From positions 62,001 through 126,000 of the forward strand of contig NZ_AOLQ01000004.1 of NCBI RefSeq assembly GCF_000337775.1: a stretch of DNA of 64,000 bases. Direction: 5' to 3'. Below the pieces are notes generated by a model. It saw only the letters and a list, made by a program, of their open reading frames with translations, made no database searches and was not told the DNA's origin. This document shows, in pieces, positions 1 through 64,000 of this stretch. Within the stretch, counting starts at the first letter, position 1. Every line of letters begins with the position of its first letter. The position numbers were made by a program, and so were the translations under genes. The DNA comes from Haloarcula vallismortis ATCC 29715 (GTDB lineage: Archaea > Halobacteriota > Halobacteria > Halobacteriales > Haloarculaceae).

Positions 1-70
1 CGTCGCGCAAGGTGGGCATGTCATAACTCCGAGGGACAAAGATTAGACCCAGCCGGTTCTAGAGGGAGAT

Positions 71-364
71 ATGAGAGCGAAGCCGGAGTATCGCGACCGG
101 GACGACACGGAGGTTGCGGTGCTCGATGCGCTCGCTGACCGCCGCGACGAGGGGATGACCGTCTTCGAGCTCCGGTCGCGGACGGAAGAGAATATCGACC
201 GGATTGAGGACGCGCTCGCCGCTCTCAAGGCAGACGGCCTCATTGAGGTTGAGGACAACGGGGAGCGGACCGTCATTCTACCAGGCGAGGGCGTGGTGGG
301 GGAATCGCTGCCGGACGAAGACGAGTCGATTCTCGACCAGATTCGCAAGCGGCTCCCGTTGTAG
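71..364 (+). CDS. Small winged-helix-like haloarchaeal protein (DUF6432-like)
   Basis: A 97-residue acidic protein. Residues about 10-75 have the helix pattern of a winged helix: an AVLDALADR-type helix 1, a VFELRSRTEENIDRIEDALAAL helix-turn-helix-like stretch, then a two-strand wing (GLIEVEDNGERTVILPGEG). A purine-rich GGGAG lies just upstream of the ATG and supports this start. The C-terminus is a short charged helix. Such proteins are common in haloarchaea as orphan DNA-binding proteins with no known target. It converges with the rhodanese/MBL gene, so it is probably a single transcription unit. The DUF number is from memory; a DNA-binding role is inferred from fold pattern only. Confidence 0.75.
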   Translation: MRAKPEYRDRDDTEVAVLDALADRRDEGMTVFELRSRTEENIDRIEDALAALKADGLIEVEDNGERTVILPGEGVVGESLPDEDESILDQIRKRLPL

Positions 365-383
365 CTGCTGTCTCGTAGCGGTG

Positions 384-1562
384 TCACACCGCGTCCGACG
401 GCGCGGCCGCGCAGTTATTCGGGCCGAGTTCAAGCTCGAATGCCGTGTCGTCGTCGGCCGCCTCTGTTCCGAGATTGATGGCGATAATCTGCTCGAAGTT
501 GGCGGGCCGCGGCGGCATGTCGTCACAGACGTACTCGACGAAGGCATCGCGGTCCATCTCGAATGCTGGAAGTCGGTCGCGAAGAGTGGCAAGGGTCGCG
601 GTGAACGTGCCATCGGTCGCCGGCGTGGTCGACTCGCTGTAGTGGCCCGGGGCGACGAGTGTCTCGTCGGGGAGTGCAGCCAGTCGGTCGGTCAGCGTGC
701 GGTGGAGGTCCTGCGCGAGATCGCGAGCGCCGTCGGCCCCGGCTTCCAGATCTGGGCGAGCAACGCTGTCGAGAAAGACGCTGTCGCCGGCCAGAAGCAC
801 ATCGCCGATGGTGAAGCCGGTCATACCGGTGGTGTGGCCGGGCAGCGGGTGGGCTTCCAGTGTGGCCGACCCAACCCGTAGCGTTTCGCCGTCGGCGAGT
901 TCGGTTACGTCGTCGACGCCGCGGGCGACTGCCCGTTCGGAAAGCATCGCTTCGGCGTCGGTCTCGGCGGCGAGGCGGCGAACGCCGCTGACGTGGTCGG
1001 CGTGGACGTGCGTATCGATAGCGTACGTGAGCGAGGCGTCGCGGTCGGCGGCATCGGTGACGTACCGGTCGGTAAACGCTCGTAGCGGGTCGACGACGGC
1101 GGCCGAACCGTCGCTGACGATCATGTAGCCGAGACAGCCAGACGACCGACGGCGGTACTGGAGGACGGTCGTGGCGTCGCAGGGAACCTCGCGGGCCTCG
1201 TAGAGCCGCGCCCACCCCTCCATGCCGTCGCTGAGGTTCTGTGCCTCGAAGCCGTGTTCAGTCAGCAAGCCGGCGACGAAGGCGCTGGCCTCGCCGCGGC
1301 CACAGACGACCGTTATCGGGCCGGTGCCGGCGACATCGGCGACAACGTCGTCCACCTCGCCGGTCACCTTTGCCTGGAGGAACTTCGTAAATGGGAGCTG
1401 TGTCGTCGTCACCGATTCGCCGCGAATCCGCCACTGCTCGTACTCGTTGCGGTCGCGAACGTCGAGCAACCGGACCGATTCGCCGGTGTCGAGTTTCGAC
1501 TGCAACGCTGCTGCGGATAGTGACGGCGGGTCCGTCGGTGGGTCAGGGTAGCCATCGGCCAT
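384..1562 (-). CDS. Rhodanese domain fused to metallo-beta-lactamase hydrolase (persulfide dioxygenase-like)
   Basis: A 392-residue cytosolic protein with two domains. Residues about 15-125 are a rhodanese domain with the active-site loop CGRGEAS (Cys87), which would carry a persulfide. Residues about 130-350 are a metallo-beta-lactamase fold with THVHADH (185-190), LPGHTTGMTGF and LLAGDSVFLDSVARPDL, the signature of ETHE1/persulfide dioxygenases and related glyoxalase-II-like enzymes. The natural substrate is probably glutathione-like persulfide or another low-molecular-weight thiol persulfide, oxidised to sulfite. Domain order is the reverse of many bacterial fusions, where rhodanese is C-terminal. 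It stands alone and converges with the upstream wHTH gene. Function is inferred from the motifs; a glyoxalase II role cannot be excluded. Confidence 0.88.
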   Translation of the reverse strand: MADGYPDPPTDPPSLSAAALQSKLDTGESVRLLDVRDRNEYEQWRIRGESVTTTQLPFTKFLQAKVTGEVDDVVADVAGTGPITVVCGRGEASAFVAGLLTEHGFEAQNLSDGMEGWARLYEAREVPCDATTVLQYRRRSSGCLGYMIVSDGSAAVVDPLRAFTDRYVTDAADRDASLTYAIDTHVHADHVSGVRRLAAETDAEAMLSERAVARGVDDVTELADGETLRVGSATLEAHPLPGHTTGMTGFTIGDVLLAGDSVFLDSVARPDLEAGADGARDLAQDLHRTLTDRLAALPDETLVAPGHYSESTTPATDGTFTATLATLRDRLPAFEMDRDAFVEYVCDDMPPRPANFEQIIAINLGTEAADDDTAFELELGPNNCAAAPSDAV

Positions 1563-1632
1563 ACCGACTGTAGCGCTCCCCGGTGGATAAATCGGGCGGG
1601 GATTTCAAGCCACTGCCGCGCCCAGCGGACGT

Positions 1633-2235
1633 ATGGACGCCGAAGCCACCATCGACGCTGTCCGTGACCAGACCGAGACAGAGCGAGACAGACTGGGCTC
1701 GGACAAGGTGCTTATTGCAGCAACAGATGCGACACTGGAGACGGAAGCGGTGCTCACAGCAGCCGCGACCCGCGAGTCAGGGCTTGCAGACATACTCAGT
1801 CGGTGGGCTGCTGAGACAGACAGTAACGCAGCGACGCAGTTCGAGGGAGCTGCCGAGGCCGCGGCCGAGCGGGCGAACCGAATCGACGTAGATGCCGGTA
1901 ATCCGGATGGATTTATCGACCATCTCGAAACCGTTAGCGGGACTGCACAGCGCGTCGGGGCCGGTCTCATTGCCGCGCCACTGGTCGCCGACCGGTTCTA
2001 CCTGCAGGTGGTGAGCTTCTTCATCAACGAGGCGGACGAAGGACGGGCCGACACGTTCCGCGAGATTCGACGGGAGGCATCGGCACTCGACCACGGTGAA
2101 ACCGCACTCAAACACCTCTCGGAATCCGACCGCGAGACGGCAGCGGCGGCCGCGACCGAAGCCATCGATGCGGCGTACGACGACTACGCGAAAACGCTGG
2201 AGGCGATGGGGCTGGACCCGAAGCCTGTCTGCTAA
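1633..2235 (+). CDS. Alpha-helical haloarchaeal protein, function unknown
   Basis: A 200-residue, almost wholly helical acidic protein with no signal peptide or membrane segment. Its pattern of long helices with repeated Glu/His positions (AATDATLETEAVLTAAA, FEGAAEAAAERANR, DHGETALKHLSESDRETAAAA) is reminiscent of ferritin-like/rubrerythrin-type bundles. A complete pair of ExxH iron-binding motifs is not obvious, so catalytic activity is not claimed. In haloarchaeal genomes relatives have been labelled 'rubrerythrin-like' or 'transcription antitermination'; I cannot support either from sequence. Its stop codon overlaps by a few bases the 3' end of the converging ABC permease gene. Confidence 0.7.
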   Translation: MDAEATIDAVRDQTETERDRLGSDKVLIAATDATLETEAVLTAAATRESGLADILSRWAAETDSNAATQFEGAAEAAAERANRIDVDAGNPDGFIDHLETVSGTAQRVGAGLIAAPLVADRFYLQVVSFFINEADEGRADTFREIRREASALDHGETALKHLSESDRETAAAAATEAIDAAYDDYAKTLEAMGLDPKPVC

Positions 2236-3842
2236 TCGAGTCGGTAGGTCGCGACGCGGTTGGCGGCGTACAGGAAGCCGGCGACAGCGCCAGCGACGGC
2301 GATCCCGACGGTCGCCACCAGCCCGCCGCCGAGGAGCCACGTTGTGTCGACCGGGAGCGAGAACAGGTCACGGACGGCAAGCAGGTATGTCAGGCTCCCC
2401 GGCGCGACGGCCACACCGAAGATGAGGAAGTACAGCCCGAACGCCCAGCCGCTGGGGACCACAACTTCGTGACCCTGCACTGACGAGGACTCGAACTTCG
2501 GGAACACGACGCCGGCCCCGACAGCGATAGCCGGTGCGACGAGGGTCGCGACGAGTGTGACCGTGAGTCCGGCAGCGAGCGTAACCGGCGGTGTCCCGGC
2601 CGCGACGCCGAGGCCGGCGACCAGTAGCGTCGTGACAACGACGCCGGGGAGCGCGCCCGCGAGGACGAGCCCGGTGACGAACGCCCGGCCGGAGACGTTG
2701 GCAGTCAGCGTCAGCGGCAGCACGCCCTCCTCGCCACCGAGCGGATTGAGCGAGAACGCGGCACCGAACGCCGCCGCGCTGGCGAGACCGGCGGTGAGCG
2801 GGAGCGTCGGCGGCACCACCCGCTCCAGAATAACGATCTGGAGGTGATACACGAGGAAGAAAAACGGCATGACCGCGAACTGGACGGTGACGGGAGCTCG
2901 CTTGGCCCGGAGCCATGATTTCTGTGCGACGACCCGGGTCGCGGTTGGGACCCGTCCCGCCAGCAGACGGTCAGAGAGTGTTCGTTTGTCGGCGTCGAAC
3001 TCGTGGTCGGGCTGGACCGGGTCGGCATACCAGGTCTGCGCAGCTAGCCACAGACACGCGACTGCGCTGACCGGGAACGCTGCGAGGAGTCCCACCGTGG
3101 CGACGGCGGCCGCGACCGGATTGCCGCCATTTCCCAGCACGAGCAGGACCACGTCGGCGGGCCACGAGAGGGGCGACTGCGTCGCCAGCTGGAGCACGCG
3201 AAGCTGTATCGTCGGAACGGCCGTCATCGCGACCCAGCCAAGCGGGAGTACGAGCGAGACGGCGGCTCCGACGCTTGCGCGGTGACTCGCAACGAAGGCC
3301 GAGCGGTTCGCCACCAGTTTCGTCACCAACCCCAGACCGAAGCCGAGGACCGTCCCGAGCAGGGCAATCGCCACCGACCCGACGAGGGCCACGGCAGCGA
3401 CGAGTACCCCGGCAGCACCGACTACGAGTCCGCTTACCAGCGCCAGAATCGGGATGGTGAGCACGAACAACACTCGCCCGGCCTCGGCAGCGAGCAGCCC
3501 GGCCGCCGCGTCCTCGTAGGGAACCGTCGTCAGCAGTCCGTCGGCGGCGTCCGGCTCGCCGGCCGACTTCACCGTGTGCTGAAGCGTGAAGAAGCCAACA
3601 AACCCGAGCAGCCCGACGATTCCCGCCGTCGTCGCAAGCCTGACTGTCTGGGGGTCGCTGTCAGCGATGAAGCCGCCGAAAAAGAACGCCCCTGCGCCGA
3701 TAGCGAGGCTGTATACGATGATGCCCAGCCCGCTGCCCAGCAGCAGCAGCGTCCCGCGTGTCGTGCCCATGAGCTTGCGCCAAGTGCGCCGCAGTTCCGT
3801 CCGGGCTATCAGGCGCGTTCGCCGTCCGTTTGGCCGTCTCAT
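2232..3842 (-). CDS. ABC-2-like multi-spanning permease of a two-gene exporter
   Basis: A 536-residue integral membrane protein with roughly twelve hydrophobic segments. It begins with a basic N-terminus (RRPNGRRTRLIARTELRRTWRK) typical of ABC-2 type permeases, in which the first cytoplasmic stretch precedes TM1. Its ATG overlaps the stop codon of the ATPase gene (ATGA overlap), so the two are translationally coupled and should form one transporter. Substrate is unknown; haloarchaeal ATPase/permease pairs of this kind are thought to export drugs, lipids or peptides. No extracytoplasmic binding protein is nearby, in line with an exporter. Confidence 0.85.
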   Translation of the reverse strand: MRRPNGRRTRLIARTELRRTWRKLMGTTRGTLLLLGSGLGIIVYSLAIGAGAFFFGGFIADSDPQTVRLATTAGIVGLLGFVGFFTLQHTVKSAGEPDAADGLLTTVPYEDAAAGLLAAEAGRVLFVLTIPILALVSGLVVGAAGVLVAAVALVGSVAIALLGTVLGFGLGLVTKLVANRSAFVASHRASVGAAVSLVLPLGWVAMTAVPTIQLRVLQLATQSPLSWPADVVLLVLGNGGNPVAAAVATVGLLAAFPVSAVACLWLAAQTWYADPVQPDHEFDADKRTLSDRLLAGRVPTATRVVAQKSWLRAKRAPVTVQFAVMPFFFLVYHLQIVILERVVPPTLPLTAGLASAAAFGAAFSLNPLGGEEGVLPLTLTANVSGRAFVTGLVLAGALPGVVVTTLLVAGLGVAAGTPPVTLAAGLTVTLVATLVAPAIAVGAGVVFPKFESSSVQGHEVVVPSGWAFGLYFLIFGVAVAPGSLTYLLAVRDLFSLPVDTTWLLGGGLVATVGIAVAGAVAGFLYAANRVATYRLD

Positions 3843-4579
3843 CGTGCGTCCGGCTGCTCGCTGGTCACGTCGAGGAACACGTCTTCGAGCGTGCTGCCCG
3901 TCTCGACGCCCTCGGTCAGTTCGGCCGGTGTGCCCTCCGCGACGAGGTCCCCGTCGTACAGGACACCGACGGTATCGGCCAACTCCTCGACGACAGGAAG
4001 GATGTGCGTCGAGAGAAAGACCGTCGTCTCTGCGGCCGCAACCTCGCTGATGGTGTCACGCACTGTCCGGGCCGCTCGCGGGTCCAGTCCTGAGGTCGGT
4101 TCGTCCAGAAAGAGCACGTCGGGGTCGTGTAACAGCGCCTGGACCAGCCCGAGTTTCTGTTTCATCCCCTTCGAGTACGTCTCGACGCGCCGGTCGGCAT
4201 CCTCGTCGAGGTCGAACCGGTCGAGCAACGATTCCACGCGGCCCCAGTCCTCGTGCCCGCGCAGGCCGGCGACGTACTCCAACTGCTCGCGCCCGGTAAG
4301 TTCGTCGTACAGCGGCGGCTCTTCCGGCAGGAAGCCGATGTGTTCGACCACCGCGGCGCGGTCGGCGACCGACTCGCCCGCGACTCGCGCGGTGCCGCTT
4401 GTCGGGGTCGTCAGCGTCGTCAGGATGCGAATCGTCGAGGTCTTTCCTGCGCCGTTGGGGCCGAGAAAGCCGAAGACGCTCCCGCGTGGGACCGTCAGGT
4501 CGAGGTCCGCTATCGCTGAGACCCCACTGTAGCGCTTCGTCAACCCCTCGGTGACGATTGCGGGTGCTGGAGGGCACAT
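3839..4579 (-). CDS. ABC transporter ATP-binding protein (ABC-2 exporter type)
   Basis: A cytoplasmic nucleotide-binding subunit of about 246 residues. It contains a Walker A (FLGPNGAGKTSTIR), a Q-loop (LPEEPPLYDELTGREQL), an ABC signature region (TYSKGMKQKLGL), Walker B with LFLDEPTSGLDPR, and the switch histidine (LSTHIL). The order and spacing match CcmA/DrrA-like ATPases of ABC-2 exporters. The start chosen is the internal Met beginning MCPPAPAIVTEGLTKRY; the open frame continues 18 codons upstream (to 4633), but that extension is Arg/Ser-rich and unlike the family. It overlaps the following permease gene by four bases. Confidence 0.93.
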   Translation of the reverse strand: MCPPAPAIVTEGLTKRYSGVSAIADLDLTVPRGSVFGFLGPNGAGKTSTIRILTTLTTPTSGTARVAGESVADRAAVVEHIGFLPEEPPLYDELTGREQLEYVAGLRGHEDWGRVESLLDRFDLDEDADRRVETYSKGMKQKLGLVQALLHDPDVLFLDEPTSGLDPRAARTVRDTISEVAAAETTVFLSTHILPVVEELADTVGVLYDGDLVAEGTPAELTEGVETGSTLEDVFLDVTSEQPDAR

Positions 4580-4654
4580 ACTGACACTGCCGTTTCGACT
4601 GGGAAAAGGTCTTGCTGTTGTCGAGTGCCGCATCCAAACGCCAGTTTGCCGAGG

Positions 4655-6028
4655 TTACTCTTCGACGGCTGCGTCGGCGGAATCGGCCTCAGCGTCCTCG
4701 TCTTCGTCATCGTCATCGGGATTCTCTACCACCTCAATGCCGCGGTTGTTGACCGCAGACGGGTCCAGACCGACCTCCTGCAGGAAGTTCTTGTACTCCC
4801 GTTCGCACTGCTCGGCATCCTTCTGGCGGTCGCTGGCCCGATCACACAGCGCGACGAGGTCCTCGGGCACGTCGTTCGTGTAGACGATCCAGTGGTTGAT
4901 GAGGTCAGAGAGCCGCCGAATCGGCGAGGTGAAGTGCCCGTAAATCTCGAAGTTCAGGGCGTGGTGGCCGCCGAAGGGGTCGTTCATGTACTTCGCACGG
5001 GGCATCACCTTCATCACGGCCCACTGGATTTTATCGAGCTGGCGGCCGGGTGCCTGTTCGAGCGTGGCGTTGACGGCCTTCCGCGGGTCGTCCCAGGCGT
5101 CGCCGGGGATGGAGACGCCGTCGAGTTCCTGAATCTCGACCAGCGCCTCGTCCCACTCGTCGGGACTGGGCTGTGGGTGGACCCGATACATCGCCTCGAC
5201 TCCGCGGTCCCACATCAGCTCGTGCGTGACGGCCTTGTTCGCCTTCAGCATGCACTCCTCGATGATGGTGTGGGCACGGTCACGCGCGGGGTTGAGCACG
5301 AGTGACCCCTCCTCCTTGCGTTGTTCGTGCATCGCGTCAGCCAGTTCCCAGACGCGCTCGGTCTTCTCCGCGAGGTCGACGCTCTGGTCTTCTAGCACGT
5401 CCTCTGCGGTCTCTGGCTCGTCCAGCAGGCGCTCGGCCTCGGTGTAAGTCAGCCGGGCGTCGCTACGGATGACGGACTTGTAGATGTTGATCTCCTCGTA
5501 GCCGAGATTCTCCTTGTCGAGGTGCATCTCGACGGTGTGGGCCAGGCGGTCCTCGTTGGGGACCAGTGAACAGACGGTCTCGGCGAGGACGGGCGGCAGC
5601 ATATGGACGGTGTAGGCCGGCAGGTAGACCGTGTTTCCGCGCTCAACGGCCTGCTCCCACATCTTCGTGTCGGGGTTGACGTAGTGGGTCACGTCGGCGA
5701 TGTGGACCCAGAGGACGATCTCGTCCTCGCGCTCCTCGATGGAGATGGCGTCGTCGAAGTCCTGGGCGTCGATGGGGTCAGTCGTCCAGGTCGTCATCTC
5801 CCGGAGGTCCCGCCGCTCGTCGACTTCCTCCTCAATTTCAGCCTGCACGTCCTGCGTGCGCTCTCTGGCTTCTTCAAGTACCTCGGGTGGGAACTCGTCG
5901 GGGATGCCGAACTTCTCGAACAGTTCCTCGCGTTTGTTCTCCAGATGCCGGGCCATCTCCTCGTCAATCTGAACGGGACCTTGTCCCTCGGCGGTCCCGG
6001 CGGCCGCCTGCGCGTCCTCTGTAGTCAT
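4655..6028 (-). CDS. rnr: RNase R/RNase II-type 3'-5' exoribonuclease (RNB domain)
   Basis: A 457-residue protein that is essentially a bare RNB catalytic domain. The catalytic aspartates lie in DPIDAQDFDDAIS (residues about 84-96), followed by VLWVHIADVTHYV and, near residue 370, YGHFTSPIRRLSDLINH, all hallmark RNB motifs. It degrades single-stranded RNA from the 3' end. The cold-shock and S1 RNA-binding domains of bacterial RNase R (around 800 residues) are absent; an acidic, low-complexity tail takes their place. Haloarchaea lack the archaeal exosome and rely on such an RNase R-like enzyme; it is reported essential in Haloferax volcanii. Upstream of the RNB core is a short charged coiled-coil-like region. 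Confidence 0.95.
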   Translation of the reverse strand: MTTEDAQAAAGTAEGQGPVQIDEEMARHLENKREELFEKFGIPDEFPPEVLEEARERTQDVQAEIEEEVDERRDLREMTTWTTDPIDAQDFDDAISIEEREDEIVLWVHIADVTHYVNPDTKMWEQAVERGNTVYLPAYTVHMLPPVLAETVCSLVPNEDRLAHTVEMHLDKENLGYEEINIYKSVIRSDARLTYTEAERLLDEPETAEDVLEDQSVDLAEKTERVWELADAMHEQRKEEGSLVLNPARDRAHTIIEECMLKANKAVTHELMWDRGVEAMYRVHPQPSPDEWDEALVEIQELDGVSIPGDAWDDPRKAVNATLEQAPGRQLDKIQWAVMKVMPRAKYMNDPFGGHHALNFEIYGHFTSPIRRLSDLINHWIVYTNDVPEDLVALCDRASDRQKDAEQCEREYKNFLQEVGLDPSAVNNRGIEVVENPDDDDEDEDAEADSADAAVEE

Positions 6029-6094
6029 GTCACCCGGTACGAACAGGGCGTAGTTAGGGCTGTCGGGGTGGGACTGGACCGTGGCTCCCGCGTC

Positions 6095-6379
6095 TCATTC
6101 CCTGTGCGCGTCGCCCTCGGACAGTTCTCGGAACCGTTTCAGGAACGTCTCTTGGTCGGCCTCGCCGGCCCCAGCGGCGTCGAGCGTCGTTTCGAGGCCG
6201 TCCCGTGGTTGTTGGCACAGCTCGGCAAAACAGGTTTTACAGAGGTATTCGAACTCCTTGTTCCGGCGGTCCCATCGGTCGCCGTGTTTGTCGTACTCGC
6301 GGGCCTCGGACCGTGGGATGGACTCGCCACACGCGATGCAGGTGACTGACTCCCCCCGGGAACTCCGGGACCCGAACAT
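6095..6379 (-). CDS. Small four-cysteine zinc-ribbon protein
   Basis: A protein of about 94 residues whose N-terminal half forms a treble-clef or zinc-ribbon-like unit: CIACGESIPRSEAREYDKH, then YLCKTCFAELC. The C-terminal half is an acidic helix (ADQETFLKRFRELSEGD). The start MFGSRSSRGES is preferred over a start 27 codons upstream, whose added residues are basic and Cys-containing, unlike haloarchaeal coding sequence. It is divergent from the Bat-like regulator 130 bases away. Function is unknown; conserved in haloarchaea as a hypothetical protein to my knowledge. Confidence 0.75.
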   Translation of the reverse strand: MFGSRSSRGESVTCIACGESIPRSEAREYDKHGDRWDRRNKEFEYLCKTCFAELCQQPRDGLETTLDAAGAGEADQETFLKRFRELSEGDAHRE

Positions 6380-6508
6380 ACCTACGGGTTGCGGGCGACA
6401 GCGTTTAGAGGTTTTCGCACAGGCAACAGTCCCCCGTTTTCGGGCCACACGTTTATTCACCCGCCGCTATTACACAGGGTATCGGCTATTCGCAGCCAGG
6501 GACACTGA

Positions 6509-8089
6509 ATGAAGCCACCAGAGACACTCGCTCACTCGACGTTGGACACGCTACCCATCAATATCGCTGTCCTCGACGACGAGGGGACGATCCTGTTCAC
6601 GAACCGCGCTTGGCGGAAGTTCGCGGGCGACGAGGACGGGGAGATGGAGGGGACAAACTACTTCACGACGACTGATGTCGACGCTGACGAATACGCCGGA
6701 CAGGCAGTCGGGGGCATCGAATCGGTCATCGACGGCGAGCAGGACCTGTTCACGATGGAGTACCCGTGTCACTCTCCGGAGGAGAAACAGTGGTTTCTGA
6801 TGCGGGTCGCACCGTTACCCGACGACGAGGCCGGGAGCGCAGTCGTTGCACACATCGATATCACCCAGCGGAAGCTCGCCGAACTGGCGGCCGAGCGACG
6901 GAGCGAGGAGCTCAAAGCCGAACGCCAGAACCTCAAACAGCTCGTCGACCGGGTCGACGGGCTGTTGAAGGCAGTGATGGGTGATGTACTGACCGTCGAT
7001 TCACGCGAGGCCATCCAGCAGACCGTCTGTGACCGGCTGGCCGAAGTCGACTCCTACCAGTTCGCATGGGTCTCCGAACTGGACCTGCGCGATGAGACGC
7101 TGTCGTCGACGGCGCTCTCCGCGGACCACCCGACAACGCTATCTATCCCGCTTGATGCAGACGATCCGGTCGCGGAGGCGGCTCGAACCGAGGAGATGCA
7201 GGTGGTGACCGGTGACATCGACGAGCAACACAGCCGGCTCGCCGACTCCGACGTGGCATCGGTCGCGGCAGTCCCGCTCGTCTCCGGCGAGTCACTGTAC
7301 GGCGTCCTCACCGTCTACGCCGACAGCGACGACGTGTTCGACCCCCGTGAACAGGCCGTACTGGGGACTATCGGCCGGGCGACTGCGGCGGCCATCGACG
7401 CCCGCGAGACCAGCCGGCTGCTGACCGCTGACAACGTCACCGAGCTCGAACTGAAGGTCACCGACCCCGACGTGTTCTACATCGATGTGGCGAGCGAACT
7501 CGGCTGCTCGATGGAGTACGGCGGGAGCGTCCCCGACGGCGAGGAGACGGTGATGTTCTTCCTCGTCGAGACGGACGACCCCTCGGCAGTCTGTGCCGTC
7601 GCCGCCGACCACCCGCAGGTCTCGGGCGTCTCGCACGTCTCGACGGCGGACTCCTCGGCACTGTTCGAATTCACCGTCTCGGACCCGCCGGTCGTCTCTG
7701 TCGTCGCCGACCGCGGGGCCCAGACGGGCGATATCCTCGTTGAACCGGGACAGGCGACGGTCACTGTTGCGCTCCCGGCCTCGATGGAGACCCGGAGCGT
7801 GGTCGAGCAGGTCCGCGGCCGGTATCCGGAGACGGAACTGCTCTCCGTGCGGGAACGGGACGAACCGCCCGTCTCCCGGCAGGCCTTTATCGCAAACGTC
7901 GAGGACCGGTTGACCAATCGCCAGCTAACGGCGCTCCGGAAAGGGTTTCTCGGCGGCTTCTTCGACTGGCCGCGCGATGTCTCCGGCGAGCAACTGGCCG
8001 AGTCGATGGACATCTGCCCGTCGACGTTTCATCAGCACCTCCGTGCTGGTGAGCGAAAGTTATTGGAAGAAGTGTTCGAAAACTGGTAA
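6509..8089 (+). CDS. bat: Bacterioopsin-activator (Bat) homologue: PAS-GAF-HTH regulator
   Basis: A 526-residue transcription factor. Residues about 10-120 form a PAS domain (INIAVLDDEGTILFTNRAWRKFAG). A charged coiled coil (ELAAERRSEELKAERQNLKQL) follows, then a GAF domain (about 150-300), a Bat-type coupling domain (about 305-460) and a C-terminal HTH-10 (LTNRQLTALRKGFLGGFFDW, CPSTFHQHL). Domain order and length match Halobacterium Bat, which senses low oxygen and light and activates bop, brp and crtB1. Its position next to crtB, the lycopene cyclase and blh strongly supports the assignment. Expected targets in this window are the bop promoter near 44.8 kb and the crtB promoter. The DNA contact sites proposed below are inferred. 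Confidence 0.92.
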   Translation: MKPPETLAHSTLDTLPINIAVLDDEGTILFTNRAWRKFAGDEDGEMEGTNYFTTTDVDADEYAGQAVGGIESVIDGEQDLFTMEYPCHSPEEKQWFLMRVAPLPDDEAGSAVVAHIDITQRKLAELAAERRSEELKAERQNLKQLVDRVDGLLKAVMGDVLTVDSREAIQQTVCDRLAEVDSYQFAWVSELDLRDETLSSTALSADHPTTLSIPLDADDPVAEAARTEEMQVVTGDIDEQHSRLADSDVASVAAVPLVSGESLYGVLTVYADSDDVFDPREQAVLGTIGRATAAAIDARETSRLLTADNVTELELKVTDPDVFYIDVASELGCSMEYGGSVPDGEETVMFFLVETDDPSAVCAVAADHPQVSGVSHVSTADSSALFEFTVSDPPVVSVVADRGAQTGDILVEPGQATVTVALPASMETRSVVEQVRGRYPETELLSVRERDEPPVSRQAFIANVEDRLTNRQLTALRKGFLGGFFDWPRDVSGEQLAESMDICPSTFHQHLRAGERKLLEEVFENW

Positions 8090-8136
8090 CCAGTGCTTCC
8101 GAACCTCGCTCTCGACGGCGGACTCCTGACGCGGTT

Positions 8137-8163
8137 CCCGAAGCAGTTTGGTAGTCTACTTAT
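8137..8163 (+). promoter_or_regulatory. Possible Bat-type upstream activating sequence and TATA before crtB
   Basis: The 15-base stretch CCCGAAGCAGTTTGG (8137-8151) resembles the bop UAS consensus as I remember it (ACC-N7-TTnGG type): the central AG and the TTnGG half agree, the first base does not. A TATA-like ACTTATG begins six bases downstream, similar to the spacing at the bop promoter. It implies a leader of about 160 nt before crtB. A second AT-rich element (8177-8184) could be the true TATA box, so the call is weak. Confidence 0.35.
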
Positions 8164-8345
8164 GCGGATAACAACCATATATACATGTAGTGATACCGAA
8201 CCAGTGTCCTATCTGTCGTCAGCGAGTGAACAGGACACACCGCCCCGTGATACCGGTACAACCACGGGCCGACCGGACCAGTACGCACAGCCTCCCGACA
8301 AGCGCGCGACGCATCGTCCGCCGAATGACTTCCAGATAGCTTTCA

Positions 8346-9317
8346 ATGCACTCCGATAACATTCAAACCAGCAAATCGATACAGCAGGAAACTGGACGGA
8401 CGTTCCACCTCGCGACGCGTCTGCTTCCGGAGCGTATCCGCCACCCGACGTACGTCATGTACGCGTTTTTCCGGGTCGCGGACGAGGTTGTCGACCAGCC
8501 GGACGGCCCGCCACCGACCGTCCAGCACGAGCAACTGGAGGTAATTCGCGAGGCCGCGCTCGGGAACATCGACCCGGCTGAAACAGACCACGAGGCAGTC
8601 ATGGCAGCGTTTCAGGACCTTGCAGAGCGTCACGACATCTCCGAGGAGACGATCAACGTCTTCATCGACGCAATGGAGATGGACATCGCACAGGCCCGCT
8701 ACGAGACCTTCGAGGACCTCCGCGAGTACATGCGCGGCTCCGCCGTCGCCGTCGGGCACATGATGACCGAGGTGATGGACCCGCCACAGAAGGCGGAAGC
8801 GCTGCCCCACGCGACGGCGCTTGCCGAGGCGTTTCAACTCTCGAACTTCCTGCGGGATGTCCGCGAGGACATCCACGACTACGGACGGGTGTACCTCCCA
8901 CAGGAGACGCTCGACCGCCACGGCGTCACCGAGGAGCAACTGGCCGACGCCGAGGTTGACGACGCGTTCCGTGCGGTGATGCAGGAGGAACTGGCCCGAA
9001 CTGACGAACTCTACCGCGAGGGCGTCGCCGGTATCCGGTATCTCCCCGAGGACTGCCAGTTCGGCGTGCTGCTGGCCGCAGTCCTGTACGCTGACCACCA
9101 CCGGCTCATTCGCGACCGCGGCTACGACGTGCTGACGGAGACGCCCGATCTCACTCGCCGTCGGCGGCTCTGGCTCCTCGCTCGGACGTGGTGGCACTGG
9201 CGGCGCAACGGCGACCCCGAAGCGACGTTTTACACCGTGAGCGCCGTCTCCGAGCGTGGTCCCGGCGAGACGCCGACAGACGCTCACAGCCACGGGCAGC
9301 CCACGTGGCGTGGATGA
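8346..9317 (+). CDS. crtB: Phytoene synthase
   Basis: A 323-residue trans-isoprenyl diphosphate synthase that condenses two geranylgeranyl diphosphates to phytoene, the first committed step to C40/C50 carotenoids and retinal. Both prenyl-diphosphate/Mg motifs are visible: RVADEVVDQPD (residues about 41-50) and SNFLRDVREDIHDYGRVYLP (about 163-182). It is a soluble or peripheral enzyme, and the length is normal for the family. The start MHSDNIQTSK is followed directly by family-like sequence. A 256-base gap separates it from bat and contains a possible promoter; 48 bases separate it from the lycopene cyclase, so crtB-crtY-blh is likely one operon. Confidence 0.96.
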   Translation: MHSDNIQTSKSIQQETGRTFHLATRLLPERIRHPTYVMYAFFRVADEVVDQPDGPPPTVQHEQLEVIREAALGNIDPAETDHEAVMAAFQDLAERHDISEETINVFIDAMEMDIAQARYETFEDLREYMRGSAVAVGHMMTEVMDPPQKAEALPHATALAEAFQLSNFLRDVREDIHDYGRVYLPQETLDRHGVTEEQLADAEVDDAFRAVMQEELARTDELYREGVAGIRYLPEDCQFGVLLAAVLYADHHRLIRDRGYDVLTETPDLTRRRRLWLLARTWWHWRRNGDPEATFYTVSAVSERGPGETPTDAHSHGQPTWRG

Positions 9318-9365
9318 CAGCCACGCGTCGGGCGTCGCCGCTGACCCATTGTCGCACCTGAGCTA

Positions 9366-10091
9366 ATGTTGCCCACGCCCACGTATCTCCAGTTCCACGC
9401 CCTGTTCGTGGTCCCGGTGGTGGCCGGACTGGTACTGACGGCCACCTACCGCCTCGGGAGCCGCCGGGACGTACTCACAGCAACGGCCATACTCACAGGC
9501 TTGGCGCTCGTCTACACGACGCCGTGGGACGGCGCGCTCATCCGGCGCGGCGTCTGGTGGTACGGCGACGGGGCCGTACTCGTGCGATTCTGGTCGATTC
9601 CACTCGGCGAGTACCTCTTTTTCGTCCTGCAGACCGCGATGGTGGGGCTGTGGGTGGCCCGGTTTCGGATGGACACGGAGCGCTCGCTGGCGACGCCGCT
9701 ACGAACGCGGCTCGTCGGGCTTGCCGCCGCACTCGCCGTCATTTTGTTCGGCCTCGTGCTCCTGCGCTCTGACTCAGGGCTGTATCTCGGGTCGCTGCTG
9801 GTCTGGAGCGGACCGATCCTCGCCATTCAGTGGCTGTTCGGGTGGCACTACCTCGTCGGCGAGTGGCGCACAGTCGGCCTCGCGACGCTGGTCCCGACGG
9901 CCTATCTCTGTGGTATCGACAGCATCGCCATTCGGCTCGGTGTCTGGACCATCTCGAAGCAGTACACGACCGGCTACACGATTCCCCTGCTCGACCTGCC
10001 GATTGAGGAGGCAGTCTTCTTCCTGCTGACGACGCTGTTCGTCGTACAGGGGGTCGTGCTCTACATCTGGCTCATCGACAGATGGGAGTGA
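9366..10091 (+). CDS. crtY: Lycopene beta-cyclase, fused membrane (CrtYcd) type
   Basis: A 241-residue membrane protein with about seven hydrophobic segments in two homologous halves, as in fused archaeal/fungal lycopene cyclases. The half-site motifs are SIPLGEYLFFVLQ (first half) and LPIEEAVFFLLTTLFVVQG (second half); related enzymes carry a PxEE-type motif, and the first half here reads Pro-Leu-Gly-Glu. It converts lycopene to beta-carotene, the substrate of the adjacent Blh. Its last codons overlap the start of blh by ten bases, so the two are translationally coupled. The combination with crtB and blh makes the assignment strong. Confidence 0.94.
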   Translation: MLPTPTYLQFHALFVVPVVAGLVLTATYRLGSRRDVLTATAILTGLALVYTTPWDGALIRRGVWWYGDGAVLVRFWSIPLGEYLFFVLQTAMVGLWVARFRMDTERSLATPLRTRLVGLAAALAVILFGLVLLRSDSGLYLGSLLVWSGPILAIQWLFGWHYLVGEWRTVGLATLVPTAYLCGIDSIAIRLGVWTISKQYTTGYTIPLLDLPIEEAVFFLLTTLFVVQGVVLYIWLIDRWE

Positions 10092-11113
10092 GCTACCGCA
10101 CCGCCGTCGAACCGTCGGTTCGCTACCGGGTGGCACTGGCTCCCGGCTGGGTTGCCAGCCTCGCCGTTGTCGTGCCGTTCCTCGCCGGGGTCTCGATACC
10201 GCCCGCGCTCCAGTATGTCCCGCTGGTCGTCAGCGCCGTCCTGCTCGGTCTGCCCCACGGCGCGGTCGACCACCTCGCGGTCGCACGCGCCCGCGGCGAC
10301 CACCCGGACTGGCGAGCTATCGCTCGCGTGTTCGCGCTCTACGGCGGCGTTGGCGGGGCCTACGCAGTTGTCTGGTTCCTCGCGCCCGCCGCGGCCTTTG
10401 TCCTGTTCATCGCAGTGACGTGGTTCCACTGGGGGCAAGGTGACCTGTACGCGCTGCGTGCGCTGGCCGACACTGACCACCTCCGGTCGCTTCCGCAGCG
10501 AGTCGGCACCGTCCTGATTCGCGGCGGCCTGCCGATGCTGGTCCCGCTGCTCGCGTTCCCTGACTGGTATCGTCGCGTCGCGACGGACCTCGTCTCGCTG
10601 TTCGCGCCCGATGCCGTGGCGGCTATCGGCTGGGCGTTCCGGACGGACGTGCGAACCGCCCTTGCAGTCGCCTACGGCGCGCTCGTCGTGGCGACGCTGG
10701 CCGTCGGATTCGCTCGCGCCGACGCCCGTCGGCCGTGGCTGCTCGACGCCGGCGAGACGCTGGGCCTGCTCGCGTACTTTGCCCTCGTTCCGCCGGTGCT
10801 TGCCATCGGCGTGTACTTCTGTCTGTGGCACTCGCTGCGCCACGTCGCTCGCCTCCTCCTCGTCGACGACGACGCCACCACTGCACTCCAGAACCGCGAC
10901 CCAGCGGCGGCGCTAGCGCGGTTCGCCCGCGACGCTGCGCCGCTGACTGCCGCCTCACTCGCCCTACTCGGTGGGCTGTACTTCCTCGTCCCGAACCCGC
11001 CCGGAACGGTGCCGGAGTGGGTCGCGCTGTATCTGGTGTTCATCGCCGTCGTGACGCTACCACACGTCGTCGTCGTCAGTATCATGGACCGCGAACAGGG
11101 CGTCTGGGTGTAG
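10082..11113 (+). CDS. blh: Brp/Blh family beta-carotene 15,15'-dioxygenase (retinal synthase)
   Basis: A 343-residue integral membrane protein with about ten hydrophobic segments. Four histidine-bearing motifs that bind the non-haem iron in Blh proteins are present: LPHGAVDHLAV, WFHWGQGD, CLWHSLRHVARLL and TLPHVVVVSIMD. The enzyme cleaves beta-carotene symmetrically to two retinals, the chromophore for rhodopsins. ATG overlaps the end of the cyclase gene, and the whole block (bat, crtB, crtY, blh) is a dedicated retinal module. The opsin it supplies within this window is the bacteriorhodopsin at 44.8 kb. In Halobacterium the homologues are brp and blh. Confidence 0.95.
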   Translation: MGVSYRTAVEPSVRYRVALAPGWVASLAVVVPFLAGVSIPPALQYVPLVVSAVLLGLPHGAVDHLAVARARGDHPDWRAIARVFALYGGVGGAYAVVWFLAPAAAFVLFIAVTWFHWGQGDLYALRALADTDHLRSLPQRVGTVLIRGGLPMLVPLLAFPDWYRRVATDLVSLFAPDAVAAIGWAFRTDVRTALAVAYGALVVATLAVGFARADARRPWLLDAGETLGLLAYFALVPPVLAIGVYFCLWHSLRHVARLLLVDDDATTALQNRDPAAALARFARDAAPLTAASLALLGGLYFLVPNPPGTVPEWVALYLVFIAVVTLPHVVVVSIMDREQGVWV

Positions 11114-11208
11114 TCTTTCGATAGTCGGTGTTGCCGGTCCTGCCAGACCAACCGCTCTTCGGAACGAGCACCCGGCAAAAAATGTCGGATAGAACTGCTG
11201 TGTCGGCG

Positions 11209-11799
11209 TTACTTGCCCTTGCCGCGGTTGCTGCGCAGCGACGGCCGGGTCTTCTCACTGCCCTTGCCCTTGCCGCCGAGGCCGCGGTTGCGGCGACCGG
11301 CACCGGTCAGGCCACGGAAGACGCGGTCGGCCTGGTCGTCGGCACAGATCCACGACAGGTCGTCGTCGTTCTGGATGGCCGGGTGGTTCGGGTCAATGAG
11401 GATGACTTCGTGCCACTTCTGGCGGCCGTCCTGACCGACGGAGTAGCTGTTGAGCACGCGCAGGTTCGGGAAGGTCCGGGAGGCGCGTTCCTCGGCGACG
11501 CGCTGGATGTCCTTCCGGCGGGTGATGCGCGTGACGCCCTGGCGCTTGGAGCGGCGACCGGCTTTGTGTCGCTGCTTGCGTGCACTGCCCTTGCGGACGG
11601 AGACGCGGGCGACGATGACGCCCTGCTTTGCCTTGTAGCCCTGCGAGCGAGCCTTGTCGAGGCGGGTCGGGCGCTCGATGCGCTCGACGGCTCCTTCGTC
11701 GCGCCATTCTTGCTGGCGCTGCCACTGTAGTTCTGCGAGCTGTCCGTCACCTGGGTTCTTCCAGGCGTCTCGAATGTACGAATATGCGCTTCGTGCCAT
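11209..11799 (-). CDS. rpl15e: 50S ribosomal protein L15e
   Basis: A 196-residue basic ribosomal protein, nearly identical by eye to the crystallised Haloarcula marismortui L15e: MARSAYSYIRDAW, RRSKRQGVTRITRRKDIQRV, SSYSVG-type and WHEVILIDPNHPAIQNDDDL blocks, and a basic GKGKGSEKTRPSLRSNRGKGK tail. It binds 23S rRNA in the large subunit. A few residues differ from my memory of the H. marismortui protein, so the organism is probably another Haloarcula strain or species. It is divergent from the aldehyde oxidoreductase gene and flanked by unrelated genes, as is usual for this single-gene unit. Confidence 0.98.
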   Translation of the reverse strand: MARSAYSYIRDAWKNPGDGQLAELQWQRQQEWRDEGAVERIERPTRLDKARSQGYKAKQGVIVARVSVRKGSARKQRHKAGRRSKRQGVTRITRRKDIQRVAEERASRTFPNLRVLNSYSVGQDGRQKWHEVILIDPNHPAIQNDDDLSWICADDQADRVFRGLTGAGRRNRGLGGKGKGSEKTRPSLRSNRGKGK

Positions 11800-12056
11800 A
11801 TGTATTCACCACGGGCGTTGCGTGGTTCAAGTCGCGGTCTGCGACTCACATCCCGACCTGCACACGCAGGTGCCCGCTGGTGCCCGTCGTCCAGCGAGTT
11901 ATCCGCAATTTGCCGTTCGGACTCTTAAGCGGTTCGGACCAGACTCACGGGTGTGACCCGGTCACGCAGGAACAGTACCCGCCGAAAACATCGGATGTCT
12001 GGGGTATCACAACACAAATCGTTAAGTTGTTCGCAACCAGAGAGTCACGTATTACC

Positions 12057-14003
12057 ATGACAGACCTTGGTGGCTTTCAGGACCACGTGGCGCGAATCGA
12101 CCTCGGGGATGGGGACGTAGCCTATGAAGGCATCGACGAGGAGGACGCGAAAAAGTACATCGGTGCACGCGGACTCGGCGTGAAGTATGTCTTCGACCAG
12201 GGGCCGGATGTGGACCCGCTGGGGCCGGACAACCTGCTGGCGTTCATGAACGGGCCGCTGACGGGCACACAGGTGACGATGAGCGGCCGTATCGCTATCT
12301 GTACGAAGTCACCGCTAACGGGGACCGTCACTGATTCCCACCACGGTGGCTGGTCGGGCGCACGGCTGAAGTGGTCGGGCTTCGACGGACTGCTGTTCGA
12401 GGGCCAGGCCGACGAGCCGGTGTATGCCCTCGTCGAGGACGGCGAGGTGGAACTGCGAGACGCCTCCCACCTCTGGGGGCAGGGCGTCCACGACACCATC
12501 GACGACCTCGAAGGCGAAATCGAGGGCGGGTCGCTGGGTAAGAACCTCTCCGTGATGGCCATCGGTCAGGGCGGCGAGAACGAGGTCAAATACGCCTGCA
12601 TTGTCAACGAGGACGACCGCGCCTCGGGCCGCGGCGGCACCGGCTGTGTGATGGGCAACAAGAACCTCAAGGCCGTCGTCGTCAAGTCCAGCACCCGGAT
12701 GCCCAAGCCACAGGACCAGGAGACGTTCCAGGAAGGCCACAAGCAGGCGATGCAAGTCATCCAAGAGTCCGACGTGACTGCGCCCAACGAGGGCGGACTC
12801 TCGATGTATGGCACCAACGTCCTGATGAACGTCACCGAAGAACTGGACGGTTTGCCGACGAAAAACGGCCAGTACTCCTCGACGCGGGCGATGTCCGACG
12901 CCGAAGGTGATGGCGAGCGGATTATCGATTCAGAGGACGTTTCAGGCGAGAACGTCCGGGAAAACATTCTGGTCGACGAGCCAACCTGTCACTCCTGTCC
13001 GGTCGCCTGCAAAAAGGAAGTCGAGGTGCAGGCGATGCACAAGGGCGAGGAGATGAACGTCCGCACGGAGTCCTACGAGTACGAGTCCGCGTGGGCGCTC
13101 GGCCCGAACTCCGGCCACGTCGAACGCGACAAAATCGCCGTGATGCTCGAACGGTGTAACGACGTCGGCGTCGACACCATCGACGTTGGCAATACGATGG
13201 CGATGGCGATGGAGATGACCGAGGAGGGGAAACTCGACGACCTCGGCGACGGGCTGGACTGGGGCGACGCCGACACGATGATCGACATGATCGATATGAT
13301 CGCCCACCGCGAGACGGAACTCGCGGACCACCTCGCCGAGGGGCCGGACCACCTCGCCGAGGAGTTCGACGCCCACACCAACTCTCTCGCTGTCAAAGGC
13401 CAGACGATGGCCGCCTACGACCCGCGCTGCATGAAGGGGATGGCAATCGGCTACGCGACCTCGAACCGCGGTGCGTGTCACCTGCGTGGCTACACGCCAG
13501 CAGCAGAGCTTCTGGGCGTCCCGGAGAAAGTCGACCCGCGAGAGTGGGAGGGCAAAGGCGAGCTGTGTGCCACTTTCCAGGACCTCCACGCCATCAGCGA
13601 CTCCTTCGACATCTGTAAGTTCAACGCCTTCGCGGAAGGTATCGAGGAGTACGTCCTGCAGTACAACGGCATGACCGGACTGGACGTGAGCGAAGAAGAA
13701 CTGATGGAAGCCGGCGAGCGCATCTACAACCTCGAACGGTACTACAACAACCTCGCCGGCTTCGATGGAGCCGACGACGACCTGCCCAACCGGTTCGTCG
13801 AAGGCGACGAGCACGCGATTCCGGCCCAGGGCGGCTCCGAGGGCGAACTCGCGGAGCTCTCGAAGATGAAAGACGAGTACTACGAGGTGCGCGATTGGGA
13901 GGACGGCGTCGTCCCCGACGAGAAACTCGACGAACTTGGTATCGACATCGGCCCCGGAACCGGCGTCAGTTCCGGCGGCGCAGCGGCACCGAGCGACGAC
14001 TGA
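12057..14003 (+). CDS. aor: Tungsten aldehyde:ferredoxin oxidoreductase (AOR family)
   Basis: A 648-residue cytosolic oxidoreductase that would oxidise aldehydes to acids, passing electrons to ferredoxin. N-terminal AOR domain motifs are clear (ARGLGVKYVFDQGPDVDPLG, GRIAICTKSPLTGTVTDSHHGG, WSGFDGLLFEG). The [4Fe-4S] ligands are in TCHSCPVACKKEV (Cys-X2-Cys-X3-Cys), with the distant fourth Cys in FDICKFNAF. A bis-tungstopterin cofactor is expected. The start is the ATG of MTDLGGFQDHV, preceded by an AT-rich promoter-like region. The downstream beta-grasp/MoaD-like genes may relate to cofactor sulfur transfer. The exact aldehyde is unknown; length and cysteine spacing are normal for the family. 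Confidence 0.95.
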   Translation: MTDLGGFQDHVARIDLGDGDVAYEGIDEEDAKKYIGARGLGVKYVFDQGPDVDPLGPDNLLAFMNGPLTGTQVTMSGRIAICTKSPLTGTVTDSHHGGWSGARLKWSGFDGLLFEGQADEPVYALVEDGEVELRDASHLWGQGVHDTIDDLEGEIEGGSLGKNLSVMAIGQGGENEVKYACIVNEDDRASGRGGTGCVMGNKNLKAVVVKSSTRMPKPQDQETFQEGHKQAMQVIQESDVTAPNEGGLSMYGTNVLMNVTEELDGLPTKNGQYSSTRAMSDAEGDGERIIDSEDVSGENVRENILVDEPTCHSCPVACKKEVEVQAMHKGEEMNVRTESYEYESAWALGPNSGHVERDKIAVMLERCNDVGVDTIDVGNTMAMAMEMTEEGKLDDLGDGLDWGDADTMIDMIDMIAHRETELADHLAEGPDHLAEEFDAHTNSLAVKGQTMAAYDPRCMKGMAIGYATSNRGACHLRGYTPAAELLGVPEKVDPREWEGKGELCATFQDLHAISDSFDICKFNAFAEGIEEYVLQYNGMTGLDVSEEELMEAGERIYNLERYYNNLAGFDGADDDLPNRFVEGDEHAIPAQGGSEGELAELSKMKDEYYEVRDWEDGVVPDEKLDELGIDIGPGTGVSSGGAAAPSDD

Positions 14004-14039
14004 GACAGCATCGGCCGCCGAACACATTTCAGTTCTCTA

Positions 14040-14405
14040 ATGCGCAAGGAAGATATCGACGACTTCGAATTCCAGGTAGAGTCTCGACTGACCAGCCACG
14101 GCGTCTACGTCACCGAGTTCGACGACGAGGGCGATACGTACCGCCTCACCTACGAATCGATCTCGGCCGACGAGGCGGCTGTGATTCCCCACCGAGAGAT
14201 CGGTCGCGTCATCAACGTCTTCCGGGACCTGCACGCCGACGATTGGTCCGGGGTCGACATCGAGGCGACCGTGACGGACCTCGAAGACACCGAACTCGGC
14301 GAGTGGTCGGTCGACAGCGAGTGGATCGACGCCCTCGAAAACGGCGACCTCTCGGAGACGGACTTCTCTCAGCGCGTGCTGGAGACGATCACGATTCGGC
14401 AGTAA
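14040..14405 (+). CDS. DUF5813-like haloarchaeal hypothetical protein
   Basis: A 121-residue acidic protein with alternating strands and helices (FEFQVESRLTSHGVYVTEFDDEGDTYRLTYES, then VIPHREIGRVINVFRDLH). No signal peptide, transmembrane segment or cysteine. It starts 36 bases after the AOR stop and may be co-transcribed with it. Its 3' end overlaps the converging 14389-14757 gene by 17 bases. The family name is from memory and carries no functional information. A role linked to the tungsten enzyme is only a guess from position. Confidence 0.7.
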   Translation: MRKEDIDDFEFQVESRLTSHGVYVTEFDDEGDTYRLTYESISADEAAVIPHREIGRVINVFRDLHADDWSGVDIEATVTDLEDTELGEWSVDSEWIDALENGDLSETDFSQRVLETITIRQ

Positions 14406-14757
14406 CCGCCAGCACGTCCCTGATCTCAAGCGTCGTCTCGAACTCCTCGCTTCTGTCCAGCCGCCGGCCATCGCGCTCGAACTGGGCGGCGTGGGCCCGC
14501 TGAACTGCGTCCTGTTCGCGGTCGCTCAGGCCGAGTTCCGCCCCGATACTGTCCCAGTGGCCTGACTCGGCACAGACGTAGTCGGCCTCTCTGGGACCGC
14601 TGATGCGTTCGTACTCTCTATCGTAAGTCACACGGTGTTCCTGGAGATACGTCTGCACTCGCTCCAGCAGGTCCGGAAGCTGATCGAGTGGGACGCTGGC
14701 CTGCGTACCGGCCAGCAGGACGATCTGTCCCTCGATGGGATACGACGGGTCGGCCAT
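14389..14757 (-). CDS. Conserved haloarchaeal hypothetical protein
   Basis: A 122-residue protein with an N-terminal strand-rich segment (YPIEGQIVLLAGTQASVPLDQLPDLLERVQTYLQEH) and a C-terminal acidic region containing a single Cys in DYVCAESGHWDSIG. The stretch ELGLSDREQDAVQRAHAAQFERDGRRL looks like a helix-turn-helix-sized pair of helices, but I see no clear recognition helix. It may precede nothing in its operon, since the next minus-strand gene (14768-15025) lies directly upstream with a ten-base gap and is probably co-transcribed. Function unknown. Confidence 0.65.
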   Translation of the reverse strand: MADPSYPIEGQIVLLAGTQASVPLDQLPDLLERVQTYLQEHRVTYDREYERISGPREADYVCAESGHWDSIGAELGLSDREQDAVQRAHAAQFERDGRRLDRSEEFETTLEIRDVLAVTAES

Positions 14758-14767
14758 CGCGCCCCGG

Positions 14768-15025
14768 TCAGCCGCCCGCCCGCATCGCTTTCTGTGCGAA
14801 TTTCTCGATAAGGGGCTCCAGCGTTTCCGGCTCGCCGTCGAACTGGATGGTCACCTCGTTGAGCTGGAGGGTCGGCCCGATAGCGACCTTTTCTTCGGAG
14901 AGTGTCGCCGCCCAGCCGTCGCCTTCGACGGTCGCCTCGCCGTGTTGCTCACCGCCCAAGTTCTCCAGATACCCGATAGCAGCCCGCACCGAGATGCCGC
15001 GAAAACTCCGTTCACGCTCCATCAT
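14768..15025 (-). CDS. Small protein ending in Gly-Gly, function unknown
   Basis: About 85 residues starting at MMERERSFRGIS (either of two adjacent Met codons). It consists of one helix (RAAIGYLENLGGEQ) and several strands (EATVEGDGWAATLSEEKVAIGPTLQLNEVTIQFDG), then a C-terminal helix ending RAGG. A C-terminal Gly-Gly is the hallmark of MoaD/ThiS/SAMP sulfur carriers, but the rest does not match the beta-grasp pattern clearly, so the ending may be coincidental. The frame extends 20 codons upstream without support. It lies between an AOR gene and two beta-grasp genes, which makes the ending worth testing. Confidence 0.65.
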   Translation of the reverse strand: MMERERSFRGISVRAAIGYLENLGGEQHGEATVEGDGWAATLSEEKVAIGPTLQLNEVTIQFDGEPETLEPLIEKFAQKAMRAGG

Positions 15026-15149
15026 GTGGTCGTTACGGGTGCGGTCGTCTAAACCTATCGGCAGCTCTGCGCTGTTCCGCCACATCCGCCTATCACGGAC
15101 GAGTCCCGCCTCTCCCGGACGGCTACGGTCTACCCTGGAGCGATACCCT

Positions 15150-15518
15150 CTATCCCGGCCGGATGCCGTCGTCGACGATGCGGGCGTTGCGCTCGCGGTT
15201 GATGCGCTCGTCTAGGTCCGCGTGGTCGTAAATCTGGGCGATGACGGCGGCGTGGAGGTCCCGCCAGGCCATCGCATAGATTGGCGATTGCCCCCAGGCC
15301 CGGAGTTCGACGACGTACTCGTCGTAGGCCTCCCATCGGCTCTCGAACTGCTCGATGTGGTCGACGACGGCGCTGGCCGGCTCGTCGGAGTTGAGGGCGG
15401 CGTTGAGCTCCCGCTCCCAGCCGCCGACGGCCTGCTCCATATCGCGTTTCGTGTCCTCGCTGTCCGGCGGCAGCGAGTCGACAATCCCGGACGGAATCCC
15501 GAGTTCGATATCGTCCAT
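15150..15518 (-). CDS. Acidic helical haloarchaeal hypothetical protein
   Basis: A protein of about 122 residues beginning MDDIELGIPSGIVDSLPPD. It is rich in acidic residues and Trp/Tyr (GGWERELNAALNSDEP, FESRWEAYDEYVVELRAWGQSPIYAMAWRDLHAA), probably an all-helical cytosolic bundle. No cysteine and no recognisable catalytic motif. The chosen start is preferred because the eight additional upstream codons (MLRTLCGD) are atypical. It is divergent from the Cys-Cys beta-grasp gene 91 bases away. Function unknown. Confidence 0.7.
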   Translation of the reverse strand: MDDIELGIPSGIVDSLPPDSEDTKRDMEQAVGGWERELNAALNSDEPASAVVDHIEQFESRWEAYDEYVVELRAWGQSPIYAMAWRDLHAAVIAQIYDHADLDERINRERNARIVDDGIRPG

Positions 15519-15609
15519 ATCGCCACACAGAGTTCGCAACAAATAAACCCCGGCGGTAGGCGAACATGTTCGTCTCTACTGACTTGTGTCGGTGGGTCGT
15601 AGCGTACGT

Positions 15610-16011
15610 ATGAGCAGTGAGACACTGGAACGGCAGGCGTCGGACCCGGACCTGACCACTGTCGAGGTCAGGTGTACCGGCCACGTTCGTCAGGCCGTCG
15701 GCGACCCGTCGCTGTCATACACGTTCGAAGGGGACACGCTACGTGACTTCCTCGATGCGTTCTTCCGGGAGTACGACGTGAGCGATATGCTCATCGCGGA
15801 AACCGAAGCTGACGCCACCACCGAGGGCTGGGCACCGGAGATGGCGGACCTGCCGGGCGACGGGAGGAAAAACCCTGAAGGCGAGCAGACCAGATGTTAC
15901 GCGCGAGTGGCGGTCAACGGTGAATTCAACGAACATCTCGACGGACTGGACACAGAACTGGAAGCCGGCGACCGCGTCGGCCTGATGTTCCCGTTTATTT
16001 TCTGTTGTTGA
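15610..16011 (+). CDS. MoaD/ThiS-like beta-grasp protein with C-terminal Cys-Cys
   Basis: A 133-residue protein with a MoaD/ThiS beta-grasp layout: strand 1 VEVRCTGHVRQAVG, helix LRDFLDAFFREYDV, an insertion (about residues 65-92, EADATTEGWAPEMADLPGDG), then RVAVNGEFNEHLDGLDTELEAGDRVGLMFP. The last block matches the MoaD/SAMP consensus (NG..I..LDGLDT.L.DGD.V..FPPVAGG) except that the end is FPFIFCC: the essential Gly-Gly is replaced by Cys-Cys. It therefore cannot be adenylylated at Gly in the usual way. It lies 3' to 3' with SAMP1, 24 bases apart, and near the tungsten AOR. A structural, scaffold or redox role is possible. The start MSSETLE is chosen over MSVGRSVR eight codons upstream. Confidence 0.82.
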   Translation: MSSETLERQASDPDLTTVEVRCTGHVRQAVGDPSLSYTFEGDTLRDFLDAFFREYDVSDMLIAETEADATTEGWAPEMADLPGDGRKNPEGEQTRCYARVAVNGEFNEHLDGLDTELEAGDRVGLMFPFIFCC

Positions 16012-16035
16012 CTTGGCGACCGACGCTAACGGGGC

Positions 16036-16308
16036 TTACCCCCCGGCAACTGGCGGGAACACGCTGAGTTCGTCCCCGTCTTCCAGTGCGGTCTCCAGCC
16101 CGTCGAGATGGGTGATATCCGTTCCGTTCCGGAGAATCGTCAGGTACTCCCGGAGTTCGCCGTTCTCGAACAGGTCCATCTCTGTGAACTCCTCGGAGAG
16201 CTGTCGGAGCACGTCGCCGGCCTGCAGGTCGCTCTCGTACTCGCGGTGAACCGTTTTCTGTCCGGCGGCTTCCCGGAAGTTGGCAAAAAACCGCAGCTCG
16301 ATTTGCAT
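16036..16308 (-). CDS. samp1: SAMP1-type ubiquitin-like modifier / MoaD sulfur carrier
   Basis: A 90-residue beta-grasp protein: MQIELRFFANFREAAGQKTV, a helix (QAGDVLRQLSEEF) and LRNGTDITHLDGLETALEDGDELSVFPPVAGG. The C-terminal Ala-Gly-Gly is intact and would be adenylylated by UbaA. In Haloferax volcanii SAMP1 acts both as a ubiquitin-like protein modifier and as the MoaD sulfur carrier for molybdopterin synthesis; the same pterin is the ligand of tungsten in the AOR encoded 2 kb away. Length is normal. It converges with the Cys-Cys beta-grasp gene. Moderate certainty that it is SAMP1 rather than another MoaD paralogue. Confidence 0.92.
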   Translation of the reverse strand: MQIELRFFANFREAAGQKTVHREYESDLQAGDVLRQLSEEFTEMDLFENGELREYLTILRNGTDITHLDGLETALEDGDELSVFPPVAGG

Positions 16309-16472
16309 GTCCCTGGGTTGGCGGTCGAGTGGCTTAAATCACAGCGCTCGGCCTGCGTGCTTCGAACAAGCAACGGGTTCCCTCGTTGTATTCAATCTAT
16401 CATGGACCTCGAATTCCTATTCGATGGGAACGGCTTCGACCCGTTTTAGCGTCTCAGTCCCTGACTCCGTAT

Positions 16473-17435
16473 ATGGAACGTGTGGTCGCAAGCGATGACC
16501 CGATGATAGCTGTCGACCGACTGCGAGCGGAACTCGACGCTGATGTCGTCGTCGCGGAAACCGGCGACGAGGACTCGCTCTGTGATGCCGCCGCCGGGGC
16601 GGCGGGGCTCGTCGTGGACGTGAACACGCCGGTCACTGCCGCGGTACTCGACGCGCTAGACGACCTCAAGATCGTCGCGAGAGCGGGCGTCGGTATCGAC
16701 AACATCGACGTGTCCGCGGCGGCGGACAACGGCGTGACCGTCACGAACGTCCCCGAGTACTGTACAGACGAGGTCGCTACCCACACTGTGACGCTACTAC
16801 TGGACTGCGTTCGGACGCTTACCGCCTACGACCGCGACGTTCGTGATGGCGGCTGGGGCTGGGAGCGGACCCGCCCGGTGCATCGCGTCCGCGGCGGGAC
16901 GCTGGGTCTCGTCTCCTTTGGCCCCATCGCGCGGCGGGTGCGCGACCAGCTACGGGGTTTTGACCTCGACGTAATCACTTATGACCCCTATGTCGACGCC
17001 GAGGAGATGGCCGAAGCCGATGTCGAGAAGGTCACGCTGGAGACGCTGTACGAGCGGGCCGACTACGTCTCCCTGCACGCGCCGCTGACCGAGGAGACGG
17101 CGGAGATGATAGACGCCGACGCGCTCGCGGCGATGCGTGATCAGGCAATCCTCGTCAACACTGGCCGTGGCGGGCTCGTCGACGAGGCGGCGCTCCGGAC
17201 GGCACTCGATGACGGTGAAATCGCGGCTGCTGGCCTCGACGTGCTGGCCGAGGAACCGCCGACGGCAGACCACCCGCTGGTCGGCCTCGACAACTGTATC
17301 GTTACGCCGCATGCAGCCTGGTACTCCGAGGAAGCCCGCGACGACCTGAACGCCGCCGTCGCCGCGAACATCAAGGCCGGGCTGGTCGGTGAGACGCCGC
17401 CAAACCGGATCGACCCCGAGACGGACTGGCTGTAG
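16473..17435 (+). CDS. D-isomer 2-hydroxyacid dehydrogenase (CtBP-like/phosphoglycerate dehydrogenase family)
   Basis: A 320-residue NAD-dependent oxidoreductase. The nucleotide-binding loop reads TLGLVSFGPIARRVRDQL, followed by DVITYDPYV with the acidic NAD-ribose position. Catalytic residues are present: Arg in LVNTGRGGLVDEAAL, Glu in GLDVLAEEPP and His in VTPHAAWYSEEA. It resembles the archaeal 'C-terminal binding protein-like' branch rather than serine-pathway SerA, because the ACT regulatory domain is absent. Substrate is unknown. The start MERVVASDDPMIAV is preferred; the open frame continues 29 codons upstream through an unlikely sequence. Confidence 0.9.
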   Translation: MERVVASDDPMIAVDRLRAELDADVVVAETGDEDSLCDAAAGAAGLVVDVNTPVTAAVLDALDDLKIVARAGVGIDNIDVSAAADNGVTVTNVPEYCTDEVATHTVTLLLDCVRTLTAYDRDVRDGGWGWERTRPVHRVRGGTLGLVSFGPIARRVRDQLRGFDLDVITYDPYVDAEEMAEADVEKVTLETLYERADYVSLHAPLTEETAEMIDADALAAMRDQAILVNTGRGGLVDEAALRTALDDGEIAAAGLDVLAEEPPTADHPLVGLDNCIVTPHAAWYSEEARDDLNAAVAANIKAGLVGETPPNRIDPETDWL

Positions 17436-17524
17436 CGCCTCTGCGGGGGTAAGTACTGTCTCGCTGGTTCCCCCAGTCGTATCAACCATACTAGCTTATC
17501 TTCTGGGACAGCCTCCTCTCAGAC

Positions 17525-18304
17525 ATGACAACGCGTTTACTCACTGTGTTGGTGCTGTCGCTGGTTGTTTTCGCTGGCTGTCTCGGTGGAGGTCCAGCGA
17601 CGGACAGCAGGAACGACGAGGCTGACGGCGGGGCCGCACCGGCAGACCGGAACGACCTCTCGGTCGAAGCGACGGACCGCCTTCTGCGGGACGCGGGTAG
17701 TTTCACCGCGACGTGGTCGTACTCGACGACTGAGGCCGGTGAGACAGCCACGATAACGAACGCCTATCAGGTTGACCTGCGGGCGAATCGCTCGCTGGAG
17801 ACGTTCACGATGTCCGGGCCGGACGCCAGAACCGATTTCCAGACGTTCGTCGCCGACGGGTCGGCTTACACGCGGTACGAGACGGACGGCGAGGCGTTCT
17901 ATCAGGTCAGACCCCAGGACGACACTTTGTTCCAGTCCGCCGTCGACCGTGGGACGCTCAGCTATGAGTCAGTTGACGACGCCCGGCTGGTCGGGACAGA
18001 GACGTTCGATGGCGTCACCGTGGACCGCTACGAGTACTCTGATCTCTCGACCTGGCGGCAGATCGGCGCTGGCGCGTTCGGGTCCGGCGGGAACGTGACT
18101 GTGACCGACTTCACCGTCGTGATACTGGTCGACGAAGAGGGGCTAGCACGCCAGACAGCGTGGACGCTGACCGGCGAAACTGACGACGGCGAAACGGTCT
18201 CCGTCGAGTGGCGCTACGAGATCACCGGCGTCGGGTCGACAGACGTTCCAGACCCGGACTGGCTCGATGAGGCGCGGGCCCAGCAGTCGAACGCGAGTAC
18301 GTGA
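17525..18304 (+). CDS. Secreted lipoprotein, DUF7537-like
   Basis: A 259-residue protein with a hydrophobic signal peptide (LLTVLVLSLVVFAGC) and a lipobox FAGC, so Cys19 is the probable lipidation site. A Gly/Asp-rich linker follows, then a strand-rich domain (FTATWSYSTTEAGETATITNAYQVDLRANRS and later YEYSDLSTWRQIGAG). This looks like the LolA/LppX-type haloarchaeal lipoprotein fold, which is common in many copies per genome. It would sit on the outer face of the cytoplasmic membrane. Ligand and partner are unknown. The family name is from memory. Confidence 0.82.
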   Translation: MTTRLLTVLVLSLVVFAGCLGGGPATDSRNDEADGGAAPADRNDLSVEATDRLLRDAGSFTATWSYSTTEAGETATITNAYQVDLRANRSLETFTMSGPDARTDFQTFVADGSAYTRYETDGEAFYQVRPQDDTLFQSAVDRGTLSYESVDDARLVGTETFDGVTVDRYEYSDLSTWRQIGAGAFGSGGNVTVTDFTVVILVDEEGLARQTAWTLTGETDDGETVSVEWRYEITGVGSTDVPDPDWLDEARAQQSNAST

Positions 18305-18319
18305 GCGGCGTGACCTATC

Positions 18320-18721
18320 TCAACACCGGAGGAATTCCCGGCGCTCGTCGCCGAGTGCGCTCTGACCGGTTCCTGCCGTCTTGATATCCCGAGCGAGGTT
18401 CACGAGATACGCGCCAAGCCCGGGATCACAGGTCCCGACTGCTCGGGCCTGCCGGTAATCACACCAGAGCGCGACCGGCAACAGCGGGGCCACAAACAGT
18501 CCGGAGAGCGTGACGCCTACCTGGAACGGGTGGCCGGCCGGGACAGCGAGCCACGCAGCGGCCACGACCGCCCAGAAGACCACCCCGTAGATGAGGGTGT
18601 GTCGCCAGTTGTGCGTCGGCAGTTCATGTCCACGAATACGTGATGAAGACTCCTCCGACGTGCCGCCAGTACGCGGCTCATCGGATGACTCGCAAGTAGA
18701 TGGAGAGACAGGACACGACAT
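18320..18721 (-). CDS. Small two-TM membrane protein
   Basis: A 133-residue protein starting MSCPVSPSTCESSDEP. The N-terminal 35 residues are hydrophilic with Ser/Glu, followed by two membrane helices (LIYGVVFWAVVAAAWLAVPAG and VTLSGLFVAPLLPVALWC). The C-terminal 45 residues are cytosol-like (GAYLVNLARDIKTAGTG). Seven-residue and longer upstream extensions of the frame run through an unlikely basic region. The gene is divergent from the HTH regulator at 18817, so the two share a 95-base promoter region that contains a near-palindromic element. Function unknown; regulation by the neighbour is plausible. Confidence 0.7.
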   Translation of the reverse strand: MSCPVSPSTCESSDEPRTGGTSEESSSRIRGHELPTHNWRHTLIYGVVFWAVVAAAWLAVPAGHPFQVGVTLSGLFVAPLLPVALWCDYRQARAVGTCDPGLGAYLVNLARDIKTAGTGQSALGDERREFLRC

Positions 18722-18757
18722 ACCCCTCTCAAAGCCTGCTTCAATAATGACGGCTTG

Positions 18758-18773
18758 TTTGGCATACGCCGAA
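18758..18773. promoter_or_regulatory. Palindromic operator-like site shared with the tfb upstream region
   Basis: The sequence TTTGGCATACGCCGAA is an inexact palindrome in the divergent promoter between 18721 and 18817. An equivalent site, TTCGGCATATGCCAAGCGAG, lies upstream of tfb at 19751-19770. The two share GGCATAYGCC and the same CGAG extension. Two copies within 1 kb at two promoters suggest a common regulator, possibly the HTH-10 protein encoded next to it. Confidence 0.45.
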
Positions 18774-18816
18774 CGAGACAGTGCGTATAAACGGCTCGGC
18801 ACGCAACGGGACGTAT

Positions 18817-19602
18817 ATGCGAGAGTTCATCTTCACTATCGACTATGAGCGGAACGTCGACCCTGTGATGGACGTGTTCATCGATTACCCGGAAACACAC
18901 TCCCGGACAATCGCGTGCAATGTAACACGGGACGGGATGTGGCGGCTCGAACGGGTCGCTGGCCCGGAGACGGCCCTCGAACAGCTTGACGACGTATACG
19001 ACAATCCCGTCCAGTGTACCGAGTGCATCGGGACCCGCAACTGTAAGACCGACTGGACCTACGAGGTTATCGGCTCGGACCCCGGGGTCCGGACGGTGTA
19101 CAGCTACCGGTCCGAAGCGGGTGACTGTCACTCGATTCCGCGGCTGGCCATCGACCACGTCGGCCGCGGCGTCCTCGTCGAGACCGAACGCCGGGGGAGC
19201 CGGTGTGAGTGGCGGCTGCTCCTGTGTAGCGACGCCGGCGTCGATGGGCTGTTCGAGGAGATGAAATCCGAGCTCCGGGAGGGACTGACTGTCGAGTTCC
19301 GGCAGCTCAGTTCGCCGTCGTACTGGGTCGACGAGGCCGTGACGCTGGCGGAGCTCCCGCCGGAGCAACAGGCTGCCGTCGAGGCTGCCGTCGAACACGG
19401 CTACTACCGGACACCCCGGGACACCTCGCTCACCGACCTTGCAGAGACGCTTGACGTGTCGCGGTCGACGCTCCAGTACCGCCTCCAGCGGGCCGAAGCG
19501 TGGATCGTCCGGTCGTTCGTCACGCGGTCGATGGGGCCAGTTCAGGCCGACGAGGAAGTCGCCGAGGGTGGCCGGCTCCGCATCGGTCGCTCCGGCGTGT
19601 AG
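18817..19602 (+). CDS. HTH-10 (Bat-like) regulator with conserved cysteines
   Basis: A 261-residue regulator. The N-terminal sensory domain (residues about 1-190) contains MWRLERV and a CTECIGTRNC motif (Cys-X2-Cys-X5-Cys) plus GDCHSIP. The C-terminal HTH-10 domain (about 195-250) carries HGYYRTPRDTSLTDLAETLDVSRSTLQYRLQRAEAWIV. It is clearly paralogous to the gene at 53415-54164, which keeps the same cysteines, so metal or redox sensing is likely. Start MREFIFTIDYER is preferred to one 12 codons upstream. It is divergent from the small membrane-protein gene and lies 239 bases upstream of tfb. Confidence 0.85.
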   Translation: MREFIFTIDYERNVDPVMDVFIDYPETHSRTIACNVTRDGMWRLERVAGPETALEQLDDVYDNPVQCTECIGTRNCKTDWTYEVIGSDPGVRTVYSYRSEAGDCHSIPRLAIDHVGRGVLVETERRGSRCEWRLLLCSDAGVDGLFEEMKSELREGLTVEFRQLSSPSYWVDEAVTLAELPPEQQAAVEAAVEHGYYRTPRDTSLTDLAETLDVSRSTLQYRLQRAEAWIVRSFVTRSMGPVQADEEVAEGGRLRIGRSGV

Positions 19603-19750
19603 CCACGGTCGTCACGCTCTGTCACCAGCACCGGGCCGGACTGCAGTATTTGTATGCTCTCACGTCGCAGTTCAGCACCGGATGACAGCCGGCGGGGAGT
19701 CGCCCGCTGTGGCCCGCTGAACGTAACAGTCAGTTGCCGCTTTTCGGGAG

Positions 19751-19770
19751 TTCGGCATATGCCAAGCGAG
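19751..19770. promoter_or_regulatory. Second copy of the GGCATAYGCC palindromic site upstream of tfb
   Basis: TTCGGCATATGCCAAGCGAG lies about 20-40 bases upstream of a CTATAATTGG TATA-like element (19791-19800) that would start transcription a short distance before the tfb ATG at 19841. It matches the element in the divergent promoter at 18758, including the CGAG flank. The position just upstream of TATA suits an activator or the BRE edge. Binding protein is unknown. Confidence 0.45.
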
Positions 19771-19840
19771 TCGTCATGAGGGATGCACCCCTATAATTGG
19801 GTACGACCGCGGGCGTCCCACGCGCTCGCAGAAACACATC

Positions 19841-20860
19841 ATGACGACACGCAGCATCTATTCCCCCGACGAACGCGGTGAGAGTGTGGATGAACAGGCC
19901 GAGTCCGAGGCGAGTACCGGCCACGCCTGCCCGGACTGTGGCGGGAGCCTCGTCACCGACGACAGTCGTGGCGAGACCGTCTGCGAGTCGTGTGGCCTCG
20001 TCGTCGACGAGGACGAGATCGACCACGGGCCGGAGTGGCGCGCCTTCGATAGCCAAGAGCGCGACAACAAGCGCCGCGTCGGCGCGCCGACGACCGAGAT
20101 GAAACACGATAAGGGCCTCTCGACCAACATCGGTTGGCAGGACAAGGACGCCTACGGCAACTCCCTGTCTTCGCGCCAGCGCGAGAAGATGCAACGGCTG
20201 CGGACCTGGGACGAGCGGTTCCGCACCCGCGACCACGCCGAGCGTAACCTCAAGCAGGCCCTCGGCGAAATCGACCGCATGGGCAGCGCCCTCGGCGTCC
20301 CCGAGAGTGCCCGCGAGACAGCCAGCGTCATCTACCGCCGCGCCCTCGACGAAGGAATGTTGCCCGGCCGCTCCATCGAAGGAATGGCGACCGCTGCGCT
20401 GTACGCCGCCGTCAGGCAGGCGAACCTCCCGCAGACGCTCGACGACATGGCCGTCGTCAGCCGCGTCGACGAGATGGAGTTCACCCGCGCGTACCGCTAC
20501 CTCAACCGTGAACTCTCGCTGCAGGTCGGCCCGCCGGACCCCGCGACCTACCTCAGCAAGTTCGTCTCCGAACTCGACGCCGACGACGCGCTGGAACGCC
20601 AGGCCCGCGCCCTCATCGAGGCAGGGAAGGAAGCAAATGTCCACAGCGGTAAGAGCCCCGTCGGCCTCGCCGCCGCGGCCATCTACGCTGCCGGCCTGCT
20701 ACTGGGTGAGGAGATGACACAGGAGACCGTCAGCGAGGCGACCGACATCAGTACGGTGACTATCCGCGAGCGCTACCGCGAACTGCTGGAAGCCGAGGCG
20801 GAACTGGACGACAGCGCCGTCGACGCGACGAACGGCGCCGAATCCGGCGCGAGCGCCTAA
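19841..20860 (+). CDS. tfb: Transcription initiation factor TFB
   Basis: A 339-residue general transcription factor that recruits RNA polymerase to TBP-bound TATA promoters. It has a hydrophilic N-terminal extension (about 25 residues, strongly acidic), a zinc ribbon with Cys30, 33, 48 and 51 (CPDCGG... CESCGLVV), a B-finger/linker (EWRAFDSQERDNKRRVG), then two cyclin-like repeats. The second ends in TIRERYRELLEAEAELDD. Haloarchaea encode several TFBs with different promoter preferences; this is one paralogue. The extra N-terminal extension and the shared palindrome upstream suggest condition-specific control. Confidence 0.97.
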   Translation: MTTRSIYSPDERGESVDEQAESEASTGHACPDCGGSLVTDDSRGETVCESCGLVVDEDEIDHGPEWRAFDSQERDNKRRVGAPTTEMKHDKGLSTNIGWQDKDAYGNSLSSRQREKMQRLRTWDERFRTRDHAERNLKQALGEIDRMGSALGVPESARETASVIYRRALDEGMLPGRSIEGMATAALYAAVRQANLPQTLDDMAVVSRVDEMEFTRAYRYLNRELSLQVGPPDPATYLSKFVSELDADDALERQARALIEAGKEANVHSGKSPVGLAAAAIYAAGLLLGEEMTQETVSEATDISTVTIRERYRELLEAEAELDDSAVDATNGAESGASA

Positions 20861-20891
20861 CCACGGCGCGCTGCTGGTGTTTTTAGCCCTG

Positions 20892-21581
20892 CTACTCCTC
20901 GAAATCCTCTAACCATCCACGGACAACGCTCTCTATCGCACCGGTCGTGCTCCCGACGTGCAGTATCTGATACCCTGACTCGGCCTTCTCGTTCACGTCG
21001 TCCATCCCGAAGCCGAGGCCGCCGACGGTGACACCCGCTTCGACGGCCGCCGAGCGGACCGTCTCCACTGCGTCCTGTACCTCCGGATGCTCGATTTCGC
21101 CGGGGTGGCCAAGCGACACCGACAGATCGAACGGTCCGATGAACACGAAGCCGAGTTCTGGCACGTCAAGGATGGCGTCGATGTTCTCGACCGCCTCCGC
21201 GGTCTCGATTGTGGTCCCGACCAGCGTCTCCTCGTCCGAGGCCTCGATGTAGTTCTCGCCCAGTCCCCAGCGGCGCGCTCGGGGCGCGGCCAACCCTCGG
21301 TCGCCCGCCTCACCGTCGTACCGGAACCGGCCGGATTTGACAGCTTCCCGCACCTCCGCGGCGGTTTCGACTCGCGGCAGGAAGACGTTCTTCACCCCCA
21401 GATCCAGCGCCTTCCGGACCAGCGTCGGCGACGTATCCGGCAGGCGAACCAGTAGCTCCGTTCCGGTGCCGTCGGCCGCCCGCAGGAGGTCTTCGACGGT
21501 CGCCGCGTCCCACGGGTCCGGCCCGCCGTGTTCAAAATCCAGCCAGACGAAATCGACGCCGAGGTCGCCGTAGAACTCTAC
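20892..21581 (-). pseudogene. C-terminal part of an HpcH/HpaI-type aldolase, split by an IS element
   Basis: About 230 codons of a class II (Mg-dependent) pyruvate aldolase: FVWLDFEHGG, FLPRVETAAEVREAV, VGTTIETAEAVENID and VFIGPFDLSVSLGHPG are the metal- and pyruvate-binding blocks of 2-dehydro-3-deoxyglucarate/4-hydroxy-2-oxo acid aldolases. Reading resumes in frame at the IS boundary (VEFYGDLGVD). The N-terminal 32 codons lie at 23563-23658. Removing the IS and joining the halves across TLV restores an uninterrupted frame of about 261 residues, a normal family length. No start codon is near the break, so the enzyme is inactive in this strain. An ATG is present deeper in frame (near 21395) but would lack the first strands. 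Confidence 0.9.
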
Positions 21582-21600
21582 AGGCGGAGCAGGCCGAGTG

Positions 21601-21621
21601 CCTCGGGGCTTGACCCCGAGG
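21601..21621. repeat. Left-end hairpin of the IS200/IS605 element
   Basis: Perfect 8-bp stem CCTCGGGG with CCCCGAGG around a CTTGA loop. The same sequence with one further shared base (G) occurs at the right end. Subterminal hairpins recognised by single-strand-specific TnpA are diagnostic of IS200/IS605 elements. The distance from the hairpin foot to the inferred left cleavage site is about 19 bases. Confidence 0.85.
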
Positions 21622-21640
21622 GTGAAGGCCGTAAGCCACG

Positions 21641-22048
21641 CTAAACGTGTTCCGTTCTCTCGATATACTGCTCAATCGTGTCGGTCGAAACATCTCCCGC
21701 CGTCCCAACATAGTATGATTCCTCCCAGAATCCACCGCCCCACAGATATTCCTCCAAGTACGGTTCGTGCTGTTCCCACATCTCCCGCGCCGTGACGCTC
21801 TTGACCGTCCGCACAATCTCGCTCGGTGAGTGCTTCGGGTGGGCTGACAGAAATAGGTGTACGTGGTCGGGCGAAATGTGGAGCGACAGTATCTCGTAAC
21901 AGTACTCGTCGCACACGTCGCGGAAACTCGCTTCCAGCGAATCCTCGATTGGGTCGAGAATCGCGTGGCGGTACTTCGGACACCACACGAAGTGGTAGTT
22001 GACGTTGTACATCGTGTGATTCGACCGCTTCTCACCCATATCGAACAC
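21641..22048 (-). CDS. tnpA: IS200-type Y1 transposase TnpA
   Basis: A 135-residue single-strand DNA transposase of the HUH/Y1 superfamily. It contains YHFVWCPKYR (N-terminal), the metal-binding DHVHLF with His62 and His64, the LWGGGFWEESYYV segment and a C-terminal helix TDTIEQYIE containing the probable catalytic Tyr128. Length is typical of IS200 TnpA (130-155). The start could be the first Met or the fourth (MGEKRSNHT). All catalytic elements are intact, so it may be active. Transcribed away from tnpB. Confidence 0.95.
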   Translation of the reverse strand: MFDMGEKRSNHTMYNVNYHFVWCPKYRHAILDPIEDSLEASFRDVCDEYCYEILSLHISPDHVHLFLSAHPKHSPSEIVRTVKSVTAREMWEQHEPYLEEYLWGGGFWEESYYVGTAGDVSTDTIEQYIERTEHV

Positions 22049-22092
22049 ACCCCATCAACACAGTTAAGTATATCCAAAGGATATACACAGAT

Positions 22093-22248
22093 ATGGCGAA
22101 CCGCTTTGAAATCGACGGTGAGGAAGTTCTCGACGGCGAGGTCAAGGCGTTTGGGAACAGCGCCCACGTCACCGTCCCCAAACGTTGGCGTGGAGCCGGC
22201 GTGAAAGTTGTCCGAACCTCAGAACCCACAGAACAAGACGAAGAATGA
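22093..22248 (+). CDS. Transposon-encoded DUF2080-like AbrB-type small protein
   Basis: A 51-residue ORF, MANRFEIDGEEVLDGEVK, AFGNSAHVTVPKRWRGAG and VKVVRTSEPTEQDEE, too short for many gene finders. The NSAHVTVPKRW pattern is a swapped-hairpin AbrB/SpoVT-like motif. Proteins of this type (called DUF2080, transposon-encoded) sit between tnpA and tnpB of haloarchaeal IS605-like elements. Its stop overlaps the ATG of tnpB in an ATGA, giving translational coupling. The start and the arrangement are seen directly; the proposed DNA-binding or regulatory role is inference. Confidence 0.85.
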   Translation: MANRFEIDGEEVLDGEVKAFGNSAHVTVPKRWRGAGVKVVRTSEPTEQDEE

Positions 22249-23522
22249 CCGACTCACAGGCTCTCGTCAAGACGCTGGATTTCCAACTCGACATTCAGAG
22301 TGACAACGAGAGTCTGCTCCGTGACGCCTGTCTCGAATCGCGGTCGGTGTACAACGAAACTATCCGCCTCGCCAAACAGGGCGTGGACTGGGACGCGATT
22401 CCCGACCGTGTAGCCGACGACGCCAACCTCGTGAAGAATACGACTCAGCGTGTCGTTGCGAAGGCGCTCGGTGCGATGGAGAACCACTACGAGTACGACG
22501 ACTTCGGCCAACCGAGTCATACCAAGGACGGCGCGTACCCGCTTCGAGCAAACTACGAGGAGGGGTACAACCTGTCGCTCACCGACGACGGCGACGTGGC
22601 AGTCCGCATCAGCGCGAAGCCCTACAAGCACGTCAAAGGCGTTCTCCAAGGCGACGACGCTCACCTTGACATTCTCAAGACCGCGTTCGAAAGCGACGAG
22701 TGGAACATTGGCACAGCAGAAGCCCTGTTCCACAACGGGAACGCCGAGTTACACGTCAACGTCACCAACACCGAGCAGACCGTTCGAGACAAGCAGGACT
22801 CGCGGACAGTTGTCGGCGTGGACGTGAACGAGGACAACGTGGCTCTCACCGCGCTCTCCGAGGATGGCGTCGAAGATACGTTGGTCATTGACTTCCCCGA
22901 AATCAAGTTCGAGCGTCACCGCTACTTCACGATGCGGAAGCGTGTGCAGAACGTGGGGAAAGAAAGCATTCACGACACGCTCGAAGGACGTGAGGAACGA
23001 TTCGTTCGCGACAGACTCCACAAGGTGAGCCGTCACATAGTGGAGTGGTGCCGTCAATTCGAGAAGCCGTGCATCGTCTTTGAAGACCTCAAAGAGATGC
23101 GTGATAGTATCGACTACGGCACGCGGATGAATCGACGCTTGCACCACCTCCCGTTCCGCGCTCTCCAATACTACACGTCGTACAAGGCGTCATTCGAGGG
23201 TATCCCGACTGCGTGGATTAACCCCGAGTACACCAGTCAGCGGTGTCCGATATGTGGGTATACGGAGCGTGCGAATCGGAACAAGAAGCGGTTCAGGTGT
23301 CGGTCGTGCGGTCATCAAGATCACAGCGACTGTGGTGCAAGCGTCAATATCGCTGTGAAAGGCATCGAGAATCACCAGGACTGGAATGTGCCTGCTCTCA
23401 ACAGCCTTCCTACCGTGCGGAAGGTGCGACGGCAGGCATCGGGGGCCGTGGACGCCCCGACCGTGACCCATCCGACTGTTCGAGGCTATCAGGCCGATGG
23501 TCGAGTGGGAGTGTCCGACTAA
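22245..23522 (+). CDS. tnpB: TnpB RNA-guided DNA nuclease of the IS605 element
   Basis: A 425-residue TnpB, the transposon ancestor of Cas12. RuvC-like catalytic residues are present: Asp193 (VGVDVNEDN), Glu280 (IVFEDLKEM) and Asp362 in the terminal HSDCGASVNIA block. A zinc finger has Cys334, 337, 352 and 355 (CPIC ... CRSC). The N-terminal 180 residues form the nucleic-acid recognition part. It starts at MTDSQALVKTLDF, overlapping the small ORF by four bases; a TTG 20 codons upstream is unlikely. With all residues intact it is probably an active nuclease that uses an omega-RNA ending at the right end of the element. Confidence 0.95.
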   Translation: MTDSQALVKTLDFQLDIQSDNESLLRDACLESRSVYNETIRLAKQGVDWDAIPDRVADDANLVKNTTQRVVAKALGAMENHYEYDDFGQPSHTKDGAYPLRANYEEGYNLSLTDDGDVAVRISAKPYKHVKGVLQGDDAHLDILKTAFESDEWNIGTAEALFHNGNAELHVNVTNTEQTVRDKQDSRTVVGVDVNEDNVALTALSEDGVEDTLVIDFPEIKFERHRYFTMRKRVQNVGKESIHDTLEGREERFVRDRLHKVSRHIVEWCRQFEKPCIVFEDLKEMRDSIDYGTRMNRRLHHLPFRALQYYTSYKASFEGIPTAWINPEYTSQRCPICGYTERANRNKKRFRCRSCGHQDHSDCGASVNIAVKGIENHQDWNVPALNSLPTVRKVRRQASGAVDAPTVTHPTVRGYQADGRVGVSD

Positions 23523-23562
23523 CCCACGGGAAGCCTCGGGGCTTGACCCCGAGGCGGTTCAC
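23400..23562 (+). ncRNA. Probable omega-RNA (reRNA) region of TnpB, overlapping the tnpB 3' end
   Basis: In IS200/IS605 elements the guide RNA overlaps the 3' end of tnpB and the right-end hairpin, and its guide segment continues into the flanking DNA. Here that is the tnpB tail, the hairpin at 23534-23554 and then flanking aldolase sequence starting at 23563. No sequence-only limit of the 5' end is visible, so 23400 is a rough limit. The feature is inferred from element architecture, not from transcription data. Confidence 0.5.
23534..23554. repeat. Right-end hairpin of the IS200/IS605 element
   Basis: Same hairpin as at the left end (stem CCTCGGGG/CCCCGAGG). It lies 8 bases from the inferred right cleavage point in TTCAC. 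It is also likely part of the omega-RNA scaffold just before the guide. Confidence 0.85.
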
Positions 23563-23658
23563 CAGCGTCGGACTGTACGTGTTGTCGAGGACGCCCAGCG
23601 CGACGCCGCCGCTGTCGACCGTTTTGCGAAGCCTGTTTGTTGGCAGTGGTTGGGCCAT
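23563..23658 (-). pseudogene. N-terminal 32 codons of the split aldolase gene
   Basis: Starts MAQPLPTNRLRKTVDSGG and runs through VALGVLDNTYSPTL to the IS boundary, matching the N-terminus of HpcH/HpaI family aldolases. Reading continues a further dozen residues into the IS (VNRLGVKPRGFP) and soon stops. Joined with 20892-21581 it gives an intact ORF. The promoter is presumably retained but the downstream part is separated by 1.98 kb. It is the first minus-strand gene after the cupin gene. Confidence 0.9.
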
Positions 23659-23735
23659 AGCATGTCAGTGAACTGTGATACCAATAAGCGTGGTGCGGAA
23701 CCGTTTGGCCGGCACTGCTGTCTCGGCGGCAGCCC

Positions 23736-24062
23736 CTACTGTCCCGGCAGCGGACAGAGGCTTGCGGTCAACACGGCAACGTCGTCAGTGTGGTTGTGCG
23801 CGCCGTGGGCCTGCCCGCGCTCGTTCAGAACAACGCCCGGCGCGGCAATTATTTCCTCGGTGCCGTCTTGCTGGACCGTCACCTCGCCGCGGACGACGTG
23901 GAACACGTTTGTCGCGTCGTCGTGTTCGTGCGGGTCGATTGTCGCGTCCGGCCCCAGCGCGAATGCTTTTACCAGCACGTCGTCTGTTACTGCCAGCTCT
24001 CCGTCGATGACTTCACCGTCAGCCGGTTCGGCGTCGAACTCAGATAATCGGTCGAGCGTCAT
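23736..24062 (-). CDS. Small cupin-domain protein
   Basis: A 108-residue single cupin. The core is TIDPHEHDDATNVFHVVRGEVTVQQDG (metal motif His-X-His with a downstream Glu) followed by VVLNERGQAHGAHNHTDDVAVLTASL. A metal-dependent or small-molecule binding role is likely; substrate unknown. The same strand carries the aldolase downstream and a methyltransferase upstream. No signal peptide. The identity of the cupin branch is not determined. Confidence 0.85.
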   Translation of the reverse strand: MTLDRLSEFDAEPADGEVIDGELAVTDDVLVKAFALGPDATIDPHEHDDATNVFHVVRGEVTVQQDGTEEIIAAPGVVLNERGQAHGAHNHTDDVAVLTASLCPLPGQ

Positions 24063-24185
24063 ATTGGGTCGTCGGGCGGCGCTTCCTTAGCCGTTCGGTT
24101 GCTAGGAACAGATGTGTTCGTTGGAGTCTTGTGAGCACGTGTGGCTGTCAAAACACTCGTTCTCATCGCAGTACAGTCCCATATC

Positions 24186-24914
24186 TCACCTATCTGCTAG
24201 CCGGAACGCGAGACTGTACATCGTCCCGGCTCGCTCTGAGCCGATAGCAGAAACAAGGTTATCAGCCATCGTGGCCAGCGGTTCCCCAACTACGTCTGGA
24301 AGTTCGTCTGCGTACTCACGCACCACATCGCTATGTGCCTCTATGTGCGCCTCGGTCCAGGGCACCGGGTCCAGCAGCGTCTTTCGGCGTTCAATAGCCC
24401 AGCCGTGGTCGGCGAACATCGCGGCCAGCACACCGGCGGGGTAGAACGTCAGCGCTGGCCGACCGTCGACCACCCGCGCGGCGGCGTTCTCCAGTGCAAA
24501 CAGTCGGGTGACGGCCGCACTGGCTGGTGGCACCGCGTAGTCGTCGACAACGAGGTGGCTGTCAGGCCTCGCGACCCGCGCCAGTTCGGCCGCGACAGCG
24601 TTCAGGTCAGCAGGCGGCAGGACGTTACAGAGTCCGTGGGCGGTGACGAGGTCGACGCTGTCGGTCGCAAGCGGCGTCGCCCGGAGGTCGGCCGTAACCA
24701 CGGCCAGCCGGTCGGCGTTGCCGTCGCCAACGCGGTCCCGCACCGTCGCGGCGTGGTCGGCGTCGTTCGTCACTGCGTACACCCGCTTTGCCCCCGCGGT
24801 CAGCAGCCCGGCCGTCGTGTTGCCGACGCCGGCCCCGGCTTCGAGACAGACCTGCCCCGCGACTTGCTGGTCGGCGAGGGCGGCCGTCACCGTCTCCGGA
24901 ACGTCCCCGGTCAC
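24186..24914 (-). CDS. Class I SAM-dependent methyltransferase
   Basis: A 242-residue protein. Motif I is CLEAGAGVGNTTAGLLTAGAKRVYAVTND (residues about 23-52, with a Glu-Ala-Gly-Ala-Gly start rather than the usual DxGxGxG), motif II-like LAVVTADLRATPLATDSVDLVTAHGLCNVLPP. The C-terminal half has two helices with LTFYPAGVLAAMFADHGW. It is separated by two bases from the aldo/keto reductase gene upstream and probably co-transcribed. Substrate unknown. Confidence 0.82.
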   Translation of the reverse strand: MTGDVPETVTAALADQQVAGQVCLEAGAGVGNTTAGLLTAGAKRVYAVTNDADHAATVRDRVGDGNADRLAVVTADLRATPLATDSVDLVTAHGLCNVLPPADLNAVAAELARVARPDSHLVVDDYAVPPASAAVTRLFALENAAARVVDGRPALTFYPAGVLAAMFADHGWAIERRKTLLDPVPWTEAHIEAHSDVVREYADELPDVVGEPLATMADNLVSAIGSERAGTMYSLAFRLADR

Positions 24915-24916
24915 GC

Positions 24917-25801
24917 TCAGTGGTGCAGTTGCTCGGGCACCGGACTGTCGTCGTGTCGCGCTTCTTCGATGAGCGCGCGCTGGCGGGCCTCGTCCATCCC
25001 CTCGGAGCGGCTGGCGGCGTCGAGTACCATTTTGACGAGCTTCGGGTCGCCGGGGCTGACGACGGTATCGAGGCTCTGGGCGGCGGCGAAGTCGAACCGC
25101 TCGCGGATGGCTTCGGGCGTGTCAACCGGCTCGTACCAGTTCGCGTACGGGCGGTCGGCCTCGGCCAGTTCGTCGGTCGGCGGCCACGACCCCTTCGCGA
25201 ACGCCTTGATGCCCAGTGTGCCGATGCCCTCCGATTCACAGCGTTCCAGCACGGCCTCGTAGTCGTACTCGTCGCCGTCCTTCCCGGCGACGACGGGGTT
25301 CAGCGGGAACATCACCGTCTCAAGGTCGTCGATGCGGTCGATGGCGTCGATAATCAGTTGGGGGTTGCCGTGGCTGGTCAGCCCGATGTGGTCGATTTTC
25401 CCCGCCGCCTTCGCCTCGCGTATCGCGTCCAGCGCGCCGCCGTCAGCGGTGATGGTGTCCAGCTCCGCCTCGTACTCCAGCCCATGGATCTGGTAGAGGT
25501 CGATGGTGTCGATACCGAGACGGTTCAGCGACCGGTCGATTTTCTGTGCCGCCCCCTCGTATTCGCGTTCTTGGGTCTTACATCCAAGGAAGACCTCCTC
25601 GCGGTACTGCCGGAGCTTCGGCCCCAGCTTCAACTCGGCGTCGCCGTAGGTCGGGGCCACGTCGAAGTGGTTGACCCCGTGGTCCAGCACGAGTTCGACC
25701 AGCTGGTTCGCACCCTCCTGTTCGAGCCAGTTGAGTGCGATCGAGCCGAACGTCAGCACCGTACTCTCCTGTCCAGTGTCGCCCAGCGCTCGGGTCTCCA
25801 T
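24917..25801 (-). CDS. Aldo/keto reductase family protein
   Basis: A 294-residue TIM-barrel oxidoreductase. Residues of the aldo/keto reductase catalytic tetrad are visible: Asp47 and Tyr52 (HFDVAPTYGDAE), Lys75 (FLGCKTQER) and His106 (LYQIHGLEY). NADPH-binding residues are at the C-terminal half (ALGIKAFAKGSW). The sequence is closest in style to the archaeal/bacterial AKRs of unknown substrate. It is first in an apparent minus-strand cluster with the methyltransferase, cupin and aldolase genes; a linked role in small-molecule metabolism is possible. Confidence 0.9.
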   Translation of the reverse strand: METRALGDTGQESTVLTFGSIALNWLEQEGANQLVELVLDHGVNHFDVAPTYGDAELKLGPKLRQYREEVFLGCKTQEREYEGAAQKIDRSLNRLGIDTIDLYQIHGLEYEAELDTITADGGALDAIREAKAAGKIDHIGLTSHGNPQLIIDAIDRIDDLETVMFPLNPVVAGKDGDEYDYEAVLERCESEGIGTLGIKAFAKGSWPPTDELAEADRPYANWYEPVDTPEAIRERFDFAAAQSLDTVVSPGDPKLVKMVLDAASRSEGMDEARQRALIEEARHDDSPVPEQLHH

Positions 25802-25927
25802 ACCGGCGTGACGGCCCGGAGCCCAATAACCGTTGGTCGCTGGCGGCTCAGCCAGTCTGGATGCCGGACTGCGACGTCATTCCCCGGCCGGGGTTTATTA
25901 TTTCCGCAGTCCGAACGGGATGTATAG

Positions 25928-26887
25928 ATGTTTGGGAGAGAACAATTGTTCTCGGCGATGACGGCGTCGTACGTGATCGCGGTCACGCTCGCACTCGTCA
26001 TCGCCGCGATTTTCGCGCCGGTCATCTGGAACGGCGTGCCAAGCGGTGGTGACGACGACCCGAGCGTCGCCGTCATCACCCTTCGCGGCGGCACGACCGA
26101 CGCGAACGTCAACGCCGTCACGCAAGACCTCCGCGAGGCACGGACCAACGAATCAATCGAGGCGGTCGTCCTTCGGGTCGACAGTCCCGGTGGCCCGGTC
26201 GATTCCAGCGAGGAGTTCTACCTCGCGGTGAACCGGACGGCCAGCGAGATGCCAGTCGTCGCCTACGTCGAGGGGACCGCTGCTTCGGGGGGCTACTACG
26301 GCATCACACCGGCCGACGAGATCGTCGTCAAGCCGAGTTCGAACGTCGGTAGCATCGGCGTCATCGTTCAGGCCCCGCTGAGCCTCATCGAGCAGGTCGA
26401 ACAGCAGGGCGAGACGTTCGTCCGCTCGGGGCCGGACAAGGCACAGATAAGTAAGGACGGCCTCCGCGAGGACATCGAGGTCCTCCAGCGGTCCTTCGTC
26501 GGGACGGTCATGCGCCACCGGGGTGAGGAACTGACGGTCTCCCGCGAAGAAGTCGCCAACGGCGGTACGTATCTGGGCGCAGAAGCGACCCAGAATGGCT
26601 TCGCCGACCGAATCGGCGACACCGAACTGGCTATCGAGCGGGCCGCCGCGCTCTCGGACGACATCGATGGCGACCGGTATGACGTGGTGTATCAGGGCAG
26701 TGGCGGTGCCGAGTTCAACGTCATCATTGTCCCTGCCGGCGCTGAAACCGTGCAGGGCGCGAACAACGTGACCTATCTCGTCCATCCCGACGACAGCGAG
26801 ACGACGTTCCGAGAACCGGTGAAGTACTACGCCGTCTGGGGAATCCCTGCCGAAGACAACAATGCAACGGTGATCCGCAATGACTGA
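25928..26887 (+). CDS. sppA: SppA-type signal peptide peptidase (S49)
   Basis: A 319-residue membrane-anchored serine protease. An N-terminal transmembrane helix (TASYVIAVTLALVIAAIFAPVIW) is followed by the S49 core with VVLRVDSPGGPVDSSEEF, then VEGTAASGGYYGITPADEI containing the probable nucleophile Ser120, and a probable general base Lys171 in SGPDKAQIS, 51 residues apart as in archaeal SppA. It is expected to degrade residual signal peptides or membrane peptides on the external face. Its 3' end overlaps the start of the next gene by eight bases. Confidence 0.93.
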   Translation: MFGREQLFSAMTASYVIAVTLALVIAAIFAPVIWNGVPSGGDDDPSVAVITLRGGTTDANVNAVTQDLREARTNESIEAVVLRVDSPGGPVDSSEEFYLAVNRTASEMPVVAYVEGTAASGGYYGITPADEIVVKPSSNVGSIGVIVQAPLSLIEQVEQQGETFVRSGPDKAQISKDGLREDIEVLQRSFVGTVMRHRGEELTVSREEVANGGTYLGAEATQNGFADRIGDTELAIERAAALSDDIDGDRYDVVYQGSGGAEFNVIIVPAGAETVQGANNVTYLVHPDDSETTFREPVKYYAVWGIPAEDNNATVIRND

Positions 26888-27935
26888 GGGCCGTATCGTC
26901 AAGCCGCTTGCCGTGTTCATCGTCGTTCTCGTCGTGATACTGGGCGGGACGTTCCTCCTCGCAGTCGTCAATCCCGGGTCGTCGGGACCGCCCGATGGCC
27001 AGTCTATCGATGGCCAATCGCCGTCGCAGTACCAGCCTGACGCCGTCAACGCACCCGTCGACCCGGAGGACGGGGAGATATCGATCGACACCGACGGGAG
27101 TGACAAGCGGATTCTCGTCGATACGAGCCACGGGAATCAGGTGTCCGAATCCGAACTCGAACCGATTACCGAGGCCGTGTTCGAGGCGGGCCATACCATC
27201 GAGTACGGCACGTCCGGCACCGCTTCGTTCGCCGACTCGCTGGGCCAGTACGACGGTGTGCTCATCGTCCAGCCGCTCGGAAGCTACTCCCAAGAAGAGC
27301 GCGATGCGCTGCAGGAGTACACCGAGGACGGCGGGCGCGTTGTCATCCTCGCCGAACCGACACAGACCCGCCTGTCGACTGGATTCACTCAGTCGACGAC
27401 GACCGTGTCGTTCGGAGCCAACAACGCCACCGAACAGTACGGCATCCGGATGGGTGCCGAACAGTTGTACAATGTCGATGACAGGGCCAACGACAACAAC
27501 TTCAAAGCCATCTACGCGTCGCCAAGCGATGACGGCGAACTGACTGACGGTGTCGAGACGATTACGTTTGACACCGCCGGCTACGCGGTGGTGAACGGCG
27601 ATGCCGAAACGAAGTTCACCGCTGCCGAGGGCACCCGGACGCTGGAGACGCGGCGCACCGGTACGTACGCAACAGTCGTCCGTAACGACAATATGGTGTT
27701 TGTCGCCGACTCGACGCTCGTCGGGAGTTCCGAGATATACGACGCCGACAACGAGGTGTTCATCGGGAACCTGCTCTCGTTCCTGCTCGACGGCGAGGCA
27801 CCCGATCCGGACGGTGGCGCGACCCCAAGTGCTGGGTTCGGGACTGGTGACAGTGCTTCCACTCCGGCCGAAACACCGTCGGAGCCGACCCCGACTCCCA
27901 CGCCGACGCCTGCTCCCACCCCGAGCGGGTCCTGA
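26880..27935 (+). CDS. Membrane-anchored DUF4350-like protein with Thr/Pro tail
   Basis: A 351-residue protein. Residues 1-35 hold a signal-anchor helix (VKPLAVFIVVLVVILGGTFLLAVVNP). The mid region (about 75-280) reads like the GATase-like DUF4350 domain: ILVDTSHGNQVSESELEPITEAVF, YDGVLIVQPLGSYSQEERDALQEYTEDGGRVVIL. The tail is low-complexity (PTPTPTPTPAPTPSGS), typical of surface-exposed haloarchaeal proteins. It overlaps sppA by eight bases, so the pair is translationally linked. Function unknown; the partnership suggests membrane protein or peptide processing. Confidence 0.75.
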   Translation: MTEGRIVKPLAVFIVVLVVILGGTFLLAVVNPGSSGPPDGQSIDGQSPSQYQPDAVNAPVDPEDGEISIDTDGSDKRILVDTSHGNQVSESELEPITEAVFEAGHTIEYGTSGTASFADSLGQYDGVLIVQPLGSYSQEERDALQEYTEDGGRVVILAEPTQTRLSTGFTQSTTTVSFGANNATEQYGIRMGAEQLYNVDDRANDNNFKAIYASPSDDGELTDGVETITFDTAGYAVVNGDAETKFTAAEGTRTLETRRTGTYATVVRNDNMVFVADSTLVGSSEIYDADNEVFIGNLLSFLLDGEAPDPDGGATPSAGFGTGDSASTPAETPSEPTPTPTPTPAPTPSGS

Positions 27936-27950
27936 CTCGGGCCGCTCAAA

Positions 27951-28481
27951 CTATCGGTCACTGATTCTGATCGTCGTCTCGCTGTACAGGCCACGCTCGG
28001 CGGCGTCGGCCACACTCAGCCCCGCACCGATGGTGTACTCCCCGGCCGGCGCGGGCTCCCACTCGTCGTCGCTGACCCGGAACATCCGGTCCCATTGCCG
28101 CCTGAACCGCTTTCGCTCGCTGCGGCCGAACCGGAGACTGCTGTCATCGCTGGGCACGCTATCGACGTGGGACGCCTCGGGCACGCCATCGACGTACCAC
28201 GTCCATGGTCGTAGTGAGTCCGTCGGGAGCGTTATCGGCACCGGAAGCGCGTTCCGCATCGTCACGACGAACGGCACCTTGGTTCCAGCCGGATACGACG
28301 TCTCTGGGACCTCGATATCGACCGACACGGCGCGATAGCGGAGCCACGTCGGCACCAGCAGGTCGCTCCAGGCCCCGCCGTCGATGCTGCGTGTGGCCTG
28401 TGGCTGCGTCCGGCGTTCGGTGGGGGCCTGTGGCTCCTCGTCGTCGCGGTGGAGCGCTCCCGAGTCGTAGATGCGACGCAT
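27951..28481 (-). CDS. Hypothetical protein with BsuPI-like strand-rich domain
   Basis: A protein of about 176 residues starting MRRIYDSGALHRDDEE. After a charged, low-complexity first 40 residues comes a strand-rich domain (AVSVDIEVPETSYPAGTKVPFVVTMRNALPVPITLPTDS, SLRFGRSERKRFRRQW) like the intracellular proteinase inhibitor BsuPI family, which has an Ig-like fold. No signal peptide. The start nine codons further upstream (MRTPTHVLT) is possible. It converges with the DUF4350 gene 15 bases away. The BsuPI relation is only a pattern-level guess. Confidence 0.6.
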   Translation of the reverse strand: MRRIYDSGALHRDDEEPQAPTERRTQPQATRSIDGGAWSDLLVPTWLRYRAVSVDIEVPETSYPAGTKVPFVVTMRNALPVPITLPTDSLRPWTWYVDGVPEASHVDSVPSDDSSLRFGRSERKRFRRQWDRMFRVSDDEWEPAPAGEYTIGAGLSVADAAERGLYSETTIRISDR

Positions 28482-28575
28482 TGTCAGCACATGGGTCGGT
28501 GTGCGCAAAAGTGTCTCGCCGTGTCAATGCCACTGTTAAGCGGTGTCTGGTCACTCATACCCGTAGAACAGGAGA

Positions 28576-28590
28576 TGAACGTATAGTTCA
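28576..28590. promoter_or_regulatory. Short perfect palindrome in the kinase upstream region
   Basis: TGAACGTATAGTTCA (TGAAC, five-base spacer, GTTCA) about 90 bases upstream of the histidine kinase gene at 28679. Such 5-5-5 palindromes can occur by chance, so this is a weak operator candidate. A TATA-like stretch (GTATATGAC) follows at 28610-28620. Confidence 0.25.
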
Positions 28591-28678
28591 ACTACCTGTC
28601 AATACGCCGCGTATATGACAAATAGCCAAACACACTAAGTGGCCTGCCCTCTCAGGTGCCAACAAGCCTCTTGCCCTG

Positions 28679-31024
28679 ATGCTATCGACACGTGACACGG
28701 TTCGGCTGTTGATCGTCGACGACGAGCCGGATTTCGCCGAGACAGCTGCTGCGTTCCTTGAGCGCGAGGACGACCGACTCCGCGTGGAGACAGTGTCGAA
28801 GGCGGAAGACGCGCTGGAGCGACTCGAAGCCACCACTTTTGACTGTATCGTGTCGGACTACGACATGCCCGGACGCGACGGCATCGAGTTCCTTGAAGCC
28901 GTCCGCGAGGAATACCCCGACCTCCCGCTCATTCTGTTCACCGGCAAAGGGAGCGAAGAGGTCGCAAGCGACGCTATCTCGGCCGGTGTCACTGACTACC
29001 TGCAGAAGAACGGTGGCACAGACCAGTACACGTTGCTGGCTAACCGCGTCCAGAACGCGGTGGAAGCGAGACAGTCGGTGACCGAGGCGAAGCGCCGGCG
29101 ACACCGACTCGAACAGATCCTCAAGACCGTCCCGTCGTGTGTCGTGCAACTCGACCGTGATGGCCGGTTCGTGTTCGCCAATCAGCGCGCCGTCGACGTT
29201 CTCGGACTGTCACAGTCGGCGGTGAAAGACCGGACCTACAACGACCCGGAGTGGGGTATCCGGGACCTCGACGGGAACCCGATACCGGACGCGGAACTCC
29301 CGTTTCGGCAGGTGTTTGAAACCGGCGCCCCCCTCTACGACGCCCGTCACAAGATCCGCTGGCCGAACGGTGCCGAGAAGGTGCTTTCGGTGAACGGCGC
29401 GCCGCTGTTCGACGACGACGGCGCTGTCGAAAGCGTCGTGTGCACGCTGACAGATATGACCGGGCAGCGCGAACGGAAACGCGATCTACAAGAAACCCAG
29501 CGCCGACTGCAACTGGCTCTAGAGGGCAGCGAAACGGGTATCTGGGAATGGGACTGCGAGACGAACGAGGTCGTGTGGAACGACACGCTCGAACAGCTCA
29601 TGGGCTTCGAGCCCGGAGAGTTCGACGGCACGCTGTCGGCCGTGCTCGACCTGATCCATCCGGAGGACCGCCCTGAATTCCGCGAGCAGATAGAGCGCGC
29701 AGTCGAGACGGACAGCATCTACGACGGGGAGTTCCGGTTCATTGATTGTGACGGCGACGTACAGTGGGGGTCCGTTCGAGGGCAGCCCGTTGAGTACGAC
29801 GGCAGTGCGCTGATGGTCGGCGTCCACCACGACATTACCGAGCGAAAAGAACGCGAGCGTGAACTGGAGGTCATGCAGCGCCGTCTTGAAGCGATTCTGG
29901 AAAACACCACGGCCCCGATGTTCATGAAAGACGACGAGGGGCGGTACATCTTCGTTAACCACGGCTATCGGGAGATGATTGGACTCGCTGACGAGGAGAT
30001 CGTTGGCCGAACGGATTACGAGTTGTTCCCCGAAGCGATGGCTGACACAGTGTGGGCAAACGACCGTGCAGTCCTCCAGACCGGGCAACCGCTAGAGGTC
30101 GAGGAGCGCATCATTGTTGACGGCGAGCCACGCCAGTACCTCTCGACGAAGGTCCCGATATACGATACGGGCGAGCGGTCTGACCCGGACAACCCGGTCG
30201 CCGTGTTCGGCGTCGCAAGCAACATCACTGACATCCGCAATCAGGAGCAGGAACTACAGCGCGAGCGCGACCGGCTCGCCGAGTTCGCCAGCGTCGTCAG
30301 CCACGACCTTCGCAGCCCCTTGAGCGTCGCACAGGGGCGACTGAAGCTCGCCCGCAAGACCGGTGATGAGAGCCATCTGGCGGGAATCGAGACTGCACTC
30401 GACCGGATGGAGCGCATCATCGATGACGTGTTGCTCCTTGCTCGACAGGGGCGCGACATCCAGGAGACCGAACTGGTCTCGCTCCGTAGCGCGGTCACGG
30501 ATGCGTGGGAGATGGTCTCTCAGGATACAGAGGACGGGACCCTCGTCTTCGCTGCTACTGACGAGCGGGACGTGATGATCACCGCCGACCGGCCACGTCT
30601 GCTGCAACTGCTCGAAAACCTGCTCCGAAACAGTGTGGAACACGGTTCCACGAGCCGTCCAGCGGAGGTCGACGACAGTACGGAGCACGGGTCGGCAGAG
30701 CCACCGTCACAGGAACGGACGGATGTGGACCACGGCGCTACGAGCAGCCAGACGAAGCCGGAGGACACAGCCGACGGTGAGGGCGTGACAATTTCTATTG
30801 GAATCCTCGAAGACGGGTTCTACGTCGCGGACGACGGCCCCGGCGTCTCGGGAGCCGAGCGCGGAGCACTGTTCGAGGCGGGATACTCGACCGATGACGA
30901 CGGCACCGGGTTCGGACTGGCGATTGTCGACCGCATCGCTGAGGCCCATGGCTGGACGGTCGGCGTGACGGACAGCGCCGATGGCGGGGCACGCTTCGAA
31001 ATTACCGGCGTCGAGTTTGCATAG
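28679..31024 (+). CDS. Receiver-PAS hybrid histidine kinase with tandem 15-residue repeats
   Basis: A 781-residue cytosolic signalling protein. An N-terminal receiver domain has the phospho-acceptor Asp60 (CIVSDYDMPG). Three PAS domains follow (about 130-260, 270-395, 400-530), with PAC-like ends. The kinase core has HisKA His542 (FASVVSHDLRSPLSVAQGRL), an N-box (LLENLLRNSVEHGSTS), G1 (YVADDGPGVSG) and G2 (GTGFGLAIVD). Within the ATPase domain, residues 653-697 are three imperfect 15-residue tandem repeats (VEHGSTSRPAEVDDS, TEHGSAEPPSQERTD, VDHGATSSQTKPEDT). Stimulus and output are unknown; haloarchaeal kinases of this layout are typically orphan. Confidence 0.93.
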   Translation: MLSTRDTVRLLIVDDEPDFAETAAAFLEREDDRLRVETVSKAEDALERLEATTFDCIVSDYDMPGRDGIEFLEAVREEYPDLPLILFTGKGSEEVASDAISAGVTDYLQKNGGTDQYTLLANRVQNAVEARQSVTEAKRRRHRLEQILKTVPSCVVQLDRDGRFVFANQRAVDVLGLSQSAVKDRTYNDPEWGIRDLDGNPIPDAELPFRQVFETGAPLYDARHKIRWPNGAEKVLSVNGAPLFDDDGAVESVVCTLTDMTGQRERKRDLQETQRRLQLALEGSETGIWEWDCETNEVVWNDTLEQLMGFEPGEFDGTLSAVLDLIHPEDRPEFREQIERAVETDSIYDGEFRFIDCDGDVQWGSVRGQPVEYDGSALMVGVHHDITERKERERELEVMQRRLEAILENTTAPMFMKDDEGRYIFVNHGYREMIGLADEEIVGRTDYELFPEAMADTVWANDRAVLQTGQPLEVEERIIVDGEPRQYLSTKVPIYDTGERSDPDNPVAVFGVASNITDIRNQEQELQRERDRLAEFASVVSHDLRSPLSVAQGRLKLARKTGDESHLAGIETALDRMERIIDDVLLLARQGRDIQETELVSLRSAVTDAWEMVSQDTEDGTLVFAATDERDVMITADRPRLLQLLENLLRNSVEHGSTSRPAEVDDSTEHGSAEPPSQERTDVDHGATSSQTKPEDTADGEGVTISIGILEDGFYVADDGPGVSGAERGALFEAGYSTDDDGTGFGLAIVDRIAEAHGWTVGVTDSADGGARFEITGVEFA
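30635..30769 (+). repeat. Three tandem 45-bp repeats inside the kinase ATPase domain
   Basis: Three in-frame units of exactly 45 bp at 30635-30679, 30680-30724 and 30725-30769, each starting with codons for (V/T)-(E/D)-H-G. They sit directly after the conserved N-box asparagine and duplicate its VEHG motif. An in-frame period of 45 bp could expand or contract by slippage without breaking the frame. The first unit is the native N-box. Confidence 0.75.
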
Positions 31025-31066
31025 CGAGCGGGTCGCGTCCCGTCCCGCACTGGCGGTCTGGCCGGG

Positions 31067-32383
31067 CTACCCGGTCCGCGTTGGCGTATCCGGATACGCG
31101 TCGTCGTACAGCAGGCAGGCGATGCGGTGGTCGTCACCGACGTCGAACAGCGCGGGGTCGGTTCGCTCACAGGGGGACTCGAAGGCGTCGCTCATCACCG
31201 TCCGAGCGGCTTCGAAAGCCCCGTCGTGTAGGTGGTCGAGGGCCGTCCCAAACACTTCCTCGGCCTCGCGGTCGCCAATCGGGTCCGGGAGGCCGAACTC
31301 GGCGCGGACCCGCGTGTCGAGGGCCGACCGCGAGAGCTGGCCGAGGTCCTCGTTCTCGACGCCCTCCTGCACTGCGGTCACCGCTTTCAGCGAGTCGGCG
31401 CTCCGGAGCCGCTGTGTCAGGTCCATCAGTGACCGCCACTCAGACTGTGCCATGTCTGTCCCCTCGGGCTGGATGACCTTCGGACAGCGGGTGTGGAACC
31501 GACAGCCCGACGGGGGGTTCAGCGGCGATGGAACGTCGCCGGAGAGAAAAATACGGTCGCCCTCCCAGCCGGGGTCCGGCTCCGGAATGGCGGACAGCAG
31601 CGCCTCGGCGTAGGGGTGATACGGCGGCTGAAACACGTCCTCGGTCGGACCGATCTCGGCAAACTCTCCGAGATAGAGGACGCCGACGCGGTCGGCAATG
31701 TGTTCGACGACGCTGAGGTCGTGGGCGATGACGATGTAGGAGAGGCCGAACTCCGACTGCAGGTCCGCAAGCAGGTTCAGAATCTGGGCCTGCACGCTCA
31801 CGTCTAGCGCCGAGACAGGTTCGTCACAGACGATGACTTCGGGGTCAACGGCGAGCGCGCGGGCGATGCCGATACGCTGGCGCTGGCCGCCTGAGAACTC
31901 GTGCGGGTAGCGGTGGGCGTGTCGCTGATTGAGCCCCACAGTTTCCAGCAGGTCGCTGACGCGCTCGGCTCGGGCCTCGCCCTCGGCGATGTCGTGGATG
32001 TCCAGCGGCTCGCCGACGATGTCGCCGACCGTCAGCCGCGGATTGAGGCTGGCGAAAGGGTCCTGAAAGATGTACTGGATGTCTTTTCGGAGCGCCCGTA
32101 GGCGGTCGTCAGAGGCCGCTGTCAGGTCCTCGCCCTCGTAACGGACCGTCCCGGCCGTGGGTTCGATAAGCTGCAGGAGGCTCCGAGCGAGCGTGGTCTT
32201 GCCACAGCCGGACTCCCCGACGATACCAAGGGTCTCCCCGGGGTATAGCTCCAGGTCGACGCCGTCCAGTGCCTTCACCTCCTGACTCCGGCCCAGCAGG
32301 GTATCGACGAGGCCCCCGCCGGATTCATAGTACTTTGTGAGATCCTCGACCTCCAGAACGGGGCTGTCGGCCGTCCTAGCCAT
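31067..32383 (-). CDS. oppF: Dipeptide/oligopeptide ABC transporter ATP-binding protein (OppF/DppF-type)
   Basis: About 438 residues starting [21 protein letters not shown]. The ATPase core holds Walker A ([18 protein letters not shown]), signature [16 protein letters not shown], Walker [15 protein letters not shown] and a HDL switch ([12 protein letters not shown]). The family-specific C-terminal cysteine region with FHTRCPKV is present. An added C-terminal region of about 150 residues is longer than in bacterial OppF. Its ATG overlaps the oppD stop by eight bases. It is the last gene of the operon and hydrolyses ATP with OppD to drive uptake. Confidence 0.95.
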
Positions 32384-33575
32384 CCTGCTGGCCTCCCGTA
32401 TCCTCGTCCGGGTCGTCTTGGTCCAGCAGGTCGGTATCGCTTCCGACCGGGTCGGAATCGGCGGGAAGCGGGTCGGAGTCGGCCCGGTGCTGCTCGGCGT
32501 CCGGCGCGTGGATACGGGAGTTCGACTGTGGCTCGCTGGGCGGCGCGTCACGGCCTGTCACCTCGACCTCGTAATCCAGTTCGCTGTCGAGGTCGCCAGT
32601 GTATGCAAGGCAGGCCGCTGCCCGGTCGGACAGCCCAACGGCGTCGCCGGTGTCGGGATCGACCAGCGCCGGCTGTTTGCGCGTACACACCTCCTCGGCG
32701 AAAGGACACCGCGGGTGGAAGCTACAGCCAGAGGGGACCTCGACGAGGTCCGGCATGGTCCCGGGAATTGTCTGGAGGCGGTCCTGCTCGTCGCCGATGC
32801 GGGGGATAGCGCTCATCAGCCCGACGGTGTAGGGGTGTTTCGGGTCGTAGTACAGCTCCTCGACGGTCGCCTTCTCGACGGCGCGGCCGGCGTACATCAC
32901 CATCACCCGGTCACACATCTCTGCGATGACGCCGAGGTCGTGGGTGATGAGCTGAATCGCTGTGTCGTACTCCTCTGCGAGATGTTCGAGGCGGTCCAGA
33001 ATCTTCGCCTCGATGGTCACGTCGAGCGCCGTCGTCGGCTCGTCGGCGATGAGCAGGTCGGGGTCACAGGACAGCGCCATCGCGATGACGACCCGCTGTT
33101 GCATACCCCCGGAGAACTCGTGGGGGTAGTCGTCGTAGCGGGCTGCCGGCTCGGGAATGCCCACGTCATCGAGCAGGCGGATAGCCCGCTTGCGGGCGGC
33201 CGTGTCGTCGTAGTCGAGGTGGTGGCGCACCGCCTCGGCGATCTGCTCGCCGACGGTGTAGACTGGGTTGAGCGCAGTTTGTGCGTCCTGAAATATCATC
33301 GCGATGTCGTTGCCCCGTACGTCGCGCACGTCGGACTCGGACATCGACAGCAGGTCCTCGCCGTCGAAACGGACGGTCCCGCTCTCGATACGCCCGGGCT
33401 CTTCGATGAGTCGCAGTACCGATAGCGCGGTGACGCTCTTGCCCGCGCCGCTCTCGCCGACGACGCCGAACGTCTCGCCGCGTTCGATATGAAAGGAGAG
33501 GCCGTCGACGGCGGTGACGACGCCCTCCTCGGTGTAGAACTTGACCGTGAGGTCCTCGACTTCCAGCAGCGCCAT
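32376..33575 (-). CDS. oppD: Dipeptide/oligopeptide ABC transporter ATP-binding protein (OppD/DppD-type)
   Basis: A 399-residue ATPase: [20 protein letters not shown], Walker [20 protein letters not shown], signature [35 protein letters not shown], and the TM-associated C-terminal CxF-type cluster ([14 protein letters not shown]). A long Pro/Asp-rich tail follows the conserved region. One base overlaps the upstream permease gene and eight bases the downstream ATPase. It pairs with OppF. Confidence 0.95.
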
Positions 33576-34612
33576 CAGACTTCGCCCCCGCGGGCCACGT
33601 CCTCGCCCTCTTGGGCGTCAAGCGCGTCGTTGATGCCGTCGCCGATGAGGTTCATCGACATCACGAACAGGAAAATTGCGCCGCCGGGGAAGACGGTGAC
33701 CCACCAGGGAATCGACCCGCCCGGCCCCTGAACGATGGTCTGGCGGGTCTGGTCGAGCATCGTGCCCCACTCGGCGGAACTGGGCGGGAGGCCCAGCCCG
33801 AGGAAGCCAAGTGCTGCCACACCGATGACGACGGTCCCGATGGAAAGGGAAGCCTGAACGACCAGCGGCGCGATGGCGTTGGGGACGACGTGTCTGAAGA
33901 TGATACGGCGGTCCCGCGCTCCCAGCGCTTTCGCCGCCAGCACGTACTCGTTTTCCTTGACTTTCAGAATCTCGCCGCGTATCAGCCGGGCGTAGCCGGC
34001 CCAGCCGATGGCGGTAAAGGCGAGCACCAGCTCCCAGTACCCCTTCCCGAGCACGGCGACGATGATGAGCGCCAGCAGGAGGCCGGGGAACGCGAAGATG
34101 AGGTCGAGTATCCGCATCAACGTCTCGTCGACCCAGCCGCCGTAGTAGCCGGCAATCGCGCCGTACACCAGCCCGATTGCGGCGGTGACCAGGACGACGA
34201 TGAAGCCGATAGAGAGGCTGAACCGGCCGCCGTACAGCACGCGGGAGAACACGTCCCGCGCGGAGCCGTCGGTCCCGAACGGGTGGGCCAGCGACGGGGC
34301 CTCGTAGGCGCTCACGTCGAGGCCCTGCGCGTACAGAATCGCGCCCGGGTCATACGGCGCGAGTGAGAACGGCTGGACGGTGACGCCAGCAATCGTGATT
34401 GGACGGGCAAACAGCGCCAGCAGCGACATCACGATGACGATGTACAGCCCGAGCATCGCGCTGCGGTTCCGGCGGAACTCGCGCCAGGCGCGCACCCATC
34501 GGCCCTCGGTCCCTGTGTCTCTCGTCTCTGTCCAGTCGGATAGCGGTTCGCGGGACTCGACGCGGTCGGCGTCGAACCCCGTTATCCGGATGCGTCCTCG
34601 GTCCGTACTCAT
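33575..34612 (-). CDS. oppC: Dipeptide/oligopeptide ABC permease (OppC/DppC-type)
   Basis: A 345-residue permease with six membrane segments and an extended cytoplasmic N-terminus (residues 1-50), as in OppC-type proteins. The EAA-loop region reads YVLAAKALGARDRRIIFRHVVPNAIAPLVV, which contacts the ATPases. It is third in the oppA-B-C-D-F operon; four bases separate it from the upstream oppB stop. A long extracytoplasmic loop (TVQPFSLAPYDPGAILYAQGLDVSAYEAPSLA) follows TM1. Confidence 0.95.
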   Translation of the reverse strand: MSTDRGRIRITGFDADRVESREPLSDWTETRDTGTEGRWVRAWREFRRNRSAMLGLYIVIVMSLLALFARPITIAGVTVQPFSLAPYDPGAILYAQGLDVSAYEAPSLAHPFGTDGSARDVFSRVLYGGRFSLSIGFIVVLVTAAIGLVYGAIAGYYGGWVDETLMRILDLIFAFPGLLLALIIVAVLGKGYWELVLAFTAIGWAGYARLIRGEILKVKENEYVLAAKALGARDRRIIFRHVVPNAIAPLVVQASLSIGTVVIGVAALGFLGLGLPPSSAEWGTMLDQTRQTIVQGPGGSIPWWVTVFPGGAIFLFVMSMNLIGDGINDALDAQEGEDVARGGEV

Positions 34613-34615
34613 AGG

Positions 34616-35569
34616 TCAGTCATAGCGGATTCGTGGGTCCAGCACAGCGTACATGATGTCTGCAAGCAGGTTTGCGAGGATGATTGTCACGCCGGTAAAC
34701 AGCGTGATTGCCATGATGAGGTCGACCTCGCGGCCGACGATGGCCCCGACGAAGGCCCGACCGAGGCCGGGCCAGGCGAACACCTGCTCGACGACGACGG
34801 CCCCGGCGAAGATGCTCGCGGTCAGGAACGCGGCAATGGTGGTCACAGAGATGAGCGAGTTCCGCAGGACGTGTTTCAACACGACTGTTCGCTCGGGAAG
34901 CCCCTTTGCCCGCGCCGCCGTGACGTACTCCTTGTTCAGCTCCTCGGCCATCGACGACCGCATCACGCGCATCAGCGTCGCCGACGACGCCGTCCCGATG
35001 GTGACACCCGGGAGGACGAGATACCACAGCATATCGGCCGAAAGCAGCGGCTTATCCGGAGCCAGCACCGGCCACAGGTCCAGCCAGAGCGCGAACACGA
35101 GAATGAGCATCAGCCCGAGCCAGAAGTTCGGCAGCGAGATGCCCGACAGCGCGAACACCCGCGAGAGGTCATCGCCCAGCGTGTCCTTGTTGACCGCCGC
35201 GTAGATGCCGGCCGGGATGGCTATGAGCAGGGCGATGGCCCAGCCGAACAGCCCCAGCGCGATAGTCTCGGGGAGCCGGGCCATGATGTAGGGCAGGACC
35301 GGCTGGTCGACGCTGATGACCGTCCCGAGATCGCCCTGCAGGACGTTGCCCATCCACGTGAGATACTGCTGCCAGACGGGGCCGTCGAGCCCGTATCTGG
35401 CGCGTATCGCCGCCTCTTCGGCCGCCGAAATCTGTGGGTTCAGTGCGACCATCTGGTCGATGGGGTCCCCCGGCGTCAGGTGGACCAGCGCGAAGGTGAG
35501 GACCGAGACGCCGAACAGTATCGGGACTGTCGCGGCCACGCGAACCGCGATGAATCGTCTGAGGCTCAT
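34616..35569 (-). CDS. oppB: Dipeptide/oligopeptide ABC permease (OppB/DppB-type)
   Basis: A 317-residue permease starting MSLRRFIAVRVAATVPILFGVSV. It has the OppB-family second motif LVHLTPGDPIDQMV and the EAA loop EYVTAARAKGLPERTVVLKHVLRNSLISVTT. The frame continues 58 codons upstream but this part is Arg/Gly-rich and lies inside oppA. The start overlaps the oppA stop in an ATGA configuration, giving translational coupling. With oppC it forms the transmembrane channel. Confidence 0.95.
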   Translation of the reverse strand: MSLRRFIAVRVAATVPILFGVSVLTFALVHLTPGDPIDQMVALNPQISAAEEAAIRARYGLDGPVWQQYLTWMGNVLQGDLGTVISVDQPVLPYIMARLPETIALGLFGWAIALLIAIPAGIYAAVNKDTLGDDLSRVFALSGISLPNFWLGLMLILVFALWLDLWPVLAPDKPLLSADMLWYLVLPGVTIGTASSATLMRVMRSSMAEELNKEYVTAARAKGLPERTVVLKHVLRNSLISVTTIAAFLTASIFAGAVVVEQVFAWPGLGRAFVGAIVGREVDLIMAITLFTGVTIILANLLADIMYAVLDPRIRYD

Positions 35570-37518
35570 GACTCCCGGTCCAGATACGCGACCTGCTGGT
35601 CCGTCGGGTCGTGCAGGCCGTAGGGCAGGATTCCGCCGGAGAACGTGTAGGTGTTGTGCCCGACGTAATCGGTCGACAGCGACGAGACGTTCGTCCCGAA
35701 GACGGTGTAGCTGTTGGGGGCCTGCTCGATGAGTCCCCGCCACACCTGATCGTACTGCTCACCGCGGAACCCCGGGTCCTCGACGGCGTCGACCGAAAAC
35801 CGCGCCTCCGTCGCGATCTCGTCGAGGTCCGGCGTATCGACCCGCTGGAAGTTACAGCATTGCCCGAAGTTGTCGATGGAGTTCACGGCGTCGTAGAAGC
35901 TCCCGGGGTTGAACGTCCCTGAGAGGCCGATGAGGACGATGTTGCCCTGCTGGTAGTACTCCGGGCCGAGGATGCGCTGGACGAACGTCGTGAACTCGAA
36001 GGTCTCGACGCCGATATCGAAAAACTCCGTGTTGCTCATCACCTGAGCGATGAGCTCGGCCTCCCGCACGCGGTCATCGGAGGTGTTGGTCTCGATAGTC
36101 GCTTCGATGGGCGTCTCGACGCCGAGGTCATCGATGGCTTCCCCCAGCAGTTCGGTCGCGGCCTCGGTGTCCTGTTCGGTCTGTGGGCGCAGTTCCTCGA
36201 CCAGTGCCTCGTAGTCGGCCGACCCCTCTTCGGCGGCCAGTTCGGGCAGCGGCGTGTAGGCCGGGTTCCGGTACCCGTTGTAGATGTTCTCCGCAATCTG
36301 GGCGCGGGGAATCAGCTGATTGACGCCCCGGCGAATGCGCGGGTCGTCCCACGGCGAGACGGTGACGGGATACTGGAGGAAGTTGTACGCGCCGGCGTTG
36401 GTCACGCTGAGCCGGTAGTCCTCCGCGCTCCGGTACTCGCTGTAGGTGTCGCTCGTGAGCCCGTATGTGAGGTCGATCTCGTTGTTGTTGAGCGCGGCCG
36501 CACGGGTCGCGTCGTCGGTGACGATGGAAACCGTGACATCGTCGACGACCGGGCTCGTCGGGAACCCCTCCGGGCCGTCCCACCACTCCAGCGCGTCGAA
36601 GCCGAGGTCGTCCAGCCAGTAGTCCTCGAACGTGCTGAACTGGGCGCGCTGTTCGGCCTCGTAGGACTCGAACTCGAAGGGGCCGGTCCCGATGGGTGTG
36701 AGGTCGTTGCGCGGGTCCGCGCCGGTATTGGGGTACTCCTCGATGTGCTCCATCGGGTAGACCGTCGTCGGCAGTTGACTGTCGGCCTCGGCGTCGGGCT
36801 CCTGGCCGTAGATGTCGACGGTGTAGTCGTCGACCGCTTCAGCGTAGAGGAACGAGTCGAAAGTCTGTGCGGAGATGGCGGAGTTCTCGAGCACTTCGTA
36901 GGAGCGGGCGACGTGCTCTGCGGTCATCTCCTCGCCGTTGTGGAACGTGACGCCCTCGTGGAGTTCGGCCCGATACTGAATCCCGTAGGTGCCGTCCGCG
37001 ACAGCGTCGGGCGCTTCGTTGACTGTCAGCACCTCGCCGGCTTCGGGGTTCCTGATGATTATCTGGTCGTCGGCGACGAGATTCCCCTCGTCGTTTGTCT
37101 CCGCCGACACCATGTACGGCTCGTAGGCCCCGTCCTCGACTTCCTGGACGTCCATCCGTTCCCACGTCTTCGCGAGCCACGGGTACACAGTCCCCGCGGC
37201 GTCCTGTGTGATGAGACCCTCGTAGATGAGTCCATGGACGTTGCCGGCCGGCGCGCTGGTGCTGTATGACGGGTCGAAGGAATCGATACCCGCACCGAGG
37301 CCGAACCTGAGTGTCCCGCCTTCCTGAATCTCGTCGACGGACACCGCTGCCCGCTCCCGGACCGGGTCGAGGCTCTGGCCACCCTCGCTTTCACCGTCCC
37401 CGCCGCCGTCACTGCCGGCGCTACAACCGGCGAGCGCCATTACTGTTGCCGCGCCTCCTGTCTTGAGGACACGCCGTCGCGTCACTGTACTCGCGTCTGC
37501 AGCTGGGTCATAAGGCAT
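35566..37518 (-). CDS. oppA: Solute-binding protein of the peptide ABC transporter (Tat lipoprotein)
   Basis: A 650-residue extracytoplasmic binding protein (SBP family 5). The N-terminus carries a Tat-type signal (TRRRVLKTGGAATVMALAGC) with a lipobox cysteine, so it is exported folded and lipid-anchored, as usual in haloarchaea. A Gly/Asp/Glu-rich linker follows, then family-5 blocks (GGTLRFGLGAGIDSFDPSYS, YDVEL-type and EGVTFHNGEEMTAEHVARSYEV). Length is above the typical 520-560 residues, owing to acidic insertions. Substrate is probably a di- or oligopeptide but other compounds (sugars, nickel) are bound by relatives. It is the first gene of the minus-strand operon. Confidence 0.93.
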   Translation of the reverse strand: MPYDPAADASTVTRRRVLKTGGAATVMALAGCSAGSDGGGDGESEGGQSLDPVRERAAVSVDEIQEGGTLRFGLGAGIDSFDPSYSTSAPAGNVHGLIYEGLITQDAAGTVYPWLAKTWERMDVQEVEDGAYEPYMVSAETNDEGNLVADDQIIIRNPEAGEVLTVNEAPDAVADGTYGIQYRAELHEGVTFHNGEEMTAEHVARSYEVLENSAISAQTFDSFLYAEAVDDYTVDIYGQEPDAEADSQLPTTVYPMEHIEEYPNTGADPRNDLTPIGTGPFEFESYEAEQRAQFSTFEDYWLDDLGFDALEWWDGPEGFPTSPVVDDVTVSIVTDDATRAAALNNNEIDLTYGLTSDTYSEYRSAEDYRLSVTNAGAYNFLQYPVTVSPWDDPRIRRGVNQLIPRAQIAENIYNGYRNPAYTPLPELAAEEGSADYEALVEELRPQTEQDTEAATELLGEAIDDLGVETPIEATIETNTSDDRVREAELIAQVMSNTEFFDIGVETFEFTTFVQRILGPEYYQQGNIVLIGLSGTFNPGSFYDAVNSIDNFGQCCNFQRVDTPDLDEIATEARFSVDAVEDPGFRGEQYDQVWRGLIEQAPNSYTVFGTNVSSLSTDYVGHNTYTFSGGILPYGLHDPTDQQVAYLDRES

Positions 37519-37872
37519 TCCCGTTGACCTCGAAAGTTATGCGTTATGTTGCCTTCCCACACACTTATAGCATAACGGCGTCCGGAGCCAATCAACAACT
37601 GGTGTGCGACAGTCTCGGAGCACGCTAAACGGAGCCGATACAGACACGCGGCTGAGACATCCCCGGTCAAACGCCGTCGGTGTCTGGGCTCCGAACGGTG
37701 CGACGCCACTCTCTGTGACATCCCGCTGTTCGGGACCACGACTAGAGGAGACGAGACGTGCAGCCGGTGCTTCACGTTGTCCTGACGACGGACTGCCCGG
37801 TATGAGTAGAACTGAGCCCCAGTCAACGCTGGGGCCGCCACCTACCGTTGGGATTCAGGTTCGGGGGGCGGT
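37519..37872. other. Intergenic region with oppA promoter and a hairpin downstream of the NifU gene
   Basis: 354 bases without a convincing gene. The oppA promoter should lie near its left end, where AT-rich sequence (CACACTTATAGCATAACG, 37560-37577) provides a TATA-like element on the minus strand. A 7-bp hairpin (GCCCCAG/CTGGGGC, 37816-37835) lies just after the nifU stop on the minus strand and could act as a 3' structure or weak terminator; no T-run follows. Confidence 0.6.
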
Positions 37873-38199
37873 TCAGAACGGAGGGCTGTAATCCTCGTAC
37901 TCGTCCATCTCCTCCATATCGTCAGTCTTGGATGGCATGACCGCCGCGCGCGGGCCGCCGGACCGGACGACTTCGACGTCTTCGAGTCCGTCGACGCTCT
38001 CCGGGAGTCGGCGTTCGATTGCCTTCATCGTCATCGGGGCGATGCCACATCCCGAGCACGCACCACCGATGGCAACGGTCGCCGTGCCTTCGCTCTCGTC
38101 GATGTCGCGGACTTCGAAGTTACCGCCGTGTTGCTGGATCTGCGGGACGTTGTTGCTCAAGTAGTTACGCGTCTGTCGTTCGAGTCCTTCAGCGCTCAT
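37873..38199 (-). CDS. NifU C-terminal-domain Fe-S scaffold protein
   Basis: A 108-residue protein of the NifU/Nfu C-terminal domain type with the CSGC cluster-binding motif (Cys48-X2-Cys51) in a GGACSGCGIAPMTM context. It assembles or carries Fe-S clusters for transfer to apo-enzymes in the cytosol. An acidic C-terminal tail (KTDDMEEMDEYEDYSPPF) is a haloarchaeal feature. Its promoter contains two TTnGG-N4-CCnAA palindromes, suggesting control by an iron-type DtxR/IdeR regulator, one of which is encoded immediately upstream. Length matches single-domain Nfu proteins. Confidence 0.92.
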   Translation of the reverse strand: MSAEGLERQTRNYLSNNVPQIQQHGGNFEVRDIDESEGTATVAIGGACSGCGIAPMTMKAIERRLPESVDGLEDVEVVRSGGPRAAVMPSKTDDMEEMDEYEDYSPPF

Positions 38200-38220
38200 A
38201 ACAATCCTACATACGCACCG

Positions 38221-38236
38221 TCATATCATAAATATG
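38221..38236 (-). promoter_or_regulatory. TATA element for the NifU gene
   Basis: On the minus strand the sequence ACATATTTATGATATG lies 22-38 bases before the ATG. It is AT-rich in a GC-rich genome and fits a haloarchaeal TATA box giving a very short or absent 5' leader. It abuts the palindrome at 38242-38255 on its upstream side. Confidence 0.6.
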
Positions 38237-38241
38237 TCTAT

Positions 38242-38255
38242 TTTGGTATGCCTAA
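38242..38255. promoter_or_regulatory. Iron-box-like palindrome adjacent to the nifU TATA
   Basis: TTTGGTATGCCTAA matches the TTAGG-N4-CCTAA (IdeR/DtxR/SirR-type) consensus with one mismatch in the left half. Further T and A residues extend the dyad on both sides. It lies immediately upstream of the NifU TATA element, a position where binding could block or assist TFB/TBP. Confidence 0.65.
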
Positions 38256-38288
38256 AATATCGGTTCACAGGCCTTCAGAGCCAATAAT

Positions 38289-38302
38289 TTTGGCTCGCCA
38301 AA
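38289..38302. promoter_or_regulatory. Second iron-box-like palindrome upstream of nifU
   Basis: TTTGGCTCGCCAAA is a palindrome of the TTnGG-N4-CCnAA kind: both arms read TTTGG/CCAAA and are symmetric. It lies 47 bases (centre to centre) upstream of the first, about 4.5 helical turns, suitable for cooperative binding. It is 66 bases from the 3' end of the dtxR-like gene. Confidence 0.6.
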
Positions 38303-38367
38303 CAATTAGTATCCCACTTCTATTATTTTTCGTGTGACCTAAAATAGCCTTGTTGCGAAGTCGCTAC

Positions 38368-38790
38368 TCAGGCGGTGTCCTCGTCTGGTGCCGCCGAACC
38401 TGTCTCCGAAACGTCCTGTCTCTGTCTCGGCTCGGCGTCGCAGGGCAGTGTGGCGGCCAGTCGCTCCGCCACCATCGGACTGACTAGACCGGCCAGTTCC
38501 ATCGCTTCCGCCTCATGGTCGTCGAGGTCGAGGACCCCCCGAAAGAACCACGAGACGGTCACGTACGCCTCGTGTAACTCCGCTGCTTCCTCACGCCCCG
38601 ATGGCGTTAACGTCACCCCATCGTATGGCTCGTAGGTCACGAAACCCTCCTCTGCGAGCCGCTGGCACATCTCCGTTACCGCTGCCGGAGACCGATCAAG
38701 CATCTCCCCTAGCTCTCCCGGGGCGACAGGTGGTTCGTCCCGGTGCTGTGCGATGTATATCGCCAGCAGATACTCTGGTGCCGTTCTCAT
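38368..38790 (-). CDS. DtxR/SirR-family regulator lacking canonical metal ligands
   Basis: A 140-residue regulator with an N-terminal winged helix (VAPGELGEMLDRSPAAVTEMCQRLAEEGFVTYEPYDGVTLTP) and a DtxR-type dimerisation helix region. By eye against IdeR from memory, several metal-binding residues differ: His79 aligns with Tyr, Glu83 with Ser, His98 with Glu, Cys102 with Met, Glu105 with Ala and His106 with Gly. No SH3-like third domain. It may have lost classic Fe/Mn binding or use other ligands. A GGAG about six bases before ATG supports the start. Two iron-box palindromes flank a TATA element about 400 bases upstream. Confidence 0.85.
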   Translation of the reverse strand: MRTAPEYLLAIYIAQHRDEPPVAPGELGEMLDRSPAAVTEMCQRLAEEGFVTYEPYDGVTLTPSGREEAAELHEAYVTVSWFFRGVLDLDDHEAEAMELAGLVSPMVAERLAATLPCDAEPRQRQDVSETGSAAPDEDTA

Positions 38791-39178
38791 CGCTCCGACG
38801 GATCCATCCGATTCCCGCCGCCTGTAGACGTCCCTGTCGTCGACTCCCCAGTCGACTGCTCACCGGTCCCGAAGAGTACCGCGGCGGCCCACGCCCACAG
38901 TCGGGCATGCGACCGCTGCGGGCGTTTCCCCCGCCCTACTATTTCGCTATTGCTGTCACCCCTCATCAGGCAGACGCCCCCCAATGGTGTCGGTAGAGCG
39001 CGGGTGGCCGAGCGACCGCTCGCCGTTGGAAACTCGGAACGACGCCCGCAATGTGCGTCGGCACCACGCGAACGCTGTCGATAGCGCCCTCGACAGTAGG
39101 AAGCGACCCCCCATCGATTTCTGCGTGGGTCTCCCCCCGTTTGTGCCCCGCACTCAGTACCGTCGTCTGCCATATGTT

Positions 39179-39192
39179 TTAGGCTTGCCTAA
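39179..39192. promoter_or_regulatory. Perfect iron-box palindrome near the transcription start
   Basis: TTAGGCTTGCCTAA has perfect TTAGG/CCTAA arms, the classic DtxR/IdeR/SirR operator. On the minus strand it lies a few bases downstream of the TATA box and just before the ATG at 39173, so bound protein would block initiation. Confidence 0.75.
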
Positions 39193-39195
39193 TAA

Positions 39196-39206
39196 TATAA
39201 AACCTC
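39196..39206 (-). promoter_or_regulatory. TATA box between two iron-box palindromes
   Basis: Minus-strand TTTTATATTAT in a GC-rich genome. The expected start point is about 25 bases downstream, near 39173, so the RNA could be leaderless for the frame starting there or a long leader to dtxR. It lies between the palindromes at 39179-39192 and 39215-39228. Confidence 0.6.
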
Positions 39207-39214
39207 TGCGGTTT

Positions 39215-39228
39215 TTAGGACGCCCTAA
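39215..39228. promoter_or_regulatory. Second perfect iron-box palindrome upstream of the dtxR promoter
   Basis: TTAGGACGCCCTAA has perfect TTAGG and CCTAA arms around ACGC. It lies on the upstream side of the TATA element; its centre is 36 bases from that of the other box. Two boxes around a TATA resemble repressed iron-response promoters. Confidence 0.75.
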
Positions 39229-39464
39229 TTCAATCGGCGTCGCCGGTAAACGGACCAGTCGAGCCTGCCGTCCAGAGAAGTGCGCCCATCACACGGCACT
39301 CCACCTCACTATCGGAAGTGGTCTCCGCCGTCATCGCTGTGCTGAATCGACTCGGTTAGTTTGCCACATTTGATATCGCGTTATATAATTTATCAAGAGA
39401 ACCGTTGCTCACCGCCGACTCGTCGATAAACAGCCAGATACGGGTAAGTAGCGGCTAAAACGTC

Positions 39465-40373
39465 CTACTCAGTAAACTCAGTAATAGAATCGAACGCATC
39501 GGTCGCCAGCCGTTCGGCGACTGCATCCCTGTCTACATCGCTGATTTCCTGCGGGTACTTTCGTTCGAAATAGCTCACGATGTTCTCGACGTCGCGAGTT
39601 AGCAGTTCCCGGGCGTTTTCGTGGTCGGTCGGAACGGCCTGGGGCCAGTCGAAGACCACGACGCCCTCGTTCGTGACGAAGACGTTGTACTCGCTCATGT
39701 CCGCGTGGACGTACCCCTCGCGGTAGGCTGTCTGCATCTCTTCGAGCACGAGATCTAAAATCGGCAGTACCTGTTCCGTTTCGAGTTTCGTCCGGGAGAG
39801 TTCGACGCCATCTATCTTCTCCATCACAATGGCGTGTCGGTTGGTATCGACCGGCTGCGGGACCGACACCTCGGGATACAGCGTTTCGAGGGCATCATAC
39901 TCCCGCTCGGCGGCCTTCCGGGCGGTGTAGAGCCAGGAGACGTGGTCGCGGTCGGCGGTGTACTCTCGCTCTTTCATTACTTCGCGGAAATTGGTGTACC
40001 CTTCGCGGTGGTACTTCAGGGCTACCGGCTTGTACGACTGGGCCTCGTACACGTCGCTCTCCTTGCCCACGCCCAGCGGCGAACCAACACCTTCGATGGT
40101 GTCGCGCTCGGCGAAGGTGTGTAGCGCGAGCGTGTCGTACCCCTCGAAAGTGAGTTTGAACCCCTCGTACTGGATGGTCTTCCGTTCGACCAGCCCGCGG
40201 TCCGCACACCGGTCGAGCCGGTAGTCGACGTCTTCCGCCGTCAGCCGGGAGAACTCGGTCAACTTCTCGCGGGCGACGTACTCCGAGAACCGCATCCCCT
40301 GCTCGACGCCGGAGAGCAGATGGAAGTCCTCGGGTTCCAGCTCCGCCATCACTGAAGCCACGTTCTGGACCAT
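39465..40373 (-). CDS. rio2: RIO2-family serine/threonine protein kinase
   Basis: A 302-residue atypical kinase required for small ribosomal subunit maturation in archaea and eukaryotes. An N-terminal winged helix (residues about 10-85) is diagnostic for RIO2. The kinase domain has the nucleotide loop GVGKESDVYEA (101-111), Lys120 (PVALKYH), catalytic Asp225 in HADMSEYN (223-230) and DWPQ (242-245) for metal binding. The C-terminal lobe is compact. Archaeal RIO2 is normally around 280-300 residues, so it is complete. The gene stands alone and is transcribed away from the AT-rich 40.4-40.9 kb gap. Confidence 0.95.
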   Translation of the reverse strand: MVQNVASVMAELEPEDFHLLSGVEQGMRFSEYVAREKLTEFSRLTAEDVDYRLDRCADRGLVERKTIQYEGFKLTFEGYDTLALHTFAERDTIEGVGSPLGVGKESDVYEAQSYKPVALKYHREGYTNFREVMKEREYTADRDHVSWLYTARKAAEREYDALETLYPEVSVPQPVDTNRHAIVMEKIDGVELSRTKLETEQVLPILDLVLEEMQTAYREGYVHADMSEYNVFVTNEGVVVFDWPQAVPTDHENARELLTRDVENIVSYFERKYPQEISDVDRDAVAERLATDAFDSITEFTE

Positions 40374-40961
40374 TAGCGTTCTTTACTCGATGGACTGGTA
40401 AAAGGCCGACGCGTTGGCTGGATAGGTTAATAAACCATTTAGCGCTATACAAAATCACTTATATCGGTCTCAGCCCAGCCGTTGTATCGGCGGACGACAA
40501 GCGTTTTCACCGGGGTTGGCTGGGTGCAAATGGGTTTAGCGGCACTGTGGTGTTCGGACGGTCCGCCCAAGACAGTCGCGCCAGTATCTATCGTCTGCCC
40601 GACCACCCGCTACTGGATTCCGTGTTTTGTGACCGAGACCGTACTGCAGTCGATTGCTCGTGGAACAAGACCGTCTTTTGCAGAATCTCACGTCTTCAGA
40701 AGGACATTATGCGACTACTATCGCTACTGTACTGCCGTTTCTGTATCTCAAAATGCAGCTGATGGGGCCGGAAAACGGCGTTAGCTGATCGCAAACTCTC
40801 TTCACGATGCAGTTGACAGAAGCGGTAAGCTGGGCATCAACTCGAAAATGCGTTCCTAACCACGGTGCCAGTATATGTAAGGCGAACAATGAATACGTTC
40901 GCCGACTGTACGTCCACTAAGTTACTCTCTACTTTTGGTTATCTAAACGCAACTATGCCGT
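40374..40961. other. Intergenic region, AT-rich, no convincing gene; possible insertion remnant
   Basis: 588 bases of lower GC than the surrounding genes. It holds the RIO2 promoter (AT-rich 40400-40465) and the mannosyltransferase promoter (40930-40950, CTACTTTTGGTTATC). Short frames between 40482 and 40889 on both strands are Cys-rich and not acidic, unlike haloarchaeal proteins, and I recognise no domain. They might be decayed insertion-sequence DNA, but no terminal repeats are visible. Confidence 0.5.
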
Positions 40962-42347
40962 GTGAGCAGACAACACGAAGACCAGCTCAGAGACCGGCTT
41001 CGCTCACTTGCGTTCAATCCTCACGACCGTCGGCTCGCGTTTCCGGTGTTGTGTGCCGTCGGTGCCGAACTCTATTTCGTACTGACAATCACACTTGGTT
41101 CCGCCCGGCCTCCGATGGCTCCCGATGCTGGTATCTTCCAGCATCTCGGCTGGTATCTGACCCGTGGCGGCCGGCTGTACGTCGACGCCTGGGAGCCGAA
41201 GCTCCCGCTATCCTACGAGACGACCGGCGCTCTGGCGATGCTTGCCGGCGGCGACATGTACCGGCTCCACCTCCTCAGCGTAGCGCTGATGAGCGTGGCG
41301 GTGTGTGGAATCGTTGGACTCGTCGTGATACTCGTCTACGACATCACCGGCGACGATGTCGCTGCGTCACTGGCCGGCCTCTCGATGTTCCTGCTGCCGG
41401 GGTTCGCCGTCCGGCCTGCCTATGGGTTCAAGGCAAAGTACCTCCTCGTCCTCTGTGGACTCCTGGCGATATACCTGTACACGCGTGAATATCCGGCACT
41501 GAGCGGTGTGGCCGCGGCGGCCAGCGTCGGGTACTGGCAGGCCGCGGCCATCTTCCCACTCATCGTGGTTGGACTGGCCATCCAGCAACGGGACCTGCGG
41601 GCGCTCGAACGTGTCGTCGCCGGCGGCCTCGGTTTCACTGTCGTCATGCTTGCACCGGTGTTTCTCGTCTGGCACTCGGCATCGGAGATGGTCGTTCAGG
41701 TGTTGCTCGTGCCGCTACAGACCGAGGAACAGGCGTCGGTGCTCACCCGACTCGTCGCCGGCGTCGTCCACTTCAAGTGGGCGTCGCCGTTCGTGTTGCT
41801 CGGCGGCCTCGGCATCGCGCACGCCGCCCGGTGCTGGCTCACGGGCGACGACGGCCTCGTCGGGCGCGCCGACTGGTGGATTCCGATCGGCGCGTCGTGG
41901 TTCGCGTTCCTGATATTCTTCGTCGACTTCGAGACCGGCGGCTACACCGACCTCATCACGGGGCTCGTGTTCGTCGCAATCGGCGTCGGGATAGTCGCTA
42001 CGACGCTACGTGACCGACGATGGCGGCAGGCGCTCGCCGCGGCTCTCGCGCTGGTCCTCGTGGTCAACGTTGCGGTCCTCGGTAGCGTCGGGCTCGTCTT
42101 CACACCCGTCGAGACGCCGGGGCCGGTGCCGATGTCAGACCTCGAAACGACCGACATTCCGGAGGCCTACGAGGAGAGCGAGTCGGTGCCCGACGTCCGG
42201 TACATCTACTGGCAGCGGCTCGAACCGTCGGCGTGTCACTACCGGCTCTCGGTGATGGAACTGCGATGGCTCGACCGGGTCGACTCGACGACGGACAGCC
42301 GCTGTCTCGACTTCGGGACAGCCAGAGCCAGGCTCGCAAGCGGCTAG
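40962..42347 (+). CDS. Multi-spanning membrane protein, putative dolichol-phosphate-mannose mannosyltransferase
   Basis: A 461-residue membrane protein with about ten hydrophobic segments, starting at GTG (SRQHEDQLRDRL). A DxxxF-like stretch near the first extracellular loop (APDAGIFQHLGWYLTRGG) and the overall shape match GT-C fold glycosyltransferases, in which an acidic residue after TM1 is catalytic. GT-C enzymes use lipid-linked sugars on the external face. The tail (SESVPDVRYIYWQRLEPSACHYRL) would be extracellular. Homologues in haloarchaea are annotated as DolP-mannose mannosyltransferase, from memory. The actual sugar donor is not known. Confidence 0.7.
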   Translation: MSRQHEDQLRDRLRSLAFNPHDRRLAFPVLCAVGAELYFVLTITLGSARPPMAPDAGIFQHLGWYLTRGGRLYVDAWEPKLPLSYETTGALAMLAGGDMYRLHLLSVALMSVAVCGIVGLVVILVYDITGDDVAASLAGLSMFLLPGFAVRPAYGFKAKYLLVLCGLLAIYLYTREYPALSGVAAAASVGYWQAAAIFPLIVVGLAIQQRDLRALERVVAGGLGFTVVMLAPVFLVWHSASEMVVQVLLVPLQTEEQASVLTRLVAGVVHFKWASPFVLLGGLGIAHAARCWLTGDDGLVGRADWWIPIGASWFAFLIFFVDFETGGYTDLITGLVFVAIGVGIVATTLRDRRWRQALAAALALVLVVNVAVLGSVGLVFTPVETPGPVPMSDLETTDIPEAYEESESVPDVRYIYWQRLEPSACHYRLSVMELRWLDRVDSTTDSRCLDFGTARARLASG

Positions 42348-43528
42348 GACTCCGTGGAGTCGTAGTCGGAGAGGGAGGTCTGGGTCGTTTCGACCGAACC
42401 GGTGATGACGTAGGGGGCAATGATGCGCAAGAACTGGGCGATAAGCACCAGCAGAATCGGACCCAGAAAGATGCCATAGAAACCGAAGGCAATAGGGCCG
42501 AGGATGTACGCGAACATCAGCAGGCCGACGTGGGTCAGATCGCCGCTGACGTATGGCCGGATCAGGAAATCCGGGATGGTGTCGACGACGACCAGCGTGA
42601 CCACAAGGAAGAACACAACCCAGGCCAGGGCTGCCGTCTGTCCTGTGACGACCGCAGAGACCGCAAGCAGTGCAGCCACGGGCAGATAGACGATTTTCAT
42701 CCCGACCACTGGAATGAGGCTGCCGATGCCGGTGAGCGCGCCGACAAGCGGTGCAAACGGGATCTGTACCGAGCCGGGAGCGACTAGATTGTACAGCGAG
42801 AACACGAAAATCCCGATGACGCCCGTGACCAGTGCGTTCAAGATGTTCCCGAAGAGGATCGAGGACAGTTCCTCGTCGACCGCCGCCGCATAGTTGCGAA
42901 GGACACCAGACCCGTCGAAGGTGTCAAGAAACCAGCCGACAAGCCGCGGTCCGTCGGTAAGCAAGTAGTACGTTCCGGCGAACATGATGAACACGCGCAG
43001 CAGTAGCGCCGTAAGCATACTCACGGAGTCGATGAGCGTATCGGAGACACGTCCCAGCCACGACTGGACTGTCGCGTTTCGCAACAGGTCGGTCACCTCA
43101 TTCGGCCCCATTGCCAGCACCTCTGAGAAGCCGAGGTCGGCGAGCGGTCCCGGCAGCGAACCACCCTGAAGCTCCTGAAACTGCGAGATGTACGCTGTGC
43201 CCAGACCGCCTTCGCCGAAGAACGACTGTAGCTCGGGGACAATGAGGACAATCGTGTAGCCGACCAGAAGCACGAACGGTAACAGGAAGAAGAAAATCGT
43301 GGCTGCCGCATGGATCTGCTTCTGGTAGGGGACGGTCCGACCGAGGAACGACTCGGGCAGCGGGAGCCACTCGAGCCGTCGATAAATCGGTCGGCTGGCG
43401 TAGTACAGAAAGACGGTAAACACGAGCGTCGGAAGGAACTGGGACAGGACGAGCCCAACCACGACAAAGAGTGCTACCCCCGCAATAGCAAGGAGAACGC
43501 GCCGTCCAAGGTCGGTCGTATATTCCAT
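42344..43528 (-). CDS. AI-2E family (PerM-like) transporter
   Basis: A 394-residue membrane protein of eight predicted helices. It has the large extracytoplasmic loop after TM3 (about 125-200) and the conserved C-terminal portion (VTGVIGIFVFSLYNLVAPGSVQIPFAPLVGALTGIGSLIPVVG) of the AI-2E/PerM family, which exports small metabolites or ions; autoinducer export applies only to one branch. The 3' end overlaps the neighbouring converging gene by four bases. No partner is needed. The true substrate in haloarchaea is unknown. Confidence 0.88.
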   Translation of the reverse strand: MEYTTDLGRRVLLAIAGVALFVVVGLVLSQFLPTLVFTVFLYYASRPIYRRLEWLPLPESFLGRTVPYQKQIHAAATIFFFLLPFVLLVGYTIVLIVPELQSFFGEGGLGTAYISQFQELQGGSLPGPLADLGFSEVLAMGPNEVTDLLRNATVQSWLGRVSDTLIDSVSMLTALLLRVFIMFAGTYYLLTDGPRLVGWFLDTFDGSGVLRNYAAAVDEELSSILFGNILNALVTGVIGIFVFSLYNLVAPGSVQIPFAPLVGALTGIGSLIPVVGMKIVYLPVAALLAVSAVVTGQTAALAWVVFFLVVTLVVVDTIPDFLIRPYVSGDLTHVGLLMFAYILGPIAFGFYGIFLGPILLVLIAQFLRIIAPYVITGSVETTQTSLSDYDSTES

Positions 43529-43632
43529 ATGTTTTCACTACAACATATTGATAAAAAATAAAACCACCGGTCAGTCCGATGGCTGGCAGGGCAAGCGAGA
43601 CAACACGGATGCCGCCACGCCATCGGCTGTGG

Positions 43633-44076
43633 CTACAGTCCCTCGAACTGGGTGATCGCCGCCCGCCAGTCTTCGGGAATCGGGCGCGAGGATTCTGTGT
43701 CGCGGTCGTATGTAACGACGGTTGTTTCCCCGGTTGCAGCCACACCGTCGTCGGTCCGGACTTCGTACTCGAAGGGGAAGCTCTTCCCGCCGAGACGTGG
43801 AACCCGGACGGCGACGGCGACTGAGTCACTGATCTGGACGGGCTGGATGTAATCAACTTCGAGGTTCGCGATGACCATGCCAGTGCCCGACTCGCTGCCC
43901 GAGAGCAGCGCTTCGCCACAGTCGACCACGTCGTGCAGGTAGTCGATGCGAGCCTCCTCGAAGTAGGTCGCATACGTCGCGTTGTTGACGTGGCCGTACG
44001 TGTCGATGTCAGTGTACCGGACCTCGACTTCCGTCGTGTACTCGAAGCTCACAGTACTGTTATGACCCACCGGCAT
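43633..44076 (-). CDS. Acyl-CoA thioesterase, hotdog fold (4HBT-like)
   Basis: About 147 residues starting MPVGHNSTVSFEY. The hotdog motif YTDIDTYGHVNNATYATYFEEAR includes the catalytic Asp and the HVNN stretch typical of 4-hydroxybenzoyl-CoA and FadM/YbgC-like thioesterases. It probably hydrolyses acyl-CoA esters as a tetramer. The frame runs 28 codons further upstream but the extra sequence overlaps the zinc-ribbon gene and is unlike the family. Exact acyl substrate is unknown. It is 64 bases downstream of the zinc-ribbon gene, same strand, so they may be co-transcribed. Confidence 0.88.
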   Translation of the reverse strand: MPVGHNSTVSFEYTTEVEVRYTDIDTYGHVNNATYATYFEEARIDYLHDVVDCGEALLSGSESGTGMVIANLEVDYIQPVQISDSVAVAVRVPRLGGKSFPFEYEVRTDDGVAATGETTVVTYDRDTESSRPIPEDWRAAITQFEGL

Positions 44077-44140
44077 TTCAGTGTCTCTCTTGACGAAGGA
44101 TACGGACAAGATCCGATTCGTCTCCCCGGCCTGCACCAGT

Positions 44141-44470
44141 TCAATACTCGTGGAACACACGCTCGCAGTCGGTGCATTTGATCTTCGCTGAGCGGAACCA
44201 TGGACTGACCTTGATGACTGGACCGTGACAGTCAGGACAGACTCCCATAGAGTTCCCGTCTGCGACCCGCGTTGAGAGGTCCAGAAGCAAGTCTTCGAGT
44301 TCTTCTATCTGCTCTTGCTGCTCATCGATAACCTCCCGCAGTTCCGCTGTCGACTGTGTTGCAGCCGCTGCATCTGCATCAAGAACTGCCTCTGTCTCGG
44401 TCTCGGCTTGCGAAGTAGCTGACTCCTCTGCCTCTGCCTCGCTTTCTGTCGCCTCGGCCTCATCCGACAT
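44141..44470 (-). CDS. Zinc-ribbon protein with acidic coiled coil, divergent from bop
   Basis: A 109-residue protein starting MSDEAEATESEAEAEES. The first 45 residues are strongly acidic; residues about 45-70 form a coiled coil (LREVIDEQQEQIEELEDLLLDL); the C-terminal 40 residues are a zinc ribbon with CPDCHGPVIKVSPWFRSAKIKCTDCERVFHEY. It lies 362 bases upstream of bop on the opposite strand. In Halobacterium a small CPxCG zinc-finger protein (Brz) is encoded near bop and affects it; this protein could be a functional analogue, though it is twice as long and the resemblance is limited to the ribbon. Confidence 0.82.
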   Translation of the reverse strand: MSDEAEATESEAEAEESATSQAETETEAVLDADAAAATQSTAELREVIDEQQEQIEELEDLLLDLSTRVADGNSMGVCPDCHGPVIKVSPWFRSAKIKCTDCERVFHEY

Positions 44471-44778
44471 ATGGTAATATAGGCCGGACATATGTTTTAA
44501 GCTACTGCCAATTCAGCGGGATATCGGCTGATTTCCGCTCGCTCATAACCCAGTGCGCGTGGATACTCTTCGCGCCCGCGTGCGCGCGCTTAAAAAGATA
44601 CCTAATGACGACGTATTTTCCGTCAGCTATCGCTCATTCTGAGATGACTAGTCACTATGTAAACTATTGCTATGGTGTGCCAGCACTTCCCCACAGACAC
44701 CAAATATACATTACTGTTCCTGCTTACCCTGAGAACATTGCTCAACTGTCCCGGCAAAAGTGATAGCTATCAATCATA

Positions 44779-44793
44779 CACGTATCAATTTGG
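44779..44793 (+). promoter_or_regulatory. Bat-type UAS candidate upstream of bop
   Basis: CACGTATCAATTTGG ends in the TTnGG half of the bop UAS consensus (ACC-N7-TTnGG, as I recall it). It lies 40-54 bases upstream of the ATG, the same place as the Halobacterium bop UAS (about -54 to -39). The left half (ACC) is poorly matched. Bat encoded at 6.5 kb is the expected regulator. Confidence 0.5.
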
Positions 44794-44800
44794 GTGTGCT

Positions 44801-44811
44801 GTTTTTTATAT
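44801..44811 (+). promoter_or_regulatory. TATA box of bop
   Basis: GTTTTTTATAT lies about 27 bases before the ATG at 44833, predicting an RNA that begins at or within a few bases of the start codon (leaderless or nearly so), as in haloarchaeal bop genes. It follows the UAS candidate by eight bases. Confidence 0.7.
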
Positions 44812-44832
44812 CCAGCCTTTAGTATAGGTGTG

Positions 44833-45585
44833 ATGTTGCCACTCCAGGTGTCAAGTCTCGGTGTAGAGGGCGAAGGAATCTGGCTCGCACTCGGCACAGT
44901 CGGGATGTTGCTGGGTATGGTGTACTTCATGGCCAAAGGATGGGACGTTCAGGACCCCGAGCAGGAGGAGTTCTACGTCATCACCATCCTTATCGCAGGT
45001 ATCGCCGCGTCGTCGTACCTGTCGATGTTCTTCGGGTTCGGCCTGACGGAGGTCGAACTCGTCAACGGACGGGTCATCGACGTGTACTGGGCGCGGTACG
45101 CTGATTGGCTGTTCACGACGCCACTGCTGTTGCTTGATATCGGCCTCCTGGCCGGCGCAAGCAACCGCGACATGGCGTCGCTCATCACCATCGACGCCTT
45201 CATGATCGTTACCGGCCTCGCCGCGACGCTGATGAAGGTGCCTGTGGCCCGGTACGCCTTCTGGACTATCAGCACCATCGCGATGCTGTTCGTCCTGTAC
45301 TACCTCGTCGTCGTTGTCGGCGAGGCCGCGAGCGATGCCAGCGAAGAAGCACAGTCGACGTTCAACGTCCTTCGAAACATCATCCTCGTCGCGTGGGCTA
45401 TCTACCCCGTCGCGTGGCTTGTTGGGACCGAGGGACTCGGACTCGTCGGCCTGTTCGGCGAAACCCTGCTGTTCATGATTCTGGACCTGACCGCGAAGAT
45501 CGGGTTCGGATTCATCCTGCTGCGCAGTCGCGCAATCGTCGGTGGCGACTCCGCCCCGACGCCGTCCGCTGAAGCCGCTGACTAG
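44833..45585 (+). CDS. bop: Bacteriorhodopsin (light-driven proton pump)
   Basis: A 250-residue seven-helix retinal protein, offset by six residues from Halobacterium numbering. All proton-pump residues are present: Arg88, Asp91 (counter-ion, = D85), Asp102 (donor, = D96), Glu200 and Glu210 (release group, = E194/E204), Asp218 (= D212) and Lys222 (Schiff base, = K216). It resembles Haloarcula cruxrhodopsin/HmBR proteins. It pumps protons outward across the cytoplasmic membrane. The start MLPLQVSSLGVEG fits a TATA-to-ATG distance of 27. Retinal would come from the crtB-crtY-blh block at 8-11 kb, and Bat at 6.5 kb is the probable activator. Confidence 0.97.
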   Translation: MLPLQVSSLGVEGEGIWLALGTVGMLLGMVYFMAKGWDVQDPEQEEFYVITILIAGIAASSYLSMFFGFGLTEVELVNGRVIDVYWARYADWLFTTPLLLLDIGLLAGASNRDMASLITIDAFMIVTGLAATLMKVPVARYAFWTISTIAMLFVLYYLVVVVGEAASDASEEAQSTFNVLRNIILVAWAIYPVAWLVGTEGLGLVGLFGETLLFMILDLTAKIGFGFILLRSRAIVGGDSAPTPSAEAAD

Positions 45586-45650
45586 CGGACATCCAGCGCT
45601 CATCGGCTTTTTTATACGCCGCACCAACGATACGTACGTTTGATACGCAC

Positions 45651-45878
45651 ATGAGTGAGGAGCCAACGACGCCGAAGGAACTGAGTGTTCGATCACTAAC
45701 GGGACTCGTTCTCTCGGCCGGACTCGCAGTCGTGGGATTGTTCATCCTCCCAGTGTTCCGGTCGTTTGGACTGGCGTTCCGGCCGGCGTTCTGGCTGGTG
45801 CTCGCAATAGAGGCAGTTGCACTTGCTGGCGTCGTTATCTCCGTGCTGACGCTTCACCGACAGCGGACGCTTGATTAG
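45651..45878 (+). CDS. Small two-TM membrane protein
   Basis: A 75-residue protein with two hydrophobic helices (LTGLVLSAGLAVVGLFILPVF and FWLVLAIEAVALAGVVISVLT) and a basic C-terminus (LHRQRTLD). It begins 65 bases after bop on the same strand. Its 3' end overlaps that of the AAA ATPase gene (converging) by four bases. A role as a small membrane accessory protein is possible, but there is nothing specific to bop in it. Confidence 0.7.
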   Translation: MSEEPTTPKELSVRSLTGLVLSAGLAVVGLFILPVFRSFGLAFRPAFWLVLAIEAVALAGVVISVLTLHRQRTLD

Positions 45879-47962
45879 CTCCGGTGGGTGGTTTCGTCTG
45901 TCTGATCCTCCTCGGACGGGTCGACGGATTGCAGGGCCTTTTCGAGGTGTGACTCCCGAAAACTGATCGGCCTGTGTGATCGGTCGCTGTCGTCCTGGGC
46001 CCTGAGGTGGTCTTCGATGGCAAGCAGTCCCGCCTCTCTGACGACTGCAGCGATGTCGCTGCCGCTGTATCCGGCCGTGCGTGCGGCGAACGCTTCGAGG
46101 TCTACCTGCCCCGTTATCCTGTCACCGATATGCGCGTCGAATATCTCGGCCCGGTCGGCCGCGTCGGGAAGCGGGACCTCGACGATACGGTCGAAACGCC
46201 CCGTCCGGAGCAGCGCGTCGTCCAGCCGGTCGCGCCTGTTGGTCGTCGCGATAACCGTCACCCCTTCCCGACCTTCGATTCCGTCCAGTTCCGTGAGCAA
46301 CTGTGACACCGTTCGGGCGCTCGCGCCGGAGTCGGTGTCGTCGCTTCGTGTCGTCCCCAGCGCGTCGATCTCATCGAAAAACACGATCGAGGGGGCGTTC
46401 GACCGCGCCTGGTCGAACACCCGCCTGACTGCTCGCTCGCTCTCGCCGACGTACTTGTTCATCAGTTCCGGCCCGTTGACCGGAATGAAGTTCGCGTCGC
46501 TTGTCGATGCGACTGCTCGCGCGAGCATCGTTTTCCCTGTCCCTGGCGGCCCGTACAGCAACACCCCGGCTGGGGGGTCGATGTCCAGCGAGTCAAACAG
46601 GTCTGGTTTCGTCAGCGGCCAGTTGACGGCCCGGATGAGTTCGCGCTTTGGCCCGTCGAGACCGCCGATGTCGCTGAAAGACGTTGACGGAATCTCTGGC
46701 ACTGTCCCACGGATACCGCTCGGTTCGACTGCATCGCGGGCCGCTTCGAGGTCCGCTGCTGAGACGACCACCGGATCGTCGCCAGCGCCCTCCCGGGCAA
46801 CTGCCGCTTCCACCGCATGCAGCCAGAGCGCGACGATGTCTGCCGCAACGTAGCCAAACGCCTGTTCCCCGGTCGCTTTGAGATCCGCTTCCGCGCTTAC
46901 CCTCGCTCCAGTGGCGACCGTTGTCAGAATCTCAGCCCGGTCTCGGCGACTCGGCTCCGGCACGGTCACCGTCCGAGACAACCGTGTCGCCTGCACGATA
47001 TCAACGGGGACATCGTCCTCACTGGTCGCTTCGCCGACAACGGTGACGCCGTCGAGCGTCGAGATGTCGTCGAGCCACTGGCGCAACAGTAGCCGCATTT
47101 TATCACCGCCATCAGCCGACACCGTATCGAGCCCATCAATGTGGACGATCCCGCGTTCACTTCCCTGTGCGGCCCGTGCGACATCGTCGAGATACGCTCT
47201 TGCTCCGTCCTGGTCCAGTGAGAGCAGGCGCCCAGCGTCGACAGGGTGTATTGTCGCGTCCACGAGCCAAGCCACGTGTTGTAGAAGGTGTGTCTTCCCG
47301 ACCCCGTGAGCACCGACGAGCAATACGCCAGCGCGGTTTCGAACGCTTCCGGGAACGTCGTCTGACGCCAGCAATGCCGTCGAAACGGCGGTTTCAAGCG
47401 TTGCAACTGTGTCGGCATACCCGCCGACAGCTCCCTCCGAAAGCGGGTCGAGGCCACTGTTTGACCGTCTCGGAGCCGGCCCGTCAGTAATCTCGATCAC
47501 GGTGTCATCCACGAGGGTGACAGGCCCCGCCGGCTGTGTCGATACCACACGCACTGGTACCGTTAGCGACCCGTCGAACAACGAGACGGTAACGGTGTCG
47601 CCGCCCAGCAGCGGGCGATCACCGACCGCGTCCCTGACAAGCCCCTCACCGCCCCGGATTGACAGTTGCGGGACCGGGGCGACGCTGATATGCGTCGCGA
47701 CCGCCGGGTCAGCCGCCTCCACGGTGACACGATCACCGTCTCGAAGCCCGAGCGTCTTGGCGGCCTGTGGACCGATACGGGCCGTCTCCGTCGGAACTGA
47801 GTCCGCTTGCCGTACGGTCGCGGCCTGCACTTGCCCGCGCTGCTTCCGGATGAGTACTGCGCCGTTGCCACCCAGTCCGATACGTGTCCCGACCGTTGTC
47901 GGCACTGCAATGCCCTCGCTTGCTTCGTCGACGCTGACCGTGAGTTCGAGGTTCTGGACCAT
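45875..47962 (-). CDS. cdc48: CDC48/VAT-like AAA ATPase with degenerate first Walker B
   Basis: A 695-residue protein with an N-domain (about 1-165, a VAT-like double-psi region with RIGLGGNGAVLIRKQRG), D1 and D2. D1 has Walker A GAHGVGKTH but its Walker B is GIVHIDGLD, with Gly where the catalytic Glu is expected. D2 is canonical: GPPGTGKTMLARAVA, FFDEIDALG, and the second-region-of-homology stretch TGRFDRIVEVPLPD. Such a chaperone unfolds or segregates protein complexes for the proteasome. D1 probably binds but does not hydrolyse ATP. It is transcribed with two small membrane-protein genes upstream. Confidence 0.93.
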   Translation of the reverse strand: MVQNLELTVSVDEASEGIAVPTTVGTRIGLGGNGAVLIRKQRGQVQAATVRQADSVPTETARIGPQAAKTLGLRDGDRVTVEAADPAVATHISVAPVPQLSIRGGEGLVRDAVGDRPLLGGDTVTVSLFDGSLTVPVRVVSTQPAGPVTLVDDTVIEITDGPAPRRSNSGLDPLSEGAVGGYADTVATLETAVSTALLASDDVPGSVRNRAGVLLVGAHGVGKTHLLQHVAWLVDATIHPVDAGRLLSLDQDGARAYLDDVARAAQGSERGIVHIDGLDTVSADGGDKMRLLLRQWLDDISTLDGVTVVGEATSEDDVPVDIVQATRLSRTVTVPEPSRRDRAEILTTVATGARVSAEADLKATGEQAFGYVAADIVALWLHAVEAAVAREGAGDDPVVVSAADLEAARDAVEPSGIRGTVPEIPSTSFSDIGGLDGPKRELIRAVNWPLTKPDLFDSLDIDPPAGVLLYGPPGTGKTMLARAVASTSDANFIPVNGPELMNKYVGESERAVRRVFDQARSNAPSIVFFDEIDALGTTRSDDTDSGASARTVSQLLTELDGIEGREGVTVIATTNRRDRLDDALLRTGRFDRIVEVPLPDAADRAEIFDAHIGDRITGQVDLEAFAARTAGYSGSDIAAVVREAGLLAIEDHLRAQDDSDRSHRPISFRESHLEKALQSVDPSEEDQTDETTHRS

Positions 47963-48159
47963 CAGCCCGATGACAGCACGTCTGGCACTGCACTGCCGTA
48001 CAGCACATACCGAACGACCCCGAACACCAGTAGCGCAAGCGGAGTGGCTAAAATCGTCACATACACCGGAAGTGTAAGAGCGAAACCGACGATGTTCGAC
48101 ACTGCAACGACGACGACCGCGGCGGCCATCGGCAGTCGGTCCTGTTTATTGAACCCCAT
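47962..48159 (-). CDS. Small two-TM protein coupled to the AAA ATPase gene
   Basis: A 65-residue protein, MGFNKQDRLPMAAAVV and two hydrophobic helices (VVVVAVSNIVGFALTLPVYV, ILATPLALLVFGVVRYVLYG). Its stop codon overlaps the ATPase start, so translation is coupled. It might tether or recruit the ATPase to the membrane; that is an inference from position only. Confidence 0.7.
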   Translation of the reverse strand: MGFNKQDRLPMAAAVVVVAVSNIVGFALTLPVYVTILATPLALLVFGVVRYVLYGSAVPDVLSSG

Positions 48160-48240
48160 CAGTAGAGACCCCTGTCTGTGTTCGACATATGTTTCAGTTG
48201 ATTCCTGTATAGTGACTGCGCCCGTTTAGCATTGATGCCG

Positions 48241-48426
48241 TCACAGTTGGTTAGCCAACCGACTGACCGACCGCCCGAGCAGACCCACCATTACTCCGAT
48301 AGCAGTCAGCAGCGCGAACTGAATGAGGTCGCCGCTCGCGGCGGCGAGAACGCCAAACCCAACAAGCACGACAGCGACAAGCCCATGTGCACCGAGTACT
48401 ATCGCCTGGATATTCACGCGGGACAC
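48241..48426 (-). CDS. Small two-TM membrane protein
   Basis: A 61-residue protein with two hydrophobic helices (IVLGAHGLVAVVLVGFGVLAA and FALLTAIGVMVGLLGRSV). It is 81 bases upstream of the 65-residue membrane protein on the same strand, so the three (48426, 48159, 47962) probably form a unit. No other sequence feature. Confidence 0.65.
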   Translation of the reverse strand: MSRVNIQAIVLGAHGLVAVVLVGFGVLAAASGDLIQFALLTAIGVMVGLLGRSVSRLANQL

Positions 48427-48630
48427 CCCGGTGACTGACCTGTTCTGTCAGAGACAGACGGCGATTTCGGCTCAACAATATCGTCAGTTCTCGGGAACGG
48501 TCGCCGGTGTGTGTGCCGGCGACCACCATCCAGCACCAGATGTCTGTGGATGGGCTGTCGTAGGTACGCGACAGCGTCATAAGATATGGATTGGATAAAC
48601 ATATGTTTTGTTCCAACTGATTTAGTCCCG
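48427..48630. other. Intergenic region between msrA and the small membrane-protein genes
   Basis: 204 bases. Short minus-strand frames here are basic and unconvincing. AT-rich positions near 48590-48610 may hold a 3' end signal of msrA. I see no other structure. Confidence 0.5.
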
Positions 48631-49161
48631 CTAGTCAGCCCGTAGGAGCTCCTCGTGCGTTTCCTCGAGCTTCTTTATTTTCGGCGGGATAGTCAACTGG
48701 CAGTAACTCTGATTCGGGTTCTTCTCGAAGTAGTCCTGATGATAGTCCTCGGCGGGATAGAACGTCTCCAGCGGTTCGACTTCGGTGACAATGTCGCTAT
48801 CGTAGCCCGGCTGGACCTCCTCAATGAAGGCTTCGACAGTCTCGCGCTGGGTTTCGTTGTGGTAGAACACGGCCGAGCGGTACTGCGTCCCAACGTCGTT
48901 GCCCTCACGGTCTTTTGTCGTCGGGGTATGTGTCGTGAAGTGGACCGCGAGGAGCTCCTCGTAACTCACCTTCTCGGGGTCGTAGGTGAGCTGTACGCAC
49001 TCGGCGTGGCCTGTTTCTCCACGGCAGACAGCCTCGTAGCTGGGGTCGGCGACGTGCCCGCCGGCATAGCCCGAAACCACATCAGTCACGCCGTCAATCT
49101 GCTTGAACACTGACTCCGTACACCAGAAACAGCCGCCCGCGAACGTCGCTTGTTCAGTCAT
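48631..49161 (-). CDS. msrA: Peptide methionine sulfoxide reductase MsrA
   Basis: A 176-residue enzyme that reduces methionine-S-sulfoxide in proteins. The catalytic GCFWC motif is at residues 10-14 (nucleophile Cys11), followed by GYAGGHVADPSYEAVCRGETGHAECVQLTYDP, a signature of MsrA. The second Cys of GCFWC and the C-terminal Cys of SYCQLTIPP may resolve the disulfide. Start MTEQATFAGG is preferred; nine upstream codons are an unlikely extension. Length is normal. It protects against oxidative damage, which is relevant to light-exposed halophiles. Confidence 0.96.
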   Translation of the reverse strand: MTEQATFAGGCFWCTESVFKQIDGVTDVVSGYAGGHVADPSYEAVCRGETGHAECVQLTYDPEKVSYEELLAVHFTTHTPTTKDREGNDVGTQYRSAVFYHNETQRETVEAFIEEVQPGYDSDIVTEVEPLETFYPAEDYHQDYFEKNPNQSYCQLTIPPKIKKLEETHEELLRAD

Positions 49162-49225
49162 CACCGGACATACGTGCCCGGCATACAAAACTCACTGGCT
49201 ACAGTCGGACCGGGCAGCTGCTGGC

Positions 49226-50863
49226 CTACCGGTCAACCTCCCCCATGATGGTGTCAAGACTGCCTATCGTCGCCACGAGGTCGGGGACATATTCACCGCG
49301 AGCCATCTCGGACAGCGCCTGCAGGTGTGAGAAAGAGGGGCCGCGGATTTTGAACCGCGCCGGTGTCTCTGTCCCGTCCGAGCGGATGTAGATGCCGAGT
49401 TCTCCTTTCGCGGCCTCGATGGCGCGGTAGATCTCGGCATCGGGGTCGGGCCGAAGTGTGCGGGGGACGTTCGCCTGTATCTCACGGTCGTCCTCCGGCC
49501 AGTCCTCCAGCAGGTCGACGCACTGGCCGATGATCTTCGCTGACTCTTCAACCTCGCGCAGGCGCACGAGCAGGCGCGAGAAGTTGTCGCCGCCCTGCTC
49601 GGTGACGACCGACCAGTCGAGTTCGTCGTAGTAGCCGTAGGGGTCGTCCCGGCGGAGGTCGTAGTCGACGCCGGAGGCTCGCGCAACCGGGCCAGTACAG
49701 CCGTAGGCCTTCGCGGTTTCGGCCGAGAGGTGACCCGTGTCAACCGTCCGGAGCTGGAGGATCTCGTTGCTGGTGAGCATGTCGTGGTACTCCGTGAGCT
49801 TGCGGGGCAGGTCGTCGAGGAACGCACGGATCTTCTCGAAGAACGCCTCGCGAGGCTCGGGCAGGTCCCAGGCGACGCCGCCCAGCCGCAGGTAGTTGAA
49901 CATCAGCCGCTGGCCGGTGAGGTCTTCGAGGACATCCTGAACCAGTTCGCGGTCCCGGACTCCCCACTGGAAGACGGCGGTGAACTCCCCGACCACGTCC
50001 AGGGCGTAGGTCGCGAGCGCGAGCATGTGCGAGAGGATACGCGAGAGTTCGCCGCCCATCGTTCGGATGACTTGGGCATACGCCGGCACGTCGATGTCGG
50101 CGAGGTCTTCAGCTGCCCGGGCATAGGCCCACTCGTTCAACAGCCCGGCTCCGCCCCAGTCCCAGCGGTCCGGATACGGCATAATCTGGTGGCGGTAGGT
50201 GCCCTGCTGGCACATCTGTTCCTCACAGCGATGGATGTAGCCGATATCGGGGTCGACGGCCGCCACCTGCTCGCCGTCGAGCTGGGCGTTCAGGTGAAGG
50301 ACGCCGTGGGTCGAGGGGTGATGTGGTCCCATATTGAGGTGCATCGTCTCCGGCCCCTCGCGACGGTCTTCGAGCAGACGCTCGTGCTCGCGAAAGGAAA
50401 CGATCTGTGGCTGGTCCTGATCGTAGTCCCGGCGAAGCGGGTGGCCCTGCCAGGTCTCGGGCAGGAGAATACGCCGGAGGTCAGGATGGTCCTTGTACTC
50501 GATGCCGACGAGGTCGTAGGCCTCCCGTTCGTGCCACGCCGCCGTCGGATACACGGGCGCGGCGGACTCGCTGCCTGGCGACTCCGTGGCTGTCGGAACA
50601 ACGACCGATAGCTCCTGTGTCGGGTCGTCGTAGCGCCGCAGATGATAGACCGTCTCGAACCGGTCGGCGTACTCCTGGGCCGTAACACAGGCACAGTGGT
50701 CCAGACCGGCCTCCGTTCGTAGCGTCGAGAAGACGGTCTGTACCTCGTCCGCACGGATGACGACGGCCGGGGCGTTCTCGTGGCGCTCAGTAGAGAGAAC
50801 ATGGTCGGCAACCGGTTCGACAAGCGGGTGGATGTCGTCGGTATGGTGGGCTGTCTGGGCCAT
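49226..50863 (-). CDS. nuoCD: Solitary NADH-quinone oxidoreductase subunit CD (NuoCD)
   Basis: A 545-residue fused NuoC-NuoD protein. NuoC residues (1-160) end in DLRRILLPETWQGHPLRRDYD. NuoD follows with LNMGPHHPSTHGVLHLN and HRCEEQMCQQGTYRHQIMPYPDRWD; the quinone-site His of PSTHG and the Tyr of GTYRHQ are retained. No other nuo gene is in the window, whereas NuoCD normally lies inside the nuo operon. It may be an additional paralogue for another redox complex or a second nuo copy. HRCEEQMC has an additional Cys compared with most NuoD sequences I recall. Confidence 0.9.
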   Translation of the reverse strand: MAQTAHHTDDIHPLVEPVADHVLSTERHENAPAVVIRADEVQTVFSTLRTEAGLDHCACVTAQEYADRFETVYHLRRYDDPTQELSVVVPTATESPGSESAAPVYPTAAWHEREAYDLVGIEYKDHPDLRRILLPETWQGHPLRRDYDQDQPQIVSFREHERLLEDRREGPETMHLNMGPHHPSTHGVLHLNAQLDGEQVAAVDPDIGYIHRCEEQMCQQGTYRHQIMPYPDRWDWGGAGLLNEWAYARAAEDLADIDVPAYAQVIRTMGGELSRILSHMLALATYALDVVGEFTAVFQWGVRDRELVQDVLEDLTGQRLMFNYLRLGGVAWDLPEPREAFFEKIRAFLDDLPRKLTEYHDMLTSNEILQLRTVDTGHLSAETAKAYGCTGPVARASGVDYDLRRDDPYGYYDELDWSVVTEQGGDNFSRLLVRLREVEESAKIIGQCVDLLEDWPEDDREIQANVPRTLRPDPDAEIYRAIEAAKGELGIYIRSDGTETPARFKIRGPSFSHLQALSEMARGEYVPDLVATIGSLDTIMGEVDR

Positions 50864-50917
50864 TTCAGTAATCGGCTGTTCGACGGCTGCACTCCTCGGC
50901 CTATCCCCTCACGCCCG

Positions 50918-50933
50918 AGGTTATTTTAAATAT
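50918..50933 (+). promoter_or_regulatory. TATA element for the HTH regulator
   Basis: GGTTATTTTAAATATG is AT-rich in a GC-rich region. It lies about 27 bases before the ATG at 50953, giving a near-leaderless start and supporting the choice of that Met over the upstream one at 50932. Confidence 0.55.
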
Positions 50934-50952
50934 GGCCGTGGAACCGGCCGGT

Positions 50953-51630
50953 ATGAAATACGTCTCGCTCTCGCTGTGGATGGAGCCCGAGATACGCCAC
51001 CCGATGCACCAGTTCGTGATGGACCACGACGGCTACGAAGCGAGCTATCTCCTCCGGTGGAACGACATGGGTGCCGCGGTCCAGACCCTGCTCTTTCACG
51101 TCGACGGCTGGCCGGTCGAACCGTACCGTGCAGCCCTGAAACACGCCCCGCGGGTTCAGGAGTACGCCATCTCACCCTGCCCCGATGACTCGTTTTACCT
51201 GTACGTGCGCGGTCGGCCGACCGACGCCGATACGGACCTCATCAACGCGTTCACGCAGGCCGGTCTGGTCATCGTCTCGCCGGTCGCGTACCGCGCCGAC
51301 GGCACAACCGAGCTCACGCTGGTCGGTCCCGGCGGGACGGTCCAGCAGGCCGTCGAGACGGTTCCCGACGGCGTCTCCGTCGATGTCCGCGAGGTCGGGG
51401 AGTACGACAGCCGACGCCTCGACACCGGGGCGGCGCTCACCGACCGGCAGTTCGAGGCCGTCGCCGCCGCCGTCGACTGTGGGTACTACGGCAACCCTCG
51501 GGAGGGGAGCGTCGACGACATCGCCGACGAACTCGGCTGTGCACCTGGAACTGCCGCGGAACACCTCAGGAAGGCCGAGGCCCATGTGATGGCTGACATA
51601 CTCGAACAACGGCCCGAATCGACGGCGTAG
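50953..51630 (+). CDS. HTH-10 (Bat-like) transcriptional regulator
   Basis: About 225 residues starting MKYVSLSLWMEPE. The N-terminal half (1-155) is a sensory domain with strand-helix alternation (PHDDSFYLYVRGRP-type blocks). The C-terminal HTH-10 domain includes LTDRQFEAVAAAVDCGYYGNPREGSVDDIADELGCAPGTAAEHLRKAEA. It is the third HTH-10 family regulator in the window; its N-terminus lacks the CxxC-X5-C motif of the other two. It is divergent from nuoCD, with 89 bases between the starts, so it may control that gene. Target unknown. Confidence 0.82.
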   Translation: MKYVSLSLWMEPEIRHPMHQFVMDHDGYEASYLLRWNDMGAAVQTLLFHVDGWPVEPYRAALKHAPRVQEYAISPCPDDSFYLYVRGRPTDADTDLINAFTQAGLVIVSPVAYRADGTTELTLVGPGGTVQQAVETVPDGVSVDVREVGEYDSRRLDTGAALTDRQFEAVAAAVDCGYYGNPREGSVDDIADELGCAPGTAAEHLRKAEAHVMADILEQRPESTA

Positions 51631-51766
51631 TCCGCGCTGTTCGGGAACCGTTGAGGCGGCCGACTGTCTTCCCGAAAAACTATAAACTCTTGAACAGTGC
51701 CTTCTAATGCCGGATTGCGAACACACCACAGGGCCAGCGGTGGCCCAGCTCAGGACGACACTGACA

Positions 51767-52243
51767 ATGGACACAGTAACTATCGACGACGTACCGGTCG
51801 AACGGAACCCGATGCAGGTACACGACATCCGTAAGCCAGTCTCCCGGAAACTCGGGACCGAGCATTTCGCGGCGAACTACTTCGAACTCGACCCCGGCGA
51901 CTCCTTCTCTGGGAGCCTCCACCGCCACCACGATCAGGAAGAGGTGTTCTACATCGAGCAGGGACAGACCACCTTCGAGGTCGGTCTCGACCGCGAGGAG
52001 GTCGACGTTTCGGGCGGCGAACTCATTCGCTTCGAACCCGGCGAGTTCCAGGAGGGATACAACTCCGGCGACGAGCGCGTCGTCGGCTGGGCCTTCGGCG
52101 CGCCCGGCGCGACCCACGACTGGGACGAGATAGAATCGAGAGCACACTGTCCGGAGTGCGATGCGGAGACGACCCAGAGTGTCGCCCTCGCCGATGGCCG
52201 GTTCGAACTTACCTGCACCGACTGCGGGAACGTTCAGGGATAG
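51767..52243 (+). CDS. Cupin protein with C-terminal zinc ribbon
   Basis: A 158-residue protein. The cupin core contains SLHRHHDQEEVFYIEQGQTTFEVG (His-X-His-X4-Glu metal motif) and LIRFEPGEFQEGYNSGDERVVGWAFG. The last 35 residues have HCPECDAETTQSVALADGRFELTCTDCG, a four-cysteine zinc ribbon. The combination is common in haloarchaea as a small metal-binding enzyme or sensor. The start MDTVTIDDVP is preferred over that 20 codons upstream. Function unknown. Confidence 0.82.
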   Translation: MDTVTIDDVPVERNPMQVHDIRKPVSRKLGTEHFAANYFELDPGDSFSGSLHRHHDQEEVFYIEQGQTTFEVGLDREEVDVSGGELIRFEPGEFQEGYNSGDERVVGWAFGAPGATHDWDEIESRAHCPECDAETTQSVALADGRFELTCTDCGNVQG

Positions 52244-52521
52244 CAGTCGATTCTGTCTTTTGTGGAACTACAGCTTCAGCCGGTCGCCCCTTTCAGTCCC
52301 GCCCAGTATTTCTTGTCCAACCGGCTGTGGGTGGACTGAAAGGGGCCGAGCGGAGGACGAGTCTGGCGACAGTAGCACCGCAGCGAAGCGAGGAGCGCAC
52401 GGAGTCAGACGAGTCGTCCGCGAGGGGGCTTTCTGGTTCTCTGAACAAATTACGACCACACTACCTCTTTCAATCGTTACTAGCCCGCAATTCATATCGC
52501 ATCGCGTCACGAAGCCCGAGT
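52244..52521. ncRNA. Structured intergenic region, possible non-coding RNA or repeat
   Basis: 278 bases without a gene. A 13-bp perfect inverted repeat (CCCCTTTCAGTCC at 52287-52299, GGACTGAAAGGGG at 52333-52345) with a 33-base loop is followed by a bulged stem (GGACGA/TCGTCC and GTCTG/CAGAC; arms 52355-52370 and 52404-52419). A GCGAAGCGAGGAGCGC run lies in the loop. The pairing is too strong to be chance in my judgement. I believe similar GC-rich stretches recur in haloarchaeal genomes, but I cannot check. It may be an RNA upstream of the lipoate-ligase-like gene or an element of a repeat family. Confidence 0.45.
52287..52345. repeat. 13-bp perfect inverted repeat
   Basis: CCCCTTTCAGTCC and GGACTGAAAGGGG separated by 33 bases. 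The arms could pair as an RNA stem or serve as a protein-binding site. It is the outer element of the structured intergenic region. Confidence 0.7.
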
Positions 52522-53316
52522 ATGTCACTGGCCGACCTGGAGTGGCGCGTCATCGGCGAGGAAACACGACCCGGGCCGATGACGATGGCGCTGGAAGCAG
52601 CCGCTGCCGAAACCGCCGCCGATGGCGGTCCGGCAACGGTGCGAGTGTACACCTGGCCCGATACGCTCTCGCTCGGCTACGGGCAGGACCCCGACACCAT
52701 CGACTGGGCGTTCTGCGAGCGCGAGGATATCGGAGTGACGCGCCGACCCACCGGCGGCGGCGCAATTTATCACGACAGCACAGCGGATATCTCCTACGGC
52801 ATCATCGCGCCGGCCGACGCTGTGCCGGGCGACCTCATGGACTGCTACGAACAGTTCTGTGAGCCCGTCTTGGACGCGTTCGAGCGCATGGGCGTCGACG
52901 CGTCGTTTGCCGACGACAAGCGGTCGGCGGTCCACCAGCCGGCCTGTTACCTGCGGCAACTCCATCCGGCCCACGACATCGTCGGTCCCGATGGCCGCAA
53001 ACTCAGCGGGAACGCCCAGTACCGCCAGAAAGACGCTGTCATCCAGCACGGCTCCCTGTCCGTCTCGCTGCGTCCCGACCGCCACTGTGGCTGCTTCACT
53101 GGCGACCCTGACCCAGAACAGTTCACCGAGCGCGTCGGGGCGATAGGCGAATACGCCGATATCGACCGCGCCGAAGCCGTCGAGACGCTCCGGTCGACGC
53201 TGGCCGAGTGGGTCGATGCGACGGCAGGGTCGTGGACAGACGACGAACTCGCACGCGCACGTAAGCATGCAGAGGAGAAGTACAGCGCGGACGAGTGGAT
53301 TCGGCGGTCACCCTGA
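52522..53316 (+). CDS. Lipoate-protein ligase A-like protein
   Basis: A 264-residue member of the LplA/BirA fold. The key motifs are TRRPTGGGAIYHD (residues about 75-88) and the Lys of GRKLSGNAQYRQKDAVIQHGSL, which bind lipoyl- or other acyl-adenylate. A C-terminal accessory domain (LAEWVDATAGSWTDDELARARKHAEEKY) is present. It could attach lipoate to dehydrogenase E2 or glycine-cleavage H proteins, or act on octanoate. The start MSLADLEWR is chosen over long upstream extensions that have unlike composition. Alone in its transcription unit. Confidence 0.9.
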   Translation: MSLADLEWRVIGEETRPGPMTMALEAAAAETAADGGPATVRVYTWPDTLSLGYGQDPDTIDWAFCEREDIGVTRRPTGGGAIYHDSTADISYGIIAPADAVPGDLMDCYEQFCEPVLDAFERMGVDASFADDKRSAVHQPACYLRQLHPAHDIVGPDGRKLSGNAQYRQKDAVIQHGSLSVSLRPDRHCGCFTGDPDPEQFTERVGAIGEYADIDRAEAVETLRSTLAEWVDATAGSWTDDELARARKHAEEKYSADEWIRRSP

Positions 53317-53414
53317 CACCACTCGTCGCTACGTGGCACAAAGTGATGTGTCTCGACCGCTTCGAGCTTGAGTCGGTTCTCTTCGAAGAGTCGTTTCACT
53401 CCCTCATTCCGCGG

Positions 53415-54164
53415 TTAGAGGGTTTCTTCGATAAACTGTGAGACGATGCGGTCCTCGGCAGTCCGGAGCTGATACTGTACGGTCGACCGGGGCTCGTCCA
53501 GTATTGATGCGAGATCCTTGACCGAAACCTCTCGCGGTCGCTCGTAGTAGCCGTGGGTCACAGCGGCTTTGAGTACCCGCCACTGCTGGGGCGAGAAGTC
53601 CGTCGCGACGCGTTCGGTGGCCCTCCAGTTTCCGGCACTGGTGATATGTGACACTGAGAGTGTGACGCCGTCGCGGAGGCTCGATTCGATTTTGTCGTAC
53701 ACCTCGCCGATTGGGTTTGACCCCGGATAGAGAACGCGCCAGCGGTACTCGTTGCCCGTCCGTCGAGATTCGAAGATCGTCCCCTCACTGACGTGCCGAT
53801 GCAGGAAACTGGGTAGCGACTGACAGCCGCTGATTTCACGACGTAGCGTGTACACTGTCCGAGATGTTTCCCCGCGGTCCAGCACGTGGTACGTCCGCGC
53901 CGTCTCACAGCTCACGACGTCGAAACACTCGTTACAGCGGTCTTCGTCCAGAAAGACCTCGTCGAACGCACGCAGAGCCTCGGGCGTCCCTTTCGCGTGG
54001 TCAAGTCGCCACATGTGGTCGTCACCGACGAAGATGGCCGATGACCATACGGAGAGGCTTTGATGCTGCCTGAACACGTCCATCAGGCTATCGGCACCTG
54101 CGTCGAACTGCAGGACGAACTCGAACTCGCGTGTGTCATCTACTGCGGCCTGTGTCCCGGTCAT
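53415..54164 (-). CDS. HTH-10 regulator with CxxC-X5-C motif, paralogue of the 18.8-kb gene
   Basis: A 249-residue regulator with an N-terminal domain containing MWRLDHA, CNECFDVVSC (Cys-X2-Cys-X5-Cys), RTVYTLRREISGCQSLP, and an HTH-10 end HGYYERPREVSVKDLASILDEPRSTVQYQLRTAEDRIV. It is about 30% identical over its length to the 18817-19602 protein by eye, with the cysteines, MWRL and GYY-PR motifs in common. The shared cysteine set suggests zinc or redox sensing. The start MTGTQAAVDD is uncertain; MDVF-like homology begins further in. Target genes are unknown. Confidence 0.85.
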   Translation of the reverse strand: MTGTQAAVDDTREFEFVLQFDAGADSLMDVFRQHQSLSVWSSAIFVGDDHMWRLDHAKGTPEALRAFDEVFLDEDRCNECFDVVSCETARTYHVLDRGETSRTVYTLRREISGCQSLPSFLHRHVSEGTIFESRRTGNEYRWRVLYPGSNPIGEVYDKIESSLRDGVTLSVSHITSAGNWRATERVATDFSPQQWRVLKAAVTHGYYERPREVSVKDLASILDEPRSTVQYQLRTAEDRIVSQFIEETL

Positions 54165-54376
54165 TTGGTTATTACTAACTTAGAGAAGTGTGCACAAGTC
54201 GGTTGTTACTCCGCCAAATTCACTCAACGGTCTGCAGTTAGTTCCTGATAAACCGACAGTGGTCGATTGGCTGTGTGCCGTACGTCTCGAATGATGGGTC
54301 TGTGAAAGTGGACTCTCTCCTCCTCCTGACAACAGAGCTACGTCACCGTTTTGTGGCAATCCGGCCAAGTAGTGGC

Positions 54377-54691
54377 ATGGTCCCGTCCCCCGCTGATGAC
54401 GACTCTGCTGACACCTCTGCCGGCCCTCAGGCAACTGACGGCCGCGTCGCACAGCTTTCCGATGAAGAACTGTATGCGGTTGTTCGGGTGGCCGCCGAGG
54501 ACGCAGTGCTTGGCGCGTTCGGCACGCTCATGTTGGTCGGTATCGGCGTCGTACTGGCCTCCTGGGGCGCAGCGTTACTACTGTCAGCAACGCCGCTTCC
54601 GGCGGCTATCGGCGTGGTACTTGTCCTGTTCGGTGCCTACCTCGCGCTATCGAGCCTCCGCATGATCCCACCCGTCCGCGAGTGGGTCTGA
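54377..54691 (+). CDS. Small two-TM membrane protein
   Basis: A 104-residue protein starting MVPSPADDDSADTSAGPQ. A hydrophilic acidic N-terminus is followed by two hydrophobic helices (FGTLMLVGIGVVLASWGAALLLSATPL, PAAIGVVLVLFGAYLALSSLRMI). Not recognised. The open frame extends 34 codons upstream without support. It lies 118 bases upstream of nfo, so it may share a transcript. Confidence 0.7.
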   Translation: MVPSPADDDSADTSAGPQATDGRVAQLSDEELYAVVRVAAEDAVLGAFGTLMLVGIGVVLASWGAALLLSATPLPAAIGVVLVLFGAYLALSSLRMIPPVREWV

Positions 54692-54809
54692 AGCAATCGG
54701 ATATCTCTGTTCACCGGCTGTTGCCCCGCTTCGACGAACCCCGGACACGAGCTATGACCGACCGTGACACTCCGGAACCTCTTTTGTCGGGCATCACCGA
54801 CCGGTGTGC

Positions 54810-55643
54810 ATGGTACAAGTCGGGGCACACACCTCTATCGCCGGCGGCGTCTACAACGCCGTCGAGGAGCAGGTCGAGTACAGTGGCAACTGCGGGCAAA
54901 TCTTCTCACACTCGCCGCAGGTCTGGCAGGACCCGAACATCGATGATGACGAAGCCGAACAGTTCCGCGACCTCACAGCGGATCACGGCGTCGGCCCGTG
55001 GGTCATCCACTCGTCGTACCTGGTCAACCTCTGTACACCCAAAGACGACCTCCGCGAGAAGTCTCTCGATTCGATGCAGAAGGAGGTCGACGCCGCCGCA
55101 AAGCTGGGCATCGAGTACGTCAACGTCCACCTCGGGGCCCACACCGGGGCGGGCGTCGACGGCGGGCTGGACAACGCGGCAAGCGTCCTAGACGACCTCG
55201 ACATCCCCGAGGGCGTCACCGTGCTGGTCGAGTCCGACGCGGGCAGCGGGACGAAGCTCGGCGGCCAGTTCGAGCATCTGGCGACGGTCCGCGAACGAAC
55301 CGATCAGGACATCGAGTTCTGTCTCGACACGGCCCACATGTTCGCCGCGGGCTATGACCTCTCGACGCCCGAAGCCGTCGACGAGACACTCGCGGCGTTC
55401 GATGAGGTCGTCGGGGTCGAGGACCTCGCCTGCGTCCACCTCAACGACTCCAAACACGAATGCGGAACGAACAAAGACGAACACGCTCACATCGGCGAGG
55501 GCCACATCGGCGAGGACGGGATGCGCGCGTTCGTCAACCACGACGCCATCCGCGACGTACCGCTGGTACTTGAGACGCCGACTGAAGACGGCAAGAGCTT
55601 CGCCTGGAACATCGAGCGCGTCAAGGAACTCCGGGGCGAATAG
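54810..55643 (+). CDS. nfo: Endonuclease IV (AP endonuclease)
   Basis: A 277-residue TIM-barrel enzyme (start [13 protein letters not shown]). It has [101 protein letters not shown] and [10 protein letters not shown], the nine-ligand trinuclear zinc site of Nfo. It cleaves apurinic/apyrimidinic sites in DNA repair. Length and motif order are normal. An additional Met two codons upstream is not needed. It is expressed alone or with the methyltransferase gene 48 bases downstream. Confidence 0.97.
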
Positions 55644-55691
55644 GGCCGTTCGACCGCGGTACTTTTGAGGCCGACCCGACTCTGCGAAACT

Positions 55692-56483
55692 GTGCGCAGG
55701 TTCTCCGCCGACTACCTCGAAACCACCCGCAGGGGGATGTGGGCCGACTCCCGCGCGGCGCTTTCGGACCTGCGGTTGGGCGAATGTGAGCGGGTCCTCG
55801 ACGTAGGCTGTGGGACCGGCGAACTGACACGCGTCCTCCGCGAGGAGACCGACGGGACCGTCGTCGGTCTCGACGCTGATACGGACCTGCTTTCCGCCGC
55901 CGGCGGTCCGACCGTCTGCGGGGACGCGACGCGACTCCCCTTTGCCGACGACAGCTTCGACCTCGTGGTGTGTCAGGCGTTGCTGATTAACCTCCCAGAC
56001 CCCGAGATTGCGGTTCGGGAGTTCGCTCGCGTCGCCACCGACCGGGTGGCCGCCATCGAGCCGAACAACGCCGCCGTCACCGTCGAGTCGACTGTCGGCG
56101 ACGAGCCGGTCCTGGCCCGCCGCGCTCGCCGGTTGTTTCTCGACGGTGTCCGGACGGATGTCACCCTCGGCAGCGACGCCGCCGACGTGTTCCGCGACGC
56201 GGGGCTGTCCGTCGTCTCGACGACCCAGTACAATCAGGAACAGCGCATCGAGCCGCCCTACGACGACGCGGCGATGCAGGCCGCCCAGCGGAAAGCGACC
56301 GGGACTGGGCTGGCCCACGACCGCGAGACGATTCTCAACGGCGAGGCCACGCCCGCCGAGTACGACGCGCTCCGGGAGCGCTGGCGGTCGATGGGCCGGG
56401 ACGTGATCGAGCAGATGCAGGACGAATCCTACGAGCGCCGCGAGACGGTCCCGTTTTTCGTCACTGTCGGCGTGGTTCCGTGA
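55692..56483 (+). CDS. Class I SAM-dependent methyltransferase
   Basis: About 263 residues. Motif I is VLDVGCGTGELTRVLREE, motif II DGTVVGLDADTDLL, motif III FADDSFDLVVCQALLINLPDP, with AIEPNNAAVTVEST after it. It is similar to ubiquinone/phytoene-type UbiE-like methyltransferases and other small-molecule methylases. The start is uncertain: no ATG is at the natural N-terminus; GTG at 55692 (VRRFSADYLET) is the likely start and TTG at 55665 is possible. Substrate unknown. Confidence 0.85.
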   Translation: MRRFSADYLETTRRGMWADSRAALSDLRLGECERVLDVGCGTGELTRVLREETDGTVVGLDADTDLLSAAGGPTVCGDATRLPFADDSFDLVVCQALLINLPDPEIAVREFARVATDRVAAIEPNNAAVTVESTVGDEPVLARRARRLFLDGVRTDVTLGSDAADVFRDAGLSVVSTTQYNQEQRIEPPYDDAAMQAAQRKATGTGLAHDRETILNGEATPAEYDALRERWRSMGRDVIEQMQDESYERRETVPFFVTVGVVP

Positions 56484-57045
56484 CGCGCTTGGTCCCGGCC
56501 TCGGGGAGCAGATAGCCTGCTAATCTGTAGACCGCAGTGTCCAGCAGACTGGCGACCAGTCCGACGACGCCGCCAACGACAGCGGCGACAGCGCCTCCGA
56601 TAAGAAGGACCACAAGCACCGTCTGGAGACGGACCCCGCCGCGCTGTATCGTCGGCACGAGCGCCACCGCGAACAGTCCCAGCAGGAACACGACGCCGGT
56701 AGCGCACCCGGCCGCAACGCCGTGGAGCACGAGGGTCCGGAATGGGGTGTCCCCGAGTGCGACCCGGCTGTTGACCCACCGGACCGCGAGGACGAACAGC
56801 GCCCAGAGATAGCAGAAAGCGGCCACGCCGACGAGGGTGTTCAGCCCGGCGAGCAGGCCGGCGAGCTCCCCGCTCGTGTGGGCGGCGAGGACGCCGAGCA
56901 GGACGAACAGGGTGGTGTCGAACGTGGCAAGCGTCCACGTCACGAGGGATACCGGTCGTGTGGAAATCTGTTTGCCGTCGCGTGCTGTCTCAGTCTCTGT
57001 TGCTCCTTCCCCCAGATCTTCCCGCTCTCGCTGGTGTTCAACCAT
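56461..57045 (-). CDS. Multi-TM membrane protein, unknown
   Basis: About 194 residues starting MVEHQREREDLGEG. A charged N-terminus is followed by five or six hydrophobic helices (TLATFDTTLFVLLGVLAAHTSG, LLAGLNTLVGVAAFCYLWALFVLAV, VLHGVAAGCATGVVFLLGLFAVALV, VLVVLLIGGAVAAVVGGVVGLVASLL). The 5' end overlaps the CopD-like gene by eight bases, so they are co-transcribed. Not recognised. It overlaps the end of the methyltransferase gene. Confidence 0.7.
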   Translation of the reverse strand: MVEHQREREDLGEGATETETARDGKQISTRPVSLVTWTLATFDTTLFVLLGVLAAHTSGELAGLLAGLNTLVGVAAFCYLWALFVLAVRWVNSRVALGDTPFRTLVLHGVAAGCATGVVFLLGLFAVALVPTIQRGGVRLQTVLVVLLIGGAVAAVVGGVVGLVASLLDTAVYRLAGYLLPEAGTKRVTEPRRQ

Positions 57046-57469
57046 GCGCGAGCACCTCCGCGAGGACGACGATGCCCAGAAGGACGACCGCCGTCGCGCC
57101 GTAGGCCCGCGAGAGCGTTCGCTGGATGGCCGGGTGCAGGTCGTCGAACGTGTCTTCGCGGTCACTGGCCTGTACGAGGAGGAGCGTGCGGACGACCGAC
57201 CCGGCAAAGAGAGCGACGACGACGGTGAGTTTCACCAGCAGGGTTCGTCCCCAGTCGGTCCCGGGACCTGGCGGCCCGAGCGTCCCGAGATTCCCGACGC
57301 CGGTGAACACGAGCACGCCGACGCCGCCCCAGAACAGCCACTCGAACTGTCGCGCGGGTGCGAGCGAGGTGACAGCGCCGCTCCGATAGCTCTGCCAGAG
57401 GACAGTCGTACCGCCGACGAGGGCCGCCATCGCGACCACGTGGAGGGTCCGAATCGGAAGGGCTGCCAT
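57038..57469 (-). CDS. CopD-domain-like small membrane protein
   Basis: A 143-residue membrane protein starting MAALPIRTLHVVAMAAL. Four hydrophobic helices and the motifs LHVVAMAALVGGTTVLWQ, WLFWGGVGVLVFTGVGNL and TLLVKLTVVVALFAGSVVRTLLL match the C-terminal half of bacterial copper-resistance CopD, a four-helix module. In haloarchaea these act in copper or heme transport; the exact ligand is not known. It overlaps the downstream gene by eight bases. The His in LHVV is a plausible metal ligand. Confidence 0.82.
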   Translation of the reverse strand: MAALPIRTLHVVAMAALVGGTTVLWQSYRSGAVTSLAPARQFEWLFWGGVGVLVFTGVGNLGTLGPPGPGTDWGRTLLVKLTVVVALFAGSVVRTLLLVQASDREDTFDDLHPAIQRTLSRAYGATAVVLLGIVVLAEVLAHG

Positions 57470-57507
57470 AGCTGTCACTTCACCGGCAGGTCGCAAAGAA
57501 CATGGGG

Positions 57508-58302
57508 TCAGCCAGACTGATCGATTGTCACCACGTCCTCATCCGTCACCACGTTGTACCGCATCGACGGGTCGACGGTCAGGCTGACGACGCCGCTGTC
57601 GAGGGCGTCCGGGCGCTCGAATCTGACGACCGTCGACCGGGCGGTAAAATCACTGGTGTAGATACAGGGCTGCGTGTAACAGCCGAACGCGTGGATGCCG
57701 TCCGCCGTCTCCTCAATGCGTTTTAGATGGGGAACGATCGAACCGGAGCCCCAGCCGGTCTGGACGACGAGGACGGCGTGAGTTCCGAAATCGGTGTCGG
57801 CGGCGAGGCTGTACGCGTTACTGCTGTCGTTCTCGAACCGCTCGATGTCCTCGGCCTCTGTCAGCAGTGTCGCGTAGAGCTGGTCACCGTCGTCTGGGGG
57901 ACCTTCCAGCCCTTCGTCAGCAAACAGCGTCCCACGGGTCGTCTCCTGCTCGAACGACAACGATGGCTCGGCCGGCATGTTCACACAGAGATACAGCGGG
58001 TCACGGTCGCCCTCGTCGGAGTCATCGAAGTCGCATTCGCTGTTCTCGATCTCGTACGGTGGTGTATCGACCCGCTTCAGGTCGTCGGGCAGCCCGTCCA
58101 GCGTGTCCGTCGGCGTTTCGTCGTCGGTGTCGGTGGCTTCGTTCTCCGTTTCGGTAGCAGGGTCAGTTCCCGGCGACGGATGCGTGCGTGTTTCGGTGCC
58201 GCCGCCACCACTGCTGTTCCCGTCCGGCGCGAGGCATCCGCTCAGGGCACTAATCGCCACGCTACCGACCAGCCCCACGGTCGCCCGTCGCGTTCGTTTC
58301 AT
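57508..58302 (-). CDS. Secreted lipoprotein with acidic linker
   Basis: A 264-residue exported protein. The N-terminal signal MKRTRRATVGLVGSVAISAL ends at a lipobox (LSGC) near residue 22, with two Arg pairs that fit a Tat-like signal. A long Thr/Asp/Glu-rich linker (residues 25-80) precedes a globular domain with a Cys pair (ENSECDFDDSDEGDRDPLYLC and CYTQPC). The function of the domain is unknown. Positions of the cysteines suggest a disulfide or a metal site. It is the first gene of a run with the CopD-like gene. Confidence 0.78.
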   Translation of the reverse strand: MKRTRRATVGLVGSVAISALSGCLAPDGNSSGGGGTETRTHPSPGTDPATETENEATDTDDETPTDTLDGLPDDLKRVDTPPYEIENSECDFDDSDEGDRDPLYLCVNMPAEPSLSFEQETTRGTLFADEGLEGPPDDGDQLYATLLTEAEDIERFENDSSNAYSLAADTDFGTHAVLVVQTGWGSGSIVPHLKRIEETADGIHAFGCYTQPCIYTSDFTARSTVVRFERPDALDSGVVSLTVDPSMRYNVVTDEDVVTIDQSG

Positions 58303-58459
58303 ACGGCTGCCTTCCGGTCGTCGGGGTGTATCCCTTCTGTTCGCTCAAAACCGCGTTGTAGTTGTCAGGGCGGTGGCCCGACACAGGGCGATGTCCCTCG
58401 CCGATAGAGCCTTGCAGGGCGAGCAGCTACGACCGACACGGACCGACTCGCGTCTCCAC

Positions 58460-58618
58460 ATGATACCACCACTCGTCCGCCGCTGTCCGGAGTGCCGTCA
58501 CATGACCTGGAGCCGTCAGTTCGCTGCCGTCGATGACAGCGAGCGCGGCTCGCGGCTCGTCGAATGTCCCGCCTGCGGACACCGGTTCTCGACGGTTGAT
58601 GCGCCGTGGTTGCAGTAA
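58460..58618 (+). CDS. Very small zinc-ribbon protein
   Basis: A 52-residue ORF: MIPPLVRRCPECRHMTWSR, then VECPACGHRFSTVDAPWLQ. Two CPxC pairs about 24 residues apart form a zinc ribbon of the haloarchaeal CPxCG small-protein class, several of which regulate membrane processes such as bop expression. It starts 158 bases beyond the lipoprotein start on the opposite strand. The frame extends upstream as a shadow, but the ribbon itself is unlikely to arise by chance. Confidence 0.65.
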   Translation: MIPPLVRRCPECRHMTWSRQFAAVDDSERGSRLVECPACGHRFSTVDAPWLQ

Positions 58619-58645
58619 CGGCGTGCCAGAGCCAGCGGTGAGCGC

Positions 58646-59296
58646 CTACACCACGTCGCCCCGAACTGTCGCCCCGTCTTGCTGTGCCCGGTACTCCTTG
58701 ACCGCGTCGGCGGCGTTGCCGGCTTCCGTCTCGTCCATCCCGAGCATCGACAGGGACTGGGTCAACGTCGGGAAGACGAACTCGTTGTCCCGGAGCTTCT
58801 GGAACGCCTCGGGGGAGCGTTCGCCGTCGAGCCACAGGCAGGCTCCCCGTGGGTCCAGTATCTGCTCGTAGTCGTTTCGCATCTTCGCGCCCTTGAGCCG
58901 CTGGGTGACGTTGTCCTCGAAGGAGGCGTTGCACACTTCCAGATGGACCGGCTCGTCGTCGTTCAGGAGGTGGGCAGCGAGGCACTTCTCGGGCGCGGCG
59001 TGCCCGCTGGCGTTCGCGCGGATGTACTCGGGATGCTCGTCAGCCCACGCCGCGCGGACGGTCTTGCCGACGCCGTCGACGCCGTGACTGCGCTGGAACT
59101 CCTCGGCCCGTCCCGGCGCGTCCTTGAACAGGATGTCCTTGGTGACGTACACGTCCAGCCGTTCGACCGGGTCCAGCCCGAGCGCGGCGTCGCCGTAGAC
59201 CCACACCTCGCGGACCGGGACCGGCATCGTCTCCTCTTCGACCGTCGCGACGATTTCCTCCACCCGCTCGACTGCCTCCGGACGGTCCATACTCAT
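58646..59296 (-). CDS. DUF7095-like haloarchaeal protein
   Basis: A 216-residue acidic protein. Motifs include PVPVREVWVYGDAALGLDPVERLDVYVTKDILFKDAP and HLEVCNASFEDNVTQRLKGAKMRNDYEQILDPRGACLWLDG. The ALGLDPVERLDVYV segment is somewhat like nucleotidyltransferase G-S-x-D-x-D strands but lacks a clear second Asp. No signal or TM. The protein is conserved in haloarchaea as a hypothetical; the family name is from memory. Function unknown. Confidence 0.78.
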   Translation of the reverse strand: MSMDRPEAVERVEEIVATVEEETMPVPVREVWVYGDAALGLDPVERLDVYVTKDILFKDAPGRAEEFQRSHGVDGVGKTVRAAWADEHPEYIRANASGHAAPEKCLAAHLLNDDEPVHLEVCNASFEDNVTQRLKGAKMRNDYEQILDPRGACLWLDGERSPEAFQKLRDNEFVFPTLTQSLSMLGMDETEAGNAADAVKEYRAQQDGATVRGDVV

Positions 59297-59358
59297 TGGT
59301 GTCTCTACCAGTCGAGCGGCCTAAACGCTGACTCTCCGCGCACGCGATGCAGTGAGTA

Positions 59359-60837
59359 TCACCCTCGGACGTGGTCAGCCGCAATTTTGCTCCCTTTGAC
59401 ACAGGCGACGGTCCCCAGCCCGGGCCACGTGGTGTCGCCGGCGAGGTAGAATCCTTCGACGCCCACGTCCTGTGGCACGGCGCCTTGGTTCGCGTTCGCC
59501 GGCGTCTGCTTGTACCCACCGACCGCCCCGCGGGGTCTGTTCGTGAACTGTTCGTAGGTGACTGGCGTCGCCACCTCGGAGACGACCGGGTCGGTCCCGA
59601 GGTCGGGGTAGACGGTCCGGCCGCCCGCACGCAACTGCTCGCGGGCGACTGCTTTCTTGTCCTCGTAGGCCGCCCTGTCGAGGCCTTGCCACGGCTCGAC
59701 CCCGCAGTGGGTGGACAGCATGACCGCCCGGTGCCCTGCCGGTGCGCTCACGTCGTCACCCGGCGCGGAGACGGAGACGAACATGTTGTTCCCGTTGCCG
59801 AGTGGTTCGTCGTAGTCCTGCAGAATCTGGTGGTGGGTGCGCTCGTGGCCCTCCACTTCGGTGTCGGGCACGCCGAGAAACAGCACGAGCGCGCTCCCCT
59901 CGTGGTCGCGCAGCATCGAACAGTATTCATCGAGCCTGTCACCGATGACCGTCGGTGCAAGGTCCCTGGTAACGGGGACTGGGACGGTACTGACGACCTG
60001 TTCGGCGTGGACTGGCCCCGCCGCAGAGTTCACGCGGAAATCCCCCTGGCTGCCGGTCACCTCCGTAACGGTGCGGCCCGTCTCGACTCGTCCGCCGATG
60101 TCGGTGTACTGGTCGACAAAGGAGTCCCAGAAGCCGTACATTCCCCCGGTCGCTCGGCCCAGCCCCGTCCGGTGGATTGTCATACCGAGGACGGCGTTCA
60201 ACAGCGGCGCTTCCTCCAGCGAGGCGTGGACCGTATCCTCGACAAGCATCGAAACGACTGCGCGTAGCGCGCGGTCGTCGTACACGTCGTGGGCGCGCAT
60301 CGCGTCGGCCATTGTCCAGCGAAGATACCTGACCAGTGGAAGGTCCCGGAGACCGACTGCTCTGGCGTTTCGAACGATATCGTCCACGCCCTGTATCGGC
60401 ATCTTGATGTCTCTTCTGGTGAGCTTCCAGAGCCGCGTCGAGAGGTCGTCGATGAAGTCGTAGAACGCCAGATGCCGCCTGTCGTCGCCGAGTTTCGCCC
60501 GTCGCTCTACGTCCCAGTCTGTGTGGTCGCGGTACAGCGTCACCGTCCGGTCCGGAAGCCAGAGATCGTAGGCGTCCTGTATGGTGATCTCCGGCGGATC
60601 GAAGCCGACGGTCGACAGCAACTGGCCGCCGACACCGCCGGGCACGAAATCGACGAGCGTCGTCGCGCCAACGTCGAACCGGAACCCCGCGCGCTCGTAG
60701 AAGCCGGCACAGCCGCCGACGCTGTGGTGCTGTTCGAGCACGACCGTCGAGTAGCCGTCCGCCTGCAGGCGTGCAGCTGTGCTCATGCCCGCGACGCCAC
60801 CGCCGATGACGGCCACGTCTGCGGACTCAGTTTCCAT
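59359..60837 (-). CDS. CrtI-like FAD-dependent oxidoreductase
   Basis: A 492-residue flavoprotein starting METESADVAVIGGGVAGMSTAARL. It has the N-terminal FAD dinucleotide fold (GGGVAGMSTAARLQADGYSTVVLEQHHSVGGCAGFY) and the C-terminal amine-oxidase/phytoene-desaturase end GVEGFYLAGDTTWPGLGTVACVKGSKIAADHV, where the GYYLAGD motif identifies CrtI/CrtISO family. It may desaturate, isomerise or hydrate carotenoids, or act on another isoprenoid. It is 50 kb from the crtB operon but could act in the same carotenoid/retinal metabolism. Start at the Met of METES is preferred. Confidence 0.88.
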   Translation of the reverse strand: METESADVAVIGGGVAGMSTAARLQADGYSTVVLEQHHSVGGCAGFYERAGFRFDVGATTLVDFVPGGVGGQLLSTVGFDPPEITIQDAYDLWLPDRTVTLYRDHTDWDVERRAKLGDDRRHLAFYDFIDDLSTRLWKLTRRDIKMPIQGVDDIVRNARAVGLRDLPLVRYLRWTMADAMRAHDVYDDRALRAVVSMLVEDTVHASLEEAPLLNAVLGMTIHRTGLGRATGGMYGFWDSFVDQYTDIGGRVETGRTVTEVTGSQGDFRVNSAAGPVHAEQVVSTVPVPVTRDLAPTVIGDRLDEYCSMLRDHEGSALVLFLGVPDTEVEGHERTHHQILQDYDEPLGNGNNMFVSVSAPGDDVSAPAGHRAVMLSTHCGVEPWQGLDRAAYEDKKAVAREQLRAGGRTVYPDLGTDPVVSEVATPVTYEQFTNRPRGAVGGYKQTPANANQGAVPQDVGVEGFYLAGDTTWPGLGTVACVKGSKIAADHVRG

Positions 60838-61006
60838 GACTGCCCGCCCACGCGACCGTTCCACCTTCGTCCGACGCGAGAGGACTGGCACATTTGCTTG
60901 CGGTTGGTTGGACCAAAACCATTGATTCAGCTACAGGCAGGCCAGACTAAATGGTTCCCCCTCCAGAAGCCGAACGCTGATTTACCAGTGCTGTCTCTGG
61001 ACCGAC

Positions 61007-62032
61007 ATGCCCGACCGTCAGACGCAGTTCTGGGACCTCGCCACGTGGGCCGAAGACACCTCCCCACTGTACGCCTACCTCTGCCGGGAAGCCGCCGCCG
61101 ATGACGCAGTCCTCGACCTCGCTTCAGCGGTCCCCGAGGGCCGTCAGGCTCCGCACCTCTTGCTCGCCGCGGTCCACTACCTGCTTGACCGGAATCCTGA
61201 CCACCGGCTGGCCCAGTACTACCCGAGTATCGTCGCAGACTCGCGAGAACCGGACGACGAGTGTTTCCCGGCCTTCCGCGAGTTCTGTCTCGACCACGCC
61301 GACGACATCCGGCCGCTTCTACGGACCCGGCGCACGCAGACGAACGCGGTCCGACGCAGCGCGGTCCTCTACCCGGCTATCGCACAGGTGGCTCGCGCCG
61401 CCGACGGGCCGCTTGCGCTGGTGGAACTCGGGCCGAGCGCGGGCCTGAACCTCCTCTTTGACCGCTACCGCTACGATTACGACGGCCACGTCGTGGGTAA
61501 CAGCGACTCACCGGTCACCATCGAGAGCAGTGTCCGACGCGGTGACCCGCCGCTTCCGGAGACACCGCCCGTAATCCGCTCACGGGTCGGCATCGACCGC
61601 AATCCACTCGACGTGACCGACGCGGCCGACAGGGACTGGCTCCGCGCGCTCATCTGGCCGGAACACGAGGACCGTCGCGCTGTTCTGGACAGCGCACTGG
61701 CGGTCGCACGGGACGACCCGCCCGAACTCATCGAGGGCGATATGCTCGATGACCTGCCGGCAGTGCTCGATGGTCTCCCAACCGATGTCTCGGTCTGTGT
61801 CGTCAACACGCTCGTGCTGTATCAGGTTCCCGAGCAACTGAGCGAAGCGCTGTCGACGTTCCTCGAAGATCGGATGACTCAGCGGCCGCTGCACTGGCTC
61901 ACCGGTCAGCCGGACCTCTCCGGTGGCGAGTCAGTGGGACTGGACTGGAAACGCCGGACCGATGATGGCATCCAGACCACCCACCTCGTCGACTACGAAC
62001 CCCACGGCGCGTGGCTGTCGTGGCTACCCTGA
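61007..62032 (+). CDS. DUF2332 family protein
   Basis: A 341-residue cytosolic protein with the DUF2332 pattern: FWDLATWAEDTSPLYAYLCREAAAD, GRQAPHLLLAAVHYLLDRNPDHRLAQYYPS, RRTQTNAVRRSAVLYPAI and LVELGPSAGLNLLFDRYRYDYDG. The last element (ELGPSAGLNL) resembles a methyltransferase motif I, and families of this type have a Rossmann-like C-terminal part. Function unknown. The stop overlaps a possible upstream start of the next gene. Confidence 0.88.
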   Translation: MPDRQTQFWDLATWAEDTSPLYAYLCREAAADDAVLDLASAVPEGRQAPHLLLAAVHYLLDRNPDHRLAQYYPSIVADSREPDDECFPAFREFCLDHADDIRPLLRTRRTQTNAVRRSAVLYPAIAQVARAADGPLALVELGPSAGLNLLFDRYRYDYDGHVVGNSDSPVTIESSVRRGDPPLPETPPVIRSRVGIDRNPLDVTDAADRDWLRALIWPEHEDRRAVLDSALAVARDDPPELIEGDMLDDLPAVLDGLPTDVSVCVVNTLVLYQVPEQLSEALSTFLEDRMTQRPLHWLTGQPDLSGGESVGLDWKRRTDDGIQTTHLVDYEPHGAWLSWLP

Positions 62033-62121
62033 CCGCACGCACTGGCATCCACGTCGACAACACGATGGGTGGCCGTCAGCCGTTCACTCGGGCTTATGTC
62101 CCCACCGAAGGAACGTCGAGT

Positions 62122-62820
62122 ATGCAGATTCGCGTGTATGACGAGGGCGCTGCCAGAGATTGCCTCTTCGTCCTCGGCTGGGGGAACCGGTGTCGACACC
62201 GGAACGTCCAGTGGCTCATCGATACGCTTGCCACGGCGTACCGCGTTCACGCCGTCGAACTGCCGACACACATCACCGACTACCGGCGGGAGTGGGTCGA
62301 GCCAGTCCGGGAATACGCCGCCGACCTCGATGCCTTCGACCTGCTCGGGCACAGCGCCGGCGGGCTGACAGCGGCCCACCTCGACATCGACGGCATCGGC
62401 AACCGAGTGTACTTGAGTCCCTGGTGGGACAGTGACTTCCCGGTTCCGGGGCCAGTGCTTGACGCTATCGCATCGCTCCCGATCACGAAACCGTTCATCC
62501 CGGTCGATACGCTTGACGACGATGCCATCGGCGACCTGGCGACGGCCCAGCAGCTCGCGGACGCTCCGTCGTCAGTCTCGCCGGCGTTCCTTCGAACGGT
62601 GTTGCGGGCCCAGCGGGCGCTTCCGCCGGCTCGCGATACCGCCGCGGCGGTTTGCTCGCTCACCGATAGCGTCGTCGACCCGCGTGCTGTCGGGGCGCGT
62701 CTGCCGGCCGACCGTATCCGGTTGTACGACGGCGGCCACGAACTGTTCTCCTCGACCGGTCGCGAGGCCACCGTCGAGACAGTCATCGACACGTTACAGC
62801 ACGGACCGGACGCGTTGTAA
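62122..62820 (+). CDS. Alpha/beta hydrolase
   Basis: A 232-residue hydrolase starting MQIRVYDEGAARDCLFVLGWGNRCRHRNV. The nucleophile elbow GHSAGG is at about residues 75-80, followed by VYLSPWWDSDF. A catalytic His is in LYDGGHELFSS near the C-terminus; the acid may be an Asp in DPRAVGAR. Substrate unknown. The open frame runs upstream into the DUF2332 gene, but the Met at 62122 fits the fold start. Confidence 0.85.
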   Translation: MQIRVYDEGAARDCLFVLGWGNRCRHRNVQWLIDTLATAYRVHAVELPTHITDYRREWVEPVREYAADLDAFDLLGHSAGGLTAAHLDIDGIGNRVYLSPWWDSDFPVPGPVLDAIASLPITKPFIPVDTLDDDAIGDLATAQQLADAPSSVSPAFLRTVLRAQRALPPARDTAAAVCSLTDSVVDPRAVGARLPADRIRLYDGGHELFSSTGREATVETVIDTLQHGPDAL

Positions 62821-62906
62821 GGTGTGGCTGTGACCGACTCATAGACCTTGCCCGCTGGGGCCGAGACGAAACCCTCTCACCATTGCGGGCACGACTACTC
62901 GTCACG

Positions 62907-63902
62907 ATGGAGTGCGACAAATGCGGCGAGAACGCGGTGTTACACGCGGCCTATTCCGGGCTGCACCTCTGTGAATCTCATCTCTGCCGAGCGGTCACGA
63001 AACGGGTCCGTCGTCGCATCCGCGAGGACGGCCTCGTCTCCGACGACGCCACTGTCGAGGACCCAGAGACGTGGGTCATCGGTCTCTCTGGCGGGAAAGA
63101 CAGCGTCGTCCTCACGCAGATTCTGCACGATACGTTCGCAGAAGACCCCCGCATCGAACTGGTAGCACTTTCTATCCACGAGGGTATCGAGGGCTACCGC
63201 GACGCGAGTCTGGAGGCCTGTGAGGAACTGACCGACGACCTCGGTATCGAACACGTCACCGTCTCCTACGCCGAGGAGTTTGGCGTCCAGATGGACGACG
63301 TCGTCGAGGACGACCCCGAGGGGATGGCCGCCTGTGCCTACTGTGGCGTGTTCCGTCGCGACCTGCTCTCGAAGTATGCCGAGGAACTCGACGCCGACAA
63401 ACTGCTGACCGGCCACAACCTCGATGACGAGGCCGAGACGGCGCTGATGAACTTCCTCGAAGGCGATATCTCCCAGATCGCCAAGCATTTCGAGGCGTCG
63501 CTGGGACCGTTTGACTCGTCTGCCGACGCGCCTACGGAACAGACACGCGAGGCCCAGGACCACCACATCCCGCGGGCCAAGCCGCTCCGCGACATCCCCG
63601 AAAAAGAGGTCGCGCTGTACGCCCGCTTCAAGGACCTCCCGGCACACATCACCGAATGTCCCCACGCCGAGGAGGCTTACCGCGGCGAGATACAGGACCT
63701 CATGCTCGGCCTCGAGGAGAACCACCCCGGGACCCGGCACTCGATTATGGCCGGCTACGAGAAGCTCGCGGCGCTCGCTGCCGACACCTACGGCGGCGAG
63801 GACAGCGATACCGACTACGGTGAGTGTAACAACTGCGGCGCACCGACAGCGCGAGACCTCTGCCGGAAGTGTAATCTGCTGGACGCGCTGGAAGCGGTCT
63901 GA
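62907..63902 (+). CDS. ncsA: tRNA 2-thiolation protein NcsA/TtuA-like
   Basis: A 331-residue enzyme of the NcsA/TtuA family that forms 2-thiouridine at the tRNA wobble position. N-terminal zinc finger MECDKCGENAVLHAAYSGLHLCESHL, PP-loop IGLSGGKDSVVL, a Cys pair in ACAYCGVFRRDLLSKY that can bind an Fe-S cluster, and a C-terminal zinc finger ECNNCGAPTARDLCRKCN. In Haloferax, NcsA works with SAMP2 and UbaA as sulfur source. SAMP1 encoded at 16 kb belongs to the same system. Start MECDKCGEN is preferred over one eight codons earlier. The protein is complete. Confidence 0.95.
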   Translation: MECDKCGENAVLHAAYSGLHLCESHLCRAVTKRVRRRIREDGLVSDDATVEDPETWVIGLSGGKDSVVLTQILHDTFAEDPRIELVALSIHEGIEGYRDASLEACEELTDDLGIEHVTVSYAEEFGVQMDDVVEDDPEGMAACAYCGVFRRDLLSKYAEELDADKLLTGHNLDDEAETALMNFLEGDISQIAKHFEASLGPFDSSADAPTEQTREAQDHHIPRAKPLRDIPEKEVALYARFKDLPAHITECPHAEEAYRGEIQDLMLGLEENHPGTRHSIMAGYEKLAALAADTYGGEDSDTDYGECNNCGAPTARDLCRKCNLLDALEAV

Positions 63903-64000
63903 CGCGTCGTCGCCCTGTCTGACACTGCGACGAATCTGTTCTGACTGCCATCACACCGGACGCGCCGCTCACGGTTTGCGTCGCTCGTGGCTGTAGAAAC

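Follow-up and report, generated by a model that had tools for sequence, protein, structure and literature searches.

The locus analyzed here raises the question of what a protein with the MoaD/SAMP fold may do when its chain ends in Cys residues in place of Gly-Gly. In the window (the whole 64-kb stretch of DNA that was analyzed), two β-grasp genes are encoded tail to tail with their ends 24 bases apart, as the initial annotation had described, and both ORFs were found at the positions below. The AGG end of the neighboring protein was read in its translation (ending ELSVFPPVAGG), and the AOR expected at 12–14 kb was located at about 12060–14003.

15610–16011, + strand: Cys-tailed MoaD/SAMP-fold protein P0001 (133 aa), ending FIFCC; the translation ends ...GDRVGLMFPFIFCC
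15994–16008, + strand: C-terminal F-I-F-C-C of P0001 (residues 129–133), family pattern F-[IMLV]-[FY]-C-x
16036–16308, − strand: SAMP1-like ubiquitin-like modifier P0002 (90 aa), ending AGG; NCBIfam SAMP1, 95.6 bits (cut-off 60)
12060–14003, + strand: aldehyde ferredoxin oxidoreductase (AOR), AFOR_N and AFOR_C; a neighbor whose functional link is not supported

Fold and C-terminus of P0001

The MoaD/SAMP fold first assigned to P0001 is borne out by a ThiS match, a SAMP1 profile match, and an AF2 model. Pfam ThiS gives 23.7 bits, just above the cut-off of 22.5, and the P0001 profile matches the profile of ten SAMP1 relatives with a probability of 96% in hhalign (E 3e-9). The structures nearest to the AF2 model (53 orthologues) are of the SAMP1 type (2l52, 2m19, and 4hro), and the Foldseek comparison of the model with SAMP1 gives an E value of 7.6e-7. 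P0001 scores below the cut-off of the SAMP1 equivalog NF041918 (27.4 vs 60 bits) and also below that of moaD_arch in the profile search. The model is of moderate quality (mean pLDDT 72.7), being good at core residues 15–60 and poor in the insert and the tail. Residues 129–133 are disordered (pLDDT < 50), and this low model confidence suggests that the C-terminal arm may be flexible.

P0001 shares the fold and the core motif GLxTxLxxGD with SAMP1/MoaD (PF02597; H. volcanii SAMP1, PDB 3po0 and 4hro). It differs from them in having no Gly-Gly, a conserved insert of ~35 residues, an FNE motif, and a tail that exceeds the SAMP1 tail by one residue when counted from GLxTxLxxGD. The position of C132 in the tail should be noted. 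In the gap-free register, C132 is aligned with the terminal Gly of SAMP1. When Phe-Pro is used as the anchor, C132-C133 lies opposite the Gly-Gly of SAMP1 with C132 at the first Gly, and the SAMP1 profile gives the same register. Judging from these alignments, an activatable C-terminal Gly is absent from P0001 in either register. The initial view that the protein cannot form the usual Gly thiocarboxylate is thus supported, the Cys tail in place of Gly-Gly being real and conserved.

Distribution and conserved residues of the family

The Cys-tailed family is present in 245 of 391 haloarchaeal genomes sampled across the class (~63%) and in 58 of 86 genera, with orthologues in named species of Haloarcula, Halorussus, Natrinema, Natronococcus, Haloferax, Halorientalis, Natronomonas, and others. 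No relatives outside Halobacteria were detected at E 1e-6 among 391 genomes drawn across the phylum. We regard the family as a haloarchaea-specific offshoot of the MoaD/SAMP β-grasp family.

The C-terminal Gly-Gly that marks MoaD, SAMP, and ThiS proteins is replaced by an F-x-[FY]-C-x end in all 53 aligned members, and orthologues down to ~55% identity terminate in [LMIV][YF]PF[IMLV][FY]C-x. Conservation of Cys-Cys, which had been raised as the point to check, holds for its first residue: the penultimate C132 is invariant (53/53). It does not hold for the last residue, where 44 of the 53 have C, 5 have L, and 4 have V, with F, M, or Y seen in other members. The conserved unit, as far as sequences tell, is therefore one Cys and not Cys-Cys. 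C22 (50/53) and H25 (52/53) are also conserved and form the motif C22-T-G-H25. The insert is specific to the family and absent from SAMP1, with invariant W74, N88-P89, G91, Q93, and R95 (KNPxGxQTR), and so is the invariant motif F106-N107-E108.

A frameshift or chance ending is excluded, since the tail Cys and other positions are conserved across the family. A sequencing frameshift near 16000, against which the initial annotation had cautioned, does not fit a tail that is invariant across orthologues. The few broken relatives would suit a frameshifted or decaying SAMP copy. With the tail invariant in more than 100 distinct orthologues and the promoter box described below also conserved, the probability of this explanation is practically negligible.

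Several members deviate from the common pattern. Tandem second copies (L040, L041, L044, L048, L110, and L125) have tails PLT(C/Y/V) or FAP, not FC-x, and the tail Cys is accordingly a feature of the main group. The gene is broken (frameshifted or truncated) in three genomes (L050, L051, and L052). In P0001 itself, residue 85 (15862–15864), which lies inside the conserved insert, is Gly, while it is Trp in 49 and Tyr in 3 of the 53 aligned relatives; this is either strain variation or an assembly error.

The initial annotation had taken the Cys-ending protein as not described. This claim, and with it the novelty of the tail itself, fails because Makarova and Koonin (2010, PMC2948915) had noted a haloarchaeal β-grasp protein, arCOG00539, with a double-Cys C-terminus and no role assigned. 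The text of that paper mentions arCOG00539 once, without gene context, regulation, or function, and the accession was not found elsewhere in the literature searched. The P0001 family is probably arCOG00539, judging from its description in PMC2948915, since both are β-grasp proteins limited to Halobacteria with a C-terminal CC. Beyond that description, the first Cys alone proves invariant here and a regulon is assigned.

The promoter palindrome

A palindrome lies in the intergenic region upstream of P0001, where a divergent gene starts.

15561–15572: palindrome CGAACATGTTCG, 37 nt before the ATG of P0001
15150–15542, − strand: small conserved gene (cluster c17), divergent and sharing the intergenic box, which is upstream in 12/15 relatives

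CGAACATGTTCG is the sole exact CGAAC-N2-GTTCG in the window. Of 114 distinct orthologous loci, 88 have an exact match to this motif upstream of the Cys-tailed gene and 110 have a match with at most one mismatch; shuffled upstream sequences yield no exact match and 0.6 at one mismatch. When one fixed search interval was applied to all genes, CGAA-N4-TTCG was found ahead of the Cys-tailed gene in 92 of 128 cases, a rate affected by start codons that are frequently called too early. In the same interval, the box precedes genes for CGCGG proteins (17/19), NirK (10/16), and NorB (5/8), and other genes in 51 of 1737 cases; it is upstream of none of the 21 AOR and none of the 15 SAMP1 relatives.

The palindrome is identical to that of the Haloferax CGAA-N4-TTCG/NarO denitrification regulon (PMC5746218, PMC10062603, and PMC11218638), where it likewise stands some tens of bases ahead of the start codon. 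The nosZ and nor promoters of H. mediterranei contain the identical CGAACATGTTCG, and its mutation reduces promoter activity (PMC10062603). In H. volcanii, the palindrome precedes denitrification genes and ahbD, and it is essential for anaerobic nirK transcription (PMC5746218, citing Hattori 2016 for the latter). The Cys-tailed gene is not named in the portions of the three papers that were consulted. A link of the family to the denitrification regulon was not found in the accessible literature, and searches on "pterin cluster protein", Htur_1727, and ThiS with denitrification in Haloferax found nothing. From the box and the neighboring genes, the assignment of the Cys-tailed gene to the CGAA-N4-TTCG low-oxygen/denitrification regulon is well supported. 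This assignment through the promoter box is new, and it provides a first likely role for an orphan family.

The CGAACATGTTCG form occurs three times in the genome: at the window locus, within an HTH_10/CGCGG/TIGR04053 cluster, and in front of the gene for an HTH_10 regulator of the DmsR type close to MobB-MoaE. The cluster (L202, G000:C69:430000-449900, 7633–11880) has five CGAA-N4-TTCG boxes and contains genes for HTH_10, a CGCGG protein, a TIGR04053 radical SAM protein, a DmsR_N regulator, an NnrS-like membrane protein, and DUF2249. In the third locus (L203, G000:C9:36000-46000, 4942–8876), the DmsR_N/HTH_10 regulator gene carries CGAACATGTTCG in its leader and a MobB-MoaE fusion gene lies a few genes downstream, an arrangement that may connect molybdopterin synthesis with the anoxia box.

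Gene neighborhood and co-occurrence

A functional tie of the Cys-tailed gene to AOR and SAMP1, which the initial annotation had suggested from the window, is not borne out. The block of AOR, small genes, the Cys-tailed gene, and SAMP1 is common to Haloarcula and some other genera. Of 122 distinct loci, 20 have AOR and 15 have SAMP1 in the fetched stretch, and these two genes were thus rejected as general partners. Since both are rarely near and have no box, the evidence favors the low-oxygen/denitrification regulon over a tie to AOR and SAMP1. That the protein is a partner in tungsten AOR/SAMP1 chemistry is accordingly very unlikely; the 20 loci with AOR would suit it, but they come from few genera, and in most gene-bearing genomes the gene is located elsewhere.

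Genes for NirK, NorB, AhbD-like TIGR04053 or pseudo-SAM TIGR04347 proteins, CGCGG (TIGR03995), Htur_1727 (TIGR04031), or halocyanin lie within ~10 kb in 53 of the 122 loci. Annotated plasmid records likewise place nirK, a Nor-type oxidase, halocyanin, radical SAM, and hemG around the Cys-tailed gene, for which NCBI gives the product names "MoaD/ThiS family" or "pterin cluster" protein. No neighbor is universal, and the neighborhood alone is not decisive because 40 loci have neither the denitrification/heme genes nor AOR/SAMP1. The odds ratios of co-occurrence, uncorrected for phylogeny, are 3.3 for NirK, 4.2 for CGCGG, and 4.1 for NosZ; TIGR04053 presence was left out of these statistics, as the threshold split its matches. 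Co-occurrence thus gives moderate backing to a role in low-oxygen respiration. A strict dependence on NirK was considered and rejected: 82 of the 245 gene-positive genomes have no NirK, so the gene is not strictly a denitrification gene. Since 16 of 21 NirK-negative loci retain the box, the role is probably in general low-oxygen respiration and not in nitrite reduction alone.

Some other neighbors should be mentioned. In L172, L178, L179, and L182, the gene comes after a member of one gene cluster, which was identified in L178 as encoding a DUF420 membrane protein. In the window, the small protein encoded at 14768–15085 (− strand) ends KAMRAGG, with the AGG end in 16/16 relatives, and is probably arCOG06308, a GG family with a TBP-like fold. 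According to PMC2948915, the neighbors of arCOG06308 are a MoaD-like Ubl and two small proteins, and the latter would correspond here to the genes at 14389–14757 and 15150–15542. Carotenoid/retinal genes (phytoene synthase, lycopene cyclase, and Brp-like) were recognized by eye at 8346–11113, just before AOR.

Possible roles of the C-terminal Cys

We give about an even chance to the reading that the Cys-tailed protein serves the low-oxygen/denitrification regulon as an accessory and that its tail thiol carries out the chemistry, namely carriage of sulfur or metal. A NarO/DmsR-like HTH_10 regulator would induce the gene under low oxygen, and the protein would help build or protect respiratory enzymes under these conditions. 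C132 appears to replace the glycine that is activated by E1 enzymes, so that a role as a thiocarboxylate or isopeptide modifier is not expected. Thiol or metal chemistry, already suggested in the initial annotation, is our best guess for the tail: its thiol, perhaps with C22 and H25, may deliver persulfide sulfur or a metal, for instance Cu(I), to a partner, and the cargo could be either. In the ubiquitin fold, β1 is adjacent to β5, so C22 and H25 at the end of β1 should sit near the tail base. We hypothesize that C22, H25, and C132 cluster there, in a model where the tail is disordered and a family where C22 is missing from 3 of 53 members. The DsrC/TusE sulfur carriers use a Cys at the penultimate position of a flexible C-terminal arm to carry sulfur. 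P0001 also has a conserved penultimate Cys, but its fold is unrelated to theirs, and sulfur carriage would follow by analogy only. It is a tentative proposal that the protein is a ubiquitin-fold carrier which gave up the E1/thiocarboxylate route for a C-terminal Cys and became dedicated to the assembly of denitrification/low-oxygen respiratory enzymes, for example in delivering sulfide or copper to NosZ/NirK or in heme-related steps.

The alternatives differ in what the tail is for. A metal chaperone, in which C22, H25, and the tail Cys bind Cu(I) (or Zn/Fe) and pass it on to NirK, NosZ, halocyanins, or heme-copper reductases, whose induction would involve the same box, is possible though doubtful. 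The near-invariant C22-T-G-H25 together with C132 would suit such a site, as would neighbors such as copper nitrite reductase, halocyanin, multicopper oxidase, NorB, and, in some loci, DUF420. However, H25 as well as C22 is occasionally missing (1 and 3 of 53, respectively), the site geometry rests on the model with a disordered tail, and the protein matches no metal-chaperone family. A decoy or regulator of Gly-Gly relatives, whose unactivatable tail would bind UbaA (E1), MoaE, or JAMM and tune SAMP1/molybdopterin synthesis under anoxia, is unlikely. Its SAMP1-like fold, the tail-to-tail arrangement with SAMP1 in Haloarcula and some relatives, and the boxed DmsR-type regulator gene near MobB-MoaE in the same genome are consistent with this role, whereas SAMP1 is so rarely near and without the box, and the invariant Cys and the insert with W74 and KNPxGxQTR exceed what a decoy needs.

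Radical SAM/SPASM genes of the TIGR04053/TIGR04347 families are found in 41 of the 122 loci, and NCBI annotates CGCGG and Htur_1727 as radical-SAM-partnered candidates. The tail Cys/Phe might be modified by these AhbD-like or pseudo-SAM enzymes, making the protein a RiPP-like substrate. We consider this quite improbable: the heme synthase AhbD belongs to the enzyme family, which is enough to account for such genes; its large size and its fold set the protein apart from most precursors; and two thirds of the loci have no such neighbor.

Significance of the family

The family is found in ~63% of the sampled haloarchaeal genomes and has so far been an orphan, known just for its double-Cys end. 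Its near-universal box and recurrent neighbors tie it to low-oxygen respiration, so that its role can be tested directly in Haloferax species amenable to genetics. Sulfur or metal carriage by the tail Cys, if real, would mean that chemistry has changed within the ubiquitin/MoaD fold, and could bear on the supply of copper, sulfide, or heme to archaeal denitrification enzymes.

Follow-up and report, generated by a model that had tools for sequence, protein, structure and literature searches.

A gene for a DtxR-like protein, followed by a gene for a NifU-like protein, lies in a 64-kb stretch of a Haloarcula genome (3.92 Mb), the whole of which is called the window here. A sequence-only reading of this DNA had pointed to four palindromes of the form TTnGG-N4-CCnAA around the two genes, had held four such sites in 1 kb to be beyond chance, and had taken them as a sign of coupled iron control of the regulator and an Fe-S scaffold. 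The question raised by the locus is whether the palindromes are operators of an iron regulator and, if so, which protein reads them and whether the two genes would respond in the same way.

Four boxes at two promoters

A pattern scan of the whole window gave exactly four matches to TTNGG-N4-CCNAA, the four that had been described, all within 1 kb (Table 1). Both boxes at the promoter assigned to dtxR, which is called idr below, were exact copies of TTAGG-N4-CCTAA, while both nifU boxes had TTTGG and/or CCAAA arms. Dinucleotide shuffles of the window (n=100) contained a mean of 0.39 matches and a maximum of 3. With local composition retained, shuffles of positions 38200-39240 had a mean of 0.013 boxes and four or more in 0 of 5000 cases. 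Two boxes arose in 0 of 20000 shuffles of 38200-38367 alone, likewise in 0 of 20000 of 39170-39240 alone, and in 2 of 20000 of 39170-39464 alone. The earlier estimate that chance does not supply four such sites in 1 kb was thus borne out.

Table 1. Features of the idr and nifU region, in positions of the window
Feature	Position	Strand	Remarks
nifU-like gene, 108 aa	37873..38199	-	PF01106, Nfu-type domain with CSGC; accessory paralog
TATA-like box TTTATGATA of nifU	38224..38232	-	putative promoter element
Proximal candidate iron box, nifU promoter	38242..38255	.	-56 from ATG, 9 bp upstream of TATA-like box
Distal candidate iron box, nifU promoter	38289..38302	.	-103 from ATG
dtxR-like gene (idr), 140 aa, Idr type	38368..38790	-	winged-helix PF01325; canonical DtxR metal ligands missing
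Leader, ~383 nt, promoter to dtxR	38791..39173	-	starts with conserved ATG; putative function only
Candidate iron box B, idr promoter	39179..39192	.	between TATA-like box and presumed transcription start, 36 bp from A
TATA-like box TTTATATT between twin boxes	39194..39201	-	position from sequence; putative promoter element
Candidate iron box A, idr promoter	39215..39228	.	TTAGG-N4-CCTAA, 13 bp upstream of TATA-like box

The lower pair does stand before the nifU promoter, 5' of its TATA-like box. The description of the upper pair held in part: there is a TATA-like box between the two boxes, but the pair does not adjoin dtxR, whose open reading frame starts about 390 nt away.

Conservation at the idr promoter was counted in the window and eight Haloarcula relatives; L102, with a split dtxR and a diverged leader, and L068, nearly identical to L067, were excluded. 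In these nine sequences the arms were invariant at 9 of 10 positions in box A and at all 10 in box B, and none of the four centre positions was invariant in either, giving 19 of 20 arm positions against 0 of 8 positions in the N4 centres. Around the boxes, the spacer (16 of 22 positions invariant) and the first 40 nt past box B (31 of 40) were well conserved too, the 30 nt above box A were not (4 of 30), and the remaining leader was intermediate (136/348). Fixed arms with free centres are the mark that would be expected of a two-fold protein-binding site.

The arrangement extends beyond these sequences. A DtxR ortholog was present in 12 of the 14 genomes sampled from the genus, and all 12 had an upstream twin pair with a spacing of 35-36 bp, located 354-451 nt from dtxR in 11 and about 1.5 kb from it in one. 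At 27 of 40 dtxR-ortholog loci and at 41 of 73 named ones a box lay within 500 nt of the gene, against 0 of 40 and 0 of 73 for the reversed control, and none was found within that distance at the other 13 and 32 loci, respectively, although some of these, including all ten Haloferax loci, carry a twin pair at a greater distance, ahead of a DUF7260 gene. The first set (L067-L105) and the named set (L140-L212, 73 of 80 loci, L213-L219 being omitted as cut short, bacterial or distant) overlap in species, so that the two counts are not independent. Among the box pairs less than 120 bp apart in the 73 named loci, 39 of 52 were spaced exactly 36 bp, and twin boxes at this distance around a TATA box constitute a promoter layout that can be tested.

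Two further observations concern these loci. In L102, from the same genus, the dtxR ortholog falls into two frames and is apparently broken, and the twin boxes are retained. In 35 of the 73 named loci (e.g. L150, L176, L193) a box was seen just after idr, at +400 to +560 from the dtxR start; in the loci examined it precedes a small Amphi-Trp-like gene (the one tested fell slightly short of the Pfam cut-off), and a convergent ferritin-family gene is present in several (one tested).

The nifU product has the scaffold domain of the Nfu/NifU family, as judged by the PF01106 match and by the CxxC motif, CSGC, read in the translation. This accessory form was found at a sequence identity of at least 68% in 21 of 116 genomes of the family, some NifU match being present in 113, and the second NifU of the same genome is about 44% identical to it. 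A strict box occurred at -53 to -56 of the ATG in 17 of the 21 accessory nifU orthologs, L124 and L125 among them being identical loci. In the other four (L113, L122, L123, L130) no strict box was found within 120 nt, and a degraded one was visible by eye at about the same place. Among nine loci of the other NifU, sampled from more than 90 listed, one had a box within 400 nt. The nifU gene adjoins dtxR, in either orientation, in 12 of 40 loci, and accessory NifU and Idr-type DtxR occur together in 18 of 21 genomes (Fisher P 7e-8, relatedness not corrected), counts that are not independent because the genomes are related. A conserved Fe-S carrier gene thereby joins what is likely a haloarchaeal iron regulon. 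NifU is not named in the available part of PMC11349517, and a literature search on NifU with haloarchaea or archaeal DtxR, which covered only part of the papers on haloarchaeal iron regulation, returned a broad review only.

A genome-wide set of boxes

The motif scan that had been suggested as a check was extended to the genome. TTNGG-N4-CCNAA had 45 distinct sites against 18 for the reversed pattern, the tighter TTWGG-N4-CCWAA 24 against 6 reversed controls, and TTAGG-N4-CCTAA 16 against 2. A random spread of the boxes, which would have counted against the original proposal, was not what the scan gave; the tighter pattern exceeded its controls and many of its sites fell in the promoters of genes for siderophore-type binding proteins. 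Outside the window there were 20 tighter sites in 12 regions, all of which were examined for downstream genes. Six boxed promoters belonged to Peripla_BP_2 lipoproteins (L018, L019, L020, L021, L022 and L023, by Pfam; the L022 match, at 26.5 bits, is just under the cut-off of 27.5). Further boxed genes encode one SBP_bac_8 binding protein, a DUF5059/cupredoxin protein and a GMC oxidoreductase, and one boxed intergenic region is common to a histidine-kinase-like gene and a Pyr_redox_2 gene. RGP, glycosyltransferase and DUF7547 genes also carry boxes and have no obvious iron role, and a Pfam search with the 328-aa protein behind the twin boxes of contig C54 gave no match. The set thus includes promoters of iron-uptake-type genes, iron being the presumed cargo of the binding proteins from their family.

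At 11 of 19 starts a box preceded the ATG by 15-31 nt, and on visual inspection most of these boxes directly followed a TATA-like, AT-rich sequence; the 19 start codons were hand-chosen near boxes, and that of the C54 binding protein was placed 6 nt too far downstream. Two sites, L026 and L027, were away from any clear gene start, as expected if part of the set is due to chance. As a separate observation, seven tight boxes are gathered in about 18 kb (G000:C65:171-190 kb; L023, L024) around binding-protein, glycosyltransferase and regulator genes.

The reader of the boxes and the rival explanations

The DtxR protein of the window matched the N-terminal winged-helix domain PF01325 (E 5.4e-13) and had no match to the dimerisation domain PF02742 at 0.001. 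We take the canonical ligands, in C. diphtheriae numbering, to be H79, E83 and H98 for the primary site and M10, C102, E105 and H106 for the ancillary site. When the protein was aligned with the SirR type of its own genome and the two best solved relatives, these positions held other residues, and no invariant or nearly invariant histidine was present in 39 aligned Idr-type DtxR proteins (the window and L067-L105). It therefore has the winged helix of a metal-dependent DtxR/IdeR regulator without the canonical metal ligands of one, and the loss of these ligands poses the question of what Idr senses. The protein was assigned to the Idr type as an ortholog of a Haloferax DtxR gene near a ferritin-family gene. 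That Haloferax gene is presumably HVO_0538 (Idr), which its gene number would place near dpsA, in keeping with the ferritin-family gene in the Haloferax loci. At E<=1e-30, Idr orthologs were detected in 39 of the 116 family genomes and were absent from 77.

TTAGG-N4-CCTAA was found in all 116 genomes, with 1237 sites against 155 controls, and was above control in 115. Two other DtxR paralogs are nearly as widespread, one of 144 aa, designated C42, with matches at E below 1e-38 in 111 of the 116, and one with a FeoA domain, with matches at E below 1e-41 in 112. Three iron regulators, Idr, SirR and TroR, are named for Haloferax in the available part of PMC11349517, and SirR is distinguished by its FeoA domain in that of PMC11218638. 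The SirR-type copy in the present genome carries this domain, and C42 is probably TroR, by elimination among the three types. In Haloferax we take TroR to be HVO_0863, to which C42 is matched by elimination only. By alignment, the SirR type has the full set of metal ligands and the C42/TroR type only part of it. The stretches fetched around the TroR-type and SirR-type genes (L106, L107) contained no box pattern. In some relatives the two genes adjoin (G014:C1:522133-523414, G002:C2:126087-127437). One of these two paralogs most likely reads the boxes. We consider the question evenly balanced for the TroR-type paralog, and rate it no higher in view of the equally wide spread of the SirR type and the partial TroR ligands; the SirR type, complete in its metal ligands, is a possible but doubtful reader.

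It might be supposed that Idr is itself the main reader, repressing its own promoter and controlling nifU. It has a DtxR-type winged helix, the boxes lie beside its own gene, and boxes are about twice as numerous in genomes with an ortholog as in those without (means of 15.7, against 1.2 controls, and 8.1, against 1.4). However, boxes are well above control in the 77 genomes that have no ortholog, so the boxes do not need Idr, its canonical ligand positions have been replaced, and no histidine is invariant or nearly so in the 39 aligned sequences. The argument from ligands is weakened by the TroR type, which is also short of some canonical ligands, so that ligand loss alone does not exclude Idr. 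On balance we find this role unlikely; given the missing ligands and the boxed genomes that lack it, it is more likely that Idr is controlled by the box reader than that it is the sole reader, and it may be a secondary binder. That the boxes belong instead to an unrelated palindrome-binding regulator with a signal other than iron is suggested by those members of the set that have no obvious iron role, the glycosyltransferase, DUF7547 and histidine kinase genes among them, but it appears very improbable when six boxed promoters serve siderophore-type binding-protein genes and the core of the boxes fits the 14-bp consensus proposed for IdeR/DtxR in the available part of PMC8464063.

A further possibility is that the upper pair controls a small gene or small RNA of its own within the leader, instead of or besides dtxR. 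The first ATG to follow the pair, at 39173, is conserved and lies about 25 nt past the TATA-like box, where a leaderless transcript would begin. In the window genome it opens a frame of 128 aa (38787-39173) whose stop overlaps the dtxR start as ATGA. Another short frame, around KRPQRSRARLWAWAYAVVF, terminates where dtxR begins in 10 of the 11 Haloarcula sequences compared and one codon earlier in L142. Nevertheless, the 128-aa frame had no Pfam match and was interrupted in the Haloarcula relatives compared, and the start codon of the short frame was lost in the window and in L144. This short frame, the best of those compared, had a pN/pS of 0.58, near two of the three reverse frames (0.61, 0.69 and 1.35) and unlike dtxR (0.09). 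The pN/pS counts were made in 11 Haloarcula sequences (window, L067, L069-L075, L142, L144); the first frame comparison also covered 11 (window, L067-L075, L102), L102 being outside the pN/pS counts. A structured RNA had no overall covariation support (6 sequences; term +1.1; changes on both sides in 9 of 110 pairs), and the Rfam search gave no match in the leader. Moreover, the window scan showed no other iron box preceding dtxR. A separate gene or small RNA therefore seems quite improbable, and we assign the upper pair to dtxR. A relic of a DUF7260 gene was also considered for the leader and rejected, as a profile of three DUF7260 proteins had no match in 27 translated leader frames. Elsewhere in the window, Rfam identified an eL15-Euryarchaeota ribosomal protein leader (RF03144) at 11819-11870 on the minus strand, with 40.5 bits.

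Proposed control and known systems

We are confident, short of certainty, that a DtxR-family iron regulator uses the four palindromes as operators, through which idr would be blocked at box B and nifU reached by another route; both promoters are very probably iron-controlled. The boxes, their conservation, the genome-wide set and the missing ligands were read from sequence; binding at the boxes, the iron response and its sign are inferred. At idr, a metal-loaded regulator would find two boxes 36 bp apart on either side of the TATA box. Because box B occupies the stretch from TATA to the presumed start, the bound regulator would be expected to block assembly of the transcription complex, and a like block is predicted, again from position, at the siderophore-uptake-type promoters of the same genome that have a box in the same place. 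At nifU, both boxes are upstream of TATA and none lies between TATA and the start, unlike most boxed starts in the genome, so that activation as well as repression is possible. The same regulator may thus take a different route there, and the sign of the nifU response may differ from that of the idr promoter.

The coupled iron control originally proposed survives in part. Sequence supports it in that the boxes are part of a genome-wide set found largely at uptake-type promoters and are kept upstream of both dtxR and the accessory type of nifU. What has to be modified is the role of Idr, more probably a target than the sole reader, and the meaning of "coupled", which need not imply the same sign since the box positions differ between the two promoters. 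A more speculative version, which we would hold only tentatively and think rather unlikely, is that one regulator uses the same box in two geometries at neighbouring genes, turning uptake and idr off from between TATA and start, and nifU on from upstream of TATA, when iron is plentiful, with Idr as a metal-blind DtxR protein that tunes the response. If true, cells would have an inbuilt means of switching between iron collection and the loading of Fe-S proteins.

The boxes resemble those of a bacterial system. In the available parts of the two sources, the 14-bp TTAGGNNNNCCTAA is proposed as the basic IdeR/DtxR target with one dimer per site (PMC8464063), and the same unit is described as a half site bound by one dimer (PMC10317159). 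The boxes of the window have this 14-bp core, like the IdeR/DtxR half site of Saccharopolyspora erythraea, the regulator of which is bacterial and, in the same parts of these sources, has an SH3-like domain and a metal site (PMC8464063, PMC10317159). In Haloarcula, unlike S. erythraea, the 14-bp boxes are separate and, at idr, flank an archaeal TATA box at a spacing of about 36 bp. Written-out consensus strings were found in bacterial or general papers only, as judged by title.

The closest parallel is the TroR/Idr/SirR network of Haloferax volcanii, in which TroR represses iron uptake genes and idr. Martinez Pastor et al. are said to have reported in 2024 that TroR of this species represses idr and recognises a cis motif in front of iron genes. 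Leyn and Rodionov reportedly described archaeal DtxR regulons by comparative genomics in 2015, for the same regulator family and, judged by the title, with the same approach. Iron control of idr by another DtxR protein, known in Haloferax, and the TTAGGNNNNCCTAA consensus make the finding in the window one of a known kind. Like Haloferax, Haloarcula has an Idr-type protein, a SirR-type protein with a FeoA domain and a third, near-universal paralog, and its boxes are at the idr promoter. The two differ in what lies around idr. In Haloferax the twin boxes precede a DUF7260 gene upstream of idr in 10 of 10 loci (L169, L173, L175, L193, L196, L198-L201, L203), where the window of Haloarcula has the leader instead. 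The DUF7260 stop overlaps the idr start in 7 of the 10, so the twin-box promoter in Haloferax probably serves dtxR as part of an operon. Among 113 loci, some of them redundant, 27 had a DUF7260 match, which lay upstream of idr in 25 (Pfam was run on three). A ferritin-family gene is nearby in the Haloferax loci examined, whereas nifU follows dtxR in the Haloarcula window. This type of switch is already known, and nifU is its less expected target.
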